DNA of 64,000 nt from Firmicutes bacterium TM09-10 (GTDB lineage Bacteria > Bacillota > Clostridia > Lachnospirales > Lachnospiraceae): the NCBI GenBank assembly GCA_003481005.1, contig QUKC01000013.1:44558-108557 (forward strand). The letters are read 5' to 3'. How positions within the stretch are numbered: the stretch's first letter is position 1; each line of letters starts with the position of its first letter. The notes below the pieces were generated by a model that saw only the letters and a list, made by a program, of their open reading frames with translations, searched no databases and was not told the DNA's origin. The position numbers were made by a program, and so were the translations under genes. This document shows positions 1 through 64,000 of the stretch, one piece after another.

Positions 1-1
1 A

Positions 2-502
2 GAGGAAGATGAACACGAGCATGAGCACCACCATCACCATGATGAGGAGGAAGACGAACACGAGCATTGCTGCCATCATCACCATGATGAGGACGAAGAC
101 GAACACGAGCATTGCTGCCATCATCACCATGATGAGGACGAAGACGAACATGAGCATCATCATGAGCACGACGAAAACTGCACCTGCGGCTGTCACGATC
201 ATGACCACCACCATCACCATCATGCCGATGAAATCTTCACCAGCTGGGGCTTTGAAACTCCTGCAACCTACACGACAGAAGAGGTTGAGGGCTTCTTAAA
301 AGAGCTGGACAACGAAGAAAAGTACGGCATCGTTCTGCGTGCAAAGGGTATGATTCCGGCAGCAGACGGCACATGGATTTATTTCGACTATGTTCCCGAA
401 GAGAGCAATGTGCGTGCTGGTAAGCCTGATGTAACCGGTAAGATTTGCGTCATCGGTTCGAAGCTAAAGGAAGCAGAGCTGGAAAACCTGTTCAGAAAAT
501 AA
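2..502 (+). CDS. CobW-type G3E GTPase, C-terminal part (5' end outside window)
   Basis: This is the last 166 codons of a gene that begins before the window, read in the frame that ends at the TAA at 500-502. The first ~75 residues are almost only His, Glu, Asp and Cys, with runs such as HEHCCHHHHDEDEDE, then a CTCGCHDHDHHHHHH stretch. About 85 residues follow that look like the CobW C-terminal domain (TSWGFETPATYTTEEVEGFL, then LRAKGMIPAADGTWIYFDYVP). CobW/YjiA-family GTPases are metal chaperones, and His-rich loops just before the C-terminal domain are known metal-binding inserts in the family. The insert here is unusually long and built from tandem repeats. The GTPase domain itself cannot be seen. 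The next gene encodes a second CobW-type GTPase, and a ZIP transporter lies 3 kb on, so zinc or another divalent metal is the likely client. Confidence 0.8.
   Translation, partial: EEDEHEHEHHHHHDEEEDEHEHCCHHHHDEDEDEHEHCCHHHHDEDEDEHEHHHEHDENCTCGCHDHDHHHHHHADEIFTSWGFETPATYTTEEVEGFLKELDNEEKYGIVLRAKGMIPAADGTWIYFDYVPEESNVRAGKPDVTGKICVIGSKLKEAELENLFRK
38..172 (+). repeat. 45-bp in-frame tandem repeat (3 copies) in the His-rich region
   Basis: Three copies of a 45-bp unit start at 38, 83 and 128. Each encodes 15 residues of the type HDEDEDEHEHCCHHH, and the third copy diverges at its end. The 15-codon period keeps the frame, so copy number can change without breaking the gene. Confidence 0.85.
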
Positions 503-528
503 TAGAATACTCTGGGAGCATTCTATTA
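501..528. repeat. R1-like palindrome after the CobW gene
   Basis: AATAGAAT, a short loop, then ATTCTATT forms a hairpin directly after the stop codon. It matches the outer arms of the R1 palindromes at 3221, 20511, 30111 and 32838. It may end transcription weakly, but it has no good T-run. Confidence 0.6.
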
Positions 529-553
529 TCAAGAATAAAAAGAGGAGAACTGT

Positions 554-1483
554 ATGAAGCCGGTTTATATTATCAACGGATTTTTAGGGAGCGGAAAGAC
601 AGAGTTCATTAACTTTACACTGGATCAGCCGTATTTCCAGAGCTCCGGCAAAACCCTGCTTCTGCTGTGCGAGGAGGGCGAGGAAGAATACGATTCTTAC
701 GTTTTAAAGCGCAGCAAGACGATCGTGGAAACCATCGAGGAAGAGGCGGATTTTACTCCGGAAAAGATGGTCGAGCTGGAAAAGAAGTATCATCCGGAGC
801 GCATTATCATAGAATATAACGGTATGTGGAAGTTCCGCGACCTGCGCCTGCCGTGGCACTGGAAGGTGGAGCAGCAGATCACAACGATTGATGCATCCAC
901 CTTCCCTATGTATTTTACGAATATGAAATCCATGGTTTCGGACATGATCCGCAAATCCGAAATGATTATCTTCAACCGCTGCGATGGTATCGAAGACCTC
1001 AATACCTATAAGAGAAATGTCAAGGCACTCAACCAGACTGCAGAGATTATTTTCGAGGATCAGGATGGGGAAATCGACGAGATTATGGAAGAGGATCTCC
1101 CATATGACTTAAAGGCGGATAAAATCGTGTTGGATGACAATACCTACGGCATCTGGTATCTGGACAGTCTGGATCATGTGGATCGCTATGTCGGCAAGAC
1201 GATCGAGTTTATCGGCATGGTGATGAAGCCGGAGGAATTCCCGAAAGGCTACTTTGTGCCCGGACGTATGGCAATGACCTGCTGTGCAGAGGATATGACC
1301 TTCCTCGGCTTTGCGTGCGTTTACGATAAGATCGATCTGTATCAGGAACGTGACTGGGTAAAAGTGACCGCAGTAGTCAAAAAAGAATATTTTGCGGATT
1401 ATGAAGGCGAAGGTCCTGTGCTGTACGCAGAGTCTGTGACAAAGGCAAAACAGCCTAAAGAGCCGGTTATCAGTTTTACCTGA
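554..1483 (+). CDS. CobW-type GTPase fused to a YcgQ/DUF1980-like C-terminal domain
   Basis: 309 residues with an AGAGGAG ribosome site 7 bases before the ATG. Residues 1-190 are a G3E GTPase: P-loop GFLGSGKT at 9-16, CEEGEEE at 39-45, and NRCD at 141-144 in the place of the NKxD base-recognition motif. Residues ~200-300 do not look like the usual CobW C-terminal domain. They read GKTIEFIGMVMKPEEF, GRMAMTCCAEDMTFLGFACVY and DWVKVTAVV, which is the pattern I know from the C-terminal domain of YcgQ/TIGR03943 (DUF1980) proteins, including the paired cysteines (243-244). In other Firmicutes a CobW GTPase, a YraQ-type permease and YcgQ are separate neighbours, so this looks like a fusion of GTPase and YcgQ tail. 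The metal and the partner are unknown. It is probably co-transcribed with the partial GTPase upstream. Confidence 0.75.
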   Translation: MKPVYIINGFLGSGKTEFINFTLDQPYFQSSGKTLLLLCEEGEEEYDSYVLKRSKTIVETIEEEADFTPEKMVELEKKYHPERIIIEYNGMWKFRDLRLPWHWKVEQQITTIDASTFPMYFTNMKSMVSDMIRKSEMIIFNRCDGIEDLNTYKRNVKALNQTAEIIFEDQDGEIDEIMEEDLPYDLKADKIVLDDNTYGIWYLDSLDHVDRYVGKTIEFIGMVMKPEEFPKGYFVPGRMAMTCCAEDMTFLGFACVYDKIDLYQERDWVKVTAVVKKEYFADYEGEGPVLYAESVTKAKQPKEPVISFT

Positions 1484-1499
1484 TCGGCAGGAAACGATT

Positions 1500-2264
1500 A
1501 TGGCAGAGAGGGATAAGGAACTGCAGCTTTTGGAGAAGCGGTTTGCAGAGCTTGCAGACCGCGCCTGGCAGCAGAATCTGTTTGTTTTTACCGGCTTTTT
1601 ATCGCTGGCAGAGCAGGAGGTGCTCTGGAGAAGCGCTGCAAAGGCGGGAGTACATATCGAATTATACGGCGGAATGGATGGTGCAGAGCGGTGTATGGGC
1701 AGGTTCGGAGATCCGGAGGAATTCGGATATGAAGAGCCGTTTCCGATCTGTGCGGTAAAAATCGAGCCGCTGGCGGAAAAATTTGCGGAAAATTTCAGCC
1801 ACAGGGATTTTATGGGCGCGATTCTAAATCTTGGGATCGACCGGAGCACGATCGGGGATATCTGTGTGGAGGGCAAATGCGCGTATGTGTTCTGTACGTC
1901 TACGATGTCTGTATTTTTACAGGAAACTCTCGAACAGGTGCGCCATACAAAGGTGCGTTGCGTGCCGGTAAAAGAGCTGGAGGCGCTGCCGGAGAAAAAA
2001 CTTTCTTACCGGGAAGAGCATGTGGCGAGCCTGCGCTGCGACGGAATTGTGAGCGCGGTCTGGAGACTGTCGCGCAGCCAGGGGCAGACGCTTTTTTCAC
2101 AGAAAAAGGTCTTTGTCAACGGGAGGTTGACGGAAAACGGCAGCCAGATGTTAAAGGACGGGGACACGGTATCGGTCAGAGGTTTCGGAAAATTTATTTT
2201 CCGGGGTGAAAAAAACACAACCAAAAAGGGACGGCTTGTGATCGGAGCCGATCTTTTTGTATAG
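1500..2264 (+). CDS. YlmH-like S4-domain RNA-binding protein
   Basis: 254 residues. The N-terminal ~170 residues match the YlmH fold (FVFTGFLSLAEQEVLWR, DRSTIGDICVEGKCAYVFC). A C-terminal S4 RNA-binding domain covers about 180-250 (LRCDGIVSAVWRLSRSQGQ, KKVFVNGRLTENGSQMLKDGD). YlmH proteins bind RNA or the ribosome and usually sit beside sepF, ylmG and divIVA in Gram-positive cell-division clusters. Here the gene lies alone between a metallochaperone and a membrane protein. It starts 16 bases after the previous stop and ends 8 bases before the next start, so it is in the same transcription unit. Confidence 0.85.
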   Translation: MAERDKELQLLEKRFAELADRAWQQNLFVFTGFLSLAEQEVLWRSAAKAGVHIELYGGMDGAERCMGRFGDPEEFGYEEPFPICAVKIEPLAEKFAENFSHRDFMGAILNLGIDRSTIGDICVEGKCAYVFCTSTMSVFLQETLEQVRHTKVRCVPVKELEALPEKKLSYREEHVASLRCDGIVSAVWRLSRSQGQTLFSQKKVFVNGRLTENGSQMLKDGDTVSVRGFGKFIFRGEKNTTKKGRLVIGADLFV

Positions 2265-2272
2265 GAGGATGT

Positions 2273-3220
2273 ATGCTGGGATATACCTGGATTCAATGGC
2301 TGTTTTTCTTTTTCTTTTACAGCTTTTTTGGTTGGTGCTTTGAATCGACCTATGTTTCACTGCATGAAAAACGGTTTGTAAATCGCGGTTTTATTCGTGG
2401 ACCTTTTCTGCCGCTGTATGGAACGGGCGCATTGATGATGCTGATTGTGTCGATGCCGTTTCAGGACAATCTGATTTTAACGTATGTGGCGGGCTGCGTG
2501 GGCGCGACAGTGCTGGAATATATCACGGGCGTGCTGATGGAAACGCTGTTCAAAGTCCGTTACTGGGATTATTCCCATAAAAAATTCAACTTCCAGGGTC
2601 AAATCTGCCTGGAATCTTCGCTGGCATGGGGATTTCTGACGATCCTGATGACGCGGATGATCCACAAGCCCATCGAAGCGTTTGCATTCTGGCTTCCGTC
2701 TTCGGTGCTGACGGGTGTGACGATGGTTGTGACTGTGATTTTTGCAGCGGACTTCGCCCTTTCCTTCAAGGCGGCCCTGGATTTGCGCGATGTACTGGTT
2801 CGGATGGAGCAGGCCAAGGACGAACTGGAAAAGATGCAGAGGCGTCTGGATGTGATTCTGGCGGTTTCCGAAGAAAACTGGGAAAACCGCAAAAAAGAGT
2901 GGAACCAGAGTGTCGAGAGCACCAGGGCTGGCTTTGTACAGCGCCGGGATGAGCTGGTAAGCGGTATCGAAAAGCGTTTCGAGCGTGCAAAGGAGCTGTT
3001 GCCCAGCGGAAGATTGAATGTCAACCGGGAAGAGCTGTTCGACCTGCGTTCAAAATTTGGTGTGAACCTACAGCGTCCGGAGCTGGCCTCTTTCCTGAAG
3101 GATTTCACAAAACGCGATATGCTGCGCGGCAACCCGGGCATGGTTTCGAAGAAGTTCTCCGAAGCATTGGAAGAACTGAAGAAATCCGCTGTGGAATATA
3201 AGAAAAGAGAAAAAAAATAA
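2273..3220 (+). CDS. CmpB-family (PF06541-type) membrane protein with coiled-coil tail
   Basis: 315 residues, AGGAGG ribosome site 6 bases before the ATG. The N-terminal ~165 residues hold about five membrane segments with family signatures: FFFYSFFGWCFESTYVS, FVNRGFIRGPFLPLYGTGA, and YWDYSHKKFNFQGQICLESSLAWG. This family is often labelled putative ABC-transporter type IV, although no ATPase is nearby. The rest (about 170-315) is soluble, highly charged and predicted coiled coil (LVRMEQAKDELEKMQRRL). The transport function is only a family label; no substrate can be named. Confidence 0.75.
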   Translation: MLGYTWIQWLFFFFFYSFFGWCFESTYVSLHEKRFVNRGFIRGPFLPLYGTGALMMLIVSMPFQDNLILTYVAGCVGATVLEYITGVLMETLFKVRYWDYSHKKFNFQGQICLESSLAWGFLTILMTRMIHKPIEAFAFWLPSSVLTGVTMVVTVIFAADFALSFKAALDLRDVLVRMEQAKDELEKMQRRLDVILAVSEENWENRKKEWNQSVESTRAGFVQRRDELVSGIEKRFERAKELLPSGRLNVNREELFDLRSKFGVNLQRPELASFLKDFTKRDMLRGNPGMVSKKFSEALEELKKSAVEYKKREKK

Positions 3221-3251
3221 AATGCATGCTCTGCGAGCATTCTATTGTCAG
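3221..3251. repeat. R1 palindrome (partial)
   Basis: AATGCATGCTCTGCGAGCATTCTATTGTC lies just after the previous stop codon and carries the core and right arm of the R1 repeat. See the R1 copies at 20511 and 32838 for the full form. Confidence 0.7.
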
Positions 3252-3286
3252 GAATAATAACAGGGTGCGCAGAAATGGGAGGAAGC

Positions 3287-4066
3287 ATGACAGTTTTTTG
3301 GGGATTGATGATTCCGCTTGCCGGGACGACGCTCGGCTCGGCATGTGTATTTTTTCTGAAAGACAAACTCAACGAGCTGCTGCAGAAAGGGCTGCTGGGC
3401 TTTGCATCCGGCGTCATGGTAGCGGCGTCTGTCTGGTCACTTTTGATTCCGTCGATGGATATGGCGGCGGGAATGGGACGGCTTGCATTTGTACCGGCGG
3501 CAGCTGGCATGCTTTTGGGCATGGCATTTTTACTGGTGATGGACCGCGTTATCCCGCATCTGCACCTTGGCACACAGGAAGCGGAGGGACCAAAAACCTC
3601 CCTGAAAAAGACGACGATGCTTGTCCTTGCGGTGACGTTGCATAACATTCCGGAGGGCATGGCGGTCGGCGTCGTGTTCGCGGGCATGCTTTCGGGCAGC
3701 ACCGGGATTACCGCCGCCGGAGCGTTTTCACTGGCGATCGGAATTGCGATCCAAAACTTCCCGGAGGGTGCAATCATTTCGATGCCGTTAAAGAGCGAAG
3801 GACAGATGAGCCGCAAAAAGGCGTTTCTGTACGGAACGCTTTCGGGAGCGGTAGAGCCGGTCGGTGCGGCGCTGACCATCGCACTCGCCAGCGTGATCGA
3901 TCCGTTTTTGCCGTATCTGTTGTCATTTGCGGCGGGCGCGATGCTCTATGTTGTCGTAGAAGAGCTGATTCCGGAAGCCTCGGAGGGCGAGCATTCGAAT
4001 CTGGGAACGGTTGGATTTGCGGTCGGATTTGTACTGATGATGGTGCTGGATGTGGCGCTGGGATAA
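3287..4066 (+). CDS. ZIP-family metal transporter (ZupT-like)
   Basis: 259 residues from the ATG at 3287, chosen because GGGAGG lies just before it; an upstream in-frame ATG at 3275 and a non-ATG start at 3245 have no ribosome site. Eight hydrophobic segments are visible. The ZIP metal-site motifs are present: TLHNIPEGMAVG in segment 4 and AIQNFPEGAIIS in segment 5, with a histidine-containing loop (VIPHLHLGT) before them. ZIP proteins import Zn2+ or other divalent cations into the cytoplasm, which suits the two CobW-type metal chaperones upstream. Confidence 0.9.
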   Translation: MTVFWGLMIPLAGTTLGSACVFFLKDKLNELLQKGLLGFASGVMVAASVWSLLIPSMDMAAGMGRLAFVPAAAGMLLGMAFLLVMDRVIPHLHLGTQEAEGPKTSLKKTTMLVLAVTLHNIPEGMAVGVVFAGMLSGSTGITAAGAFSLAIGIAIQNFPEGAIISMPLKSEGQMSRKKAFLYGTLSGAVEPVGAALTIALASVIDPFLPYLLSFAAGAMLYVVVEELIPEASEGEHSNLGTVGFAVGFVLMMVLDVALG

Positions 4067-4071
4067 AAGGA

Positions 4072-4114
4072 TGCCCCCGGCAGCAGAGGATTTTGGTTCT
4101 CTGTTGCCGGGGGC
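4072..4114 (+). terminator. Strong hairpin after the ZIP transporter gene
   Basis: GCCCCCGGCAGCAGAG pairs with CTCTGTTGCCGGGGGC around a 10-base loop, 5 bases after the stop. Only a short AATTGTT follows, so it may act together with the R2 element downstream. Confidence 0.75.
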
Positions 4115-4127
4115 AATTGTTCATGAC

Positions 4128-4234
4128 AATAGAATGCACGCTCCGCGAGGATGCGCACTCGGCGCAAGGGTAGATGGTTGCTGAGGCACCCGCGCCTCGG
4201 CGCGAGAATGTGCCAGGGCACATTCTTTTTTACA
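4128..4234 (+). repeat. R2 multi-hairpin repeat, copy 1 (with R1-like left arm)
   Basis: Begins with the left arm of R1 (CAATAGAATGCACGCTC) and continues as R2: CGCGAGGATGCGC, a stem around GGTTGC..GCACCC, and a final GAATGTGCC/GGCACATTC hairpin followed by seven T. It lies between two convergent genes and probably works as their terminator. The T-run overlaps the stop codon of the minus-strand gene at 4230. Confidence 0.85.
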
Positions 4235-4847
4235 CAACTTCCAGGTGCCAGGTATAATAGAGCTTCGGATAATCGGAAAGATAATGCTCGAGCTCGAAAT
4301 CATACCGGACGGTGCCGCTTGTTGTAAACGGGAGCGGTGCAAAGCTGCCGTCTTTTAAGGAAACGGACAGGTCGCCGATGACAAAGCCCTGTTTTTTCAT
4401 TTCTTCTTTAAAATAATTGAAATAAAAGGCGCCGTCTTTGGAAAGCGTATAGCGTACCTCGTAGCGGTAGCCGGAAAAGAGGCGTTTGCTCTGTGTCAGA
4501 ATTTCCTTTTCCTGCATCCGGTCGCGAGACAGAAACGGATAAAAGTTTGCAAGCAGGGCCGTTCCCTGACGGTAGTCGCCCTCGTGCCAGAGGCGGGTTC
4601 CATCAAAAAGATGCTTGCCGCCGACGGTCTGGTATTTCCCGCTGCGGGCATCCTGACGGATGGTTTCCTGCAAGGTCTTTAATTCTTCCTGAACGAATTC
4701 CGACATGCGTTCCGGCAAAACGGGAGTTGTGGGGGCAGGTTCAGAAGCAGCCTGCGAAGCCTGGGCGGCAGACGCCTGCTCTGCCAAATTTGACTTCTGG
4801 TTCTGCTCTGTCTGGATTTCTGTTTTAATTTCATCAAAAAAGGACAT
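4230..4847 (-). CDS. Hypothetical protein, 205 residues
   Basis: I do not recognise this protein. It starts with an acidic segment (MSFFDEIKTEIQTEQNQK), then an Ala/Pro/Gln-rich linker to about residue 45, then a mixed domain of ~155 residues with several aromatic strands (FSGYRYEVRYTLSKDGAFYFNYFKEEMKKQG, YTWHLEVV). No signal peptide or membrane segment. A good AAAGGAGA site precedes the ATG, and the gene starts 40 bases after pyrI in the same direction, so it is probably carried on the pyrBI transcript. A link to pyrimidine synthesis is only positional. Confidence 0.7.
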   Translation of the reverse strand: MSFFDEIKTEIQTEQNQKSNLAEQASAAQASQAASEPAPTTPVLPERMSEFVQEELKTLQETIRQDARSGKYQTVGGKHLFDGTRLWHEGDYRQGTALLANFYPFLSRDRMQEKEILTQSKRLFSGYRYEVRYTLSKDGAFYFNYFKEEMKKQGFVIGDLSVSLKDGSFAPLPFTTSGTVRYDFELEHYLSDYPKLYYTWHLEVV

Positions 4848-4887
4848 GATGGGATTCTCCTTTGTATACTACCCCCTATTTTAAGCA

Positions 4888-5322
4888 TTAAAGATTTTGT
4901 TTGTCAAATTTTTCTTCACAGTATTTGCAGCGATAAACTTCCTTGTTCGGGTCAGCGAGGACGAAGATCTGCGGCAGCTCCTGTTCGATCGAGGTAATAC
5001 AGCGGGGATTTTTGCAGCGAATGACGTTTTTGATCTGTTTGGGAAGCTTTAATTCCTTCTTTTCGACGATATCCCCGCTTTTGATGACATTGACGGTGAT
5101 GTTATGGTCGATAAAGCCGAGAACGTCGAGGTCGAGCATGTTGACATCGCATTCTACTTTCAGAATGTCCTTTTTGCCCATTTTGTCGCTGCGCGCGTTT
5201 TTGATGATCGCAACGGTGCAGTCGAGCTTATCGAGCTGCAGATGGTGATAGATGGACATTGCCATGCCTGCCTGAATATGGTCGAGTACAAAGCCTTCTT
5301 CAATTTTACCTACGTTTAACAT
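4888..5322 (-). CDS. pyrI: Aspartate carbamoyltransferase regulatory subunit
   Basis: 144 residues. The N-terminal allosteric domain starts LNVGKIEEGFVLDHIQAG. The C-terminal zinc domain has the four cysteines C103, C108, C132 and C135 (RCKNPRC, YRCKYCE). PyrI binds nucleotide effectors and links catalytic trimers of PyrB through the zinc domain. The gene begins 17 bases after pyrB, as expected for a pyrBI operon. Confidence 0.97.
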   Translation of the reverse strand: MLNVGKIEEGFVLDHIQAGMAMSIYHHLQLDKLDCTVAIIKNARSDKMGKKDILKVECDVNMLDLDVLGFIDHNITVNVIKSGDIVEKKELKLPKQIKNVIRCKNPRCITSIEQELPQIFVLADPNKEVYRCKYCEEKFDKQNL

Positions 5323-5339
5323 AAGAAATCTCCTTTTTC

Positions 5340-6257
5340 TCAGTCCACATGAATATTTAAGAGGGTCAGAATCAGCGCCATCCGGACATAGACCGCGTAC
5401 TGCGCCTGTTTGAAATAAACGGCTCTCGGGTCATCATCCACATCGACAGAGATTTCGTTGACTCTGGGGAGGGGGTGCAGCACCAGCATGTCGGGGGGTG
5501 CGAGATTCATCTTTTTCGCAGTCAGGATATAAAAATCTTTCAGGCGGACGTAATCCTCTTCGTTGAAGAAACGCTCTTTCTGAACGCGGGTCATGTAAAG
5601 GACGTCCAGCTCGGGCAATTTGTCTTCCAGACGGATAACTTCTTCATAAGGAATATTTTTTTCACGCAGCATCTCTGTGATATAATCCGGAACCCGCAGT
5701 TCGGTCGGGGAAATGAAGATGAACCGGATGTTGTCGTAGCGGGAGAGCGCGTTGACTAAGGAGTGTACGGTACGGCCGAATTTTAAGTCGCCGCACAGAC
5801 CGATGGTCAGGTTGTTTAAACGCCCCTTTAAGGAACGTATGGTCAGCAGATCGGCATAGGTCTGGGTCGGATGCTGATGGCCGCCGTCACCGGCATTGAT
5901 AACGGGAATGCGGGATTTCTCAGCGGCAACGATCGGAGCACCCTCTTTGGGATGCCGCATTGCGCAGATATCGGCGTAGCAGGAAACGACGCGGATCGTG
6001 TCGGAAACGCTTTCGCCTTTGGAAGCGGAGGAATTGGATGCATCCGCAAATCCGAGCACTTTGCCGCCAAGGTTCATCATAGCGGCTTCAAAGCTTAAAC
6101 GGGTTCTGGTGCTGGGCTCGTAGAAACAGGTCGCCAGCTTTTTGCCCTCGCAGGTATGGGCATATTTGTCGGGGTGTTTCTCGATGTCGTTGGCAAGATC
6201 AAAGAGCTGATCCAGCTCTTCCACAGAAAAATCCAGTGGGTTCATCAGGTGTCTCAT
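5340..6257 (-). CDS. pyrB: Aspartate carbamoyltransferase catalytic subunit
   Basis: 305 residues, the normal length. Carbamoyl-phosphate site STRTR at 49-53, then [12 protein letters not shown], and the aspartate-side motifs [11 protein letters not shown] and HPLPRVNEI. It makes N-carbamoyl-aspartate from carbamoyl phosphate and aspartate, the first committed step of UMP synthesis. AAGGAGG lies about 10 bases before the ATG. Its carbamoyl phosphate would come from the carAB pair at 25-30 kb or the second carB at 49 kb. Confidence 0.98.
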
Positions 6258-6287
6258 GAATGATAATCCTCCTTGAACAGTTGAGTT

Positions 6288-6470
6288 TCAGACATAATAA
6301 AATCGAAGAGAATCAAACTCCCTTCGATTTGAAACAAAATGCCTGTATTTCTTTTCAAAAAAATGAAATCCATGTCCTCTGCCGGAAATAATCTGACAAA
6401 GAAAAGAAAAAAACGAACTTCCGAATAAACAGAACTGTTGAAAATAAAACATGACAGACTGCATGGTCAT
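6288..6470 (-). CDS. Putative pyrBI leader peptide, 60 residues
   Basis: An ATG at 6470 with an excellent AAAGGAGG site 7 bases upstream opens a 60-codon frame (MTMQSVMFYFQQFCLFGSSFF..) ending 30 bases before pyrB. The coding strand carries a long U-rich stretch (Phe/Ser/Leu codons), and its 3' end runs through the attenuator hairpin at 6299-6330. This is the design of the E. coli pyrBI leader peptide, where low UTP stalls polymerase in the U-rich region, the ribosome catches up and prevents termination. The peptide itself is unlikely to have another function. Confidence 0.6.
   Translation of the reverse strand: MTMQSVMFYFQQFCLFGSSFFSFLCQIISGRGHGFHFFEKKYRHFVSNRREFDSLRFYYV
6299..6330 (-). promoter_or_regulatory. 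pyrBI attenuator hairpin
   Basis: Read on the minus strand, AAATCGAAG pairs with CTTCGATTT (extendable through G-U pairs) and is followed by ATTTTATTA, a weak intrinsic terminator. It lies inside the leader-peptide frame and upstream of the pyrB ribosome site, so a ribosome translating the leader would cover it. Confidence 0.6.
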
Positions 6471-6506
6471 CGCGCTTCCTCCTTTGGGTTTCATTTTGCT
6501 TGGACA

Positions 6507-6535
6507 AGTATAGCATAGGGATATTTTGAATGCAA
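6507..6535 (-). promoter_or_regulatory. Promoter of the pyrBI leader
   Basis: On the minus strand TTGCAT (6535-6530), 17 bases, TATACT (6512-6507). The start of transcription would lie about 30 bases before the leader-peptide ATG. It is back to back with the plus-strand promoter at 6543. Confidence 0.7.
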
Positions 6536-6542
6536 GGAAGAA

Positions 6543-6571
6543 TTGAAAAAAATATCGCGATGGCGTATAAT
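6543..6571 (+). promoter_or_regulatory. Promoter of the PH-domain gene
   Basis: TTGAAA (6543-6548), 17 bases, TATAAT (6566-6571). Transcription would start at about 6578, exactly where repeat R3 copy 1 begins, so that repeat forms the 5' leader of the next gene. Confidence 0.7.
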
Positions 6572-6577
6572 GATACT

Positions 6578-6773
6578 ACAGTTCACTCGAACGTTCCTGT
6601 GGGCAGATCTCATGCTTGCATGAGGAGCTGCCCATAGGAATGCTCGAAGGGAGCGCCGCTTCATGAGCAAAAAGAGCTGCGAAGCAGCGGGAAGCATCGA
6701 AGATGCGCTTTTGCGAATGGCGCGGTGAACTGTTCGCAAAGCTGTGGAATGCTCGAATGGCGCGATGAACTGT
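6578..6773 (+). repeat. R3 cloverleaf repeat, copy 1
   Basis: Outer stem ACAGTTCAC (6578-6586) with GTGAACTGT (6725-6733). Inside are a long arm (TCGAACGTTCCT..GGGCAG against CTGCCCATAGGAATGCTCGA) and two small hairpins, GCTGC-GAA-GCAGC and GCATC-GAA-GATGC. After the outer stem the 3' end is repeated imperfectly (GAATGGCGCGATGAACTGT to 6773). Other copies are at 10303 and 29919. No coding potential. Confidence 0.85.
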
Positions 6774-6807
6774 ATCGAATCCACCAGATGCAAAAGGAGG
6801 AAATAGC

Positions 6808-7176
6808 ATGGAATTTCGGGAAAAGAAAAGATGGGGATTTTTTGGACTTCCCTTTACCTTTACAACCTACATGGTTACAGAAGAGCTGATCACTGTGGAA
6901 GAGGGATTTATTAACAAGCGGGAGAACGACTGCTACATATATAAAGTACAGGACGTAGAACTGATCCGGACGCTGGGGGAGCGGATGTTCGGACTTGGTA
7001 CTGTAAAGTGCTACACCGGCGATACGACAAATCCGGAGCTGTATCTGACCCATATCAAAAATGCAAAAAATATCAAAAACTTTATTCTGGAAGCGTCTGA
7101 GAAAGCGCGGTTGAAGCGCAGGACGATGAATATGCTCGACATCGGTGCAGATGGGGATATTCCGGAGGAAAACTAA
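6808..7176 (+). CDS. PH-domain (bPH_2-like) protein
   Basis: 122 residues, AAAGGAGG 8 bases before the ATG. The pattern FTFTTYMVTEELITVEEGFINKRENDCYIYKVQDVELIRTLGERMFGLGTV is that of small bacterial PH domains (YdbS/YdbT relatives) but without membrane segments. Role unknown; these domains are usually protein- or membrane-interaction modules. A long 5' leader made of repeat R3 precedes it. Confidence 0.7.
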   Translation: MEFREKKRWGFFGLPFTFTTYMVTEELITVEEGFINKRENDCYIYKVQDVELIRTLGERMFGLGTVKCYTGDTTNPELYLTHIKNAKNIKNFILEASEKARLKRRTMNMLDIGADGDIPEEN

Positions 7177-7190
7177 TTTTCAAAAAAGTA

Positions 7191-7590
7191 TTGACAAAGA
7201 AATCAGACTGTTTTAATATGTTTTCAACAAGTTGAACTTATATCAATTTAAACTGATGAAGTGGAGATAACGGTACAGGTGCACTTCCAGAGAGTCCGGG
7301 CAGGTGGGAGCCGGGCAGAAAGCGGAGTATCAAATGGACCACAGAGGGCACAGTCAAAGGAATTTTGTTCCGAGTATTCTGTGACGGAGGGCATCCGTTA
7401 TTTGCCGGGGGTATGTTAGTATCCTTTGGAATGTTTGAATTCTTTAAAAGATATCTGTACCCTGATAAAGAGTGCGTACGATCGCAAAGCAAGGTGGTAC
7501 CGCGGGAAGACAGGCACAAAGTGCCTGCAGCTTAAAAGATGATGAGACCCCGTCCTTGACAGACAAATCTGTCATGGGCGGGGGTATTTT
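7191..7590 (+). promoter_or_regulatory. T-box riboswitch, tryptophan type, with its promoter
   Basis: Promoter TTGACA (7191-7196), 17 bases, TAATAT (7214-7219). The leader shows a stem I with an AGTA motif and a likely specifier UGG at 7335-7337, the T-box core AGGTGGTACCGCG at 7492-7504, and a terminator hairpin (ACCCCGTCC..GGGCGGGGGT with T-run) at about 7544-7590. T-box leaders read uncharged tRNA and allow transcription when the amino acid is short. The UGG codon and the trpE remnant behind it agree on tryptophan. It now controls only pseudogenes. Confidence 0.85.
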
Positions 7591-7645
7591 TTTATCGCAT
7601 AGGAAGCTTCCAGGAAACTTCGTTTCCACACAATAAAAAACGCTC
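7590..7645 (+). repeat. R2 repeat remnant
   Basis: TTATCGCATAGGAAGC, GGAAACTTCGTTTCC and ATAAAAAACGCTC match the left module of R2 (full form at 25332). It sits between the T-box terminator and the trpE ribosome site. Confidence 0.6.
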
Positions 7646-7673
7646 TATTACAGTTTACAGGAGGAACAGTCGC

Positions 7674-8090
7674 ATGGAACAGACATCACTGGAAGAACTG
7701 AAAAGAACGGCAGCGTCCGGAGCTTACCGGAGGATTCCAATCCGGCTCAGAGAAAAACGTGCCCGCAGGGCGACTGATGACGGAGCTCACGCCTCTGTTT
7801 GATCAGGAAAGCTACTGTGAAAAGGTGGAGCAGGTCAAGCATTATATCCATGAGGGAGACATTTTCCAGTTGGTGCTTGCGAACCGTCTGGAAGCCGGAT
7901 TTAACGGAAGCCTGTTGGATACCTACCGGATTCTGCGGACAAAAAATCCATCACCCTACATGTTTTATTTTTCCAGCAACGATCTGGAAATCGCCGGAGA
8001 CACTGGTAAAGGTGGACAAGCAGACGGCGTACACCTTCCCTCTTGCCGGGACAAGACCCAGGGGAAAGGACGAAAAGGAGGATCTATTGC
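7674..8090 (+). pseudogene. trpE: trpE (anthranilate synthase component I), decayed
   Basis: An AGGAGG site and ATG at 7674 start a true TrpE N-terminus (TSLEELKRTAASGAYRRIP). After ~30 codons an internal deletion of roughly 150 codons with a frame change leads to ESYCEKVEQVKHYIHEGDIFQLVLANRLE, a clear TrpE middle segment (from about 7759). A second frameshift near 8000 leads to PETLVKVDKQTAYTFPLAGTRPRGKDEKED, again TrpE. The rest of the ~480-residue enzyme is gone, because the sequence then runs into trpA. It cannot make anthranilate synthase. Confidence 0.92.
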
Positions 8091-8098
8091 ATTTTTGA

Positions 8099-8632
8099 CA
8101 GCGGGAGAAAACAGAAATTCCGCTGGTATTTATGACGTATTTGAATCCGGTGTTCCATTACGGCCACGAAGCGTTTTTTGAACGCTGTCAGGATGTAGGG
8201 ATCGACGGCATCATCATCCCCGATCTGCCCTTTGAGGAAAAAGAAGAGGTCGATGTTGTGGCAGGTAACTATGGCATAGACCTGATCTCGATGATTGCAC
8301 CGACCTCCAAAGAGAGAATCCGTAAGATTGCCAAAGGAGCGAAAGGATTTTTGTATGTGGTATCATCGATGGGCGTAACCGGAGAGAGAACCAATATCAC
8401 CACCGATATCGATGGGATGTTAAAAGAAATCCGCAGTGTCAGCAACGTTCCGGCAGCAGTCGGCTTCAGCATCCACACGCCGGGTCAGGCGGCGGAGATT
8501 TCCAGAACGGCGGAGGGTGTTATTGTCGGAAGTGCAGTTATAAAGCTGATCGCAAAATACGGCGCTCATGCGGGCGGACATTTATACACCTATGTGCGGA
8601 GGATGAAAGAGGCGGTCAGTCACAGCCAATAA
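8099..8632 (+). pseudogene. trpA: trpA (tryptophan synthase alpha), 5' truncated
   Basis: From REKTEIPLVFMTYLNPVFHYG onward this is the C-terminal ~175 residues of TrpA (normal ~260): PDLPFEEKEE, ISMIAPTSKERI, VSSMGVTGERTNI, VGFSIHTPGQAAEI, GVIVGSAVIK. The N-terminal part with the catalytic Glu and the first strands is missing. In-frame TGA at 8096-8098 separates it from the trpE remnant. An internal ATG at 8132 could start a fragment, but no ribosome site precedes it. One deletion has removed the end of trpE, trpG/D, trpC, trpF, trpB and the start of trpA. Confidence 0.93.
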
Positions 8633-8696
8633 GCGGAAGCATCCACGCTGCGGTTTCCGAAAAGGGCGCGGCATGGGAAGGCGCGTGAAAAAAATC

Positions 8697-8805
8697 TTTT
8701 CTATCAGAAAGAATGGTGTTATAATATTCTCGAATTCTATACAAAACAGCAAAACAGACGCCGGCAAAAGAAGAACCCGGCGGATGGGAGCCAGAAGTAA
8801 GGAGG
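8697..8805 (+). promoter_or_regulatory. ilvE promoter, leader and orphaned ribosome site
   Basis: TTTTCT (8697-8702), 17 bases, TATAAT (8720-8725) start a short leader that ends in a perfect AAGGAGG at 8799-8805. No start codon follows it at normal distance. The next gene in this direction starts more than 440 bases later, after the inserted element at 8812-9250. Confidence 0.7.
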
Positions 8806-8811
8806 AAATTT

Positions 8812-9250
8812 AAGTAATTAAATATATTATCAAACGTGAGTAAACATACTCAAAGATACTTAAAATCCATAGTATTAGTTGGTAACTTAAAACCACTGAA
8901 ATCATAGGAAAGATAAGCCAGTGCAAGTTGAAACAGTCTTGCTAACTATAGGGTAGAACCTTGATGGTAATGATTGAGTAATGGTAGAAGTCCATGAAAA
9001 CCAAATGGCAAAAAAATCAAAATTTTAGAAAGGAAAAGCTATTTAGATGAACCTATATCTAATCAATAAAAAAAGAATTTATAGGTATGTACCGATGGCT
9101 TAGTCGGGAATTTACGACTGTGGAGTGTACAAGAACTTGTGAGTAGTGTGTCACTTGCGACCACCAAAACATACACGATGAAGCAGTAACTACAAATTGT
9201 GAGATTGTAGCGAATCATCTAGCATATACATTTGTATATGTTTTTAGTAG
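8812..9250 (+). mobile_element. Non-autonomous IS200/IS605-like element (omega-RNA-type)
   Basis: An AT-rich, non-coding ~440-bp block unlike its surroundings. Near the left end is hairpin GAGTA-AACA-TACTC (8838-8851). At the right end are hairpin CTACAA..TTGTAG (9190-9210), GATGA/TCATC around it, and a terminal CATATAC-ATTT-GTATATG hairpin (9223-9240) followed by TTTTTAGTAG. Subterminal hairpins are what TnpA-type Y1 transposases recognise, and the right end resembles tnpB 3' ends that encode omega RNA. No tnpA or tnpB is present. An IStron-like (self-splicing) relative is possible: I could not find the group I core motifs with confidence. Boundaries are approximate. Confidence 0.5.
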
Positions 9251-9263
9251 CAGTGTGGACAAG

Positions 9264-10289
9264 ATGGAAAAAAAGAATCTGGACTGGGCAAATCTCGGAT
9301 TCGGCTATATGACAACAGATTACCGTTATGTGGCAAACTACAAAAATGGTGTCTGGGATAAGGGTGGACTGACAGACGATCCGACAGTTACCCTGAACGA
9401 ATGTGCAGGTATTTTTCATTATTGCCAGGAGATCTTTGAAGGTCTCAAAGCATATACAACAGAGGATGGACATATCGTAACGTTCCGCCCGGACTTAAAT
9501 GCAGTCCGTATGATGGACAGCGCAAAGCGTCTGGAGATGCCTCCGTTCCCGGCAGAGCGTTTCCTGGAAGCAGTAGAAGAAGTGGTTAAGGCAAATGCTG
9601 CATGGGTTCCTCCTTACGGCAGTGGCGCAAGCTTATATGTTCGTCCTTATATGTTTGCAAGTTCTCCGGTTATCGGCGTTAAGCCCGCGGATGAATATCA
9701 GTTCCGCATTCTGGTAACTCCGGTTGGACCGTACTTTAAGGGCGGCGTTCATCCGCTTACCATCTGTGTCAGTGATTTTGACCGCGCAGCACCGCATGGA
9801 ACCGGACATATCAAGGCTGGTCTGAACTATGCGATGAGTTTGCATGCCTATGTAACCGCACATCAGAACGGCTACGATGAAAACATGTTCCTTGATCCCG
9901 CAACCCGCACCTATGTAGAGGAGACCGGCGGCGCAAACTTTATCTTCATCGACAAAGAAGGAACTCTTGTCATTCCCAAGTCTGACAGCATCCTTCCTTC
10001 TGTAACACGCCGTTCCATCGCAGTCGTTGCGAAGGATATCCTGGGCATGAAGGTGGAAGAGCGTCCGGTTAAGCTGGCGGAGCTTTCTGATTTTGCAGAA
10101 TGCGGCGTCTGCGGTACAGCAGCTGTTGTGTGCCCGGTCGGCAAGGTGGTAGACCATGGCAGGGAGATCTGCTTCCCCAGCGGTATGGAAAGCATGGGAC
10201 CGGTGATCCAGAAGCTGTATGACACTCTGACAGGTATTCAGATGGGCAAGATCGAAGGACCTGCAGGATGGGTTCATAAAATTATGTAA
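9264..10289 (+). CDS. ilvE: Branched-chain amino acid aminotransferase
   Basis: 341 residues from the ATG at 9264; a GTG at 9255 in frame is the alternative (MDKMEKKN). Class IV PLP transaminase: EIFEGLKAYTTEDGHIVTFRPD, YVRPYMFASSP, PLP lysine K184 in HGTGHIKAGLNYA, and YVEETGGANFIFI. It exchanges amino groups between glutamate and the keto acids of Leu, Ile and Val. No ribosome site lies just before either start. The only good one (8799-8805) is on the far side of the inserted element, so present-day translation is uncertain. Confidence 0.95.
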   Translation: MEKKNLDWANLGFGYMTTDYRYVANYKNGVWDKGGLTDDPTVTLNECAGIFHYCQEIFEGLKAYTTEDGHIVTFRPDLNAVRMMDSAKRLEMPPFPAERFLEAVEEVVKANAAWVPPYGSGASLYVRPYMFASSPVIGVKPADEYQFRILVTPVGPYFKGGVHPLTICVSDFDRAAPHGTGHIKAGLNYAMSLHAYVTAHQNGYDENMFLDPATRTYVEETGGANFIFIDKEGTLVIPKSDSILPSVTRRSIAVVAKDILGMKVEERPVKLAELSDFAECGVCGTAAVVCPVGKVVDHGREICFPSGMESMGPVIQKLYDTLTGIQMGKIEGPAGWVHKIM

Positions 10290-10302
10290 CGGATTTATAG
10301 TT

Positions 10303-10460
10303 ACAGTTCACTCGTGGTTTCTTGGGGGCAGATTCCATGCTCGCATGAGAATCTGTGCACAAGAAACCACGGAGGGAGCGCCGCTTTATGGGCAAAAATG
10401 AGCTGCGAAGCAGCGGAAAGCATCGAAGATGCGCTTTTGCGAATGGCGCGGGTGAACGGT
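10303..10460 (+). repeat. R3 cloverleaf repeat, copy 2
   Basis: Outer stem GTTCAC/GTGAAC. First arm CGTGGTTTCTTG (10313-10324) pairs perfectly with CAAGAAACCACG (10360-10371) and contains CAGATTC/GAATCTG and CATGC-TC-GCATG. Then GGGAGCGCCGC, hairpins GCTGC-GAA-GCAGC and GCATC-GAA-GATGC, and TTTTGCGAATGGCGCG. The arm sequence differs from copies 1 and 3 but pairing is kept. Confidence 0.88.
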
Positions 10461-10473
10461 AATGATTTATAGA

Positions 10474-10521
10474 ACAGCCGCAGGGTGCAGCATATCCATG
10501 CACCCTGCGGCTGTGATTTTT
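10474..10521 (+). terminator. Intrinsic terminator downstream of ilvE
   Basis: ACAGCCGCAGGGTGCA pairs with TGCACCCTGCGGCTGT, followed by GATTTTTT. It lies beyond R3 copy 2, so that repeat is part of the ilvE transcript. Confidence 0.92.
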
Positions 10522-10524
10522 TAT

Positions 10525-10650
10525 TTCATAGGAAAATGCGTCCTATGAAATAAAAACGCTCCGCGAGGATGCGCACTCGGCGCAAGGGTAGAAGGTTGCT
10601 AAAGCAACCGCGCCTCGGCGCGAGAATGTGCCAAGGCACATTCTTTTTTT
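10525..10650 (+). repeat. R2 multi-hairpin repeat, copy 2
   Basis: Left hairpin TTTCATAGGA/TCCTATGAAA, then AAAACGCTCCGCGAGGATGC, hairpin GGTTGC-TAAA-GCAACC enclosed by GGCGC/GCGCC, and the terminal GAATGTGCC-AA-GGCACATTC with seven T. Its left hairpin has a different sequence from the other copies but is still complementary. Confidence 0.88.
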
Positions 10651-10753
10651 GGAGATAACCTAACTATTTTGGGTGTTGCATTTTTTCGTGGAATAGGGGA
10701 TGATAAAACCAGAGATTCCGGAGAATTGCCGGACAGGAAAGAGGGAGAAACCT

Positions 10754-13474
10754 ATGAAGAAAAAGACTGTACATATTATTTCCCATTCCCATTGGGACAG
10801 AGAATGGTATCTGCCGTTAGAGCGGCATAAAATGAAACTGCTGGATCTGATCGACACGAACATGGAACTGTTTGACAAAGATCCCGGCTTTTACAGCTTC
10901 CACTTAGATGGTCAGACCATCGTGCTGGACGACTATCTGGAAATCCGTCCGGAAAAAAGAGAAGAGCTGTTAAGACATGTCAGAGAGGGACATTTCCGTG
11001 TAGGTCCCTTCTACATCCTGCAGGATGAGTTTTTAACCAGCGGCGAAGCAAATGTCAGAAATATCCAGACCGGTATCCGCGAAGCGAAAGCCTACGGCAA
11101 CCTGACAAAGGTTGGCTATTTTCCGGATGCGTTCGGCAATGCGGGACAGATGCCTCAGCTGCTGACCCAGGCTGGCATGGAAGCTGTTGCATTTGGCCGC
11201 GGCGTAAAGCCGGTTGGTTTTAACAATGAATTAAAAGAAGGCGGCGAGTACGAATCCGCTTATTCTGAAATGCAGTGGCAGTCCCCCGACGGCACAAAGC
11301 TTCTGGGTATCCTGTTTGCAAACTGGTACTGCAACGGCATGGAAATCCCGGTGGATGAAAAAGAAGCAAAGGCATACTGGGAGGAACGTCTGGCAAAAGC
11401 GGAGATGTTTGCTTCCACAGATGAGCTGCTGTTCATGAACGGCTGCGACCATCAGCCGGTTCAGAAGGATTTTTCCGCAGCAATTGAAACCGCGCGCAGA
11501 TTGTATCCCGATATCGAGTTTGTTCATTCTAACTTCGAAGATTATGTCAAGAAGGTTCAGGCAGAGGCAGGCGAAAAGCTTTCTACCGTAAAAGGCGAGC
11601 TGACCAGCCAGGAGACAGACGGCTGGTATACGCTGGTCAATACCTGTTCCTCCCATGTAACCTTAAAGCGCCAGAACCGCAGAAACGAGGTTGCACTGGA
11701 GCGCGTATCCGAGCCTCTGGCTGTATTTGCAGCAGAAAACGGTAAGGAATATCCCCATGACCGTTTCAACTATGCATGGAAGATCCTGATGCAGAACCAT
11801 CCCCACGACAGCATTTGCGGCTGCAGCGTGGATCAGGTCAACAAAGAAATTGAAGTCCGTTTCGACCGTTCCACAGAGATCGCCCATACCCTTTCCGAGG
11901 ATGCTTCCGCTTATGTTGCAGATCTGACAGATACTTCTGTATTTGAAAAATATGGCGAAAACGCAGTTCCGTTTGTTGTGTTCAACACCACTGGCGACGA
12001 GCGCACCGGTAAGGTGACAGTCGTATTGGATGCAAAGCGTGACTACAACAAGTGGCTCTGGGACGGACGCCGCGATATGAAGGCATGGGAGCTGCCGGAG
12101 TACGTTGTTGTGGACAGCGAAGGCAATGTACAGAAAGCAACTGTAGAAGATGCAGACGTAAAATTCGGCTATGACCTGCCGGATGACAAGTTCCGTCAGC
12201 CTTACATGGCAAGACAGGTGAAGGTTTCCCTTTTTGCAGAAAAACTGCCTGCACTGGGCTACCGTACCTATGCGCTGGTTCCTGCAGAAGCCGCTGGGAC
12301 AGCTGGAAAGGGCAGCAACATCGCAAGCGATGACCGTCATCTGGAAAATGAATTCCTGAAGGTTGCGATCAACGACGATGGTACGTTGAATGTTCTGGAC
12401 AAGCAGACTGGAAAGACCTACGAAGGTCTTGGATATTTTGAAGATACCCTGGATGCGGGCAACGAATACATCTACTTCTGCCCGAAGGGAAATCCTGCAA
12501 TTGTGACAAAGGGCACAAAGGCAGAAATCAAGCTGGTGGAAAATACCGATTTTGCGGCAAGCGTGGAAGTGACCAATGTGTTGACCGTTCCGGTTTCCGC
12601 AGACGATCAGTTAAAGGAAGAGCAGGAAGGTCTTGTAGAATTCATGAAGCGTACCTGCAAAAGAAGCAGTGAGACGACACAGATCGTTCTGCACACCACA
12701 ATTACTCTGGAAAAAGACAGCCGCAGCGTGAGGTTTGTAACCGAGTTCGATAACACTGCAAAGGATCACAGAATCCGCGTGGTAGCACCCACCGGAATTT
12801 CCTGCACACACCACTATGCAGACAGCGTATTTGAAGTGGTGAACCGTCCCAACGAGCACAGTAAGCTGTGGGAGAATCCCTGCAAGTGCGAGCATCAGCA
12901 GAGCTTTGTGGGCTTAAACGATGAAAAGGGCGGCATGCTCATTGCAAACATCGGTCTGTATGAGTATGAAATCCTTCCGGAGGAAAAGAATGCACTGGCA
13001 GTCACCATCCTGCGCAGTGTCGGCGAGCTGGGTGACTGGGGCGTATTCCCCACCGAGCTGTCCCAGCAGCTGCGTCATATCACTGCAGAGTACGAGATGA
13101 CCTTCTTTGCAGGGGATCTGGTTGAAAGCAACAGCTTCAGAAGCGCATATCAGTTCCAGGTACCTTATACAGTTGCACAGACCAAAGTTCATGCAGGAAC
13201 CCTGCCGGCTGAGAAATCCTGGCTGACCTGGGAAGGCGAGCGCATGATGTTCTCCAACCTCAAGGAGAAAGCAGAAGGCACTGACCGGATGGCACGTTTT
13301 GTCAACTGCTCCGGCGAACCTACCGTTCTGCGTATCAAGAAGGACGCTTCTTTTGAAACCCTGTACTTCTCCAATATTCTGGAGGAAGAGGTTCGTCCCG
13401 AAACTGCAAATGCAGACGGCTGGTATGAAATTCCTGTCAGAGGCTTTGAAATCATAACAGTTGGAATGAGATAA
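10754..13474 (+). CDS. Glycoside hydrolase family 38 alpha-mannosidase
   Basis: 906 residues from the ATG at 10754 (GAGGGAG site just upstream; an earlier in-frame ATG at 10700 lacks one). Zinc motif HSHWDREW at 11-18, catalytic nucleophile D125 in YFPDAFGNAGQMPQ, and the second metal histidine region NHPHDSICGCSVDQV. No signal peptide, so it is probably cytoplasmic and trims mannosides or mannosylglycerate-type substrates after uptake, as MngB does. No transporter or regulator is beside it. It is a single-gene unit, flanked by repeats upstream and a terminator downstream. Confidence 0.93.
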   Translation: MKKKTVHIISHSHWDREWYLPLERHKMKLLDLIDTNMELFDKDPGFYSFHLDGQTIVLDDYLEIRPEKREELLRHVREGHFRVGPFYILQDEFLTSGEANVRNIQTGIREAKAYGNLTKVGYFPDAFGNAGQMPQLLTQAGMEAVAFGRGVKPVGFNNELKEGGEYESAYSEMQWQSPDGTKLLGILFANWYCNGMEIPVDEKEAKAYWEERLAKAEMFASTDELLFMNGCDHQPVQKDFSAAIETARRLYPDIEFVHSNFEDYVKKVQAEAGEKLSTVKGELTSQETDGWYTLVNTCSSHVTLKRQNRRNEVALERVSEPLAVFAAENGKEYPHDRFNYAWKILMQNHPHDSICGCSVDQVNKEIEVRFDRSTEIAHTLSEDASAYVADLTDTSVFEKYGENAVPFVVFNTTGDERTGKVTVVLDAKRDYNKWLWDGRRDMKAWELPEYVVVDSEGNVQKATVEDADVKFGYDLPDDKFRQPYMARQVKVSLFAEKLPALGYRTYALVPAEAAGTAGKGSNIASDDRHLENEFLKVAINDDGTLNVLDKQTGKTYEGLGYFEDTLDAGNEYIYFCPKGNPAIVTKGTKAEIKLVENTDFAASVEVTNVLTVPVSADDQLKEEQEGLVEFMKRTCKRSSETTQIVLHTTITLEKDSRSVRFVTEFDNTAKDHRIRVVAPTGISCTHHYADSVFEVVNRPNEHSKLWENPCKCEHQQSFVGLNDEKGGMLIANIGLYEYEILPEEKNALAVTILRSVGELGDWGVFPTELSQQLRHITAEYEMTFFAGDLVESNSFRSAYQFQVPYTVAQTKVHAGTLPAEKSWLTWEGERMMFSNLKEKAEGTDRMARFVNCSGEPTVLRIKKDASFETLYFSNILEEEVRPETANADGWYEIPVRGFEIITVGMR

Positions 13475-13500
13475 AAAATATTCTATTGCAAAAAATGGGA

Positions 13501-13535
13501 GAAGCTGTTGTACGAATGTGCAGCAGCTTCTTTTG
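13501..13535 (+). terminator. Intrinsic terminator after the mannosidase
   Basis: GAAGCTGTTGTAC pairs (with G-U pairs) with GTGCAGCAGCTTC, followed by TTTTG. Confidence 0.85.
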
Positions 13536-13702
13536 ATACATTGCGCGGAAAGCGATGCTGTGCAGCCATCGTCCGCATGCGCACAGATAGGTTGACGGAT
13601 GCATACAGGCTTTCCGTATACCGGAAGCCTGAATTGCATAAATTTTGTATTATATTATCATATTTGTTTTTTCGATGAAGCAGAAAGAAGAGGGAAAAGG
13701 AA

Positions 13703-14743
13703 ATGGTGCGAAAGCCTGGAATTTGCCAGAAGCCGGTAATAACGTTGTATGAAACGCCTGCATATGCAGCGTGTGGTACGGCTGTCGGCGCAGAGCCTAC
13801 GGGCGTGCCGGAAAATGGCGGTGTTGCAGATGAAATTCTCTTTGGATGGCAATATGAGGTTTTGGAAGAGAATAACGCTTTTTATAAAATCCGGACACAT
13901 TATGGATATGAGGGATGGATTGCGGCAGAAGAGTATGTGTCCGTGGAAAGTGTAGGCGATACAGGCGTATGCTATGATGCACAAAACTCCGGTTGTGCCA
14001 TGCAGCTTTTGCAGGTTTGCCAGAATATTGCAGACGTGCTGGAAGCGGAACGGGTACAGGCAAGGCGTATCACGACACTGTATGCCGGGAGCCTGATTTG
14101 GGCAGAGAAAGATTCGGCTTACGTCGATAGCAGTGCTGCAGCCCGACCGCTGCAGCCGGGCTGGAGACGCGTCTTTTTACCGGATGGAATGGGCGGTCTT
14201 AGGGAAGGATATATGCGGAGCCGTTTTCTGGAGCCGTGCCAGGGACAGGAGCGGTGGAGAAAATGGGCGCCGCAGCGGTCGACGGTTCTGACGGAGCGTA
14301 TAGACGCAGTATCACAGTCGGAGCCGAAAGAACAAGAGGATGCAGACGCGCTCAGGTCGGAAGAAGCTTTCCGGAAAAGCATCGTGCAGACTGCGTATTC
14401 CTATCTCGGGACGCAGTACCGCTGGGGCGGGAAAACAGCATGTGGAATTGACTGCTCCGGTCTTGCGTTTATGAGCTATTTCCGAAATGGGATCCTGATC
14501 TGGCGGGATGCAGCGATCAAAGAAGGCTATCCGGTTCATGAAATCCCGATAGAACAGGCCAAACCGGGTGATTTGCTTTTTTTTCCGGGACATGTGGCGA
14601 TTTATCTGGGAAATGGAAGGATCATCCATGCGACCGGACATCCCGAAAGCAGCTGTGTGACTGTCAATTCCCTGTGGGAGGGCGAGCTGGGATATCGGGA
14701 AGATTTGAAAAACAGTCTGTGTGCAGCTGGAAGCATTTTTTAA
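13703..14743 (+). CDS. NlpC/P60 cell-wall hydrolase with SH3-like N-terminal domains
   Basis: 346 residues. The C-terminal ~130 residues are an NlpC/P60 cysteine peptidase: C251 in ACGIDCSGLAFMSYF, H297 in FPGHVAIYLGNGRIIHA, and H309. The N-terminal half has two stretches typical of bacterial SH3-type wall-binding domains (FGWQYEVLEENNAFYKIRTHYGYEGWI; LYAGSLIWAE). Such proteins cut D-Glu-diaminopimelate or related bonds in peptidoglycan stems. No signal peptide is visible, as in the YkfC-type enzymes that recycle wall peptides in the cytoplasm. A promoter TTGCAT (13634), 16 bases, TATCAT (13656) precedes it. Confidence 0.88.
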   Translation: MVRKPGICQKPVITLYETPAYAACGTAVGAEPTGVPENGGVADEILFGWQYEVLEENNAFYKIRTHYGYEGWIAAEEYVSVESVGDTGVCYDAQNSGCAMQLLQVCQNIADVLEAERVQARRITTLYAGSLIWAEKDSAYVDSSAAARPLQPGWRRVFLPDGMGGLREGYMRSRFLEPCQGQERWRKWAPQRSTVLTERIDAVSQSEPKEQEDADALRSEEAFRKSIVQTAYSYLGTQYRWGGKTACGIDCSGLAFMSYFRNGILIWRDAAIKEGYPVHEIPIEQAKPGDLLFFPGHVAIYLGNGRIIHATGHPESSCVTVNSLWEGELGYREDLKNSLCAAGSIF

Positions 14744-14804
14744 ATGGAGAAATCTGTATTACCGCAAAAAGATTTCCTGAAGGTGTCTGGTAAAAGATTT
14801 TTGT

Positions 14805-14888
14805 TTGACTTTTTCAAAAATCAGAAATATAATAACTTACGAACGAGTAGCAAAATTGCGTAAATCCAGTTTTGCTGCTCGTTTTTTT
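14805..14888 (+). promoter_or_regulatory. Promoter followed by terminator-like hairpin (attenuator candidate) before MATE gene 1
   Basis: TTGACT (14805-14810), 17 bases, TATAAT (14828-14833). About ten bases after the -10 box, ACGAGTAGCAAAA pairs with TTTTGCTGCTCGT and runs into TTTTTTT (14843-14888). The hairpin is downstream of the promoter and upstream of the gene, so it looks like a control point rather than the end of the preceding gene. Confidence 0.65.
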
Positions 14889-14910
14889 GTGCGAAAAAAG
14901 GAGGAAACTT

Positions 14911-16299
14911 ATGAAAGCGGAAAGCAACAAAATGAAAGAAATGCCGGTCAATAAGCTCATGATTCAGATGGGAATTCCGATGATTTTATCGATGGCATTG
15001 CAGGCGGTCTACAACATTGTGGACAGCGCCTTTGTCGGAAATATGAAATCCGGGAGCGAAGCGGCGTTAAATGCGTTGACGCTCGTATTTCCGGTTCAGA
15101 TGCTGATGGTTGCAGTCGGAATCGGCACCGGTGTTGGAACCAATGCCCTTCTCGCATTGACCCTTGGACAGGGAAATTCCAAAAAGGCGGCGAAAGTCGC
15201 CGGGAACAGTTTGTTTTTGGGCGCAGTGATCTATGCGGTGTGCCTGGTGTTTGGAATATTTGGGGGAAAAGTGTATATTTCCTCCCAGACCGTTGACCCG
15301 GAAGTAATTTCGATGGGAACGGATTATCTGAGCATCTGCTGTGTGATTTCGTTTGGAATTATTTTCTTTTCCATCTTTGAAAAACTGCTGCAGGCGACGG
15401 GACGTTCCCTTTATTCCACTATCGGTCAGATTGTGGGTGCGGTAGTAAATATCATCCTCGATCCGATTATGATTTACGGAATCGGACCCGTTCCGGAAAT
15501 GGGAGTACAGGGCGCTGCATACGCGACGGTGATCGGACAGGTGGCATCTGCGGCATTGCTGTTTTTCTTCCATATAAAATTCAATAAAGAATTCGAGCAT
15601 GGCGTAAAATATCTGAAACCGGACACCGGAATTATAAAAGAGATCTATGCGATCGGGCTTCCGGCAATCCTTGCACAGGCACTGATGTCTGTCATGGTTT
15701 ATGTGATGAACCTGATTTTAAAATTTAATCCCTTCGCCCAGACCGCATACGGACTGTTTTATAAAGTCCAGCAGTTTGTACTGTTTCTGGCTTTTGGACT
15801 GAGGGACGCGATCACGCCGATCATAGCATTTGCATATGGAATGGGAAGCAAAAAGAGGGTTCAGGACGGAATGAAATATGGTCTGATTTATACGGCTGTG
15901 CTTATGGTAATCGGAACAGCAATTACGGAAATTTTCCCGGGCGCGTTTGCTTCGCTGTTCAATGCCGGACAGTCGAGAGCGTATTTCATTGGAGCGATGC
16001 GGATAATTTCGATCAGCTTTCTCTTTGCGGGAATCAATGTGGCATATCAGGGAATCTACCAGGCACTGGAAAGCGGTGTAGAGTCCCTGGTGATTTCCCT
16101 GCTCAGACAGTTTGTGATCCTATTGCCGCTGGCTGGTATTTTTTCCGTGTTTGTCAGAAACGGACAGGCAGACGTTTCGCTGATCTGGTGGGCGTTTCCG
16201 ATCACAGAGCTTGCTGCCTGTCTGGTGGGATATGTCCTGCTAAAGAAAGTCAAAAAGAACAGGGTGGAAAATTTTTCAGAAGCTGCTGTAGAAAAATAA
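14911..16299 (+). CDS. MATE-family efflux transporter (1)
   Basis: 462 residues from the ATG at 14911, with AAAGGAGG 7 bases before it. About twelve hydrophobic segments in two similar halves. Family motifs: [33 protein letters not shown] at the start, [28 protein letters not shown] in the first half, and a second-half counterpart. MATE proteins export cationic drugs or metabolites using Na+ or H+. The substrate cannot be read from sequence. A second MATE gene lies at 54008. Confidence 0.92.
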
Positions 16300-16302
16300 A
16301 TA

Positions 16303-16372
16303 TTGACGTGGAAGATTAAAACCATTAAAATAAGGGTAAAATAAAGGAATATACCACTATTTTAATGGTTTT
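16303..16372 (+). promoter_or_regulatory. Promoter within a perfect 15-bp inverted repeat (operator)
   Basis: AAAACCATTAAAATA (16318-16332) is the exact reverse complement of TATTTTAATGGTTTT (16358-16372). The promoter TTGACG (16303-16308), 17 bases, TAAAAT (16326-16331) has its -10 box inside the left arm. This is a natural autoregulation site for the HTH protein encoded 16 bases further on. The arms may also fold as a hairpin after the MATE gene. Confidence 0.7.
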
Positions 16373-16387
16373 CTTGTAGGAGACAAT

Positions 16388-16936
16388 ATGCAGGGGAAAA
16401 AGTTCGCAGTATCGGATTATACAACAGCAGAAGAAATTAAGGCGGTTCGTAAGCACTTGAAGCTGACGCAAAAAGAGTTTGCGGAATTGATTTGTTGTGG
16501 AAAGTCGACGGTAGAGCGTTGGGAAGTCAGCAAGGAAAAGATAACAGGACCGTTAGTTTTATTGCTAAAGATGTTGGAACGATATCCTGACTATCCGAGC
16601 CGGCTTCAGATTCCACAGAGAGAATATCCGCTTCGGCTTTGGTATATGTATCGGCAGAAGCCTTGCACAATGATAGATGTCAATGAAGTGGAGCAGAGGG
16701 TTCGTGTTGTTAATTATACGGATAAACTGATGTTTCGGGCATTTGGAAAAGTAGAAGAACCGGATTATAAAATGTACGAAGAGTTTCTGGAATCGAGATG
16801 TTTTCCGTCAAGTCGGGATAAAATGAAACTGGTGTTAAAGGATCTGGAGCTGCCATTTTATGATCCGCTTATGATTATAGAAAAGACAGGCGGAAGGATG
16901 GCAGAGGATGATTTCTGGATTCAGATAGAGCGTTAG
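16388..16936 (+). CDS. HTH regulator with a HipA-associated C-terminal domain (antitoxin candidate)
   Basis: 182 residues. Residues 14-65 are a Cro/HipB-type helix-turn-helix (EEIKAVRKHLKLTQKEFAELICCGKSTVERWE). The C-terminal part (about 95-182) reads VRVVNYTDKLMFRAFGKVEEPDYKMYEEFLESRCFP.. and ..LPFYDPLMIIEKTGGRMAEDDFWIQIER, a block usually found directly upstream of HipA-like kinases in Firmicutes. I take it as a DNA-binding antitoxin fused to the small N-terminal piece of a split HipA. The next gene starts 10 bases later. The first gene sits behind its own operator, as toxin-antitoxin modules do. Confidence 0.65.
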   Translation: MQGKKFAVSDYTTAEEIKAVRKHLKLTQKEFAELICCGKSTVERWEVSKEKITGPLVLLLKMLERYPDYPSRLQIPQREYPLRLWYMYRQKPCTMIDVNEVEQRVRVVNYTDKLMFRAFGKVEEPDYKMYEEFLESRCFPSSRDKMKLVLKDLELPFYDPLMIIEKTGGRMAEDDFWIQIER

Positions 16937-16946
16937 AGGATGGGAC

Positions 16947-17783
16947 ATGGTAGAGCTTTTTGAACAGAACGAGAGGCAAAATGACAGGCAGTCTTCAAAG
17001 GGAAATCAGCTGAAATGGAAAAATGACGGGATATGGTATAAGGCTGATTACACTGGGTATGAAGGACTTGCAGAGTATATGATATCCCATCTTTTACAGA
17101 GATCATCCCTGCGCCCAAATGAATTTGTTTTGTATGAACCGGAACAGATCAAATATAAATCAGTTGTTTATTCCGGAGTAAAAAGTGACAATTTCCTGGA
17201 GGAAGGATGGCAGCTGATTACTTTGGAGAGGCTGTTTAAAGTTTTTTTTGGACAGAATTTGTATCAGTCTATTTTCAGAATTCCAGACGTAGAAATGAGG
17301 TTGCTTTTTTTGGTAGAACAGGTAGAGCGTGTAACAAAGCTGCCGGATTTTGGAGCATACATGAACAAGCTGTTTACCATAGATGCAGTTTTTCTGAATG
17401 AAGATAGACATACGCATAATATCGCGATACTTATGAATCAGGATGGAAAATTTGCCTATTGTCCTATTTTTGATAATGGAGCAGGATTACTGGCAGATAC
17501 GACGTTGGATTATCCGATGGGACAGGATGTGTATATGCAGATGCAGGAAGTTTGTGCAAAAACGATCAGCCCGGATTTTGATGAACAGCTGGATGTATCT
17601 GAGAAACTGTATGGAAATCGTTTAAAATTCTATTTTAATCCAAAAGATGTCAGCGACCTGCTGGATGGGATAAAAATATATTCTTCGGATGAGAAAAACC
17701 GAGTAAAGGATATTCTTCTCACACAGATGAAAAAATATGCCTATTTGTTCAAATCATGTGAAGTGGAGAACGGACGTTTATAA
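16947..17783 (+). CDS. HipA-like Ser/Thr kinase, short form (toxin candidate)
   Basis: 278 residues, shorter than E. coli HipA (440) because the N-terminal subdomain is absent. The ATP-site and catalytic-loop motifs of the HipA/CtkA kinases are present: KADYTGYEGLAEYMISHLL near residue 30, FTIDAVFLNEDRHTHNIAIL (catalytic D and N) and CPIFDNGAGLL (the DFG-like metal site). HipA kinases phosphorylate aminoacyl-tRNA synthetases and stop growth. The layout resembles the three-gene HipBST modules, but with the B and S parts fused. Coding sequence is more AT-rich than the housekeeping genes around it, which suggests transfer. Confidence 0.68.
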   Translation: MVELFEQNERQNDRQSSKGNQLKWKNDGIWYKADYTGYEGLAEYMISHLLQRSSLRPNEFVLYEPEQIKYKSVVYSGVKSDNFLEEGWQLITLERLFKVFFGQNLYQSIFRIPDVEMRLLFLVEQVERVTKLPDFGAYMNKLFTIDAVFLNEDRHTHNIAILMNQDGKFAYCPIFDNGAGLLADTTLDYPMGQDVYMQMQEVCAKTISPDFDEQLDVSEKLYGNRLKFYFNPKDVSDLLDGIKIYSSDEKNRVKDILLTQMKKYAYLFKSCEVENGRL

Positions 17784-17891
17784 ACCGGGATTTCTTTGCC
17801 TGGAATATGACATGGATACCGTGATAAAAGAAATTCATGAATCATTGTGAACTTTGTTTTGACTAATTTGCGTTTGAGAGGAATACCGGTT

Positions 17892-18320
17892 ATGGTCAGA
17901 AAATTACAAAAAGCAGATATAGACAGAGTTGCCGATATATGGTTAGATACGAATTTAAAAGCACATGATTTTATTTCTGCTCAATATTGGAAACGTAATT
18001 TTGAATTGGTAAAAGAAATGCTGTTACAGGCGGAAGTCTATGTCTATGAAAGTGATCAGAAAATCCAGGGGTTTATAGGGCTGAACAACGATTATATCGA
18101 GGGCATTTTTGTTTCTGATAAAATGCAGTCTCAGGGTATCGGTAAAATTCTGCTGAATGATACAAAAGACAAAAGAAACGAATTACGCTTAAATGTGTAT
18201 CGGAAAAATACACGGGCAATCTCTTTTTACCAGAGGGAAGGTTTTGAGATCCAGAGCGATGGATTGGATGAAGCTACCGGAGAAAAAGAATATGCAATGG
18301 TGTGGAAAAAGAATTTCTGA
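17892..18320 (+). CDS. GNAT-family N-acetyltransferase
   Basis: 142 residues from the ATG at 17892 (MVRKLQKADIDRVADIWL). The acetyl-CoA loop is read as VSDKMQSQGIGKILL, followed by NVYRKNTRAISFYQREGFEI, the usual GNAT end. Similar to YjaB-type small acetyltransferases. Acceptor unknown. Confidence 0.85.
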   Translation: MVRKLQKADIDRVADIWLDTNLKAHDFISAQYWKRNFELVKEMLLQAEVYVYESDQKIQGFIGLNNDYIEGIFVSDKMQSQGIGKILLNDTKDKRNELRLNVYRKNTRAISFYQREGFEIQSDGLDEATGEKEYAMVWKKNF

Positions 18321-18400
18321 TTTTCTCAAAATGCGCTAATATCCAGATCGCATTCGAGGGCAATTATCTGAACTTGGCAGAATAAAACGGAGAAACGATT

Positions 18401-19057
18401 ATGGAAGAAAGAAAAATTTTGACACCACAGTCCGTTCAGCAGGATCTGGACGCTTTGGGGCAATACAAAACAGCAGACGTGGACAGGCTGATCCGCCGCT
18501 ATGTCAAGGAACAGGCGGACGCGGCTCCCCTTCGGGAACATATTTTGACAGAGCAGCAGTTTCATCGAATCTACTATTATGTAAACTTACAGCAAATTAA
18601 GGATGTGGCTGCACGGATGGCTTTTATTCACAATAATTTACTGTTTACGGATTGGTGGCACACGGATCAAATCATTCGGTATGTGGCGGCGCTGGATTTT
18701 GAAATGGCGATAGGGTATTCCCGGAAATATATCCATTCCGATGATCCATTTATTCGTCGCTGGGGCTATGTAATGTTTATTTCCCGGCTGGGGCATGGTC
18801 ATGCAGAGCGGTTGCTGCCGCTGATGAAAGCAGACGATCACTATTATGTACAGATGGCGCAAGCCTGGTTGATTGCAGAGCTGACTATTTTTGAGCCGGA
18901 GGTTGTTCATCGGTGGATGAAAAGCTGTGGGCTTCCTTATTCCATCTGCGGCAAGGCCATTCAGAAAATCTGTGATTCCTACCGGATTTCCGACGATTGG
19001 AAAGTAAAATTCAAAGCCCTGCGGCCGGAACTGAAAGCAGCATTTGAAAAACTATGA
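18401..19057 (+). CDS. AlkD-like DNA alkylation repair protein
   Basis: 218 residues made of HEAT-like helical repeats with the AlkD/AlkC pattern: TDWWHTDQIIRYV, IHSDDPFIRRWGYVMFI, YYVQMAQAWLIAEL. AlkD enzymes remove bulky or cationic N3/N7 alkylated bases without base flipping. The aromatic and acidic residues of the lesion cleft (W-W-D/N pattern in the repeats) appear present. Single gene; an unrelated GNAT gene precedes it. Confidence 0.82.
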   Translation: MEERKILTPQSVQQDLDALGQYKTADVDRLIRRYVKEQADAAPLREHILTEQQFHRIYYYVNLQQIKDVAARMAFIHNNLLFTDWWHTDQIIRYVAALDFEMAIGYSRKYIHSDDPFIRRWGYVMFISRLGHGHAERLLPLMKADDHYYVQMAQAWLIAELTIFEPEVVHRWMKSCGLPYSICGKAIQKICDSYRISDDWKVKFKALRPELKAAFEKL

Positions 19058-19141
19058 TGTCTAACCCCGTCGCTCTGAAAAATTTTGATGTTTATTTGAT
19101 GGCGTGTAGTATTTTCTGGGGAATTAGTGTTAAAAAACACA

Positions 19142-19170
19142 TTGATTCATATGTAAAAATGTAATATAAT
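19142..19170 (+). promoter_or_regulatory. Promoter of the DUF4143 ATPase gene, overlapping a palindrome
   Basis: TTGATT (19142-19147), 17 bases, TATAAT (19165-19170). The -10 box lies inside AATGTAATATAATACATT, an inverted repeat that could be an operator. Confidence 0.65.
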
Positions 19171-19214
19171 ACATTTAAATACACTAAATATTGAGGGAAG
19201 GAGAATGTGCACAT

Positions 19215-20507
19215 ATGAAACGTAAAATAACGTCAAAGTTGTATGAGTGGAAAAATATGCTAAATGGTAGAATGCCATTGCTGATTTACGGGGCGCGTCA
19301 GGTCGGAAAAACATTTGAGATGCGCGAATTTGGAGCATTATATTACAAGAATACTATCTATGTGAACTTTGAAACAGATGAAAGAATTGGGAAATATTTT
19401 GAAACAGATATTCATGCAGATCATGTGATAGCTGTTTTGGAAAAATACTATCAGGCTAAGATAGTACCTGAAAATACACTTATTATTTTTGATGAAATTC
19501 AAATGTGTGAAAGAGCATTAACTTCGTTAAAATATTTTTCAGAAGAGGCTCCGGAATATCATGTGATGGCCGCGGGAAGTTTGCTGGGGGTAGCAGTGAA
19601 TCGGGAAAAATATTCGTTTCCGGTAGGAAAAGTTCAGATGCTGACCATGTACGCAATGGATCTGGAAGAGGTGCTGTGGGCAAAGGAAAAACAGATGCTT
19701 GCAGATACGATCCGGGAACATTATGAAAAGAATCAGCCGTTGGATGAAATACTCCATGAGGAGGCCATGCAGGAATTCTATCATTATTGTATTGTGGGAG
19801 GGATGCCTGCAGCGGTGAAGGCCGACCTTGCAAAAGACAGTCCTATAGAACAGACAGAAATTCGGCAGATGTTATTAAATTCTTATATTGCGGACATGAC
19901 CAAATATGCGAATCAGTCAGATACAGTGCGTATTTTTGAAGCGTATGATTCCCTTCCGGCACAGTTGGCAAGGGATGCAAAAAAATTTCAGTATAAGTTG
20001 ATAAAATCGGGCGCGCGGGCCTCTCAATATGGAGATGCGATTGACTGGCTGATTCGGGCTGGAATTGTGAATAAGTGTATGAAATGCAGTCAGGGATTTT
20101 ATCCGGTTGCAGCATATCAGGATGTGAGTGCATTTAAATTATATTATAGTGATATGGGTATTATGTCCGCCAGATTGGGAATGACTCTGGAGGCGCTACA
20201 GGGTAAAGAAACAGAGCATTTCCGAGGTATATTGACAGAAAACTATGTTGCAATTGCGCTGAAAACGAATGGCTATGATCTTCATTATTGGGAATCAGAT
20301 AATACGGCAGAAGTAGATTTTCTTATACAAAAAGATAGTCATGTAATTCCGGTGGAATGTAAAGCTGGAAATCATGTGAAAGCGAAAAGTATGATGGTTT
20401 ATATGGAAAAATATGACCCGGTGTATGCAATTCGGATTTCAGCAAGAAATTTTGGAATGGTAAACGGGATAAAGTCAGTGCCATTATATAGTGTGTTTTG
20501 CATTTGA
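19215..20507 (+). CDS. AAA-type ATPase with DUF4143 domain
   Basis: 430 residues from the ATG at 19215; a TTG at 19191 would add eight residues. Walker A GARQVGKT at 26-33, Walker B TLIIFDEIQMCERAL, then AAGSLLGVAV (sensor). The C-terminal half is a DUF4143-type domain ending in a restriction-endonuclease-like core: ENYVAIALKTNGYDLHYWESDNTAEVDFLI with VIPVECKAG, that is an E..D..E-x-K nuclease-like signature. These proteins are common in gut bacteria and often accessory. Function is not established. The gene is AT-rich compared with its neighbours. Confidence 0.8.
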   Translation: MKRKITSKLYEWKNMLNGRMPLLIYGARQVGKTFEMREFGALYYKNTIYVNFETDERIGKYFETDIHADHVIAVLEKYYQAKIVPENTLIIFDEIQMCERALTSLKYFSEEAPEYHVMAAGSLLGVAVNREKYSFPVGKVQMLTMYAMDLEEVLWAKEKQMLADTIREHYEKNQPLDEILHEEAMQEFYHYCIVGGMPAAVKADLAKDSPIEQTEIRQMLLNSYIADMTKYANQSDTVRIFEAYDSLPAQLARDAKKFQYKLIKSGARASQYGDAIDWLIRAGIVNKCMKCSQGFYPVAAYQDVSAFKLYYSDMGIMSARLGMTLEALQGKETEHFRGILTENYVAIALKTNGYDLHYWESDNTAEVDFLIQKDSHVIPVECKAGNHVKAKSMMVYMEKYDPVYAIRISARNFGMVNGIKSVPLYSVFCI

Positions 20508-20510
20508 TCA

Positions 20511-20550
20511 AACAATAGAATGCGCGCTCTGCGAGCATTCTATTGTCATG
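20511..20550. repeat. R1 palindrome, full copy
   Basis: CAATAGAATG and CATTCTATTG arms around CGCGCTCTGCGAG, followed by TCATGAATC. It lies 4 bases after the ATPase stop. Confidence 0.85.
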
Positions 20551-20633
20551 AATCAAATGGTCGGTGTCCTATTCGGATTGACCGACTATGCCTATTGGCT
20601 TTATGTAACTGACACAGAAGGGAATATAGCTAT

Positions 20634-21380
20634 ATGAAAATACTTGTAATTTCAGACATTCATGCAAATATTCGGGCGTTGGATACAATTTTGCGGGAGG
20701 AAGCAGACTATGATCTGTTATGCTGTGCAGGGGATTTTACGGACTACGGGATCTCACCTCGGGAGGTCCTGGAGCGGTTTCGCCAGTTGGAAAATACAGT
20801 CCTCGTATATGGAAACCATGACCGCCATGTCATAAATACTTACGAGAGCGGAGCATGGACAAATGTAGCGGATGGAACATACAAATGGGTGCATTATAAC
20901 TGTGAAAGACTGAGTGAAAAAGATGTCGATTGGATGAAGCAGCTCCCGGAAAAGGCATATTTTGAGGCAGATGGATGGAGCTATGGAATCGCGCATCAAT
21001 ACGACAATGGCTACGGGACGATCGAGAGCCGCTATGCCTTTGATCAGTATTGGAATGCCAGCTATGGAGCGGAGTGTGACGGAAAGCGACGATTGATTTT
21101 CGGGCATACCCACAGACAATGCATTCATACCCTTTGGGAGGGAATGGAATGGATAAATCCGGGAAGCATTTCCTACAGAAGGCCAGATGATCCCGACAAG
21201 ACTGCGCACTACGCGGTGATCGTGGATGGAAAAATACAGCTCAAAAGCATTGCCTATGACAGAACGCTGCAGCTTGCAGAGGCGAAGAGACTTTTGAAAA
21301 ATGACCGGATGATGCGAACAGAGCTGCAGGATTTTATGTTCTTTTTCGGTGATGCAAAAACCTCAAGGGATCCGCTGTAA
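20634..21380 (+). CDS. Calcineurin-like metallophosphoesterase (YfcE type)
   Basis: 248 residues. Metal-binding motifs in order: SDIHANI at 7-13, CAGDFTDYG, YGNHDRHV and IFGHTHRQ, followed by WINPGSIS. These two-metal phosphodiesterases act on varied phosphodiesters or phosphoproteins. The C-terminal 40 residues are an added helical tail. Substrate unknown. Confidence 0.88.
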   Translation: MKILVISDIHANIRALDTILREEADYDLLCCAGDFTDYGISPREVLERFRQLENTVLVYGNHDRHVINTYESGAWTNVADGTYKWVHYNCERLSEKDVDWMKQLPEKAYFEADGWSYGIAHQYDNGYGTIESRYAFDQYWNASYGAECDGKRRLIFGHTHRQCIHTLWEGMEWINPGSISYRRPDDPDKTAHYAVIVDGKIQLKSIAYDRTLQLAEAKRLLKNDRMMRTELQDFMFFFGDAKTSRDPL

Positions 21381-21552
21381 AATTCCACATCAGAAGGCTG
21401 CCGTTTCTTCCGTAAAAGGCGGATCCGGCAGTCTCTTTTTCTCCCATTGCGTTGACTTCCCTGATGGCATCCTTTATACTAAAAAAATACGACTATTTTA
21501 CTTTTGGGGAAAATATTACAGGGGAAAACAAAAGAAAAAGGAGGGGAAAGTC

Positions 21553-23427
21553 GTGATTTTCGGCAAGTATATCAATCGTTACTATCTGAAAAATGCACCT
21601 GCGCTGCTGCTTGGACTGCTCTCACTTTTGATCGTCGATATTGCCCAGCTGATGATTCCGGAGCTGTATCGTCTGGTCATTAATGGTGTGAACTTAGGGA
21701 AAGTGGTGGTGGATGGTCAGACGCTGACCTTTACCAGGGAGGTACTGTTTCAGAATATCTGTCTGCCCATGATCTGGATTGTTTTGATGATGGTGATCGG
21801 GCGCTTTTTATGGCGGGTATGCTTTTTCGGTTCCGCAGTGTGTGTACAGGCAGATCTGCGGGAGCGAATGTTTGATCACAGCCGTCGTTTGTCGCAGCAG
21901 TATTATCAGGTCAACAAGGTAGGAAGCCTGATGAGCCTGTATACAAATGACCTGGATACGATTCAGGAGTGCTTCGGCGACGGCATTCTGATGTTTTTCG
22001 ACGCTCTGGTGCTTGGTCTGCTGGCGCTGTACAAAATGTGGCGGATGGATTTCAAGCTTACGCTGCTGGCCCTGATTCCTGCGGCGATCATGTTTGGCAT
22101 CGGCACTATTATGGGTACGACGATGACAAAACGCTGGGAGGAACGGCAGAAGGCTTTCTCTGATCTTTCGGATTTTGCACAGGAGAACTTTTCCGGCATC
22201 GCGGTGATCAAGGCATTTGTCAAGGAATTTAAGGAGCTTACAGCATTCCGTAAGCTAAACCGTGAAAATGAAGAGATCAACGTTACCTATACAAAGATCG
22301 CAACCCTGCTGGAGGTGCTGGTGACGCTGTTTGTGGAATCTGTCATCTGCGTCATCTTAGGCTACGGCGGCTGGCTGGTTTATGGCGGTCAGTTCAATGC
22401 CGGACAGCTGGTGGAATACATCGGCTACTTTGAATCCATCGTCTGGCCGATCATGGCGATTTCGATGCTGATTGAAAAGACTTCCCGCGGTAAGGCTTCT
22501 CTGAATCGTATTACGGAGCTGATGGATGCACCTGTAGATGTGACGGACCGGGATGGTGTAGGGAATCTTGAAAATCCAAAAGGCAGTATTGAATTCCGGC
22601 ATCTGACGTTCCGCTATCCGGACGGCGATTATAATGTATTGCAGGACGTCAGCTTTCAGGTAGCTGCCGGTGAGAGTGTCGGTATTGTAGGGAAAACCGG
22701 CGCGGGTAAGACTACGGTAGTAGATCTGCTGCTTCGTACCTATAATGTGCCGGACGGAACGCTGTTTGTGGACGGTCAGGATGTGAACAGCGTTTCCATT
22801 CATTCCGTACGCAATGCCTGTGCCTATGTGCCCCAGGATAATTTCCTGTTTTCAGATACCATTGCACACAATATCGGCTTTGGCGTAGAGGACGCTACGC
22901 CCGATCAGATCGATGGCGCCGCTTCCATGGCAGATGTGCGGGACAATATTGTAGATTTCAAGGAGGGCTATGAAACCATCCTGGGAGAACGTGGTGTGAC
23001 TGTTTCCGGCGGTCAGAAGCAGCGGATTTCCATTGCCCGTGCGCTGTTAAAAAATGCACCGATCCTGATTTTGGATGATTCGGTTTCTGCAGTGGATACC
23101 CGTACTGAAAAAATTATTCTCGATAACTTAAAGACCACTCGTGCAGGCAAGACCACCCTGTTGATCGCACATCGCATCTCGACAGTGGAGGGGATGGATA
23201 AGATCGTATTTCTGGAGGATGGCAGAGTAGAAGCGGTAGGTACGCACGATGCGCTGTATCACAGCTGTCCCGAGTATCGGCGGATGGTAGATTTACAGCG
23301 TCTGGAGGACGAAACGGCAGATTCGTCCGATGCGGTGGGAACGTCTGACATAGAGAGTTCCGTTGATGCCACAGAGCATGGGTCGGAGTCTGCAGAAAAG
23401 TACGAAGGAGGTGCCAGCCATGATTGA
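21553..23427 (+). CDS. ABC exporter half-transporter, permease plus ATPase (1 of 2)
   Basis: 624 residues from a GTG at 21553 with AAGGAGG 9 bases upstream. Six membrane segments (residues ~20-320), then the ATPase: Walker A VGKTGAGKTT, Q-loop VPQDNFLF, signature VSGGQKQRISIARALL, Walker B ILILDDSVSAVDT and H-loop IAHRIS. Walker B is followed by D (LDD), where a catalytic Glu is expected, so this half probably carries the degenerate ATP site of a heterodimer. The last residues overlap the start of the partner gene. Confidence 0.93.
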   Translation: MIFGKYINRYYLKNAPALLLGLLSLLIVDIAQLMIPELYRLVINGVNLGKVVVDGQTLTFTREVLFQNICLPMIWIVLMMVIGRFLWRVCFFGSAVCVQADLRERMFDHSRRLSQQYYQVNKVGSLMSLYTNDLDTIQECFGDGILMFFDALVLGLLALYKMWRMDFKLTLLALIPAAIMFGIGTIMGTTMTKRWEERQKAFSDLSDFAQENFSGIAVIKAFVKEFKELTAFRKLNRENEEINVTYTKIATLLEVLVTLFVESVICVILGYGGWLVYGGQFNAGQLVEYIGYFESIVWPIMAISMLIEKTSRGKASLNRITELMDAPVDVTDRDGVGNLENPKGSIEFRHLTFRYPDGDYNVLQDVSFQVAAGESVGIVGKTGAGKTTVVDLLLRTYNVPDGTLFVDGQDVNSVSIHSVRNACAYVPQDNFLFSDTIAHNIGFGVEDATPDQIDGAASMADVRDNIVDFKEGYETILGERGVTVSGGQKQRISIARALLKNAPILILDDSVSAVDTRTEKIILDNLKTTRAGKTTLLIAHRISTVEGMDKIVFLEDGRVEAVGTHDALYHSCPEYRRMVDLQRLEDETADSSDAVGTSDIESSVDATEHGSESAEKYEGGASHD

Positions 23428-25303
23428 AGTAAATCCCTTACTTTTGACCGGCGCGGTCATCGGTACGATCACGGCGCTTCTGATCGCCGCTTATGTGCTG
23501 GTAAAGGACAAAAAGTCCCAGATGGGATTTGAACGCACGATGAAGGACGGCGAAATTATGCACCGTCTGGTAGCCTATGCAAAGCCGTACTGGAAGCAGT
23601 TTGTACTGGTATTGTTCCTGATGATGTTTTCCATCGCCTATGACATTATTTCGCCGCTGATCATCGGTAATATCGAAGAGCTGGTTGCAGGTGATTTTGT
23701 TCTGCCTGCCCTGTATGCCCGGGTAGGCGGTTATGTGGTGGTGCTGCTGTTTTCAATGGGAAGTACCTATCTGCAGGCGGTGATTTTGCAGCGGGTTGGA
23801 CAGCGGATTGTGTCCGATCTGCGTGAGGATCTGTTTACCCATATCGAATCTCTTTCCCATGAGCAGCTCAATGAGATTCCGGTGGGCAAGCTGGTGACCC
23901 GTGTGACCAACGATACCAACGCGATTTCGATGATGTTTACGAACCTGCTGGTCAGCCTGACAAAGAATGCCTTTGTTATTGTAGGCATATTAATTGCAAT
24001 GATCTGCTTAAACTATGAGCTGACGCTGATGGTGCTGTGCTTTGTTCCCTTCATCGTGATCTTTACAGTGATCTTCCGGAAGTTTTCCCGCCGGGCATAC
24101 CGCAGGGTAAAGGATGCGACGACGGATATTAATACTTATCTTTCGGAAAACCTTTCCGGCATCAAGGTTACGCAGATTTTCGGGCGCGAAGAGGAAAAGA
24201 TGGTGGAATTTCGTGAGAAAAGCCAGACCCAGGCAAAGGCAAACCTGAGTCAGATTTTCGTGTTCAGTGTATTTCGTCCGTTGGTGTATATGCTTTACAT
24301 CTGTTCCATTCTGTGCCTGTTTTATCTGGGCGGCATGGGACATTTAAACGGCGTGGCGTTTTTAGGACAGACCATCACAGGCGGAACGATCGTTACCTTT
24401 TATATGTATATTTCGAAATTTTTCACCCCGATCCAGAACCTGGCGGAGCAGTTTAACTGGCTGCAGTCGGCTTTGGCGTCTGCGGAAAAGGTGTTCTCGA
24501 TCATGGATCTGGAGCCGAAGCTGGTAGATGCGCCCGATGCTATAGAGCTGGAAGAGGTGCACGGCGAAATCGAGTTTCGCAATGTGTGGTTTTCCTATAT
24601 TCCCGGAGAATGGGTGCTGCAGGGTGTGTCTTTCCATGTAAATCCGCGAGAAACGGTGGCGTTTGTCGGATCGACCGGTTCCGGAAAGAGCACAATCTTG
24701 TCCCTGATCTGCCGCAACTACGAGTTCCAGAAGGGCGAGATTTTGATCGACGGTATCGACATTCGCAAGATCAAGATCGCTTCCCTGCGCAGGCATTTTG
24801 GTCAGATGCTGCAGGATGTATTTCTGTTCTCCGGCACGATTCGCAGCAACATCGTTCTGCGGGAAGAGGGCATTTCGGATGAAGAAATCCGTCGCGTCTG
24901 CCAGTATGTGAATGCCGATCATTTTATTGACAAGCTGGAGCATGGTCTGGATGAGGAGGTGCGGGAGCGAGGAAATAACTTCTCTGCCGGACAGCGTCAG
25001 CTGCTGAGCTTTGCGCGAACTATCATCCACAAACCAAGTGTTATGATTCTGGATGAGGCGACTGCTAATATCGACACCGAGACGGAGCTTTTGATTCAGG
25101 ATTCCCTGGAAAAAATGCGCAGCGTCGGCACGATGCTGATGGTAGCCCACAGACTTTCCACGATTCAGCATGCGGACAACATCATTGTGCTATCCCACGG
25201 AAAGATCCTGGAGCAGGGCACGCATCAGGAGCTGCTTGCAAAGCATGGACGATATTACCAGCTGTATACGCTGCAATATCATAAGGAACAGATGGAAGAG
25301 TGA
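23420..25303 (+). CDS. ABC exporter half-transporter, permease plus ATPase (2 of 2)
   Basis: 627 residues from the ATG at 23420, which overlaps the previous stop by 8 bases and has AAGGAGG before it; this implies translational coupling. One extra N-terminal membrane helix, then the six-helix core, then the ATPase: Walker A VGSTGSGKST, signature FSAGQRQLLSFARTI, and Walker B VMILDEATANIDT with the catalytic Glu. Together with the preceding gene it forms a heterodimeric exporter of the MsbA/LmrCD type for drugs, lipids or peptides. Confidence 0.93.
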   Translation: MIEVNPLLLTGAVIGTITALLIAAYVLVKDKKSQMGFERTMKDGEIMHRLVAYAKPYWKQFVLVLFLMMFSIAYDIISPLIIGNIEELVAGDFVLPALYARVGGYVVVLLFSMGSTYLQAVILQRVGQRIVSDLREDLFTHIESLSHEQLNEIPVGKLVTRVTNDTNAISMMFTNLLVSLTKNAFVIVGILIAMICLNYELTLMVLCFVPFIVIFTVIFRKFSRRAYRRVKDATTDINTYLSENLSGIKVTQIFGREEEKMVEFREKSQTQAKANLSQIFVFSVFRPLVYMLYICSILCLFYLGGMGHLNGVAFLGQTITGGTIVTFYMYISKFFTPIQNLAEQFNWLQSALASAEKVFSIMDLEPKLVDAPDAIELEEVHGEIEFRNVWFSYIPGEWVLQGVSFHVNPRETVAFVGSTGSGKSTILSLICRNYEFQKGEILIDGIDIRKIKIASLRRHFGQMLQDVFLFSGTIRSNIVLREEGISDEEIRRVCQYVNADHFIDKLEHGLDEEVRERGNNFSAGQRQLLSFARTIIHKPSVMILDEATANIDTETELLIQDSLEKMRSVGTMLMVAHRLSTIQHADNIIVLSHGKILEQGTHQELLAKHGRYYQLYTLQYHKEQMEE

Positions 25304-25331
25304 CGGAAAGTCACTCTTCCATCTGTTCCTT
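25283..25331 (+). terminator. 22-bp perfect hairpin spanning the stop codon of the ABC exporter
   Basis: AAGGAACAGATGGAAGAGTG followed by AC (25283-25304) is exactly complementary to 25310-25331, with loop GGAAA. The TGA stop is inside the stem. The T-run is short, so termination may be completed by the R2 element that starts at once afterward. Confidence 0.85.
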
Positions 25332-25457
25332 TATCGTATAGGAAACTTCGTTTCGATACGATAAAAACGCTCCGCGAGGATCGCACTGCGGCGGAATGGT
25401 AGAATGTCGCTTACGCGACCCGCCGCAGGCGTAGAATCCTGCTTCGCAGGATTCTTT
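25332..25457 (+). repeat. R2 multi-hairpin repeat, copy 3 (variant arms)
   Basis: Left hairpin TATCGTATAGGAAAC/GTTTCGATACGATA, AAAACGCTCCGCGAGGAT, enclosing stem GCGGCGG/CCGCCGC, inner hairpin GTCGC-TTAC-GCGAC, and final GAATCCTGC/GCAGGATTC with T-run. Compared with copies 1, 2, 5 and 6 both strands of each arm have changed together. It lies between two convergent operons. Confidence 0.88.
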
Positions 25458-25464
25458 TTAAATT

Positions 25465-28400
25465 TTATTTTTGCAGCGTGCAGATATCGACCAGCTCTGC
25501 CGTATCCGGCGTAAAGCCGCTCTTTAAGATATCCGCCAGGGCAACTGCCGTATCCAGGCTGGTCAGACAGGGAATGCCAAGCTCTACAGATTTGCGGCGA
25601 ACCTTTACGCTGTCCCGGGCAGGGGTACGCCCCTTTTTGGAGGTCGAAATGATGTAATTGACCTTTCCGCTTTCCAGAAGTGCGATGGTGTTGTGCTCGG
25701 ATTCGCTGATCTTATGGACAAGGGTAACCGACATACCATGGTCACGCAGTACAGCTGCCGTACCTGCGGTTGCATACAGGTGGAAGCCAAGATCTGCAAA
25801 CCGCTGTGCAATATCAGGGATTTCATCCTTATCGGTGTCGCGCACGGTGATGAAGATGCCGCCCTTGTCGGTCAGCTGGTAGCCTGCGCCGACCAATCCT
25901 TTATAGAGCGCTTCCCGCATGGTGGGTGCGATGCCGAGCACTTCACCGGTGGATTTCATTTCAGGTCCGAGCTGCGTGTCCAGTCCAGACAGCTTTTCAA
26001 AGGAGAAGACAGGCACTTTGATCGCGGTGTAGGAGGAAACCGGGGCAAGACCGGTGCCGTAAGGCATATCCTTTAATTTTTCCCCGAGCATGACGCGGGT
26101 GGCGATATCGACCATCGGGATGCCGGTGACTTTGCTCAGATAAGGCACGGTTCTGGAGGAACGGGGGTTTACCTCAATGACATAAACCTGATCCTGGCAG
26201 ATGACGTACTGGATGTTGATCAAGCCCTTCGTGTTTAAGGCGAGGGCAAGGCGGGTGGAGTAGTCCACGAGCTTTGCGGTTTTAGCGGGGCTTAAATTCC
26301 AGGCAGGGTAAACTGCGATGGAGTCGCCGGAGTGGATGCCTGCACGGTCGATGTGCTCCATAATGCCGGGCAGCAGGACATCCTCGCCATCGCAGATTGC
26401 GTCGACTTCAAGCTCCGTTCCCATCATATATTTATCGATCAGGACGAGGTTCCCTTCCATATGGGAAAGAATAATATCCATATATTCTTTTACGTCCGCA
26501 TCGGAAAAGGCGATAATCATGTTCTGGCCGCCAAGGACATAACTGGGGCGCAGCAGAACCGGATAGCCGAGACGGTTCGCTGTTTCGATCGCTTCCTCTG
26601 CAGTGTGGACGGTATCTCCGACGGGTTGCTTGATATGGAGCTGTTTTAAGAGAGCTTCAAACCGACCTCGGTCTTCGGCAGCGTCAATACTGTCTGCAGG
26701 TGTGCCCAGAATCGGAACATTGTTTTCTGAAAGCCATTTGGTCAAGCGAATTGCGGTCTGTCCGCCGAAGGCAACAACGGCACCAACCGGATTTTCCACA
26801 CGGATGATGTCTCCGACATCTTCCAGAGTCAGAGGTTCAAAGTACAGGCGGTCTGCTGTATTGAAATCGGTGGAAACGGTTTCGGGATTGTTATTGACGA
26901 TAACAACCTCATACCCGGCATCCTTTAATGCCCAGACACAGTGAACGGAGGCGTAGTCGAATTCGATTCCCTGACCGATCCGGATCGGACCGGAGCCAAA
27001 GACGATGACGACGGGCTTTTTGGAGCTGTGTTCCGCGATAAAAGCGGAAGCCTCGTCCTCCTCGTCAGTGGTGGAGTAGAAGTAGGGGGTTTCTGCCGCA
27101 AACTCCGCGCCGCAGGTATCGACCATCTTATAGGAATACGGAAGGTGGGGGAAAGTAGAGTTGCCGGACAGGCGTGCAATCGTTTTATCCGGAAAACCGT
27201 TTCTCTTTAATTCCCGCAGAAAATCATGCGTGAGCGGCTCTGTCTTCAGCCGTTTTTCGAGGTCGCACAGATGCAAAAGCTTTGCTAAAAACCATTCATC
27301 GATCAAAGTCAGCTGATGGATTTTTTCGATGGAAAAACCGCGGAAGAGCGCTTCGTAAACCGCGAAGATGCGTTCGTCGTCCTGCGCCAGGATTTTGGCG
27401 GTTAGGGTTTCGTCGTCGAGTGCGCGCATATGCACGTCTGCCAGGCAGTCATGGGAGATTTCTGCGCCGCGAACGGCTTTCATCAGCGCCTGCTCGAAGT
27501 TTCTGCCAATGGCCATGACTTCACCGGTGGCTTTCATCTGGGTTCCGAGCTTTCTTGTCGCATACACGAATTTGTCAAAGGGCCATTTCGGAAATTTGAC
27601 GACAACATAGTCCAATGCCGGTTCGAAGCATGCTTTCGTCTTGCCGGTGATTTCGTTTTTGATTTCGTCCATCCGGTAGCCGATGGCGATTTTGGCAGCG
27701 ACTCTGGCGATGGGATAGCCGGTCGCTTTGCTGGCGAGGGCGGAGGAACGGGAAACCCTGGGGTTTACCTCAATAACAGCGTACTCGAAGCTCTCGGGAT
27801 TTAGAGCAAACTGTACGTTGCAGCCGCCCTCAATGCCCATAGCTTCGATGATGTGGAGTGCAGCACTTCGAAGCATCTGGTATTCTTTATCCGCTAGGGT
27901 GACCGCAGGGGCGATAACAATGGAGTCGCCGGTGTGGACGCCCACCGGATCAAGATTTTCCATAGAGCAGATCGTGATGACGTTTCCATCGCCGTCGCGC
28001 ATGACCTCAAATTCGATCTCTTTCCAGCCGGAGATACATTTTTCCACCAGAATCTGCGTGATCGGGGAAAGACGGAGCCCTGCGGAAGCAATTTGGCGCA
28101 GCTGTGCTTCGTCAACAGCGATGCCGCCGCCGGTGCCGCCGAGGGTGAAGGCGGGGCGCACGATAACCGGATAGCCTGCAGAGTGCGCGAAGGAGAGAGC
28201 ACCCTCAAGCGTCGTCGTAACGACAGAGGGGATGATAGGCTCCCGGATCGCTTCCATGGTGCTTTTAAAAACCTGACGGTCTTCGGCTTTGGCAATGGTT
28301 TCCGGGTTTGCGCCAAGAAGTGTTACGCCCTCCTGTGCCAGAAAGCCTTCCTTTGCCAGCTGCATCGAAAGCGTCAGGCCGGTCTGACCGCCGAGGGTGG

Positions 28401-28662
28401 AAAGAATGCTGTCTGGGTGTTCTTTTTTGATGATTTTTTTTAGAAAATCCAGAGTCAGAGGCTCCACGTAGACATGATCTGCCATGGCGGCATCTGTCAT
28501 GATTGTTGCAGGGTTAGAATTAACTAACACAACCTCCAGACCTTCCTCTTTTAAAGCGCGGCACGCCTGGGTACCTGCATAGTCAAATTCGGCAGCCTGA
28601 CCGATGACGATGGGACCGGAGCCGATTACCATTACTTTTTTCAGATTGGGATTTAACGGCAT
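25465..28662 (-). CDS. carB: Carbamoyl phosphate synthase large subunit (copy 1)
   Basis: 1065 residues, the full family length. Two ATP-grasp halves (starts KKVMVIGSGPIVIGQAAEFDYAG and VVIVFGSGPIRIGQGIEFDYAS), each with LRPAFTLGGTGGG / LRPSYVLGGQNM-type glycine loops, then a C-terminal MGS-like allosteric domain (from ~945). With CarA it makes carbamoyl phosphate from glutamine, bicarbonate and two ATP, for both arginine and pyrimidines. It begins 3 bases after carA in the same operon. Its order and neighbours differ from the second carB at 49365. Confidence 0.97.
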   Translation of the reverse strand: MPLNPNLKKVMVIGSGPIVIGQAAEFDYAGTQACRALKEEGLEVVLVNSNPATIMTDAAMADHVYVEPLTLDFLKKIIKKEHPDSILSTLGGQTGLTLSMQLAKEGFLAQEGVTLLGANPETIAKAEDRQVFKSTMEAIREPIIPSVVTTTLEGALSFAHSAGYPVIVRPAFTLGGTGGGIAVDEAQLRQIASAGLRLSPITQILVEKCISGWKEIEFEVMRDGDGNVITICSMENLDPVGVHTGDSIVIAPAVTLADKEYQMLRSAALHIIEAMGIEGGCNVQFALNPESFEYAVIEVNPRVSRSSALASKATGYPIARVAAKIAIGYRMDEIKNEITGKTKACFEPALDYVVVKFPKWPFDKFVYATRKLGTQMKATGEVMAIGRNFEQALMKAVRGAEISHDCLADVHMRALDDETLTAKILAQDDERIFAVYEALFRGFSIEKIHQLTLIDEWFLAKLLHLCDLEKRLKTEPLTHDFLRELKRNGFPDKTIARLSGNSTFPHLPYSYKMVDTCGAEFAAETPYFYSTTDEEDEASAFIAEHSSKKPVVIVFGSGPIRIGQGIEFDYASVHCVWALKDAGYEVVIVNNNPETVSTDFNTADRLYFEPLTLEDVGDIIRVENPVGAVVAFGGQTAIRLTKWLSENNVPILGTPADSIDAAEDRGRFEALLKQLHIKQPVGDTVHTAEEAIETANRLGYPVLLRPSYVLGGQNMIIAFSDADVKEYMDIILSHMEGNLVLIDKYMMGTELEVDAICDGEDVLLPGIMEHIDRAGIHSGDSIAVYPAWNLSPAKTAKLVDYSTRLALALNTKGLINIQYVICQDQVYVIEVNPRSSRTVPYLSKVTGIPMVDIATRVMLGEKLKDMPYGTGLAPVSSYTAIKVPVFSFEKLSGLDTQLGPEMKSTGEVLGIAPTMREALYKGLVGAGYQLTDKGGIFITVRDTDKDEIPDIAQRFADLGFHLYATAGTAAVLRDHGMSVTLVHKISESEHNTIALLESGKVNYIISTSKKGRTPARDSVKVRRKSVELGIPCLTSLDTAVALADILKSGFTPDTAELVDICTLQK

Positions 28663-28665
28663 GCT

Positions 28666-29748
28666 TTATGCCCTCCTTTCCATCAGTGCGACAAATTCGC
28701 GGAACAAAAACTCGGAGTCATGAGGACCGCCGCAGGCTTCCGGATGGAACTGCACTGAGAAGCCGGGAAAATCCTGATAAGAAACGCCCTCACAGGTTCC
28801 GTCGTTTAGGTTGATAAAACGAAGTATTGCATTATCCGGGAGAGAATCGTTTTTGACGGCATAGCCGTGATTCTGACTGGTGATATAATCTCTGCCGGTG
28901 AGCAGATCTTTCACCGGCTGGTTTGCACCGCGGTGTCCGTATTTCAATTTTTCGGTGTCCGCACCGTTTGCAAGGGCGAGAAGCTGATGCCCCAGGCAGA
29001 TGCCGAAAATCGGAATGCCGGATTTGCAGAGGTGAGACAGCTCGGAAATGATAGCCGGGTTATCCTTCGGGTTGCCGGGACCATTGCTCAACATGATACC
29101 GTCCGGCGAATAGGAGAGGATGCGTGCTGCTGTCGTGGAAGCGGGAACGATGGTCAAGTCGCAGTTTAATGCGTGCAGCTTTCGGATGATATTCTGTTTT
29201 GCACCGAAGTCCCACAAAACGACGTGATGACGGGGAAGCGGGGACGGAATCTGGTAAGGTTCCCTGCAGGTAACGTGTGCTACCGCGTCCGTGATTGCCC
29301 AGCTCTTTAAGTCTTCAACAGCTGCAGAGTCCGGGCGGAGGGATGTGAGCCGTCCGTTCATGACGCCGCGCTCGCGGATGAGCTTGGTCAGGCAGCGGGT
29401 ATCCAGATCATAGATGCCAGGGACATTTTGCTGCTTTAAAAAAGCGTCAAGATCCATCTGACATCTGAAATTGGAAGGACATGGGCACCATTCTCTGGTG
29501 ATGTATGCGCTCATGTGAATTCCTTTGCTTTCAAAGTCTTTTGGATTGACGCCGTAGTTGCCGATCAGGGGAAATGTCTGAACGACCATCTGTCCGTAAT
29601 AACTGGGGTCGGTCAGCGTTTCTGTATATCCGGTCATAGCCGTCGTAAAAACGACTTCCGCGATGACGTCCTCTTTCAAAGGAGCGCCGAAATGTTTTCC
29701 GGTCAGACAGGTCCCGTCCTCCAGCTGTAAGTACACAGTTTGTTCCAT
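28666..29748 (-). CDS. carA: Carbamoyl phosphate synthase small subunit
   Basis: 360 residues from the ATG at 29748 (AGGTG site upstream; the frame stays open further up but without a ribosome site). N-terminal small-subunit domain (LQLEDGTCLTGKHFGAP..) and class I glutaminase domain with nucleophile in FGICLGHQLLALA and the catalytic His-Glu in VQFHPEACGGP. It supplies ammonia from glutamine to CarB. Confidence 0.97.
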   Translation of the reverse strand: MEQTVYLQLEDGTCLTGKHFGAPLKEDVIAEVVFTTAMTGYTETLTDPSYYGQMVVQTFPLIGNYGVNPKDFESKGIHMSAYITREWCPCPSNFRCQMDLDAFLKQQNVPGIYDLDTRCLTKLIRERGVMNGRLTSLRPDSAAVEDLKSWAITDAVAHVTCREPYQIPSPLPRHHVVLWDFGAKQNIIRKLHALNCDLTIVPASTTAARILSYSPDGIMLSNGPGNPKDNPAIISELSHLCKSGIPIFGICLGHQLLALANGADTEKLKYGHRGANQPVKDLLTGRDYITSQNHGYAVKNDSLPDNAILRFINLNDGTCEGVSYQDFPGFSVQFHPEACGGPHDSEFLFREFVALMERRA

Positions 29749-29792
29749 AAGTACACCTCGCTCATTCTCTCGTGTTTGCTGTACAAATACTG

Positions 29793-29896
29793 AAAGGCGT
29801 CCATGAATCAAACACTTCTCTAAATAGGAAAGTGTTTCACTCATGAACGCCTTTGTTCATCTGATGCATTATAGCATTGGGAAAGGGGGCGGTCAA
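29793..29896 (-). promoter_or_regulatory. carA promoter and leader hairpin
   Basis: On the minus strand TTGACC (29896-29891), 17 bases, TATAAT (29873-29868). The leader then folds into a long hairpin: AAAGGCGT/ACGCCTTT at the base, CATGA/TCATG, and ACACTT/AAGTGT at the top (29854-29793). It resembles neither a PyrR-binding loop nor a T-box. It could be an attenuator or an mRNA-stability hairpin. Confidence 0.65.
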
Positions 29897-29918
29897 GAAT
29901 AAATTTTATTTTGTTTAC

Positions 29919-30178
29919 CAGTTCCCCCGTGACTTCGTGGGTACAGATTCCATGCTCGCATGAGAATCTGTGCACATGAAGTCACGGAGGGAGCGCCACT
30001 TCATGAGCAAAAGGAGCGGTGGCGCAGCCACTGCGGAAAGCGCCGCAGGCGCGATTTTGCGAATGGCGCGGGGGAACGTCCGTGTTGCCGCGCGGCGAGA
30101 AGGGCGCGATTCATGACAATAGAATGTTCACGGAGCGTGCATTCTATTGTATTGCGAATGGCGCGGGGGAACGTCCGG
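29919..30178 (+). repeat. R3 cloverleaf repeat, copy 3, with duplicated 3' end and nested R1
   Basis: Outer stem GTTCCCCC (29921-29928) with GGGGGAAC (30070-30077), arm CCGTGACTTC/GAAGTCACGG holding CAGATTC/GAATCTG, and hairpins GTGGC-GCA-GCCAC and GCGCC-GCA-GGCGC. Every stem differs from copies 1 and 2 yet still pairs. The end GCGAATGGCGCGGGGGAACG occurs twice (30059-30078 and again near 30154-30173) with an R1 palindrome between. Confidence 0.88.
30111..30150. repeat. R1 palindrome nested in R3 copy 3
   Basis: TCATGACAATAGAATG, loop TTCACGGAGCGTG, CATTCTATTG. Located between the two copies of the R3 3' end. Confidence 0.85.
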
Positions 30179-30204
30179 GAGAAGGCCACTGTGGAACCTG
30201 CTAT

Positions 30205-30259
30205 AAACATATCTACCAACTATGTTGGTGTTGACAAATGGGAAGCATCCAATTAGAAT
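30205..30259 (+). promoter_or_regulatory. Promoter of the metB-like gene with upstream shared motif
   Basis: TTGACA (30231-30236), 17 bases, TAGAAT (30254-30259). Just upstream, AAACATATCTACCAACTATG then TTGG (30205-30228) resembles the motif found after the -10 boxes of cysK (32922) and the peptide transporter (36900): wAACATA-N7/8-TAkGTw. Confidence 0.55.
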
Positions 30260-30302
30260 GATAGAAAATATCAGAAAAATAACTGCAAAGGAGAGCAGAA
30301 AA

Positions 30303-31451
30303 ATGAGCAATCATATAGAAACAAAGTGTATTCACGGAAATCTGGATTTTTCCTGGGACGAGCCGACAAAGGCGGTGAGCTTTCCAATCTATCAGACGGC
30401 GACGTTCGGACATATCGGTCTGGGACATTCGACCGGTTTTGACTACACGAGAGAGAAAAATCCGACCAGACAGCATCTGGAGGAAATCCTTACCGCGCTG
30501 GAGGGCGCTTATGACACGACGGCATTTTCTTCCGGCATGGCGGCGGTGACAGCGGTATTTGATCTGTTTGCACCCGGCGACCATGTGATCTGTTCTGAAG
30601 ACCTTTACGGCGGCGTAACCCGTCTGGTCAATACCATCGGCAAAAAGAACGGACTGATGGTTGATTTTGTCAATACCGGTGATTTGGATGAGATCAAACT
30701 GGTGCTGCGTCCGGAAACAAAGGCACTTTATATCGAGACGCCCAGCAACCCGATGATGGAGATCACTGACCTTTCGGCATGCGCAGAGCTTGCAAAAGAA
30801 CACAACCTTCTGATGATCACAGACAATACCTTTTTATCTCCATATTTGCAGAACCCGATTGCGCTCGGTGCAGATATCGTCATTCACAGCGCGAGCAAGT
30901 TCCTGTGCGGACATAACGACACGATCGCCGGTTTTGTCTGCTCTGCAAGGGAAGAGCTCGCAGCAAAAATCCGCCTGATTGCAAAGACGACCGGCGGCTG
31001 TTTGTCCCCCTTCGACAGCTGGCTGGTAATGCGCGGCATCAAGACACTGGCGGTGCGCATGGAGCGGCAGCAGGAAAATGCGGGCAACATCGCACGCTGG
31101 CTGACGGAGCAGAAGAAAGTCAGAAAAGTATATTATGCTGGACTGGAAACGCATCCTGGTTATGAGATCAATGCAAAGCAGGCGAGAGGTGCGGGTGCGA
31201 TGATTTCCTTTGACGTCGACAGCGTGGAAACGGCACAGCGCGTGCTGGAAAAGGTGCGCGTCATCACCTTTGCGGAGAGCCTTGGGGGTACAGAATCTTT
31301 GATCACCTATCCGATGAAGCAGACCCATCCGGATGTTCCGAAGGAGTGGAGAGAAAAGCTCGGCATCACCGACACTCTGCTGCGCCTGTCCGTTGGACTG
31401 GAGCATGTGGACGAGCTGATTGCGGATCTGGAGCAGGCGTTTGTTTCCTGA
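30303..31451 (+). CDS. Cys/Met-metabolism PLP enzyme (cystathionine gamma-synthase or beta/gamma-lyase)
   Basis: 382 residues from the ATG at 30303 with AAAGGAGAG upstream. PLP lysine K199 in IHSASKFLCGHNDTIAGF, plus YTREKNPTRQHLEEILTALEG, AFSSGMAAVTAVF and IETPSNPMMEITD. Family members make or break cystathionine in methionine and cysteine synthesis. Sequence alone does not separate MetB from MetC/MccB activity. The next gene is a MalY/PatB-type C-S lyase and then cysK, which supports a role in sulfur amino acid exchange. Confidence 0.9.
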   Translation: MSNHIETKCIHGNLDFSWDEPTKAVSFPIYQTATFGHIGLGHSTGFDYTREKNPTRQHLEEILTALEGAYDTTAFSSGMAAVTAVFDLFAPGDHVICSEDLYGGVTRLVNTIGKKNGLMVDFVNTGDLDEIKLVLRPETKALYIETPSNPMMEITDLSACAELAKEHNLLMITDNTFLSPYLQNPIALGADIVIHSASKFLCGHNDTIAGFVCSAREELAAKIRLIAKTTGGCLSPFDSWLVMRGIKTLAVRMERQQENAGNIARWLTEQKKVRKVYYAGLETHPGYEINAKQARGAGAMISFDVDSVETAQRVLEKVRVITFAESLGGTESLITYPMKQTHPDVPKEWREKLGITDTLLRLSVGLEHVDELIADLEQAFVS

Positions 31452-31454
31452 GAA

Positions 31455-31546
31455 ACAAATCCACGCTGCGGGGACGGTATTGCGGCGGAGCAGAAAAATG
31501 TCGCGTTTGCGATCCGTTGCAGGCATAAGAATCCTGCAGGGCAGGA
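31455..31546 (+). repeat. R2 repeat, degenerate variant copy 4
   Basis: ATCCACGCTGCGG, ATTGCGGCGG, hairpin TCGC-GTTT-GCGA, and AAGAATCCTGC..GCAGGATTTTTG match the variant arms of copy 3 with decay. It fills the gap between the two PLP-enzyme genes, after a short TTTGTTTC/GAAACAAA hairpin at the stop codon. Confidence 0.65.
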
Positions 31547-31570
31547 TTTTTGTTGAGAGGGAGATTAGAA

Positions 31571-32755
31571 ATGACAACCTATAATTTTGACCGGGAAATT
31601 GACCGGAAAAAGACAAACAGCCTGAAATATGATTTCGCCGTGGAACGCGGACGTGACGTAGATGTGTTGCCATTGTGGGTGGCGGATATGGATTTTCAGG
31701 CGCCGAAGCCTGTGTTGGATGCACTGCAGAATGCGGTTTCCCATGGGATTTTCGGTTATAGCGAGGTAAAAGGAGAATATTTTGACGCGCTGTATCGCTG
31801 GTTTGACAGTCGGTTTGACTGGCAGCCAAAGTCTGAATGGCTTGTAAAAACCCCCGGCGTGGTATTTGCCCTTGCGATGGCGGTACGCGCCCTGACAAAA
31901 GAGGGCGACAGTGTACTGATTCAGCCGCCGGTTTATTACCCGTTCTTTGAGGTGATTCGCGATAACAATAGAAAGATCGTAGAAAGCCCGCTCCTTTTAA
32001 CAGGCGGACATTATGAAATTGACTTCGACGATCTGGAAGAAAAGATCGCATCCCAGAATGTAAAGCTGTTTTTGCTGTGCAGTCCCCACAATCCTGTCGG
32101 CAGAGTCTGGACAAAAGAAGAGCTTCAAAAACTGGGAGAGCTTTGCGACCGCTACCATGTGTTCGTTGTGGCAGACGAGATTCATTGTGATTTCGCTTTT
32201 CCGGAGCATCCGCATACGATATTTGCAAAGGCATGTCCGCGGCTGGAAGAAAAGATGATTCTTTGCACTGCACCGAGTAAGACCTTTAATCTGGCGGGGC
32301 TGCAGGTTTCCAATATCTGGGTTCCTGGAAAAGAGATCCGGGACAGATTCAAAGCCGAGATCAACGCAGCGGGATATTCCCAGTTGAACGCCCTCGGTTT
32401 AATCGCGTGCCAGGCAGCTTATGAAAATGGCGGCGAGTGGCTTGAGCAGTGCCGGGCATATTTGCGGGAAAATTTGAAGGTCCTGCGCAGCTTCTTAAAA
32501 GAAAGACTGCCTAAGATCCGTCTGATCGAACCGGAAGGCACTTACTTTGCATGGTTGGACTGCTCGGGACTGGGACTGTCGGACACAGCGTTGGAAAATC
32601 TCATTGCACATCAGGCAAAACTCTGGCTGGATGGCGGCTCTGTCTTTGACAAAAAGTCGGGACAGTTTGAACGCATCGTGCTGGCGTGCACGAAAAAAAC
32701 GCTTTTGCAGGCGCTCACACAGCTGGAAGCAGCCTGCCGGGGAAGAAATTCATAA
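31571..32755 (+). CDS. MalY/PatB-family PLP aminotransferase (C-S lyase)
   Basis: 394 residues from the ATG at 31571 (an upstream TTG at 31550 is less likely). Fold-type I aminotransferase: VLPLWVADMDFQAPKPVLDAL, GIFGYSEVKGEYFDALYRWF, LCSPHNPVGRVWTKEEL, VVADEIHCDF and PLP lysine in CTAPSKTFNLAGLQVSN. MalY/PatB proteins have cystathionine beta-lyase activity. In this place it most likely converts cystathionine to homocysteine. Confidence 0.9.
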   Translation: MTTYNFDREIDRKKTNSLKYDFAVERGRDVDVLPLWVADMDFQAPKPVLDALQNAVSHGIFGYSEVKGEYFDALYRWFDSRFDWQPKSEWLVKTPGVVFALAMAVRALTKEGDSVLIQPPVYYPFFEVIRDNNRKIVESPLLLTGGHYEIDFDDLEEKIASQNVKLFLLCSPHNPVGRVWTKEELQKLGELCDRYHVFVVADEIHCDFAFPEHPHTIFAKACPRLEEKMILCTAPSKTFNLAGLQVSNIWVPGKEIRDRFKAEINAAGYSQLNALGLIACQAAYENGGEWLEQCRAYLRENLKVLRSFLKERLPKIRLIEPEGTYFAWLDCSGLGLSDTALENLIAHQAKLWLDGGSVFDKKSGQFERIVLACTKKTLLQALTQLEAACRGRNS

Positions 32756-32837
32756 CGCAAAAACAACTGCCGGGAGGCGGTGCTTTTATTCAATGAAAAG
32801 TCTGTGCTGACGCCGGAAAAATCATGGAATATTTTAT

Positions 32838-32880
32838 TCATGACAATAGAATGCTCGCAGAGCGTGCATTCTATTGTTTA
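32838..32880. repeat. R1 palindrome, full copy
   Basis: TGACAATAGAATG, loop CTCGCAGAGCGTG, CATTCTATTGTTT. Loop orientation is inverted relative to the copy at 20511. It lies 8 bases upstream of the cysK -35 box. Confidence 0.85.
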
Positions 32881-32887
32881 AAAAGGG

Positions 32888-32944
32888 TTGACAGATCCGA
32901 AAAGGCAGAATATAATCACATTAACATATAAAGTAAGTAGGTTT
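32888..32944 (+). promoter_or_regulatory. cysK promoter and shared downstream motif
   Basis: TTGACA (32888-32893), 17 bases, TATAAT (32911-32916). Right after it, TAACATATAAAGTAAGTAGG then TTT (32922-32944). The stretch TTGACAGATC..GAAAA..AGAATAyAAT..TAACATA..TAGGTwT is shared with the promoter at 36865, which suggests a repressor site at the transcription start. Confidence 0.6.
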
Positions 32945-32959
32945 AAGGAGGAAGAGCAA

Positions 32960-33895
32960 ATGAGCAACGTTTATACATCCGCAGATCAGTTAATCGGCAG
33001 AACTCCCCTGCTGGAGCTGACACATATTGAAAAGGCAGAGGGCTTAAAGGCACACATCTATGGCAAGCTGGAATACTTTAATCCTGCAGGCTCTGTAAAG
33101 GACAGAATTGCAAAAGCGATGATCGATGATGCAGAGGCAAAGGGCGCATTAAAGGCAGGCTCTGTAATTATTGAACCTACCTCCGGCAACACCGGCATCG
33201 GTCTTGCGTCTGTTGCAGCAGCGAGAGGCTACCGGATCATTATCGTAATGCCGGAAACCATGAGCGTAGAGCGCAGACAGCTGATGAAGGCATACGGCGC
33301 AGAGCTTGTCCTGACAGAAGGTGCAAAGGGCATGAAGGGTGCAATCGCAAAGGCAGACGAGCTGGCAAAGGAAATTCCCAACAGCTTCATTCCCGGACAG
33401 TTTGTAAACCCTGCAAACCCGGAGGTACACAAAAAGACAACCGGTCCTGAGATCTGGGAAGATTTGGATGGCAAGGTTGATATCCTGGTAGCAGGCGTTG
33501 GTACGGGCGGAACCGTGACCGGTACAGGCCAGTACTTAAAGAGCAAAAAGGCTGATGTAAAGGTTGTTGCTGTAGAGCCTGCAGGCTCTCCGGTTCTGAG
33601 CAAGGGCACAGCCGGCGCACACAAGATCCAGGGAATCGGCGCAGGCTTCGTACCGGACGTACTGGACACCGGGGTTTATGACGAAATTATTACCGTAGAG
33701 AATCAGGATGCGTTTGCAACCGGCAGAAAGATCGGTCATCAGGAAGGCGTGCTGGTAGGCATTTCCTCCGGTGCGGCAGTATGGGCAGCAATCGAGCTTG
33801 CAAAACGTCCCGAAAACGAAGGCAAAAACATCGTCGTTATTCTGCCGGATACCGGTGACCGTTATCTGTCCACCCCTCTGTTTGCAGAAGAGTAA
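32960..33895 (+). CDS. cysK: Cysteine synthase (O-acetylserine sulfhydrylase)
   Basis: 311 residues from the ATG at 32960 with AAGGAGG upstream. PLP lysine K47 in [15 protein letters not shown], substrate loop [13 protein letters not shown] at about 74-86, [14 protein letters not shown] phosphate loop, and [12 protein letters not shown] near the end. It forms cysteine from O-acetylserine and sulfide. It has its own promoter, separate from the two PLP enzymes upstream. Confidence 0.97.
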
Positions 33896-33931
33896 GAGGC
33901 AGATGTCCTTCAAACCATTCGCAAAAATTTC

Positions 33932-34247
33932 TTGACAGAGCGAAACGGGTATGCTATCTTGTAAAAAACAAAAAGCGATGACGAAGAAAAGTAGTACAGA
34001 CAGACGGCACAGAGAGCAGGCGGTGGTGGGAGTCCTGCGCGGATATCTGTAGGAAAGAACACTTCCGAGCTGCAAGCTGAACGCAGGATTTGTAAGTAGG
34101 CGAGCCGGAGTCCCACGTTACAGGGATAGCGTTTCATGGGAACGCGAAAAAGGGGCCGTACAAGGAAGTGCGGCAAGTTAGGTGGCACCGCGGATATAGC
34201 AGCAGCTATTCGTCCTATCTCCAATAGGACAAATGGCTGCTGTTTTT
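33932..34247 (+). promoter_or_regulatory. T-box riboswitch, asparagine type, with its promoter
   Basis: Promoter TTGACA (33932-33937), 17 bases, TATCTT (33955-33960). Leader with stem I AGAGAG and GGTGGTGGGAGTCC elements, likely specifier AAC at 34058-34060 (GAAAGAACACTTCC), T-box AGGTGGCACCGCG at 34180-34192, and a terminator hairpin 34198-34247 ending in TTTTT. The AAC codon and the asnB gene behind it agree. Confidence 0.9.
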
Positions 34248-34289
34248 GCGTTCTTACGTAACGCAGCAAAAGAAAAGGAGGAAAAGCTT

Positions 34290-35873
34290 ATGTGTTCCAT
34301 TCTCTGCTACGCGGGAAAAGATGTCACCAAAGAAACGATGGAAGGATATCTGTTAAAGACAAAGATGAGAGGACCGGATGCCCAGCAGGTCGTTGAGACC
34401 GAATTCGGGTATCTCGGCTTTGCAAGACTTGCGATCATGGGGTTGACCCCGGACGGCATGCAGCCGTTTCAACGGGACGGCAGCTGGGTGATCTGCAATG
34501 GTGAAATTTACGGCTTTCGCAAAATCAAAAAGGAGCTGGAAGAGCGCGGTTATCAGTTCCAGAGCGGTTCCGACTGTGAGGTTTTGCTTCCGCTATATGA
34601 AGAATATGGACTGGAAATGTTTTCCCATCTGGATGCGGAATATGCCTGCGTATTGTACGATCACAAAAGCGGCAAGCTGATCGCAGCCCGTGACCAGATC
34701 GGAATCCGTCCATTGTTTTATGGTTATTCCAAGAGCGGAAAGATTGCATTTGCCAGTGAGGCAAAGAACCTGATCGGCTGGGTGGACGAGGTGCGTGCAT
34801 TTCCGCCCGGAAGCTATTATTACGATGGAAAATTTGTCAAATATGAGGATATCGCAGCTGTCCATGGTTATGTGCACAAAGATATTGATGTGATTACAAA
34901 AAACATCCATGATAAGCTGACGGAGGGGGTAAAGAAACGGCTGGATGCAGACGCTCCGCTGGGCTTTTTGTTATCCGGCGGTCTGGACTCAAGTCTTGTA
35001 TGTGCAATTGCAGCAGATATTTTGAAAAAACCGATCAGGACCTTTGCAATCGGCATGGACACAGATGCGATTGATTTAAAATATGCAAAAGAAGTTGCTG
35101 ATTTTATCGGCGCAGAGCATACCGAAGTCATCATGACAAAGGAAGAAGTGCTGGAAAGCCTGGAAACCGTTATCGAAGCGCTTGCAACCTATGACATCAC
35201 GACGATCCGTGCGAGCATGGGCATGTACCTTGTCTGCAAGGCAATCCATGAAAAAACAGACTTAAAGGTGCTGCTGACCGGTGAAATTTCCGACGAGCTG
35301 TTCGGCTATAAATATACGGACTTTGCACCGAGCGCGGCAGCCTTTCAGGAAGAGGCAGCAAAGAGAATCCGTGAGCTGTACTGCTATGATGTCCTGCGTG
35401 CCGACCGGTGTCTTGCGGCAAACAGCCTGGAAGCCCGTGTACCCTTCGGCGATCTCGACTTTGTCCGTTATGTGATGTCCATTGACCCGGCGAAGAAGTT
35501 AAACACCTACGGAAAAGGAAAATATCTGCTGCGCAAGGCATTTGAAGCAGATCATATTTTGCCGGAAAACATCCTGTGGAGAGAAAAAGCTGCATTCAGC
35601 GATGCAGTGGGACACAGCATGGTGGATGATTTAAAAGAATACGCAGAGAAGTATTACACCGACGAGGAATACGAAACGCTCCGCCGGAAATATGATTTTG
35701 CACAGCCCTTCACAAAAGAAAGCCTGCTGTATCGGGAAATCTTTGAAAAGTATTATCCCGGACAGGCAAGGATGGTGCCGGACTTCTGGATGCCCAACAA
35801 GAGCTGGGAGGGCTGTAATGTCAATGACCCCAGTGCCCGTGTGCTGGCAAACTACGGTGACAGCGGAAAATGA
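34290..35873 (+). CDS. asnB: Asparagine synthase (glutamine-hydrolysing)
   Basis: 527 residues from the ATG at 34290 with AAAGGAGG upstream. Cys2 is the glutaminase nucleophile (MCSILCYAG). Synthetase ATP loop LSGGLDSS at 228-235, then LLTGEISDELFGYKY and EARVPFGDLDFV. It converts aspartate to asparagine using glutamine and ATP. Control by uncharged tRNA-Asn is expected from the T-box. Confidence 0.96.
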   Translation: MCSILCYAGKDVTKETMEGYLLKTKMRGPDAQQVVETEFGYLGFARLAIMGLTPDGMQPFQRDGSWVICNGEIYGFRKIKKELEERGYQFQSGSDCEVLLPLYEEYGLEMFSHLDAEYACVLYDHKSGKLIAARDQIGIRPLFYGYSKSGKIAFASEAKNLIGWVDEVRAFPPGSYYYDGKFVKYEDIAAVHGYVHKDIDVITKNIHDKLTEGVKKRLDADAPLGFLLSGGLDSSLVCAIAADILKKPIRTFAIGMDTDAIDLKYAKEVADFIGAEHTEVIMTKEEVLESLETVIEALATYDITTIRASMGMYLVCKAIHEKTDLKVLLTGEISDELFGYKYTDFAPSAAAFQEEAAKRIRELYCYDVLRADRCLAANSLEARVPFGDLDFVRYVMSIDPAKKLNTYGKGKYLLRKAFEADHILPENILWREKAAFSDAVGHSMVDDLKEYAEKYYTDEEYETLRRKYDFAQPFTKESLLYREIFEKYYPGQARMVPDFWMPNKSWEGCNVNDPSARVLANYGDSGK

Positions 35874-36002
35874 AAAAGAATGTGCCTTGGCACATTCTCG
35901 CGCCGAGGCGCGGTTGCTTTAGCAACCATCTACCCCTGCGCCGAGTGCGCATCCTCGCGGAGCATTTTTATCGTATGGAAACGAAGTTTCCTATACGATA
36001 AA
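35874..36002 (-). repeat. R2 multi-hairpin repeat, copy 5 (reverse orientation)
   Basis: Reads on the minus strand as in copy 2: TATCGTATAGGAAAC/GTTTCCATACGATA, CGCTCCGCGAGGATGC, GGTTGC-TAAA-GCAACC, GAATGTGCC-AA-GGCACATTC. It lies between convergent asnB and the C39-like gene. Confidence 0.88.
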
Positions 36003-36035
36003 AATTACGGGTGGGACTTATAAGCCCCACCCGTT
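36000..36035 (-). terminator. Terminator of the C39-like gene
   Basis: On the minus strand ACGGGTGGG pairs with CCCACCCGT, followed by AATTTTTATC. The stem begins at the stop codon. Confidence 0.8.
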
Positions 36036-36658
36036 TACGCGTTCCATTCGCATTCGCCGGACGTGCGGAACATCAGCAGCGCCTCGCGGCAGGAAAATTC
36101 ACCCAGCTCATAGTATCCGTGGGAAAGTCGGTTGATGCGTTCCAGAGAAACTGCGCGGTTGGCACATTTTGGCTGGTCATAAATAAACCGGATGCCCTTG
36201 GCATAATATTCAGCGTCGAATTCGGGAGTCCCTTCTTCCTCATAATAAGGGTCGAAAAAAAACACCTCGTCTTTGGAAATGCCGGTTAAAAGCACATAGT
36301 GCGGAACTTCGAGAAAAAGACGCAGCACGACAGCTGCGCCGTGCAAAAGCGCCTGACTGATTTCGCTGTCCGGGGACAGTGTAACATCGTTACCGAAAAG
36401 AAACTGCGTCTGGATCGGAAAAGAGCGGACAGCTGCCAGCTGATTTAACCAACTGCCGACAAAACGCATTGCGGCGGCGGAAGTGCCGTGACGGCATGGT
36501 TGTCCCTGTTCGTTATAAGTGTCCATTGTATAGAGCATAATACATTTGAGGATGTCAGGACTGATTTCTTCCCGATCAAACAGGTAGCGGATTCCGTTGG
36601 TAATAGAAACAGAACCGCAGTCATATTCTGAGGACTGATAATTTAAGTAATTTTTCAT
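36035..36658 (-). CDS. C39-peptidase-like protein
   Basis: 207 residues. QSSEYDCGSVSITNGIRYLF near the N-terminus has the Cys-Gly of C39-type papain-fold proteases, HYVLLTGISKDEVFFFDPYYEE supplies the His and Asp positions. No transporter domains, no signal peptide and no bacteriocin gene nearby, so it is not a classical double-glycine leader peptidase. Activity is inferred from motifs only. It is preceded by an unusual structured leader and its own promoter. Confidence 0.65.
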   Translation of the reverse strand: MKNYLNYQSSEYDCGSVSITNGIRYLFDREEISPDILKCIMLYTMDTYNEQGQPCRHGTSAAAMRFVGSWLNQLAAVRSFPIQTQFLFGNDVTLSPDSEISQALLHGAAVVLRLFLEVPHYVLLTGISKDEVFFFDPYYEEEGTPEFDAEYYAKGIRFIYDQPKCANRAVSLERINRLSHGYYELGEFSCREALLMFRTSGECEWNA

Positions 36659-36846
36659 TGAAAAATCCTCCGGTAAAGCATATTATATAAGGTCAGTGGA
36701 TTGTTCCGTACTGCGCACTCCCACAATCCTACCCACCTATGAGCAAGCTCCTGTGGGCATAGACCTTTTGATCCTGGCATCATGATAGGATAGAAAGAAT
36801 CGTGCGCTCTGCTGTCGAATATAACGCGAACCCCGTATTTTGTCAA
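36659..36846 (-). promoter_or_regulatory. Promoter and structured 5' leader of the C39-like gene
   Basis: On the minus strand TTGACA (36846-36841), 17 bases, TATATT (36823-36818). The ~150-base leader can fold as a three-way junction: closing stem AAGGTC (36767-36762) with GACCTT (36694-36689), arm CCCAC..GTGGG holding GAGC-TT-GCTC, and arm GGATTGT..ACAATCC. An upstream segment ATCCTA can pair with TAGGAT of the second arm instead, giving two exclusive folds. No known riboswitch class was recognised. Confidence 0.5.
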
Positions 36847-36864
36847 GAATATGGGAATAGAGTC

Positions 36865-36923
36865 TTGACAGATCGAAAAAAATAGAATACAATTCTCACT
36901 AACATACCGGATAGATAGGTATT
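36865..36923 (+). promoter_or_regulatory. Promoter of the peptide ABC operon with shared motif
   Basis: TTGACA (36865-36870), 17 bases, TACAAT (36888-36893), followed by TAACATACCGGATAGATAGG (36900-36919) and TATT. It aligns with the cysK promoter from the -35 box through the motif. Confidence 0.6.
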
Positions 36924-36959
36924 GAGCGGCGGATGATTCGCCTAAAAGGAGGAGCAGTT

Positions 36960-38624
36960 ATGAAAAAACGAAACAGGATCTTAAGCCTGCTTCTGGCAGG
37001 AGTGATGGCGCTGGGACTGACCGCGTGCGGCGCATCGAATGCAGGTGCTGCAGCAGATGAAACCGGAAGCGCAGCGGTGAGCACAGAGAGTGCATCCTCA
37101 GACACAGCAGCTTCGGGAGAGAAGATTATCAACGTCGGTGTGACCAATACCATCGGCAGTCTCAATCCCCTTTTGTTAAACGGCGGCGAGATTAACAAAT
37201 ATGCGACCGGACTGATGTTTTTGCCGTTGATGGAGCTGGATGCTGACTTGAACTTCGAGGGCATGCTGGCAGATTCCATCACAACAGAAGATAACAAAAA
37301 CTTTATCGTTCACATCGATGATGCTGCAACCTGGTCGGACGGAACGCCTGTTACGGCAGATGATGTGGTTTATACCGCACTTCGCCTGGCAAGCCCGGTC
37401 ATCGGCAATACTGCAATGATGTATTATGTATTTGAAGGCGTTGGCGACGACGGCTTTGTAGAGGAAGGTGCAGAGAGCATCGACGGCATTCAGAAGGTAG
37501 ACGATAAAACGGTACAGTTTACGACCAAAGAAGAAATGCCGATTACTACCTTTGAAAACAGCTATGCGAGATATCTGCTGACTCTGCCCAAGCATGTGAT
37601 CGAGCAGTATTCCGAGGAAGAGCTTTCCACAGCGGATTGGTTCAACCATCCCGATGTTGTCAGCGGACCGTTCATCGTAACGGATTTCGATGTGGATCAT
37701 TATATTTCCTATGAAGCGAACAAGGATTATTGGAAGGGCGCGCCCAAGATCGACAAGCTCAACATCAAAATCGTAGACGGCAGTCAGCTGTATGCAGGTC
37801 TGCAATCCGGCGAAATCGATATCACCCAGCAGACGATGAGTGATATCCCGCAGGAGGACTATGAGAGCGTAGAAGCCCTGGACAACGTAGAAGTTGTATA
37901 CGGCTCCCCGGTTACCAACCAGTCCGTATTTATCCAGACAAAGAACGTTCCGGACGTAAAAGTTCGTCAGGCGATGCTGTATGCGATTGACCGTCAGCAG
38001 ATTCTGGAGGAACTGTTAAACGGACATGGCGAAATTGTAGATGGATTCCTGTCCAGTGCAAGCCCGTTCTATGATGATTCCCTTACACCGATTTCCTATG
38101 ACCCGGAAAAGGCAAAAGCACTTCTGGAAGAAGCAGGATGGGACGGCTCCCAGACAATCCGTTTCTATGTAAATTCCGGCGATTCGACTTTTGTAAACGC
38201 AGCCTCCATCATCGCTGCAGAGTGGGCTGCAGTCGGCATCAAGGCGGAAATCCAGACCGTTGACTTCGCAACGCTGATGAGCGTTGCAGGCACAGAGGAC
38301 TATGATGTACTGGCAGTACAGTACACCTATGCGCCGGTGGATCCCTATCCGGATGTAGCATGGCTGCTTGGCGGTGAAGGAAGCTGGACCGGCTACAGCA
38401 ACGATACGTTAAACGAAGCGTTGACCAAATCCCAGCTGACAAGTGATCCGGAGGAAACGAAAGAGCTGTTCTCCGTTGTGGATAAAAAGGTACAGGAAGA
38501 TGTTCCGATGTTCTCCGCATATGTGATCAGCGCACAGGGGGCAGTCAGCAAGCGGATTACAGGCGCAGCTCCCAGCGTATACGGCTTCTTCAACGATGTC
38601 CAGAACTGGGACGTAGTGGAATAA
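36960..38624 (+). CDS. Peptide-type ABC substrate-binding lipoprotein (SBP_bac_5)
   Basis: 554 residues from the ATG at 36960 with AGGAGG upstream. Lipoprotein signal: MKKRNRILSLLLAGVMALGLTAC, with lipobox LTAC at 20-23, then a Ser/Ala-rich linker. The mature part is a family 5 binding protein (NKYATGLMFLPLMELDADL, ATWSDGTPVTADDVVYT, VRQAMLYAIDRQQIL). It captures peptides, or possibly N-acyl amino acids, outside the cell for the DppBCDF-like genes downstream. The cysK-like promoter hints at a sulfur-containing substrate. Confidence 0.92.
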   Translation: MKKRNRILSLLLAGVMALGLTACGASNAGAAADETGSAAVSTESASSDTAASGEKIINVGVTNTIGSLNPLLLNGGEINKYATGLMFLPLMELDADLNFEGMLADSITTEDNKNFIVHIDDAATWSDGTPVTADDVVYTALRLASPVIGNTAMMYYVFEGVGDDGFVEEGAESIDGIQKVDDKTVQFTTKEEMPITTFENSYARYLLTLPKHVIEQYSEEELSTADWFNHPDVVSGPFIVTDFDVDHYISYEANKDYWKGAPKIDKLNIKIVDGSQLYAGLQSGEIDITQQTMSDIPQEDYESVEALDNVEVVYGSPVTNQSVFIQTKNVPDVKVRQAMLYAIDRQQILEELLNGHGEIVDGFLSSASPFYDDSLTPISYDPEKAKALLEEAGWDGSQTIRFYVNSGDSTFVNAASIIAAEWAAVGIKAEIQTVDFATLMSVAGTEDYDVLAVQYTYAPVDPYPDVAWLLGGEGSWTGYSNDTLNEALTKSQLTSDPEETKELFSVVDKKVQEDVPMFSAYVISAQGAVSKRITGAAPSVYGFFNDVQNWDVVE

Positions 38625-38635
38625 AGAAGAATCCT

Positions 38636-38720
38636 GTTTCACAGAATTCTATTCTGCCGCAGTGGGATCTTTGCGGAGCATTTTTATCAGAGAAAAAAGA
38701 AGTTTTCTTCCGATAAAAAG
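38636..38720 (-). repeat. R2 repeat remnant
   Basis: GGATCTTTGCGGAGCATTTT and ATCAGAGAAAAAAGAAG..TTTTCTTCCGAT resemble the CGCTCCGC module and left hairpin of R2 in reverse orientation, with much decay. Confidence 0.45.
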
Positions 38721-38721
38721 T

Positions 38722-38790
38722 TTGTATTTCATATATTTTATGCTATGATAATAACTGCCGCACATCTCTTTTTCGGGAGGTGTGCGGCAG
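38722..38790 (+). promoter_or_regulatory. Possible internal promoter and hairpin before the ABC ATPase genes
   Basis: TTGTAT (38722-38727), 16 bases, TATGAT (38744-38749). Then CTGCCGCACA pairs with TGTGCGGCAG (38755-38790). No T-run follows, so it may be a 5' stabilising or processing hairpin that sets the ATPase and permease level apart from the binding protein. Confidence 0.5.
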
Positions 38791-38824
38791 AATCTTGATA
38801 TAGGAGTAAAGTGAGGAAAAGCAA

Positions 38825-39799
38825 ATGCCGCATTTACTGGAAGTAGAGGGACTGACAACCGTTTTTGACAGCGACTACGGACGCACTGTCAGCGTGGACC
38901 ATGTAAATTTTCATGTAGATAAGGGAGAAGTTGTCTGTATCGTCGGCGAATCCGGCTGTGGTAAGAGCGTGACCTCACTTTCTATTATGGGGCTGCTTGG
39001 AAGAGGCGGAACCGTGACGGAGGGAAGCGTCGTATTCGAGGACAAGAACCTTCTGACGATGACGGAAAAAGAGCTGGATAAAATCCGGGGCGACCGTCTG
39101 ACGATGATTTTCCAGGACCCTCTGACATCTCTCGATCCGGTCTTTACAGTCGGCAACCAGCTGATGGAGAGCATCCGAAAGCATATGAGACTGTCAAAAG
39201 AAGAGGCGCGAAAGCGGGCAGAGCAGATTTTAGGAAAAGTTGGTATGCCCGATCCTCACGGTGTCATGAAAAAATATCCTCATACGCTTTCCGGCGGCAT
39301 GCGCCAGCGTGTGATGATCGCGATGGCTCTGTGCTGCAATCCGGGCCTGCTGATCGCAGATGAACCGACGACGGCACTGGATGTGACGATTCAGGCACAG
39401 ATTATGGCGCTGTTGCGCAATCTGCAAAAAGAGAGTGGGATGTCGATGATCCTGATCACCCATGACATCGGGCTGGTAGCGAGCATGGCGGACCGCGTGA
39501 TCGTTATGTACGCCGGTCAGATGATCGAGGAAGCACCGGTAAAGGAGCTGTTTGCTGCGCCGGCACATCCGTATACAAAGGCGCTTTTGCAGACGGTTCC
39601 CGGAATTTATGACGAAAAGGACAGGGAGCTTGTCGCAATTCCCGGCATGGTTCCGGAAAACTATGATTCGATCCCCGGCTGTCGGTTTGCAGACCGCTGC
39701 GCCTTTCGGACAAAAGGCTGCGATCAGCCTCAGAGCTACAGACAGATCGGGGAAGGACATTTTGTCAGATGTATGCTCGCCAAAGAAGGAGAAACGTGA
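38825..39799 (+). CDS. Peptide ABC transporter ATPase (DppD/OppD-like)
   Basis: 324 residues. Walker A GESGCGKS, signature [15 protein letters not shown], Walker [14 protein letters not shown]-loop ITHDIGLVA, and the C-terminal OppD extension with the cysteine-rich [17 protein letters not shown], which in relatives binds an iron-sulfur cluster. It pairs with the next gene as the ATPase dimer of the importer. Confidence 0.94.
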
Positions 39800-39801
39800 A
39801 G

Positions 39802-40878
39802 ATGAGCATAAATATGGAAGAAAAAAACACGGAGAAGGAGCCGCTGATCCGGGTAGAAAACCTGAAAAAATATTATCCCATCCGGGGCGGCGTTATTACC
39901 CATACGACAGGCTATGTGCATTCAGTGGACGGCGTTTCCTTTTCGATTGCAGAGGGAGAAACCCTCGGTCTGGTGGGCGAATCCGGATGCGGCAAATCGA
40001 CGGTGGGCAGACAGCTGGTCGGCCTGGAAACGCCGACGGGCGGCAGGCTGTTTTATCATGGAAAGGATATGGAGAAGCTTTCCGGAAAAGAGAAAAAGAG
40101 CGTGCGCACGCAGCTGCAGATGGTGTTCCAGGACCCATATTCTTCCCTGAATCCGAGAAAGCATATTTATGAAATTTTATCCCAGCCGATGCTCTATCAT
40201 GGGATTTCCAATAAAGAAACTGTCCACAGGGATGTTGATCGACTGCTGGATATGGTAGGACTTCCCAAACACGTGCTCGGGCGCTACCCGCATGAGTTCT
40301 CCGGCGGACAGCGGCAGAGAATCGGGATTGCGCGGGCGCTGTCTTTAAATCCCAGGTTTTTGGTCTGCGATGAGCCGGTCAGCGCGCTGGACGTTTCGAT
40401 TCAGGCACAGATTCTGAATTTGCTGCGCAGCCTGCAAAAGGACCTGGGGCTGACGTGCATGTTCGTTGGACATGGACTCGGCGCGGTCAATTATGTCAGC
40501 GACCGGATCGCAGTCATGTACCTTGGTAAAATTGTGGAGATCGGGCCGGCGCAGGAGGTGTTCCATCATCCGGTACACCCTTACACCCGCGCCCTGATCG
40601 ATGCAGTGCCGATTGCAGATCCCAAAAAGCGGGAACAAAAACCGCTTCTGACCGGAGAAATCGGCTCCAGCACGAACCCGCCCTCCGGCTGCCGCTTCCA
40701 TCCGAGATGTCCGTATGCGACGGAAAGCTGCAGACAGGAAGTGCCGGAGCTTTGCAGTGTTTTCCCAGGCAGCAGTCATCTGGCGGCGTGCCCATATGCA
40801 GTTGCGCAGCTGACTGGCGGCGCACCCGCATACGATGCGAAGATGCAGCAGGTTGTCGTAGAGCAGAAATGGAGATAA
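39802..40878 (+). CDS. Peptide ABC transporter ATPase (DppF/OppF-like)
   Basis: 358 residues from the ATG at 39802, 2 bases after the dppD-like stop. Walker [10 protein letters not shown], signature [15 protein letters not shown], Walker [13 protein letters not shown]. The H-loop reads FVGHGLGAV, where SHDL is usual, so the His is kept but its neighbours are changed. C-terminal cysteine motif [16 protein letters not shown] is present. Confidence 0.94.
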
Positions 40879-40885
40879 AAGTGAC

Positions 40886-41833
40886 ATGGGAAAATATATG
40901 ATCAAGCGCATCCTGATCGCCATCCCGGTTCTGATCGGGATCACGATCATCGACTATGCGATTATGTGTCTTGCGGGCAGCCCGCTGCAGATGCTGCAGG
41001 GACCCCGAATTTCCCAGGCTGCGGTTGCGGCAAAGGAAATCGCCCTCGGTCTGGATAAACCGTTTTATGTGCAGTATTTTGTCTGGTTAAAACAGCTTTT
41101 ACATGGAAATATGGGCTATTCGATCAAGTCCTATCAGGCAGTCAGCGAGATGATCGCAAGCCATTTGGGACCGACGCTTTTGCTGATGGGCGTATCGCTT
41201 CTGGTCAGCTTGCTGATGGCGGTGCCCGCCGGAATTTACAGTGCGATCAAGCAGTATTCCGCAGGAGATTATACGGTTGTTACACTTTCCTTCCTGGGAA
41301 GCAGCGTGCCCGGATTTTTCCTTTCTTTGCTGTTGATCTATCTGTTTACGGTAAAGCTTGGCTGGCTTCCGTCCAGCGGAATGGCGACGCTCGGAACTGC
41401 AGGCGGCGCGGGTGATGTGGCAAAGCATATGGTGATGCCGGTGTTAGTCCTGGCTATCTCCATGGCGGGTACAAATATCCGTTATATTCGAAGCGCGATG
41501 CTGGAAATTTTGCAGCAGGATTACCTGCGCACGGCAAAGGCAAAGGGAATCGGAAGATTTCTTGTCATCAATAAGCATGCGCTGCGTAACGCACTGATCC
41601 CGATTATTACGGTAATCGGAATGGAGATTCCGGTGCTGTTCGGCGGTCAGGTTATCATTGAACAGGTCTTTTCCTGGCCGGGACTCGGACTGATGACGAT
41701 GAGCGCAATCACGAACCGGGATTATCCGGTTATTATGGGTGTCTGCCTGCTGTCTGCAATCGTTGTGCTGGCGGCAAACCTGATTACGGATATTTTATAT
41801 GCGCTGGCAGACCCGACAATCCAGCTGAAATAG
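40886..41833 (+). CDS. Peptide ABC transporter permease (DppB-like)
   Basis: 315 residues, six membrane segments, and the BPD_transp_1 coupling motif in YLRTAKAKGIGRFLVINKHALRNALIP. Starts 7 bases after the ATPase gene. Confidence 0.94.
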   Translation: MGKYMIKRILIAIPVLIGITIIDYAIMCLAGSPLQMLQGPRISQAAVAAKEIALGLDKPFYVQYFVWLKQLLHGNMGYSIKSYQAVSEMIASHLGPTLLLMGVSLLVSLLMAVPAGIYSAIKQYSAGDYTVVTLSFLGSSVPGFFLSLLLIYLFTVKLGWLPSSGMATLGTAGGAGDVAKHMVMPVLVLAISMAGTNIRYIRSAMLEILQQDYLRTAKAKGIGRFLVINKHALRNALIPIITVIGMEIPVLFGGQVIIEQVFSWPGLGLMTMSAITNRDYPVIMGVCLLSAIVVLAANLITDILYALADPTIQLK

Positions 41834-41844
41834 GAGCGGCGAAG

Positions 41845-42726
41845 ATGGAGAAAAAAGATCGTATCAAAAAAGATATTTCAAGAGAAAGCTATTTGCAGAC
41901 CGTCATCCGTCGTTTTAAACAGCATCATCTGGCAACGGTCAGCCTTGTGATTTTAGCGGTTTTGGTGGTGGCAGCGCTTTTGGCACCGATCATCGCACCG
42001 TACAATCCGGATGAAATCGTCGGAGGCTTTTCCAAAGCGCCCACAGCAGAGCATTGGCTGGGAACGGATCAGATCGGTCGTGACGTCTTGAGCCGGCTTT
42101 TGTATGCGACGCGGATTTCCCTGTTGGTCGGTGTGCTGGCGACGGCGATCTCTACTGTGATCGGTGTGATTCTAGGACTGATCGCCGGGTATTTTGGCGG
42201 CGCTGCGGATATGATTATCATGCGTTTTACGGATATGGTCATGTCGTTTCCCTATATTTTGCTGGTGCTGGTTGCGGCGTCGATTTTTAAGCCGGGGCTC
42301 TGGAGCATCATTCTGATTCTGGGCTTTGTAGACTGGCCGGGAATTGCCCGTCTGGTTCGCGGCAATGTGCTGAGCCTGCGGGAGAGTAATTTTATTAAAA
42401 GTGATCTCGTGGCAGGAATGCCGCTTCCGTATATTCTGTTTTCCGAGATTCTGCCGAATACCGCTGCGCCGATTCTGGTGTATGCAACGTCGGTTCTGGC
42501 GTTGTCGATGTTGGATGAGGCGGCACTTTCGTTCCTCGGAATGGGTGTGCAGCCGCCGACCGCGAGCCTTGGAAACATGTTAAACGGCGCGCAGTCGCTG
42601 ACTGTACTGACGAAACAGCCGTGGCTCTGGATTCCGTCCGGGCTGATGATCGTGGTGCTGGTCATTGCGATTAACTTTATCGGTGACGCGCTGCGGGATG
42701 CGCTGGATCCCAATAGCGGAAAGTAA
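41845..42726 (+). CDS. Peptide ABC transporter permease (DppC-like)
   Basis: 293 residues. N-terminal cytoplasmic segment, then six membrane segments. DppC landmarks: HWLGTDQIGRDVLSRLLYATRISL and DLVAGMPLPYILFSEILPNTAAPILV (coupling helix). It forms the channel with the DppB-like gene before it. Confidence 0.94.
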   Translation: MEKKDRIKKDISRESYLQTVIRRFKQHHLATVSLVILAVLVVAALLAPIIAPYNPDEIVGGFSKAPTAEHWLGTDQIGRDVLSRLLYATRISLLVGVLATAISTVIGVILGLIAGYFGGAADMIIMRFTDMVMSFPYILLVLVAASIFKPGLWSIILILGFVDWPGIARLVRGNVLSLRESNFIKSDLVAGMPLPYILFSEILPNTAAPILVYATSVLALSMLDEAALSFLGMGVQPPTASLGNMLNGAQSLTVLTKQPWLWIPSGLMIVVLVIAINFIGDALRDALDPNSGK

Positions 42727-42795
42727 GACTGGAACACGCAAAAGCAGAAAGAACTGCAGTAGGAACACTGCAGGAGGATATCGGAGGGATTTGCG

Positions 42796-43926
42796 ATGAT
42801 ACAGGAAATGGATTTAATGGAAATTTTTTACTGGTTTCACAGACATCCGGAGCTGTCTTATGAGGAATACGATACAACTGCGCAGATTAAAAAGCTGTTG
42901 AAAGCAGCGGATGTAAAGATCCTGCCGATTCCAATGGAAACCGGTCTGATTGCGGAGGTAAAGGGAGAAAAGGATGGTCCGGTGCAGGCGCTTCGCTGCG
43001 ATATTGACGCGCTGCCGATTACTGAGCTGACGGATTTACCTTATGCGTCGAAATGTCCGGGAAAGATGCACGCCTGCGGACACGATTTTCACATCACGGC
43101 GGGAATCGGGACTGCGATCTGGCTGCAGGAACATAAGGACGAGCTCTGTGGGACAGTGCGGTTTTTCTTCCAGCCAGGAGAAGAATCCTCCCTGGGGGCA
43201 TGGAAAGTGTTGGAAACGACGGCACTCGATTCGGTTACGCGCGTCTGGGGCTTTCATTCTGATCCGACCAATTTGGTCAATGCCATCGGCATCCGGGAGG
43301 GCGCAGTTGCGGCGGCAGTAGATCGGTTTGTGATTACAATAACGGGCGTTGGCTGCCACGGCGCACACCCGGATGATGGCGTTGATCCAATTCCGGCGGC
43401 TGCAGCCATGGTTCAGGCATTTCAGACGATCGTGACCCGCAATATCAATCCGTTCCATCCTACACTCATCAGCGTTACGCGATTGGAAGCGGGCAATACC
43501 TGGAATGTGATTCCGCAGACAGCACAGCTGGAGGGAACTGTTCGGACCATGGATCGGCAGGATCGCTGCCTGTTTGAAAAACGCTTAAAAGCAATTGCAG
43601 AACAGACCGCATCTGCCTATGGCGCATCCGCAGAGGTAGAGTGGATTCCCGGTCCTCCGGCTGTTTGCAACGATGCAGAAATGGCGGCTTTTGCAAAGGA
43701 AACGGCAGAAGCGGAGGGCTTTCAGACTGTTCCGGAAGAACAGTCGCTCGGCGGAGATGATTTTTCTTTCTACATGGAGAAAGTGCCCGGCTGCTATATT
43801 AAAATCGGCATCGGAAAGGGGGCGACAATCCATCAGCCGACCTTTCAGGTGGACCCGGCGGCATTGATGCCTGCGGTACGGTATTTGAGTCGTCTGCTGC
43901 TGCGCTGGGGCGAGGAAAAGGGCTGA
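42796..43926 (+). CDS. M20-family amidohydrolase (N-acyl amino acid / hippurate hydrolase type)
   Basis: 376 residues. Metal-site motifs: CDIDALPI, HACGHDFH (about 89-96), FFQPGEESS, GFHSDP and LGGDDFSFY near the end, plus the lid dimerisation segment GCHGAHPDDGVDPI. Such enzymes release amino acids from N-acyl or N-carbamoyl derivatives, or open peptides. It follows the permease genes by 69 bases, so imported material is probably its substrate. Confidence 0.92.
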   Translation: MIQEMDLMEIFYWFHRHPELSYEEYDTTAQIKKLLKAADVKILPIPMETGLIAEVKGEKDGPVQALRCDIDALPITELTDLPYASKCPGKMHACGHDFHITAGIGTAIWLQEHKDELCGTVRFFFQPGEESSLGAWKVLETTALDSVTRVWGFHSDPTNLVNAIGIREGAVAAAVDRFVITITGVGCHGAHPDDGVDPIPAAAAMVQAFQTIVTRNINPFHPTLISVTRLEAGNTWNVIPQTAQLEGTVRTMDRQDRCLFEKRLKAIAEQTASAYGASAEVEWIPGPPAVCNDAEMAAFAKETAEAEGFQTVPEEQSLGGDDFSFYMEKVPGCYIKIGIGKGATIHQPTFQVDPAALMPAVRYLSRLLLRWGEEKG

Positions 43927-44003
43927 GCGACGCAGCCGGGGAATATGCATAGTAATACGCAGCTTTTGCGTAAGAACACAATATAAAAAAAGGGGTAAAA
44001 AAC

Positions 44004-44969
44004 ATGAGTACATTTCGATTTGCCATTATGGGAGCGGGCAACATCGCACATCAGTTTTGCGATGCAGTGACGCTGGTGGAGGACTGTGAGGTGAGCGCGA
44101 TCGCCAGTAAGGATCTGGGACGCGCACAAAAATTTGCGGAGGAATGTAGCGTAGCCCATGCGTATGACAACTATGAGCAGATGCTGATAGAGGAAAAGCC
44201 GGACTGTGTTTATATTGCAGTAACACCAAACGACCATTTCCGTCTGACGATGCTTTGTCTGGAGCATCGCGTTCCGGTGTTGTGCGAAAAAGCGATGTTT
44301 ACAAACAGTGCAGAGGCAAAAGCGGTTTTTGAAAAAGCAGAAAAAGACCAAACCTTTGTAATGGAAGCGATGTGGAGCCGGTTTTTGCCCGCGGTCAACC
44401 AGGCAAAAAAATGGGCGGCAGAAGGAAAAATCGGCAGACTGGAAGCCTTACAGGGAAGAATCGGTTTTCTCGCGCCGGAGGGAGCAGACAATCGGTATCA
44501 CAGCCCTCTGCTGTGCGGCGGAGCTGCGACGGATATCACGGTTTATGCCTATGAAATCGCGACCTGGCTGGTCAATGAGCCTGTCCGCAAAACCTATGCG
44601 GCTGCGAACCTTGATCAGACCGGTGTGGACTTAACCGATCAGGTTACGGTGAAGTTCGAACATGTGCTGGCAGATCTTGTGACGAGCTTTGCAGCGCCTA
44701 TGGGCAACAGCATGGTGATCTACGGTCGGGAAGGGCGCATTGAGCTGCCCGATCCCCATTATGCGTCCAAATGCTTTTTATATGGGGCGGATGGAATGCT
44801 GAAGGAAGAATTCACAGATACGACGACGCAGAAGGGCTTTACCTACGAGATCGAAGAGACGATCCGCTGCGTGCGCGCAAAGAAAACAGAAAGTCCGGTT
44901 GTTCCGCATGCGACGACAATTGCCTGTGCGGAGCTGTTTGATCAGATTCAGGCGGCAAAGAAAGAGTGA
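44004..44969 (+). CDS. Gfo/Idh/MocA-family NAD(P)-dependent oxidoreductase
   Basis: 321 residues. Rossmann start RFAIMGAGNIAHQF, then YIAVTPNDHFRLTMLCLEHRVPVLCEKAMFTN with the EK dyad of the family, and a C-terminal alpha/beta domain (GAATDITVYAYEIATWL). It acts on sugars, cyclitols or related diols. Probably the last gene of the transporter operon; its link to the amidohydrolase is not clear. Confidence 0.9.
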   Translation: MSTFRFAIMGAGNIAHQFCDAVTLVEDCEVSAIASKDLGRAQKFAEECSVAHAYDNYEQMLIEEKPDCVYIAVTPNDHFRLTMLCLEHRVPVLCEKAMFTNSAEAKAVFEKAEKDQTFVMEAMWSRFLPAVNQAKKWAAEGKIGRLEALQGRIGFLAPEGADNRYHSPLLCGGAATDITVYAYEIATWLVNEPVRKTYAAANLDQTGVDLTDQVTVKFEHVLADLVTSFAAPMGNSMVIYGREGRIELPDPHYASKCFLYGADGMLKEEFTDTTTQKGFTYEIEETIRCVRAKKTESPVVPHATTIACAELFDQIQAAKKE

Positions 44970-44992
44970 ACTATCGGAAACAACGTGCAGAA

Positions 44993-45030
44993 AACGGCGG
45001 TACAGATTTTGAGCTCTGTACCGCCGTTTG
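44993..45030 (+). terminator. Terminator of the peptide ABC operon
   Basis: AACGGCGGTACAGA pairs with TCTGTACCGCCGTT, followed by TGTGTTGG. The T-run is poor, but the stem is strong and a convergent gene follows. Confidence 0.75.
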
Positions 45031-45082
45031 TGTTGGTGTACCCGGTCCGCATTCCTGCAGTGCAGGGTTCTGTGCGTGAAGT

Positions 45083-46327
45083 TTAGAAATAATCCGAAAA
45101 ATACGGTTTTTTGACCGGAATCAGCCGCTCCAGCCAGGTCAGCATATAGTATTCCATCGAGATTTTTTCATGGTCGTAAAGATAAGTCGGGCGCTTGTAG
45201 CCCATCATCAAGGTAGTGAGCGTGTTAATGTCGAGTTCTACGACGTTAATGGACTGATTGTCCTCGACACGCTCACAGGTTGTTTCCCCCTCGTGCCAGG
45301 AAACGAGAAAATCGCCCTGATTCCAGGAAGCAAGGCCGTCAGTAACCCGGAAATGGATTTTGAAATCCTCCGGCTGGATCTGCCAGGGATACTCCTGCAA
45401 AAAGTTTTCAACATCCACGATTCGCGCCATAATATAGGGAGCTATCGTTTCTTCAATCTCACTGTCTTCGAACAGATATGCCATGGGTTCACCGGAATAA
45501 TTATCCCCCCGTACCTGTGTGATCATAGAAAAATGCGCGCTGATGTAGTTCCAAAGGCCGTGTCTGGCTTCGCTGGTTAAATAAACCATTTCCTTAATAT
45601 GAAAAATTTCATTTGCAATGTAATAAACCAGATAACCGAGGGGCTTGTGCTCTTCATTATAATAAAGGGCTACGATCATATCATCATTTTCCCAGCGCCA
45701 GTATTCATCCCAGGCCAGCTTATCGCGAATGAGTGCACCGTGGTGCTGCATGGCGAAATAGGAATACACGTTATGAAAATCCTCGGAATCCAGGCTGACA
45801 CGTTCGACCATGCCCTGGACGGGGAAGGCCTTTGGAAGCTGCGTATCCTTGACAGTGAAGGTGAGCTTGTCGGACACGATCTCCCAGCCCATTTTCCGAT
45901 AAAATGGAATGGAATATGGATATAGAAAGGAAATGGGAAGCTTCTTTTTGTGCATATAGTCGATGACATAGCGCATCAGGGAATGAATCAGTCCGCGTCC
46001 GGTGTATTCCGGATAAGTAGTGACTCCGGTGATGCCGCCCATCGCCATAATGTTGTCCTGAATGTTGATCTGCATGGAATAAACGACGATCATGGATGCC
46101 AGCTTTTCTTTATAGAACCAACCAAGTACATAAGCGTCCTCGAGAATCGGACGTTTGGCATATTTGATTTCCTCCTGCTCCCAGCCGGTCTGGAAGAGCT
46201 CGTAGGAGGTTACCTGAAAAGCATACTGTAAAAGTGCGTTGAACTGCTCCAGATCGTTGTGATCGAGCTCACGCATGCGGAAATCACCGTTGACTTCAAG
46301 GTAAGTGTGCGTGTCCTTGTCTGACAT
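45083..46327 (-). CDS. Eis-like GNAT acetyltransferase
   Basis: 414 residues, the usual Eis length. N-terminal GNAT domain with the acetyl-CoA loop in TYPEYTGRGLIHSLMRYVI and FLYPYSIPFYRKMGWE, a second GNAT-like domain, and an SCP2-like C-terminal domain ending in the family's free carboxylate. Eis proteins acetylate amines, including aminoglycosides in mycobacteria. Physiological substrate here unknown. Transcribed alone on the minus strand. Confidence 0.88.
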   Translation of the reverse strand: MSDKDTHTYLEVNGDFRMRELDHNDLEQFNALLQYAFQVTSYELFQTGWEQEEIKYAKRPILEDAYVLGWFYKEKLASMIVVYSMQINIQDNIMAMGGITGVTTYPEYTGRGLIHSLMRYVIDYMHKKKLPISFLYPYSIPFYRKMGWEIVSDKLTFTVKDTQLPKAFPVQGMVERVSLDSEDFHNVYSYFAMQHHGALIRDKLAWDEYWRWENDDMIVALYYNEEHKPLGYLVYYIANEIFHIKEMVYLTSEARHGLWNYISAHFSMITQVRGDNYSGEPMAYLFEDSEIEETIAPYIMARIVDVENFLQEYPWQIQPEDFKIHFRVTDGLASWNQGDFLVSWHEGETTCERVEDNQSINVVELDINTLTTLMMGYKRPTYLYDHEKISMEYYMLTWLERLIPVKKPYFSDYF

Positions 46328-46507
46328 AGAAGATGCCTCTTTTCTGAATGATGCGGTCTTTGGCTTTCAGAAACATCATACAACCAAATGAAAGGCTCGT
46401 AAAGAGGAAAACTTTTCGCATGACAGCTTTTGAATTTTAGGGTATACTGTGATATCAGAGAATCGTTTGGATGAAACGATGACAGAAAAGGACAGGAGGC
46501 AGACTTG

Positions 46508-47098
46508 ATGAACCAGATTCCCCAGGCAGGAGAAATTTATCAGCATTTTAAAGGAAAGCTTTATCGGATTGTGGCACTGGCAACCCACACGGAGACCGGT
46601 GAACAGCTTGTGATCTATCAGGCACTTTATGGAGAGTTCCAGGTTTTTGCAAGACCGCTTTCCATGTTTCTGGAAAAGGTGGATGCAAAAAAATATCCTG
46701 ATGCAGCGGGAAAAGACCGATTTATGCGGATCCCGATGGCAGAAGCAGCGGCAGTGCCCCAGCCCGTTCCAGCGCCGTCAGAGAACCCTGTTGAGCCCCG
46801 ACCCGCTGCAATGCCGTCAGAGAATCCTGTTGAGTCACGGCCCGCTGCAGCATCCTCCGAGAGCCCTGTTGAACCTCAGCCTGATCCTGGCCTGCTCGCC
46901 TTTTTAGATGCGGACAGCTACGAAGAAAAGCTGGAAGTATTTGCATCGCTGGAGGGCAAAGTCGATCTTCATATGTTGAATGCCATTGCTGCTTCCCTGG
47001 ATCTGGAGCTTTCGAAGGGCAGCTTGGAGGAGCAGTACGACACGCTGAAAAGCTGCCTGATGACACTGGAGCGTTATGAGTGCAATCGCCTGCGGTGA
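46508..47098 (+). CDS. DUF1653 protein with Pro-rich repeat linker
   Basis: 196 residues from the ATG at 46508 (AGGAGG 8 bases upstream). The first 65 residues are a DUF1653 domain: GEIYQHFKGKLYRIVALATHTETGEQLVIYQALYG, FARPLSMFLEKVD. Then three ~12-residue repeats of the type PSENPVEPRPAA (about 86-125), then an acidic helical tail (FLDADSYEEKLEVFASLEGK) of ~70 residues. Function unknown. It precedes mutY by 27 bases in the same direction. Confidence 0.8.
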   Translation: MNQIPQAGEIYQHFKGKLYRIVALATHTETGEQLVIYQALYGEFQVFARPLSMFLEKVDAKKYPDAAGKDRFMRIPMAEAAAVPQPVPAPSENPVEPRPAAMPSENPVESRPAAASSESPVEPQPDPGLLAFLDADSYEEKLEVFASLEGKVDLHMLNAIAASLDLELSKGSLEEQYDTLKSCLMTLERYECNRLR

Positions 47099-47125
47099 GC
47101 AAAAAAGAAAAAACGGAGAACTGGA

Positions 47126-48259
47126 TTGAAGCAACAAACCCCAAGAAATATTGAAGTACAGAGAAAACAGGAACTGTTAAACCGGATTGCGCCGGGACTG
47201 CTAACATGGTATGATAAAAGCAGACGGAGCTTACCCTGGCGGGAAGAACCGACGCCGTATCGGGTCTGGGTATCGGAGATCATGCTGCAGCAGACGCGGG
47301 TCGAGGCGGTAAAACCGTATTTTGCGCGCTTTATGGAACGACTGCCGGATATCGAAGCGCTCGCCGAAGTGGATGATGATGAATTATTAAAACTTTGGGA
47401 AGGGCTCGGCTATTACAGCAGGGCACGGAATTTAAAGGCTGCGGCACAGCAGATTGTGACAGAATACGGCGGAGAGATGCCGTCGGATTACAGGGAGCTT
47501 TTAAAGCTAAAAGGAATCGGAAGCTACACAGCTGGCGCGGTTTCTTCGATTGCCTTTAAACAGCCCAATCCCGCAGTGGACGGAAACGTGCTGCGCGTCA
47601 TTGCCCGGCTTTTGGAGGATAACAGCGATATTTCCGATCAGTCGGTAAAAAAAAGAGTAGAGGATGATCTGCGTCCTGTCATGCCAAAGGATCGCCCCGG
47701 TGACTTTAATCAGGCGTTGATGGAGCTTGGCGCAACCGTCTGTCTGCCAAACGGTGCACCGAAGTGCAGCAACTGTCCGTGGCAGGAATTCTGCCTTGTA
47801 GGATTGCATGGCACCTGGCAGCAGTATCCGCAAAAGGCAGCCAAAAAGGCAAGGACGATCGAAGATAAGACGATTCTCGTGATTCGAACGAGTAGACAGG
47901 TCGTTTTGCGTAAGCGCCCGAAAAGGGGACTGCTGGCAGGACTGTATGAATTTCCGGCGATGGACAAAAAGGCATCGTTGGAAGAGGTCAGGGAATGGCT
48001 GAAAAAACAGGGTGTGGAAGCTGTCCGGATGGAGAAGCTTCCGGAATCGAAACATATTTTCACCCATAAGGAGTGGCACATGACCGGCTATCAGGTTCTG
48101 GTGGATGAACTGGAGCCCATGGGTCAGGATGAATCCCTTCTTTTTGTTGAGACACAGGAAATCGAAAAAAATTACCCGATTCCGTCCGCATTTGCAGCCT
48201 ACAGCGCCTATCTGAAAATTCAGACAGGTATCCAGAAGATGAAAGGAACAACACTATGA
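47126..48259 (+). CDS. mutY: A/G-specific adenine glycosylase
   Basis: 377 residues from a TTG start at 47126 (GGAG site 8 bases upstream; no ATG is available before the conserved core). SLPWREEPTPYRVWVSEIMLQQT with catalytic E51, helix-hairpin-helix LKGIGSYTAGAV with D152, and the 4Fe-4S cysteines C206, C214, C217, C223. A C-terminal MutT-like domain recognises 8-oxoG. It removes adenine mispaired with 8-oxoG. Overlaps the next gene by 4 bases. Confidence 0.95.
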   Translation: MKQQTPRNIEVQRKQELLNRIAPGLLTWYDKSRRSLPWREEPTPYRVWVSEIMLQQTRVEAVKPYFARFMERLPDIEALAEVDDDELLKLWEGLGYYSRARNLKAAAQQIVTEYGGEMPSDYRELLKLKGIGSYTAGAVSSIAFKQPNPAVDGNVLRVIARLLEDNSDISDQSVKKRVEDDLRPVMPKDRPGDFNQALMELGATVCLPNGAPKCSNCPWQEFCLVGLHGTWQQYPQKAAKKARTIEDKTILVIRTSRQVVLRKRPKRGLLAGLYEFPAMDKKASLEEVREWLKKQGVEAVRMEKLPESKHIFTHKEWHMTGYQVLVDELEPMGQDESLLFVETQEIEKNYPIPSAFAAYSAYLKIQTGIQKMKGTTL

Positions 48260-49281
48260 AACTGCTTTCTATTGCAATTCCCTGCTATAATTCGCAGGAT
48301 TATATGGCACATTGCATCGAATCTCTGCTTCCGGGGGGAGAGGATGTTGAGATTTTGATTGTCAACGACGGTTCGAAGGACGACACCGCTAAAATCGCAG
48401 ACGAATACGCGGCAAAATATCCTACGATCGTAAAGGCGATCCATAAGGAAAACGGCGGACACGGCTCTGCGGTCAACACCGGAATTGAAAATGCGACCGG
48501 CATTTATTTTAAAGTCGTAGACAGTGACGACTGGGTAAAAGAAGATGCATATCTCACAATTCTGGAAAAGCTGAGGGAGCTGACCGGCGGTGTGGATACA
48601 CTTGATCTTCTGATCAGCAACTTTGTTTACGAAAAAGAGGGTGAACGCCGCAAAAAGGTGATGCGTTATAAACATGTCCTGCCGGAATACCGTATGTTTG
48701 GCTGGGAAGATGTCGGACGTTTCCATGTCGGTCAGTATATCCTGATGCATTCTGTTATTTACCGGACGAAGCTTTTGCGGGAATGCGGTTTAAAGCTTCC
48801 GGAGCATACGTTTTATGTGGACAATATTTATGTCTTTGAGCCTCTGCCGTATGTCCGCAACATGTACTATCTGGACGTGAATTTCTACCGCTATTTTATC
48901 GGCAGATCAGATCAGTCCGTCAACGAAAAGGTCATGACCGGACGAATCGACCAGCAGATCAAGGTTAACCAGATCATGACAGACTACTTTGTGGAAAAGA
49001 AGAGCGAGATCATGAGCAATAAGCCCCTTGCAAAGTATATGCTAAGCTATCTGGATATCATTACGACGATCTCCTCCATCCTGCTGATCCGCATCAACAC
49101 ACCGGAATCTCTCGAGAAAAAGCGTGAGCTGTTAAACTACATCAGACAAAAGGACAAGAAAGTTTACAGAAAGCTGCGTTACGGTCTTTTAGGAAACTGT
49201 ATGAATCTGCCTGGAAAAACCGGAAGATGGATTTCTGTGGAAGGCTACAAAATCTGCCAGAAGTTTTTTGGCTTCAACTAA
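48256..49281 (+). CDS. Family 2 glycosyltransferase
   Basis: 341 residues. GT-A fold with LSIAIPCYNSQDYM, LIVNDGSKDDT and VVDSDDWV (the metal-binding DxD). No membrane segment; the C-terminal ~120 residues are helical and charged. The ATG overlaps the mutY stop (ATGA), which implies coupling. Acceptor unknown. Confidence 0.9.
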   Translation: MKLLSIAIPCYNSQDYMAHCIESLLPGGEDVEILIVNDGSKDDTAKIADEYAAKYPTIVKAIHKENGGHGSAVNTGIENATGIYFKVVDSDDWVKEDAYLTILEKLRELTGGVDTLDLLISNFVYEKEGERRKKVMRYKHVLPEYRMFGWEDVGRFHVGQYILMHSVIYRTKLLRECGLKLPEHTFYVDNIYVFEPLPYVRNMYYLDVNFYRYFIGRSDQSVNEKVMTGRIDQQIKVNQIMTDYFVEKKSEIMSNKPLAKYMLSYLDIITTISSILLIRINTPESLEKKRELLNYIRQKDKKVYRKLRYGLLGNCMNLPGKTGRWISVEGYKICQKFFGFN

Positions 49282-49293
49282 TCGAAAAAAATC

Positions 49294-49322
49294 TTGTTGT
49301 CCTTTGCAAATTGTGCTAGAAT
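49294..49322 (+). promoter_or_regulatory. Promoter of the second carB
   Basis: TTGTTG (49294-49299), 17 bases, TAGAAT (49317-49322), ~40 bases before the gene. The short leader shows no T-box or PyrR-type element. Confidence 0.6.
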
Positions 49323-49364
49323 ATACAATGGGTTTTTAGGGAATACGTTTACAGAAAGGATAAT

Positions 49365-52300
49365 ATGGGTGGATTTATGAAAAGACAAGACATTCATAAG
49401 GTACTGATTATTGGCTCAGGACCGATCATTATCGGACAGGCATGTGAGTTCGATTACTCCGGCACACAGGCTTGCAAGGCACTGAAAAAGCTGGGCTACG
49501 AAATCGTACTGGTAAACTCGAATCCGGCAACGATCATGACAGATCCGGACACAGCGGATATCACATATATTGAACCGCTGAATGTGGAACGTCTCGAGCA
49601 GATTATTGAAAAGGAACGCCCGGATGCACTGCTTCCGAACCTGGGCGGACAGTCCGGACTGAATCTTTGCTCCGAGCTGCAGGCAGCAGGCGTGCTGGAC
49701 AAATACAATGTAAAGGTAATCGGCGTTCAGGTAGATGCAATTGAGCGCGGCGAAGATCGTATTGAGTTTAAAAAAACCATGAATGCGCTTGGTGTTGAGA
49801 TGGCAAGAAGCGACGTCGCCTACTCCGTAGACGAGGCACTTGCGATTGCGGACAAGCTGGGATATCCGGTTGTTCTGCGTCCTGCATACACCATGGGCGG
49901 CGCCGGCGGCGGTCTTGTTTATAATAAAGAAGAATTAAAGACAGTCTGCGCAAGAGGTCTGCAGGCGAGCCTCGTGGGTCAGGTTCTGGTAGAAGAGTCC
50001 ATTCTTGGATGGGAAGAGCTGGAGCTGGAAGTTGTCCGGGATGCAAAAGGAAATATGATTACCGTATGCTTTATTGAAAACATCGATCCCGTTGGTGTGC
50101 ATACAGGGGATTCCTTCTGTTCCGCTCCAATGCTGACGATTTCCGAGGAGGTACAGAAGAAGCTGCAGGATCAGGCATACCGTATCGTAGATGCGATTGA
50201 GGTAATCGGCGGTACGAATGTACAGTTTGCACATGATCCGATTTCCGGTCGTGTTGTTGTTATTGAAATCAACCCCAGAACTTCCAGATCTTCTGCACTT
50301 GCAAGTAAGGCAACCGGTTTCCCGATCGCTCTTATTTCTGCAATGCTGGCATGCGGTCTGACTCTGGATGAAATTCCTTGCGGTAAATATGGCACACTGG
50401 ATAAATACGTTCCGGACGGCGATTATATCGTTCTGAAATTCGCGCGCTGGGCATTTGAAAAGTTCAAGGGCGTAGAGGATAAGCTCGGAACTCAGATGAG
50501 AGCAGTCGGCGAAGTCATGAGCATCGGCAAGACTTATAAGGAAGCATTCCAGAAAGCGATCCGTTCTCTGGAAAAGAGCCGTTATGGTCTTGGTCATGTA
50601 AAGGATTTTGATCAGAAGTCCAAAAAAGAGCTTCTGACCATGCTTGCAACTCCCAGCAGCGAGCGCTATTTCATCATGTATGAAGCGCTGCGTAAGGGTG
50701 CATCTGTAGAAGAAATCAACAAACTGACCAAAGTTAAGGATTACTTTATCGAGCAGATGAAGGAGCTGGTTGAGGAAGAAGAGAAGCTCGTTGCTGCTTA
50801 TCACGGACAGGTTCCTGCAGATGCTGATTTGAAACAGGCGAAGCTGGATGGCTTCTCTGATAAATATTTAAGCCAGATCCTGGGTGTATCCGAGGAAGCA
50901 ATTCGGACACGCAGAACAGAGCTTGGCGTTGTGGAAGGCTGGGAAGGTGTTCATGTAAGTTCTACTGAGGATTCCGCATACTATTACTCCAGCTATCATA
51001 TCAAGGACGAAAGCCCGGTAGACAACAGCAAACAGAAGGTAATGATCCTCGGCGGCGGTCCTAACAGAATCGGTCAGGGTATTGAATTCGATTACTGCTG
51101 CGTACATGCTGCAAAAGCACTGCGTAAGCTCGGATTCTCCACGATCATTGTAAACTGTAACCCTGAGACGGTATCCACAGACTACGACACTTCCGACAAG
51201 CTGTATTTCGAGCCTCTGACTCTGGAAGATGTCCTTGCAATTTATGAAAAAGAACAGCCGGTTGGCGTTATTGCACAGTTCGGTGGACAGACTCCGCTGA
51301 ATCTGGCAGCAGACCTGAAGAAATACGGTGTCAATATTCTTGGAACCACTCCGGAAGCCATCGACCTTGCAGAAGACCGTGACCAGTTCCGTGAAATGAT
51401 GGAGAAACTGGAGATTCCGATGCCTGAAGCAGGAATGGCTGTCAATGTGGAAGAAGCATTGGAAACTGCTCACAGAATCGGCTATCCGGTTATGGTACGT
51501 CCTTCCTACGTCCTTGGCGGACGCGGCATGGAGGTCGTTTATGACGATGAAGCGCTGACCTTCTACATGCAGCAGGCAGTGGGTGTAACACCGGACAGAC
51601 CGATCCTGATTGATCGATTCCTGCATCATGCAACCGAGTGTGAAGCGGACGCAATCAGCGATGGCGAGCATGTATTCGTTCCTTCTGTTATGGAGCATAT
51701 CGAGCTGGCTGGTATCCATTCCGGCGACTCTGCTTGTATCATTCCTCCGAGAGGACTGACAGAAGAGCAGATTGAAACTCTGAAAGACTACACCAGAAAG
51801 ATCGCAAAGGAGCTGCATGTTGTTGGCCTGATGAATATGCAGTATGCGATTGAGGACGGCAAGGTATTTGTCATCGAGGCAAATCCCCGTGCATCCAGAA
51901 CCGTTCCGCTTGTATCCAAGGTCTGCGGCATCAACATGGTTCAGATTGCAACGGATATCGTTACCCTGCCTTATACCGGACGCAAGAGCCCGGTGCCGGA
52001 GCTGAAAGAAAAGAAATTCGCTCACTACGGTGTAAAAGAAGCGGTATTCCCCTTCAATATGTTCCCGGAGGTTGACCCGGTACTCGGACCTGAAATGCGT
52101 TCCACCGGTGAGGTTCTTGGACTGTCTACAGACTTTGGTGATGCATTCTTCAAGGCAGAAGAAGCGACAAAGACCAAGCTGCCCACTTCCGGCTGCGTGC
52201 TGATTTCTGTTAATGACAGAGATAAGGCAGAGGTAGTTGACGTTGCAAGAGGCTTCTATCAGCTTGGCTTTGAAATTATGGCAACCGGCAGAACCTGTGA

Positions 52301-52601
52301 CCTGATCGAACAGGCCGGTATTCCTGCCCTGAAGGTATGCAAGCTCAACGAGGGACGTCCGAACATCCTGGATAAGATCACGAATGACCAGATCCAGCTG
52401 ATTGTCAATACTCCCCGCGGCAAGAAGGGTACAACCGACGACAGCTACATTCGTAAGGCTGCCATTAAGAACCGTATTCCGTATATTACAACCATGGCTG
52501 CTGCAAAGGCAACTGTAGAAGGCATCCGTTCCGCAAAACGTGACGGCAAGCTTCCGGTGCAGTCTCTGCAGGAGTTCCATGCAAGCATTATCGATAAATA
52601 A
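49365..52601 (+). CDS. carB: Carbamoyl phosphate synthase large subunit (copy 2, without carA)
   Basis: 1078 residues from the ATG at 49365 (an ATG at 49377 is the alternative). Both ATP-grasp halves are complete (KVLIIGSGPIIIGQACEFDYSG; KVMILGGGPNRIGQGIEFDYCC) and each has its glycine-rich loop (RPAYTMGGAGGG; RPSYVLGGRGME), then an MGS-like allosteric domain. It is as long as the carB at 25465 but clearly divergent from it, and no carA is adjacent. It may share the CarA encoded at 28666, or serve one pathway (arginine or pyrimidine). Confidence 0.96.
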   Translation: MGGFMKRQDIHKVLIIGSGPIIIGQACEFDYSGTQACKALKKLGYEIVLVNSNPATIMTDPDTADITYIEPLNVERLEQIIEKERPDALLPNLGGQSGLNLCSELQAAGVLDKYNVKVIGVQVDAIERGEDRIEFKKTMNALGVEMARSDVAYSVDEALAIADKLGYPVVLRPAYTMGGAGGGLVYNKEELKTVCARGLQASLVGQVLVEESILGWEELELEVVRDAKGNMITVCFIENIDPVGVHTGDSFCSAPMLTISEEVQKKLQDQAYRIVDAIEVIGGTNVQFAHDPISGRVVVIEINPRTSRSSALASKATGFPIALISAMLACGLTLDEIPCGKYGTLDKYVPDGDYIVLKFARWAFEKFKGVEDKLGTQMRAVGEVMSIGKTYKEAFQKAIRSLEKSRYGLGHVKDFDQKSKKELLTMLATPSSERYFIMYEALRKGASVEEINKLTKVKDYFIEQMKELVEEEEKLVAAYHGQVPADADLKQAKLDGFSDKYLSQILGVSEEAIRTRRTELGVVEGWEGVHVSSTEDSAYYYSSYHIKDESPVDNSKQKVMILGGGPNRIGQGIEFDYCCVHAAKALRKLGFSTIIVNCNPETVSTDYDTSDKLYFEPLTLEDVLAIYEKEQPVGVIAQFGGQTPLNLAADLKKYGVNILGTTPEAIDLAEDRDQFREMMEKLEIPMPEAGMAVNVEEALETAHRIGYPVMVRPSYVLGGRGMEVVYDDEALTFYMQQAVGVTPDRPILIDRFLHHATECEADAISDGEHVFVPSVMEHIELAGIHSGDSACIIPPRGLTEEQIETLKDYTRKIAKELHVVGLMNMQYAIEDGKVFVIEANPRASRTVPLVSKVCGINMVQIATDIVTLPYTGRKSPVPELKEKKFAHYGVKEAVFPFNMFPEVDPVLGPEMRSTGEVLGLSTDFGDAFFKAEEATKTKLPTSGCVLISVNDRDKAEVVDVARGFYQLGFEIMATGRTCDLIEQAGIPALKVCKLNEGRPNILDKITNDQIQLIVNTPRGKKGTTDDSYIRKAAIKNRIPYITTMAAAKATVEGIRSAKRDGKLPVQSLQEFHASIIDK

Positions 52602-52616
52602 AATATCAGATAGCGA

Positions 52617-52658
52617 TAACAAAAACAGCTGCCGTGTTTGTACGGCGGCTGTTTTTAA
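52617..52658 (+). terminator. Terminator of the second carB
   Basis: AAAAACAGCTGCCGT pairs with ACGGCGGCTGTTTTT around GTTTGT; the 3' side supplies the T-run. Confidence 0.92.
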
Positions 52659-52715
52659 TACGGTGCGCCCGGCAGCATACATTGCGAATGGAAAATGAGG
52701 CTTCTTATAGAACTA

Positions 52716-52855
52716 TAAAAAAGAATGTGCCTTGGCACATTCTCGCGCCAAGGCGCGGTTGCTTTAGCAACCATCTACCCTTGCGCCGAGTGCGCATCCT
52801 CGCGGAGCGTTTATTATCGTATGAAAACGAAGTTTTCTATACGATAATAAGAAAA
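52716..52855 (-). repeat. R2 multi-hairpin repeat, copy 6 (reverse orientation)
   Basis: Minus-strand reading gives the left hairpin TATCGTATAGAAAAC/GTTTTCATACGATA, CGCTCCGCGAGGATGC, GGTTGC-TAAA-GCAACC and GAATGTGCC-AA-GGCACATTC. Very close to copy 5. Confidence 0.88.
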
Positions 52856-52901
52856 AAGGACATGCAGCTCATCCGGAGATGAAAAGCATGTCCTTCTTTT
52901 T
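52852..52901. terminator. Bidirectional terminator between R2 copy 6 and gpmA
   Basis: AAAAAAGGACATGC pairs with GCATGTCCTTCTTTTT. A-rich on one side and T-rich on the other, so it can end transcription from both strands. Confidence 0.85.
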
Positions 52902-52904
52902 ATT

Positions 52905-52949
52905 CAAAGAAATTTATTTCAAAGAAATTTATTTCAAAGAAATTTATTT
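52905..52949. repeat. 15-bp tandem repeat (3 copies) across the gpmA stop codon
   Basis: CAAAGAAATTTATTT occurs three times without gaps (52905, 52920, 52935). On the minus strand the first unit holds the last Lys codon and the TAA stop of gpmA, and each further unit repeats a TAA in the same frame. Confidence 0.9.
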
Positions 52950-53693
52950 CTTCGCGCCCTGTTTTGCAACTGCGTTCATCTTAGCTTCGATAGCAGCCTG
53001 GTCGCCAAGGTAATGATGACCGGTTACGTTGAAGTTATCGTCAAACTCGTAAACAAGCGGAACGCCGGTAGGGATGTTCAGCTCTGTGATTTCATTCTCA
53101 GAGATGTTGTCCAGATATTTAACCAGAGCACGCAGAGAGTTGCCGTGAGCTGCGATCAGAACCTGCTTGCCAGCCAGCATGTCCTTCTTGATGTTCTCTT
53201 CATAGAAAGGAATTACTCTTGCGATGGTGTCCTTTAAGCTCTCTGTCAGAGGCAGCTCCTTCGGATCTACGTTCTTGTAAGGAGCCTGCAGAGCAGGATT
53301 ACGCTCGTCGGTAGGCTCAAGAGCGGGGGGCTGAACGTCGAAAGAACGACGCCATACCTTAACCTGAGCTTCGCCGTATTTTTCAGCAGTTTCGGATTTG
53401 TTGAGACCCTGCAGAGCACCGTAATGACGCTCGTTTAATTTCCAGGTTTTGATAACAGGAATCCATTCTTCATTTAACTCCTGCAGAACATGGTTAGCGG
53501 TGTGGATTGCACGCTGCAGATAAGAAGTATAGCAAACATCAAAGGAGAAGCCTGCTTCCTTTAACAGAACGCCGCCCTGTGCAGCCTCCTTGTGTCCGGT
53601 TTCGGACAGATCTACGTCAGTCCAGCCGGTGAACAGGTTTTTCTGATTCCATACGCTTTCGCCATGGCGGATCATAACTAACTGATAACCCAT
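52944..53693 (-). CDS. gpmA: 2,3-bisphosphoglycerate-dependent phosphoglycerate mutase
   Basis: 249 residues from the ATG at 53693 (AGGAGG upstream). Phosphohistidine motif [37 protein letters not shown], and the second histidine in [17 protein letters not shown]. It interconverts 3- and 2-phosphoglycerate in glycolysis. Promoter on the minus strand: TTGATT (53779-53774), 17 bases, TATGCT (53756-53751). Confidence 0.96.
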
Positions 53694-53788
53694 AGTGATT
53701 GTTCCTCCTGATTGTGATTTCAGGCATTTAAGCCTGTTTGATTCCAGACAAGCATACACGATTTGAACGGAAAAATCAAGACTTTAGC

Positions 53789-53908
53789 TTGCCTTTTTAG
53801 ACAGGATATGGTAGTATTCTAACAGTTTGGTCATAGAGTTTGTCTGATGCAGGGCTATAGATTTTGCAGTTTCTGAGATTAAAACTGCAGGGTTTATAGC
53901 TCTTTTTT
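53789..53908 (+). promoter_or_regulatory. Promoter and terminator-like hairpin (attenuator candidate) before MATE gene 2
   Basis: TTGCCT (53789-53794), 17 bases, TAGTAT (53812-53817). Some 30 bases into the transcript, AGGGCTATAGATTTTGCAGTTT pairs with the segment 53882-53902 and runs into TTTTTT (53851-53908). No plus-strand gene lies upstream that would need a terminator here, because gpmA is on the other strand and carB has its own. Confidence 0.6.
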
Positions 53909-53978
53909 ATTGTATAGGAAACTTCTTTTCCATACGATAAAAACGCTCCGCGCGGATGTGCCAAGGCGCATTCTTTTT
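53909..53978 (+). repeat. R2 repeat, truncated copy 7
   Basis: TGTATAGGAAACTTCTTTTC..CATACGATA, AAAACGCTCCGCGCGGATG, then straight to TGCCAAGGCGCATTCTTTTT. The middle hairpins are deleted. Confidence 0.8.
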
Positions 53979-54007
53979 ATTGCTGTAGAGGAAAGGAAAG
54001 AGTCAAA

Positions 54008-55351
54008 ATGGATCAGAATTTTATGAAAGAAAAGAAGGTGCTGCCGCTGGTATTGTCAATGTCTTTGCCGATGATGCTGTCGATGCTGATAAATTCGCTT
54101 TATAACATTATTGACAGTATGTTTGTGGCACGGGTCGGTGAGAAGGCACTGACGGCAATTTCCCTTGTCTATCCGCTGCAGACACTGGTCACGAGCATCA
54201 GTGTGGGCTTTGGCGTCGGAATCAGTGCAGCAGTCGCATTTTTCCTGGGAATGGGAGAACATAAAAAAGCGGATCAGAGCGCCTCTGAGGGGTTGTTTTT
54301 GAGTATTGTGCACGGTGTACTGATGTCGGTGCTTTTGACAGCAATTCTTCCGTCTTTTCTGAGACTTTTTACGACAGACGAAGAAATCTATCAGATGGGT
54401 ATTACCTATGGAACCTGGGTACTGAGCTTTTCCCTTGTGATCTCCGTCTATATTGCTTATGAAAAAATTTATCAGTCACTGGGAAATATGATCGTTCCGA
54501 CCTTATGTCTGGCAGCGGGCTGTCTGACGAATATTGTGTTGGATCCGATCCTCATTTTTGGAATTGGTCCCATTCCGCGGATGGAAGTAAAGGGTGCTGC
54601 GATCGCTACCGTGATCGGACAGATCGTGCCGCTTGTCATGTATCTTGTATGGCATAGGAAAAAAGGACTGGGCGTCTCCATCCATATAAAAGATATGAAG
54701 CCGGATCCTGCGATCTGCGGCAGGCTCTATGCGGTTGGAATCCCGTCTTCCCTGACTCTGGGCATGCCGTCCCTTTTGATTACTTTGCTGAACAAAATCG
54801 CAGGCGCGTTTTCTTCGGTTTATGTGTTGGTACTGGGTGTTTATTTCAAGCTGCAGACCTTCCTTTATCTGCCTGCCAGCGGTATTGTGCAGGGCATGCG
54901 TCCGATATTGAGCTTTAATTACGGGGCAGGAGAAAAAAAGCGGATGAAGCAGATTCTATCCGTGTGTACCGGACTGATCTTTGGGATCCTGACGGTCGGT
55001 ACGGCGTTGTTTTTGCTGCTTCCGGAACCGATCATGGGTATGTTTTCCAAAGACAGTGTAACGATCCGGGAAGGGGCAGCTGCACTTCGGATCATCAGCC
55101 TCGGCTTTGTGGTTTCCGGAATCAGCGTTGTGGCTTCCGGTGCACTGGAGGCCCTTGGGGAGGGAATCCCATCCTTTATCATCTCCTTGCTGCGTTATCT
55201 GGTGCTTATTGTGCCGGCTGCTTCCATTGGAAGCAGGATGTTCGGTATTACAGGTGTCTGGGCTTCGTTCCCGGTAGCAGAAGTGTTGACTGCAGTTGCC
55301 GCAGCCGGAATTCTTACAGCAAGATACCGGATGTGCTTGAAGAAACTGTGA
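54008..55351 (+). CDS. MATE-family efflux transporter (2)
   Basis: 447 residues with twelve hydrophobic segments. MKEKKVLPLVLSMSLPMMLSMLINSLYNIIDSMFVARVGEKALTAIS and DPILIFGIGPIPRMEVKGAAIATVIGQ are the same landmarks as in the first MATE gene, but the two are not close paralogues. Substrate unknown. It also has a terminator-like hairpin between promoter and gene. Confidence 0.92.
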   Translation: MDQNFMKEKKVLPLVLSMSLPMMLSMLINSLYNIIDSMFVARVGEKALTAISLVYPLQTLVTSISVGFGVGISAAVAFFLGMGEHKKADQSASEGLFLSIVHGVLMSVLLTAILPSFLRLFTTDEEIYQMGITYGTWVLSFSLVISVYIAYEKIYQSLGNMIVPTLCLAAGCLTNIVLDPILIFGIGPIPRMEVKGAAIATVIGQIVPLVMYLVWHRKKGLGVSIHIKDMKPDPAICGRLYAVGIPSSLTLGMPSLLITLLNKIAGAFSSVYVLVLGVYFKLQTFLYLPASGIVQGMRPILSFNYGAGEKKRMKQILSVCTGLIFGILTVGTALFLLLPEPIMGMFSKDSVTIREGAAALRIISLGFVVSGISVVASGALEALGEGIPSFIISLLRYLVLIVPAASIGSRMFGITGVWASFPVAEVLTAVAAAGILTARYRMCLKKL

Positions 55352-55400
55352 AATCTTTTACATACCTGACCTCCTGAAACGAAAGAAACTATACAGGATT

Positions 55401-55496
55401 ACTGTAAAAATCTTAAAAAAACTGTGAAATAGCTAAAAATTTCAATAACTAATCAAAAAATATTCTATTTTTAATAAATCCTCTTGTGATTATAAT
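55401..55496 (+). promoter_or_regulatory. mgl promoter with upstream direct repeats
   Basis: TATAAT at 55491-55496 with only a weak -35. Direct repeats ACTGTAAAAATCTTAAAAAA (55401-55420) and ACTGTGAAATAGCTAAAAAT (55421-55440) lie upstream, and a third half-like copy ACTGTGAAATCTTTT lies at 55345. A weak -35 with 20-bp-spaced direct repeats is typical of activation by an AraC-type protein; the YesN-like regulator encoded at 60434 is the obvious candidate. Confidence 0.55.
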
Positions 55497-55553
55497 AGGT
55501 TTATCAGCTGAGAACGAAAGAAATTTAGCAAAACAACCAAATGGGAGGAAAAA

Positions 55554-56897
55554 ATGAAAAGAAAAGCATTAGCAACAATGATGGCAGCAGCTATGGTATT
55601 ATCCATGGTTGGCTGCGGCGGAGCCAAAACAGATTCTACAGCATCTACAACCACAACAGAAAAAACAGAAGCAGCGGCAACAGAAGCAGCGGCAACAGAA
55701 GCTGCAGATTCTGCTGCATCAGCAGATGCAACTGTAGAAAATAAAGACAAGCCTCTGTGCTGGTTTAACCGTCAGCCCTCCAGCAGTGCTACCGGCGAGC
55801 TGGACAAAGAAGCTCTGAACTTCAACGGCAATACTTACTATGTAGGTTTTGATGCTAATCAGGGCGCTGAACTGCAGGGACAGATGGTTCTGGATTACAT
55901 CAAAAAGAACGCAGAAACCATTGACAGAAATGGTGATGGCGTGATCGGATATGTTCTGGCAATCGGTGATATCGGACATAACGATTCTATCGCTCGTACC
56001 CGTGGTGTTCGTTCTACACTGGGAACCGGCGTAGAAGCAGACGGCGCAGTAGATTCCACACCGGCTGGAACAAACGTAGATGGAAAAGCAAAGGTTGTAC
56101 AGGATGCAACTCTGGAAGTAGATGGAAAAACATATACGATCCGTGAGCTGGCTTCTCAGGAAATGAAGAACTCAGCAGGTGCAACATGGGATGCTGCAAC
56201 AGCTGGTAATGCCATCGGAATCTGGACAGCTTCCTTCGGCGATCAGATTGATGTTGTTGTTTCCAATAACGATGGTATGGGAATGTCCATGTTCAACGCA
56301 TGGGCAAAAGACAACAAGGTTCCTACCTTCGGTTACGATGCAAACAGCGATGCTGTAGCAGCGATCGCTGAAGGCTACGGCGGAACAATTTCTCAGCATG
56401 CAGACGTACAGGCTTACCTGACACTGAGAGTTCTGCGTAACGCACTGGACGGCGTAGATATTGATACCGGTATCGGTACAGCAGATGATGCCGGAAACTG
56501 CCTGGTAGAAGGGGAAGACTACAGATACAGCGAAGAAGACAGATCCTACTACGCATTAAATATTGCTGTAACAGCTGAGAACTACAGCGATTTCACAGAT
56601 TCCACAAGAGTTTATGACAAGGTTGCCAACCAGCTGGATGAAAGCAAGAGCCCGTCTAAAAAAGTATGGCTGAACATCTACAACGCATCGGATAACTTCC
56701 TGAGCTCTACCTATCAGCCGCTGCTGGAGAAGTATGATGATCTGCTGAACCTGAAAGTAGATTACATCGGTGGAGATGGACAGACAGAATCCAATATCAC
56801 AAACCGTCTTGGAAACCCGAGCGAGTATGATGCTTTCGCAATTAACATGGTTAAGACCGATAATGCAGCAGCATACACATCTCTTCTTTCCAAATAA
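55554..56897 (+). CDS. mglB: Galactose-type ABC binding lipoprotein, circularly permuted MglB
   Basis: 447 residues. Lipoprotein signal with lipobox around C21, then a Ser/Thr/Ala/Glu linker to ~62. From K64 the order of MglB segments is changed. Residues 66-360 match E. coli MglB from its VVFFNKEPS segment to its C-terminus: N72 in CWFNRQPS, the calcium-type loop DRNGDGVIG at 124-132, H142, D144 and R148 in GHNDSIART, W212, NND at 238-240, and D262. Residues 370-447 (VWLNIYNASDNFLSSTY.., ..YDAFAINMV) match the N-terminus of E. coli MglB, including D380 and F382 of the sugar site. So all sugar contacts are kept but the chain ends have moved. It precedes mglA and mglC. Confidence 0.9.
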   Translation: MKRKALATMMAAAMVLSMVGCGGAKTDSTASTTTTEKTEAAATEAAATEAADSAASADATVENKDKPLCWFNRQPSSSATGELDKEALNFNGNTYYVGFDANQGAELQGQMVLDYIKKNAETIDRNGDGVIGYVLAIGDIGHNDSIARTRGVRSTLGTGVEADGAVDSTPAGTNVDGKAKVVQDATLEVDGKTYTIRELASQEMKNSAGATWDAATAGNAIGIWTASFGDQIDVVVSNNDGMGMSMFNAWAKDNKVPTFGYDANSDAVAAIAEGYGGTISQHADVQAYLTLRVLRNALDGVDIDTGIGTADDAGNCLVEGEDYRYSEEDRSYYALNIAVTAENYSDFTDSTRVYDKVANQLDESKSPSKKVWLNIYNASDNFLSSTYQPLLEKYDDLLNLKVDYIGGDGQTESNITNRLGNPSEYDAFAINMVKTDNAAAYTSLLSK

Positions 56898-56933
56898 TTA
56901 GAGATCGAAAAAGCGTAAATGGATGAATTTATA

Positions 56934-56960
56934 GAGGGGTGTCAGCAATGATGCCCTTCT
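56934..56960 (+). promoter_or_regulatory. Intercistronic hairpin between mglB and mglA
   Basis: GGGGTGTCA-GCAA-TGATGCCC without a T-run. Such hairpins often stabilise the upstream binding-protein message, giving more MglB than MglA/C. Confidence 0.5.
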
Positions 56961-56984
56961 TTACTAAGAAAAGGAAGCACAGCT

Positions 56985-58493
56985 ATGACAGAAGATAAGA
57001 ACAAATATATCTTATCGATTAACGGCATGAGCAAATCATTCGGTAGAAATAAGGTTCTGAAGCATATTAGCATGAATGTCAAACCTGGAACCATTATGGG
57101 ACTGATGGGTGAAAACGGCGCCGGGAAATCGACAATGATGAAATGTCTCTTTGGAACCTATCAGAAAGATGAAGGAACCATCGTACTGGATGGAAAAGAA
57201 GTGAACTTTTCCGGACCAAAGGATGCACTGGAAAACGGGGTGGCAATGGTACACCAGGAGTTGAACCAGTGTCTTGAAAGAAGTGTTGTAGATAACATGT
57301 TCCTTGGAAGATACCCAAAGAATTCTCTTGGGGTTGTCGACGAAGGAAGAATGAAAAAAGAAACCTCAGATCTGTTCAGAAAACTGGGAATTACAGTGGA
57401 TCTGACCCAACCAATGAAAAAAATGTCTGTATCTCAGAGGCAGATGTGTGAGATCGCAAAAGCGATTTCCTATCATTCCAAAGTTATCGTACTGGATGAG
57501 CCTACCTCATCTCTGACTGCACCGGAGGTTGAAAAACTCTTTAAGATGATGTGTCAGTTGAAGGCTCAGGGAATTTCTCTGATTTACATTTCACATAAAA
57601 TGGATGAAATATTTGAAATCTGTGATGAAATATCGGTGCTGCGGGACGGAAGCCTGGTTATGACCAAGGCGAGCACAGAAACAAATATGAATGAACTGAT
57701 CGCCGCCATGGTTGGTCGTTCTCTGGATAACAGATTTCCACCTGTAGACAATACACCGGGAGAAACCATTCTCTCCGTACAAAATATATCAACAAAATAT
57801 GCACCAAAACTGCAGAACATTTCTTTTGATATCAGAAAAGGAGAAATCTTTGGATTTTATGGTCTGGTTGGTGCCGGTCGTACCGAGCTTCTGGAGACGA
57901 TCTTCGGAATTCGTACAAGAGCAGAAGGAACGATCGTGTATGACGGAAAACTGATGAACTTCTCCTCTCCGAAGGATGCTATGGAGCATGGATTTGCACT
58001 GATCACAGAGGAAAGAAAAGCCAATGGTCTGTTCTTAAAGGGTGATATCACATTCAATACTACCATTGCAAATATGAATCGTTATAAAAGCGGGATCGCA
58101 TTATCCAATGATAAGATGGTACGTGCAACAGCCGATGAGATCAAGGTCATGCATACAAAATGTATGGGACCGGATGATATGATCTCCAACCTTTCCGGCG
58201 GTAACCAGCAGAAGGCCATCTTCGGTAAGTGGCTGGAGCGTTCTCCAAGCGTATTCATGATGGATGATCCGACACGAGGAATCGACGTTGGAGCAAAATA
58301 TGAAATCTATGAACTGATCATCAATATGGCAAAACAGGGAAAAACGATCATCGTTGTTTCCTCCGAGATGCCAGAAATTCTTGGTATTACCAACCGGATC
58401 GGTGTTATGTCCAACGGACGCCTGGCTGGAATTGTAAATACAAAAGAAACAAACCAGGAAGAATTACTGAGACTCAGTGCGAAATATCTGTAA
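56985..58493 (+). CDS. mglA: Galactose/methylgalactoside ABC transporter ATPase
   Basis: 502 residues with two tandem ATPase domains, as in sugar-type importers. First domain: Walker A GENGAGKST at 42-50, signature-like MSVSQRQMCEIAKA, Walker B VIVLDEPTSS. Second: AGRTELLETIFG (degenerate Walker A), NLSGGNQQKAIFGKWL, and MDDPTRGID. It powers sugar uptake with MglB and MglC. Confidence 0.95.
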   Translation: MTEDKNKYILSINGMSKSFGRNKVLKHISMNVKPGTIMGLMGENGAGKSTMMKCLFGTYQKDEGTIVLDGKEVNFSGPKDALENGVAMVHQELNQCLERSVVDNMFLGRYPKNSLGVVDEGRMKKETSDLFRKLGITVDLTQPMKKMSVSQRQMCEIAKAISYHSKVIVLDEPTSSLTAPEVEKLFKMMCQLKAQGISLIYISHKMDEIFEICDEISVLRDGSLVMTKASTETNMNELIAAMVGRSLDNRFPPVDNTPGETILSVQNISTKYAPKLQNISFDIRKGEIFGFYGLVGAGRTELLETIFGIRTRAEGTIVYDGKLMNFSSPKDAMEHGFALITEERKANGLFLKGDITFNTTIANMNRYKSGIALSNDKMVRATADEIKVMHTKCMGPDDMISNLSGGNQQKAIFGKWLERSPSVFMMDDPTRGIDVGAKYEIYELIINMAKQGKTIIVVSSEMPEILGITNRIGVMSNGRLAGIVNTKETNQEELLRLSAKYL

Positions 58494-58509
58494 CAGGAGG
58501 AAAGTGGAA

Positions 58510-60162
58510 ATGGCAGAAAACAGCGTTATTATTTCGGCTGAAGAAGAAGCAAAGCTTTTGAAGCCCATCGATGAATATGTGGAAAAGATCCAGAAAAAAA
58601 TTGACGCATTACGCGTAGACGGATCGGACAAGGTGAATGATCTGAAAAACCAGATCGCTATTGCAAAGGAAAATAAGAACTTATCCAAAGCACAGAGAGA
58701 TAAGATCATTGAAAACAGCAAAAAAGAGCTGGAAAATGCGAAAAAGGTAGAAGCAGACAACAAGGAAGAAATTAAAAAGCTGATCGCAGAGGCAGAGGAT
58801 TATCTGGCGAAGCATTACAAGAAGGATTACTACGATGTAGTAAACAATAGCTGTAAGGCTGCAAAGGCAGAAGAAAACAGCAGATATGAGAAGGTCAAAG
58901 CAGATTTAAAGAGCGAGCATCAGAAAAAGATCGCTTCTCTGAAGGATGCAGAGGAGATCAAGGCTGAAAAATATGTGTTGAAAAACAAATTGTTTGATGC
59001 ACAGATGACTCACGAATCCAGAATGCAGGAGATCAAAGACAGAAGACATGAAGCATTTATGCATAAATATCATCTGATCGATCTGCTGAGAACCTCCAAG
59101 TTCACATTCCCTCAGCAGAGAGCACAGAAACTGGAAAATTACAGATACTCCTTCAATTTATCCCAGTTTTTGTACAAAAACGGTCTGTACATCGTAATCA
59201 TCCTGATTTTTATTGCATTGTGTATCATCACACCAATCGTTAAAAATACACAACTGCTGACCGTTACCAATATCCTGAATATCTTACAGCAGGCATCCCC
59301 GCGTATGTTCCTTGCACTTGGTGTTGCCGGCCTGATCCTGTTGACAGGTACGGACCTTTCGGTAGGACGTATGGTTGGTCTGGGTATGGTTACAGCAACC
59401 ATTATCATGCATAATGGAATCAATACAGGTGCCGTATTCGGGCATGTATTTGACTTCTCTGCTATGGCTCCTACTGCGAAAGCATTGCTTGCATTGTTAA
59501 TGTGTGTGATCTTTACAACGGTATTTTCCATGATTGCCGGCTTCTTCATGGCAAGATTCAAAATGCATCCGTTTATTTCTACAATGGCGAATATGCTGAT
59601 CATTTTTGGTCTGGTAACCTATGCTACCAAGGGTGTATCCTTCGGTGCCATCGATTTTGCGATCCCTAACACCTTCATTCCGCAGATCGGCAAATTCCCG
59701 ACGATCATCCTGTGGGCAGTTGCAGCAGTTATCATTGTATGGTTTATCTGGAATAAAACAACATTTGGTAAAAACCTGTATGCGGTAGGCGGAAATCCGG
59801 AAGCAGCAGCAGTATCTGGTATTTCTGTATTCAAAGTAACGATGGGAGCATTTATCCTGGCAGGTATCCTGTATGGCTTCGGCTCCTGGCTGGAATGTAA
59901 CCGTATGGTTGGTTCCGGCAGTGCAGCTTATGGACAGGGATGGGATATGGATGCCATCGCAGCCTGCGTAGTTGGCGGTGTTTCCTTTACCGGTGGTATC
60001 GGTAAGATTTCCGGAGTTGTAACGGGTGTATTGATCTTTACCTCTCTGACCTACTCTCTGACGATTCTGGGTATTGATACAAACCTTCAGTTCATCTTTG
60101 AAGGTATCATTATCCTGGCAGCCGTAACCCTTGACTGTCTGAAATATGTACAGAAAAAATAA
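58510..60162 (+). CDS. mglC: Galactose ABC transporter permease with long N-terminal coiled coil
   Basis: 550 residues from the ATG at 58510 (AGGAGG upstream), against ~336 in E. coli. The first ~215 residues are hydrophilic and strongly charged, with repeated Lys/Glu/Ala helices (KKELENAKKVEADNKEEIKKL, KVKADLKSEHQKKIASLKDAEEI) that predict a coiled coil. Normal MglC follows from FLYKNGLYIVIILIFIALC: LALGVAGLILLTGTDLSVGRMVGL and the coupling motif AVGGNPEAAAVSGI. The extension would face the cytoplasm, beside MglA. Confidence 0.93.
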   Translation: MAENSVIISAEEEAKLLKPIDEYVEKIQKKIDALRVDGSDKVNDLKNQIAIAKENKNLSKAQRDKIIENSKKELENAKKVEADNKEEIKKLIAEAEDYLAKHYKKDYYDVVNNSCKAAKAEENSRYEKVKADLKSEHQKKIASLKDAEEIKAEKYVLKNKLFDAQMTHESRMQEIKDRRHEAFMHKYHLIDLLRTSKFTFPQQRAQKLENYRYSFNLSQFLYKNGLYIVIILIFIALCIITPIVKNTQLLTVTNILNILQQASPRMFLALGVAGLILLTGTDLSVGRMVGLGMVTATIIMHNGINTGAVFGHVFDFSAMAPTAKALLALLMCVIFTTVFSMIAGFFMARFKMHPFISTMANMLIIFGLVTYATKGVSFGAIDFAIPNTFIPQIGKFPTIILWAVAAVIIVWFIWNKTTFGKNLYAVGGNPEAAAVSGISVFKVTMGAFILAGILYGFGSWLECNRMVGSGSAAYGQGWDMDAIAACVVGGVSFTGGIGKISGVVTGVLIFTSLTYSLTILGIDTNLQFIFEGIIILAAVTLDCLKYVQKK

Positions 60163-60223
60163 GGATATCAACGTTGGAGGCTTTTGATTCCGACAATGTT
60201 GATACAGGAAAATAGGAAAGCAG

Positions 60224-60263
60224 GACCGCCCGGCCGTCCGATGGATGGCGAGGGCGGTTTTTT
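60224..60263 (+). terminator. Terminator of the mgl operon
   Basis: ACCGCCC pairs with GGGCGGT, followed by TTTTT. A weaker inverted repeat (TATCAACGTTG / CAATGTTGATA) lies before it at 60173-60203. Confidence 0.88.
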
Positions 60264-60332
60264 GTCGTATAGGAAACTTCGTTTCTATACGATAAAAACG
60301 CTCCGCGAGGATGCGCCAAGGCACATTCTTAT
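60262..60332 (+). repeat. R2 repeat, truncated copy 8
   Basis: GTCGTATAGGAAAC/GTTTCTATACGAT hairpin, AAAACGCTCCGCGAGGATGC, then GCCAAGGCACATTCTTATTT. Middle hairpins deleted, as in copy 7. Confidence 0.8.
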
Positions 60333-60433
60333 TTGCTCTTTTGGTAAATTTTTTATATATTCCTTCAGAAGAAAGCAAATTCTGCTATAATAAGAAAGGG
60401 ATAAAAAGAAGGGATAAAAAGAAGGGGATAAGC

Positions 60434-62047
60434 ATGGAACAATATAAAGTGATTCTTGTCGATGATGAGGTGGAGGTCATCGATATCATGAAACAGAAGA
60501 TCCGCTGGAATGATCTGGGTTTTGATGTGGTAGGCAGTGCTACCAATGGCGTGAAGGCTCTGGAGCTGGTGGAAAAGCTTCAGCCGGACGTGGTGCTGAC
60601 GGATATTAAGATGCCTTACATGGATGGGCTGGAGCTGGCCAGAAAGCTGAACCAGGACTATCCGAATATTTACATTATGCTTTGTACAGGCTTTGACGAA
60701 TTTGAATATGCAAAAGAAGCGGTTCATCTGGAAATCAAAGAATATATGCTGAAACCAATCAGCGCCACGGAGCTGTCAGACAGTCTGGTGAAGCTGAAAA
60801 ATACCCTGGACAAGGAACGGGAAGAAAAATTAAATGTAAAAAAACTGGAGGATTATTTTCAGGAAGTGCTGCCAAAGCTACAGTCCAATTTCTTTATTTC
60901 CCTGATCGAGGGAAGAGTTGGCGAAGAGGACTATGAACGATTTCTTCAGAACTATCGGGTGGATATGAAGGGACCTTTGTTTTGCTGCATTATCTTTCAT
61001 ACTTCGGAAAATGATGTGCCGGATGGCATGAATCCCTTATTGTTATCCATGTCCGTGGAACGAGAAGTGAAACAGCGGCTGACAGAGAACTGTAATTGTC
61101 AGGAATTTATCTATATGGGCAACACAATTTTGATCATGGAGCTTCATTCAGAAGAGGAGATGGCCCAATTGACGGATAGCTGTGACCGATTCTGTCGCTG
61201 GGCATGGAGAATTATGGGGGCGGCGGTTACTGCAGGAATCGGAACCGTATGCAATAGTCTGCATGATATCAGCATCTCTTACGAGGGAGCCAGAGAGGCA
61301 GTGTCCTACCGTGTCTTATATGGAACCAAACGAGCGATCAATATTGCAGAGATAGTTCCGAAAGAGTCCAAAAAGACGGTTCCCCTGGAGGAAACAAGAA
61401 TGCAGGATCTGTTCCGTGCCATTCACGTGGGAGATCAGGAGGAGATCCGGAAAGAAGCGATCAAGGAGATAGAAAAACTCCATAAGAATGCAGATACCAT
61501 CAGTCAGTATAATCTGGCTACCATGGAGATTGTCAGCGGATTTTTCAAGTTTTGTGCCAATAATTCTATGGATTTTAATGATATCTCCGGAAATGTACAA
61601 AACCTTTACGAAAGAGTCACCCAGTTAGACGAAACCTCCATGACAAACTGGATCATCAATATGTCTACAGCCATCAGCGAAAAACTGAAAAGTACCAGAA
61701 ACAGTACCTCCAGACGTATGATCACTGACGCGCAGAATATTGTAAAGCAAAGATATATGGAGCCTGACATTTCACTGGATGAGGTGTGTGCAGATCTTGG
61801 GGTATCCAATTCCTACTTTTCTTCTATTTTTAAGAAGGAAACAGGGCAGCCCTTTGTCACTTATCTTACGGATTACCGAATGGACAGAGCAGAAGAGCTG
61901 GTACTCAACACCGATGAAAAAAGCTATAAGATAGCAGAAAAAGTAGGATATCAGGATGCAAATTACTTCAGTTATGTGTTTAAAAAGAAATTCGGCGTTT
62001 CCCCATCCAAATACAGAGCCTCCGGGAAAAAAGAAAACGAAAAGTAG
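60434..62047 (+). CDS. YesN-type response regulator with AraC-family DNA-binding domain
   Basis: 537 residues from the ATG at 60434 (GAAGGGG site upstream). Receiver domain 1-125 with phospho-acceptor D57 in VVLTDIKMPYMDG and the switch Lys in YMLKPIS. A long middle region (to ~430) as in YesN proteins, then two AraC-type helix-turn-helix motifs: ISLDEVCADLGVSNSYFSSIFKKETG and KIAEKVGYQDANYFSYVFKKKFG. Placed just after mglBAC; it most likely activates them when sugar is sensed. Confidence 0.92.
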   Translation: MEQYKVILVDDEVEVIDIMKQKIRWNDLGFDVVGSATNGVKALELVEKLQPDVVLTDIKMPYMDGLELARKLNQDYPNIYIMLCTGFDEFEYAKEAVHLEIKEYMLKPISATELSDSLVKLKNTLDKEREEKLNVKKLEDYFQEVLPKLQSNFFISLIEGRVGEEDYERFLQNYRVDMKGPLFCCIIFHTSENDVPDGMNPLLLSMSVEREVKQRLTENCNCQEFIYMGNTILIMELHSEEEMAQLTDSCDRFCRWAWRIMGAAVTAGIGTVCNSLHDISISYEGAREAVSYRVLYGTKRAINIAEIVPKESKKTVPLEETRMQDLFRAIHVGDQEEIRKEAIKEIEKLHKNADTISQYNLATMEIVSGFFKFCANNSMDFNDISGNVQNLYERVTQLDETSMTNWIINMSTAISEKLKSTRNSTSRRMITDAQNIVKQRYMEPDISLDEVCADLGVSNSYFSSIFKKETGQPFVTYLTDYRMDRAEELVLNTDEKSYKIAEKVGYQDANYFSYVFKKKFGVSPSKYRASGKKENEK

Positions 62048-63866
62048 AAAAAGTACCGTATTTAACATACAGACGATCATTTTGTCTGTCCTTATGGCAA
62101 TCTCATTGGTCACGATCATTGTCATGGGACTGTTGCTGTACCATCGCTTCAAGCTGGCATTGGAAAAAACAGCAGTGGACAACGCGGAAGCAACCGTGGA
62201 GGGAACTGTAGACCGGTTAAATGCAGATCTGCTGGATATTCGCCAGATCTTTAATGGAGCAAACTATAACGTGGTTCAGCAGTTTGATATATCCAGCCGG
62301 GAATTTGTGGAGCAATTCAGTCTTCTTTATGAGACCAACTCCGATAAGGTTCAGAGTGTGGCATTGTATGACCATGAAGGAAAACTGATCGCATCTGAGC
62401 CGGTGGCGTTAGAAAAGAAAAATGTGCAGGTGCAGACTCAGGAGTGGTATGAAAATGCAGAAAATGCAATTGAAAATGTACATTTTTCCACACCCCATAT
62501 CCAGGAATTGTTTGAAGACGGAGCCTATCGGTACCAGTGGGTGGTTTCTCTGAGCAGCTATGTGGATGTCAATAAAGGAGAAATACCGGAAACCGGCGTT
62601 CTTTTACTGGATATGAAATATTCTGTGATCCGGGATGTCATGAAACAGATCAACGATTCTTCCGATGGGATCTATTATTATCTGAGCAGCCAGGGCGGAG
62701 AGATGATCTATCATCCCCGGGGAACGGAATTAAACCGCGGATTATTTAAAGAAAACAGTCTGGAAGCTACAAAATATGAGGATGGAACCTACGAGATCCG
62801 TGCCGATGGTCAGAACGAGACCGTGATCGTCAGAAGCGTAGCTTATACCGGCTGGAAGATGATCGGTGTTGTGCCTGAGAGCGTGCAGGAGTCAAACTTT
62901 AAAAATTTCCGTTACTATGTATTTGCCACTATTTTAGTCCTGTTGGTCATGCTTTTGGAGGGAAACCAGCTGGTATCCCGGAAGATATCCAAACCGATCC
63001 GGGAGCTGGACGCTTCTGTTAAGACCTATGAAGCAGGAGGAAAGCCGGATATTTATATTGGAGGCTCCTCTGAGATCCGTCATCTGGGACATTCGGTACA
63101 GAAGTCTTATGAGCAGATCGAAGAACTGATGGATGAGATCATCCGACAGCAAAATGAACGGAGAAAAAGTGAACTGGATGCCCTGCAAAGCCAGATCAAT
63201 CCTCATTTTCTGTATAACACACTGGAATCCATCACCTGGATGGTGGAAGCCCAGGAAAATGAAGGAGCAGTCCGTATGATCTCTGAACTGGCAAAACTGC
63301 TTCGTGTCAGCCTGTCCAGGGGAAAGACCATTATCTCTATCAAAGACGAGCTGCAGCACAGCAGAAGTTACATGAATATCCAGCTGGCACGGTACAAAGA
63401 ACGATTTAAAACAGAATTCCGGATCGAGAAAGAGATCGAAAACTACTGCATCGTAAAGCTGGTGATCCAGCCCATTCTGGAAAATGCCATTTATTATGGT
63501 GTTGGAAATATGGATGAGGATGAGGACGGCAGGATTATCGTCAGTGGAGAAAAGAAAGAGGAGGACATCCTGATCACCATTGAAGACAACGGTATGGGTA
63601 TGCCGGAAGAGGTTCTGGAAAAAATCCTGACGGACAACAGCAAAGTTCCGAAGCACGGCTCCGGCGTTGGGGTGATCAATGTGCATTCCAGAATCCGGCT
63701 GATGTTTGGAGAAAAATATGGTCTGTCTATAGAAAGTGAACCGGATGAAGGAACAAGGGTCACGATCCGTATTCCTGCAATTCCATATACACCGGAAAAT
63801 GCAGAAAGACTGGAATCACAAAAATATATCCAGAGGAGATCGGCAGATGAAAAAGAATCGGGTTAA
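61956..63866 (+). CDS. YesM-type sensor histidine kinase
   Basis: Up to 636 residues. Start is uncertain: the ATG at 61956 (GGATATCAGG before it) or 61974; both lie inside the regulator gene, giving an out-of-frame overlap of 74-92 bases. First membrane helix IILSVLMAISLVTIIVMGLLLY, an extracellular sensor region of ~270 residues, second helix VFATILVLLVMLL, HAMP-like segment, histidine box LQSQINPHFLYNTLESI, and an ATPase domain with PILENAIYYG and IEDNGMGM..GSGVGVINVHSRI. Partner of the regulator before it. Confidence 0.88.
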   Translation: MQITSVMCLKRNSAFPHPNTEPPGKKKTKSRKSTVFNIQTIILSVLMAISLVTIIVMGLLLYHRFKLALEKTAVDNAEATVEGTVDRLNADLLDIRQIFNGANYNVVQQFDISSREFVEQFSLLYETNSDKVQSVALYDHEGKLIASEPVALEKKNVQVQTQEWYENAENAIENVHFSTPHIQELFEDGAYRYQWVVSLSSYVDVNKGEIPETGVLLLDMKYSVIRDVMKQINDSSDGIYYYLSSQGGEMIYHPRGTELNRGLFKENSLEATKYEDGTYEIRADGQNETVIVRSVAYTGWKMIGVVPESVQESNFKNFRYYVFATILVLLVMLLEGNQLVSRKISKPIRELDASVKTYEAGGKPDIYIGGSSEIRHLGHSVQKSYEQIEELMDEIIRQQNERRKSELDALQSQINPHFLYNTLESITWMVEAQENEGAVRMISELAKLLRVSLSRGKTIISIKDELQHSRSYMNIQLARYKERFKTEFRIEKEIENYCIVKLVIQPILENAIYYGVGNMDEDEDGRIIVSGEKKEEDILITIEDNGMGMPEEVLEKILTDNSKVPKHGSGVGVINVHSRIRLMFGEKYGLSIESEPDEGTRVTIRIPAIPYTPENAERLESQKYIQRRSADEKESG

Positions 63867-64000
63867 ATTTCTTATAATTGAGCTTTTTTTGCTGATGCTG
63901 GCGGTCTTCTTTGTATGGAAGATTTTTGATCAGAACGTTGCAGAGACCCGGATTGCCGTAATCCTTCCAGAGTCCGGTGATAAGCGCTGGAATGCCCTGA
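63847..64000 (+). CDS. Membrane-anchored sugar-binding protein, N-terminal fragment (cut by window end)
   Basis: ATG at 63847 with AGAGGAG upstream, overlapping the kinase stop by 20 bases. The visible 51 residues are a signal anchor (KFLIIELFLLMLAVFFVWKIF) followed by TRIAVILPESGDKRWNAL, the first strand of a periplasmic-binding-protein fold (family 1, sugar type). No lipobox Cys is seen. It probably acts as a sugar co-sensor for the YesM-like kinase. Confidence 0.7.
   Translation, partial: MKKNRVKFLIIELFLLMLAVFFVWKIFDQNVAETRIAVILPESGDKRWNAL

Follow-up and report, generated by a model that had tools for sequence, protein, structure and literature searches.

The first gene of a sugar-uptake operon in the window (the whole 64,000-nt stretch of DNA that was analysed, whose coordinates are used throughout) encodes an MglB-type protein, predicted to bind glucose/galactose, in which the segment order is a circular permutation of that of canonical MglB, as supported by sequence, profile comparison and predicted structure. 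The gene heads an operon of mglB, mglA, mglC, a response regulator and a histidine kinase (Table 1). As a whole, the window MglB is read as a lipid-anchored, permuted binding protein of the same kind as TpMglB-2 of Treponema pallidum, serving an MglBAC-type (CUT2) importer and having a single duplication origin, a reading to which we would assign a probability of roughly 0.93. The protein would form the usual two lobes, close on its sugar with the usual residues and pass the sugar to MglA and MglC, and the permutation is probably of no consequence for function. A single origin is most likely, in which two tandem MglB copies were fused and the front of the first copy and the back of the second were subsequently lost; in the Lachnospiraceae-type loci that were analysed, the permuted gene would then have been passed on together with its operon.

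Table 1. Features of the permuted mglB gene and its operon, in window coordinates
Feature	Position	Strand	Evidence
Circularly permuted MglB-type glucose/galactose-binding lipoprotein, 447 aa	55554..56897	+	ORF translation
MglB residues 1-61: signal peptide, likely lipobox C21, Thr/Ala/Glu-rich linker	55554..55736	+	translation
MglB residues 66-350: equivalent to E. coli MglB ~85 to C-terminus	55749..56603	+	VIA alignment, residue map
MglB residues 351-368: linker from old C-terminus to old strand 1; limits approximate	56604..56657	+	
MglB residues 369-447: moved segment (counterpart of E. coli MglB ~4-81), with contacts D380 and F382	56658..56894	+	
MglA-type ATPase, 502 aa	56985..58493	+	NF008215 E 6.2e-201, under the model's curated cut-off
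MglC-type permease, 550 aa from ATG 58510	58510..60162	+	NF007014 E 2.4e-84, BPD_transp_2, alignment A2
MglC N-terminal extension, ~215 residues, predicted long helices, charged	58510..59160	+	A2, AF2
Response regulator with AraC-type HTH	60311..62047	+	
dCache sensor histidine kinase	61956..63866	+	
Start of Type I binding protein, likely membrane anchor, cut by window end	63847..64000	+	

An earlier note, made from the sequence, had claimed that this protein is a permuted MglB, with residues 370-447 corresponding to the N-terminal strand-helix-strand of E. coli MglB and residue 66 onward to the segment that follows it, and all three points were borne out. Canonical MglBs aligned only to approximately residues 65-350 of the window MglB model in the VIA alignment, which agrees with the residue map in placing residue 66 at the E. 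coli segment that follows the moved part. Pfam matched PF18610 at residues 369-438 and PF13407 at residues 89-300, the latter profile being entered only at position 91, and the assignment of the C-terminal segment to the E. coli N-terminus was shared by PF18610, the residue map and the profile-profile match described below. The permutation break falls between E. coli MglB residues ~81 and ~85. The linker at residues 351-368 lies outside the canonical alignments, at the position of the fourth hinge crossing described in the 2016 paper on TpMglB-2 (PMC4990184).

For the rotation test, residues 62-447 were reordered with the C-terminal piece first, and 200 controls with residues 362-447 shuffled were scored alongside. 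Against a canonical MglB profile of 21 sequences, the best single-domain score increased from 118.5 bits in the native order to 141.9 bits when rotated (shuffled maximum 125.4), a gain of ~23 bits, and the best first residues were ~338-346. The transporter-type subset of the profile gave 111.2 bits native, 129.7 rotated and 119.1 as the shuffled maximum, and the effect was weaker with the sensor-type subset (60.7, 70.0 and 67.8 bits, respectively). With its permuted order, the protein fell short of the canonical MglB equivalog of NCBIfam, NF011924 (87.2 bits native; cut-off 420), and its score was raised to 101.3 bits by rotation (one stretch, profile positions 25-189). When the window was scanned in six frames, the moved segment had no second copy, the next-best match having an E-value of 4.8. 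The AF2 model of the window MglB was moderate (mean pLDDT 72.1; 50.8-72.1 over five models), with pLDDT near 55-65 in parts of residues 371-447 and below 50 over residues 1-58. Within this last region, C21, the putative lipid-bearing cysteine, stands at a lipobox-like site, as read by eye, and is nearly invariant in alignment A1.

Nine of the ten sugar contacts of E. coli MglB are identical in the residue map: N72 (E. coli N91), H142 (H152), D144 (D154), R148 (R158), W212 (W183), N239 (N211), D262 (D236), D380 (D14) and F382 (F16). The earlier note, which had listed all sugar contacts as present, was correct for the nine residues that it named but not for the tenth, N256, which is replaced by Q281; a glutamine occupies this position in 81 of 81 rows from the study loci and in 120 of 120 rows of the Treponema set. 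The calcium-type loop, likewise said to be present, appears from its sequence to be partly retained, with D124, N126, D128 and D233 (for E205) kept, and Q140 and Q142 changed to V130 and G132.

In a species-genome collection, 464 stretches matched a pattern and 435 encoded relatives; the 80 nearest loci were kept, most of them titled Lachnospiraceae or genera of that family and a few otherwise. The same segment order was present in all 80. A Fusicatenibacter saccharivorans contig (L023) was 92% identical in MglB and 95% in MglC. In a sample of the phylum, PF18610 was found in 2 of 299 genomes, one of which was the centre genome G001 (the genome of L023), and the best-scoring MglC of both was an open frame of 556-559 aa. 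A second sample comprised 200 genomes of the family to which G001 belongs, G001 itself among them, and PF18610 was found in 21 of these. This family sample gave 75 MglC matches (E 1e-70 or better), consisting of 21 open frames of 510-576 aa and 54 at 438 aa or less, and the 21 long MglCs fell in exactly the 21 PF18610 genomes. When the extension was searched alone, with up to 15 candidates scored per genome, E-values of 1e-5 or better were again confined to those 21 of the 200 genomes. The co-occurrence of the permuted MglB with an MglC carrying a ~215-residue extension, which had been noticed earlier in this one operon, is thus an exact pairing in this sample. As the genomes share ancestry, it reflects a single operon lineage whose genes were inherited together, rather than a series of independent events. 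A closed MglC ORF was present in 71 of the 80 kept loci and was 508-563 aa long in 70 of them, the other, L061, being split in two frames. Both mglA and mglC of L061 are broken over several frames, probably by sequencing errors or because the operon is decaying.

The likely start of the window MglC is ATG 58510, the start in the ORF list being GTG 58477; the protein is 550 aa long, compared with 336 aa in E. coli, giving a net extension of ~214 residues. Its core is 41% identical to E. coli MglC (BLAST), and with ~215 extra N-terminal residues it scored 283.5 bits against NF007014, below the equivalog cut-off of 386. The extension was absent from all four canonical MglCs in alignment A2 and conserved among 23 aligned members. 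Helices were predicted by AF2 at residues 10-36, 39-54, 60-143 and 147-194 with pLDDT mostly 85-93, being confident over residues 10-194, with a pTM of 0.52 for the whole model. No Pfam match to the extension was found, and its matches in the PDB were weak, the best (ATP synthase b' subunit, E 0.015) being taken as a generic coiled coil. The extension is charge-rich. As the N-terminus of CUT2 permeases is generally placed on the cytoplasmic side, the extension is probably inside the cell and would therefore make no contact with MglB. Among openly licensed PubMed Central papers, no relevant one on an N-terminal extension of the Treponema MglC (tp0686) was found. Promoter-like and terminator-like sites were uninformative, with 15 and 5 counted and 9.8 and 3.8 expected by shuffling, respectively.

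The cluster also encodes canonical-order relatives. Downstream of the histidine kinase, the L023 genome has two binding proteins, 316 and 356 aa long, both of which match PF13407 from its first position and are therefore in canonical order. The window end falls within the first of these two, its start being nearly identical to that of the 316-aa protein in L116. Of the two Type I binding proteins that follow the kinase in the closest relative (L116:4861-6874, - strand), one has a membrane anchor that looks uncleaved and the other is lipoprotein-like. In 16 of the 21 genomes with PF18610, a canonical MglB-type match lay no more than 10 kb from the permuted gene; of the other five, G316 had hits on other contigs, and G302, in which the operon is broken between contigs, G370, G418 and G488 had none at E 1e-18. 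From their position, these canonical relatives are likely sensors for the two-component system, for which XylFII-LytS may offer a parallel. It could be envisaged that permuted MglB and MglC with its coiled-coil extension belong to a distinct importer subclass in which the two oddities are functionally coupled, with canonical relatives kept only as sensors, but we regard this as doubtful. If there were such coupling, the cytoplasmic helices could, for example, regulate MglA or scaffold the importer for its tethered binding protein. The strict pairing marks an importer subclass and raises the question of what role these helices have.

It had also been suggested that the lipid anchor now joins the protein at a different face and that docking on MglA/C may be changed as a result, and neither suggestion found support. 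Parallel strands are usual for this fold. The original N-terminus precedes strand 1 and the present one strand 4; based on the published N-lobe strand order 2-1-3-4-5-6 (PMC4990184), these would lie two places apart in one lobe sheet, and if the strands are parallel both N-termini would exit at the same edge, ~10 A apart. Furthermore, ~40 low-complexity residues lie between C21 and the fold of the window MglB, so its docking need not change. In T. pallidum only ~9 residues separate the cysteine from the fold (C26 to R36), therefore the argument from linker length is limited to the window protein and is weaker for TpMglB-2.

This short linker makes strain conceivable in T. pallidum and bears on whether the permutation is adaptive, either because shifting the N-terminus off the D14/F16 loop keeps the strain of the tether from the binding site, as proposed in PMC4990184, or because docking on MglC is altered. 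The permuted members are likely lipoproteins, as this explanation would expect. However, canonical-order MglBs of the same genomes also carry lipobox-like signals (by eye), so tethering does not demand permutation, and the long linker of the window MglB and the closeness of its two N-terminal positions within the sheet likewise argue against an adaptive role, which we consider improbable.

The origin of the moved segment was left in some doubt by the 2016 paper (PMC4990184), which reported only 13% identity and raised the possibility that the segment was taken from a different gene. Convergence of an unrelated gene fragment on the same shape would fit this low pairwise identity between TpMglB-2 and E. 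coli MglB, as well as the treatment of the segment by Pfam as a separate family, PF18610. The profile of the moved segment was compared by hhalign with canonical MglB sets, the E-values being pairwise. The 81 rows from the study loci matched canonical N-termini with an E-value of 3.8e-4, which improved to 1.4e-4 against the same set when 120 Treponema-set proteins were added; with these rows, a larger canonical set gave 3.7e-7 (probability 92.9). This last match covered 76 columns in the expected register, with D14, F16 and the AINLV strand aligned, whereas the best of 200 column-shuffled controls reached 0.0035 and the reversed segment 0.69. Together with the gain on rotation, this makes convergence very unlikely. 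As judged from these profiles, homology with the N-termini of canonical MglBs, and not mere likeness in shape, links the moved segment to them, which answers the doubt left in 2016 and favours true circular permutation. Sensor-type canonical MglBs were not supported as its source, since the match to ten such proteins was weak (E 0.054; with the Treponema rows 0.023, score 20.1). An artefact joining unrelated pieces, through a frameshift, misassembly or wrong gene call, had nothing in its favour, has a negligible chance of being correct and was refuted by the conserved segment order, as the match extended to query residue 445-447 in every one of the 80 kept loci and the solved structures have the same order.

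In a 53-row tree, all 14 permuted rows, including T. pallidum, formed one branch with 100/100 support. This clade sits on a very long stem of 2.35 changes per column, which obscures its nearest canonical relative, and the placement of L101 beside it, flagged by the program as a long-branch join, was not used. Tandem fusion, which would be the first step of a duplication route, does occur in MglB genes. At L120:4155-5816 (+ strand), a 553-aa canonical MglB continues in frame into a repeat of its N-terminal half and final ~35 residues, and more than one canonical stretch was found in 15 of 121 proteins (this one and 120 others), ten of which (P0123-P0132) have two near-complete copies. The L120 protein and P0122-P0134 can be described as canonical-order MglBs fused to a full or partly deleted second copy. 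Three further proteins of 484-504 aa (P0153, P0154 and P0159) have a C-terminal part that weakly matches the N-lobe half (13-14 bits), and are perhaps decayed tandem copies. On the tree, the copies paired within the protein in three of six two-copy proteins (P0128, P0129 and P0131), while in P0124 and P0125 first copy paired with first and second with second, and the placement of P0123 was ambiguous. Fusion has perhaps occurred more than once, although gene conversion would look alike. The tandem-fused MglBs were placed in another clade and are therefore not direct ancestors of the permuted family, within which no intermediate was found. The segment may also have come from the N-terminal part of a different MglB-like gene through recombination. 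The presence of tandem-fused canonical MglB genes in related bacteria makes the duplication route to permutation directly testable.

The permuted form is not new, and the window MglB is a further member of the TpMglB-2 kind. PMC4990184 describes the permuted topology of TpMglB-2 (Tp0684) as the subclass Type Ic / Cluster Bc, reports that the protein binds D-glucose and closes on it, and mentions a Gram-positive gut clade of the same topology with similarly distributed permease homologs. TpMglB-2 (PDB 5jx2, 6bgc, 6bgd) is ~40% identical to the window MglB and is its closest solved relative, with a same-order match (5jx2/6bgc) from residue 62 to the end. The subclass traits are found in the window protein: the first three N-lobe strands at the C-terminus, the conserved contacts with Q at N256 and, as far as the sequence indicates, the EF-like calcium loop in which Q142 is replaced by G and E205 by D. 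It differs in having 14 extra residues within ~161-186 and an Asp at the D14 position, where T. pallidum has Asn (N311). This Asn is a T. pallidum exception, with Asp in 119 of 120 Treponema-set rows. Compared with canonical MglB (E. coli GGBP, 2gbp; NF011924), the window MglB probably shares the two-lobe fold, and has nine of ten sugar contacts and a partial calcium loop, but differs in segment order and in its low equivalog score. An oddity published from a hard-to-study spirochaete is therefore part of a sugar-uptake operon of gut Lachnospiraceae, which are easier to study.
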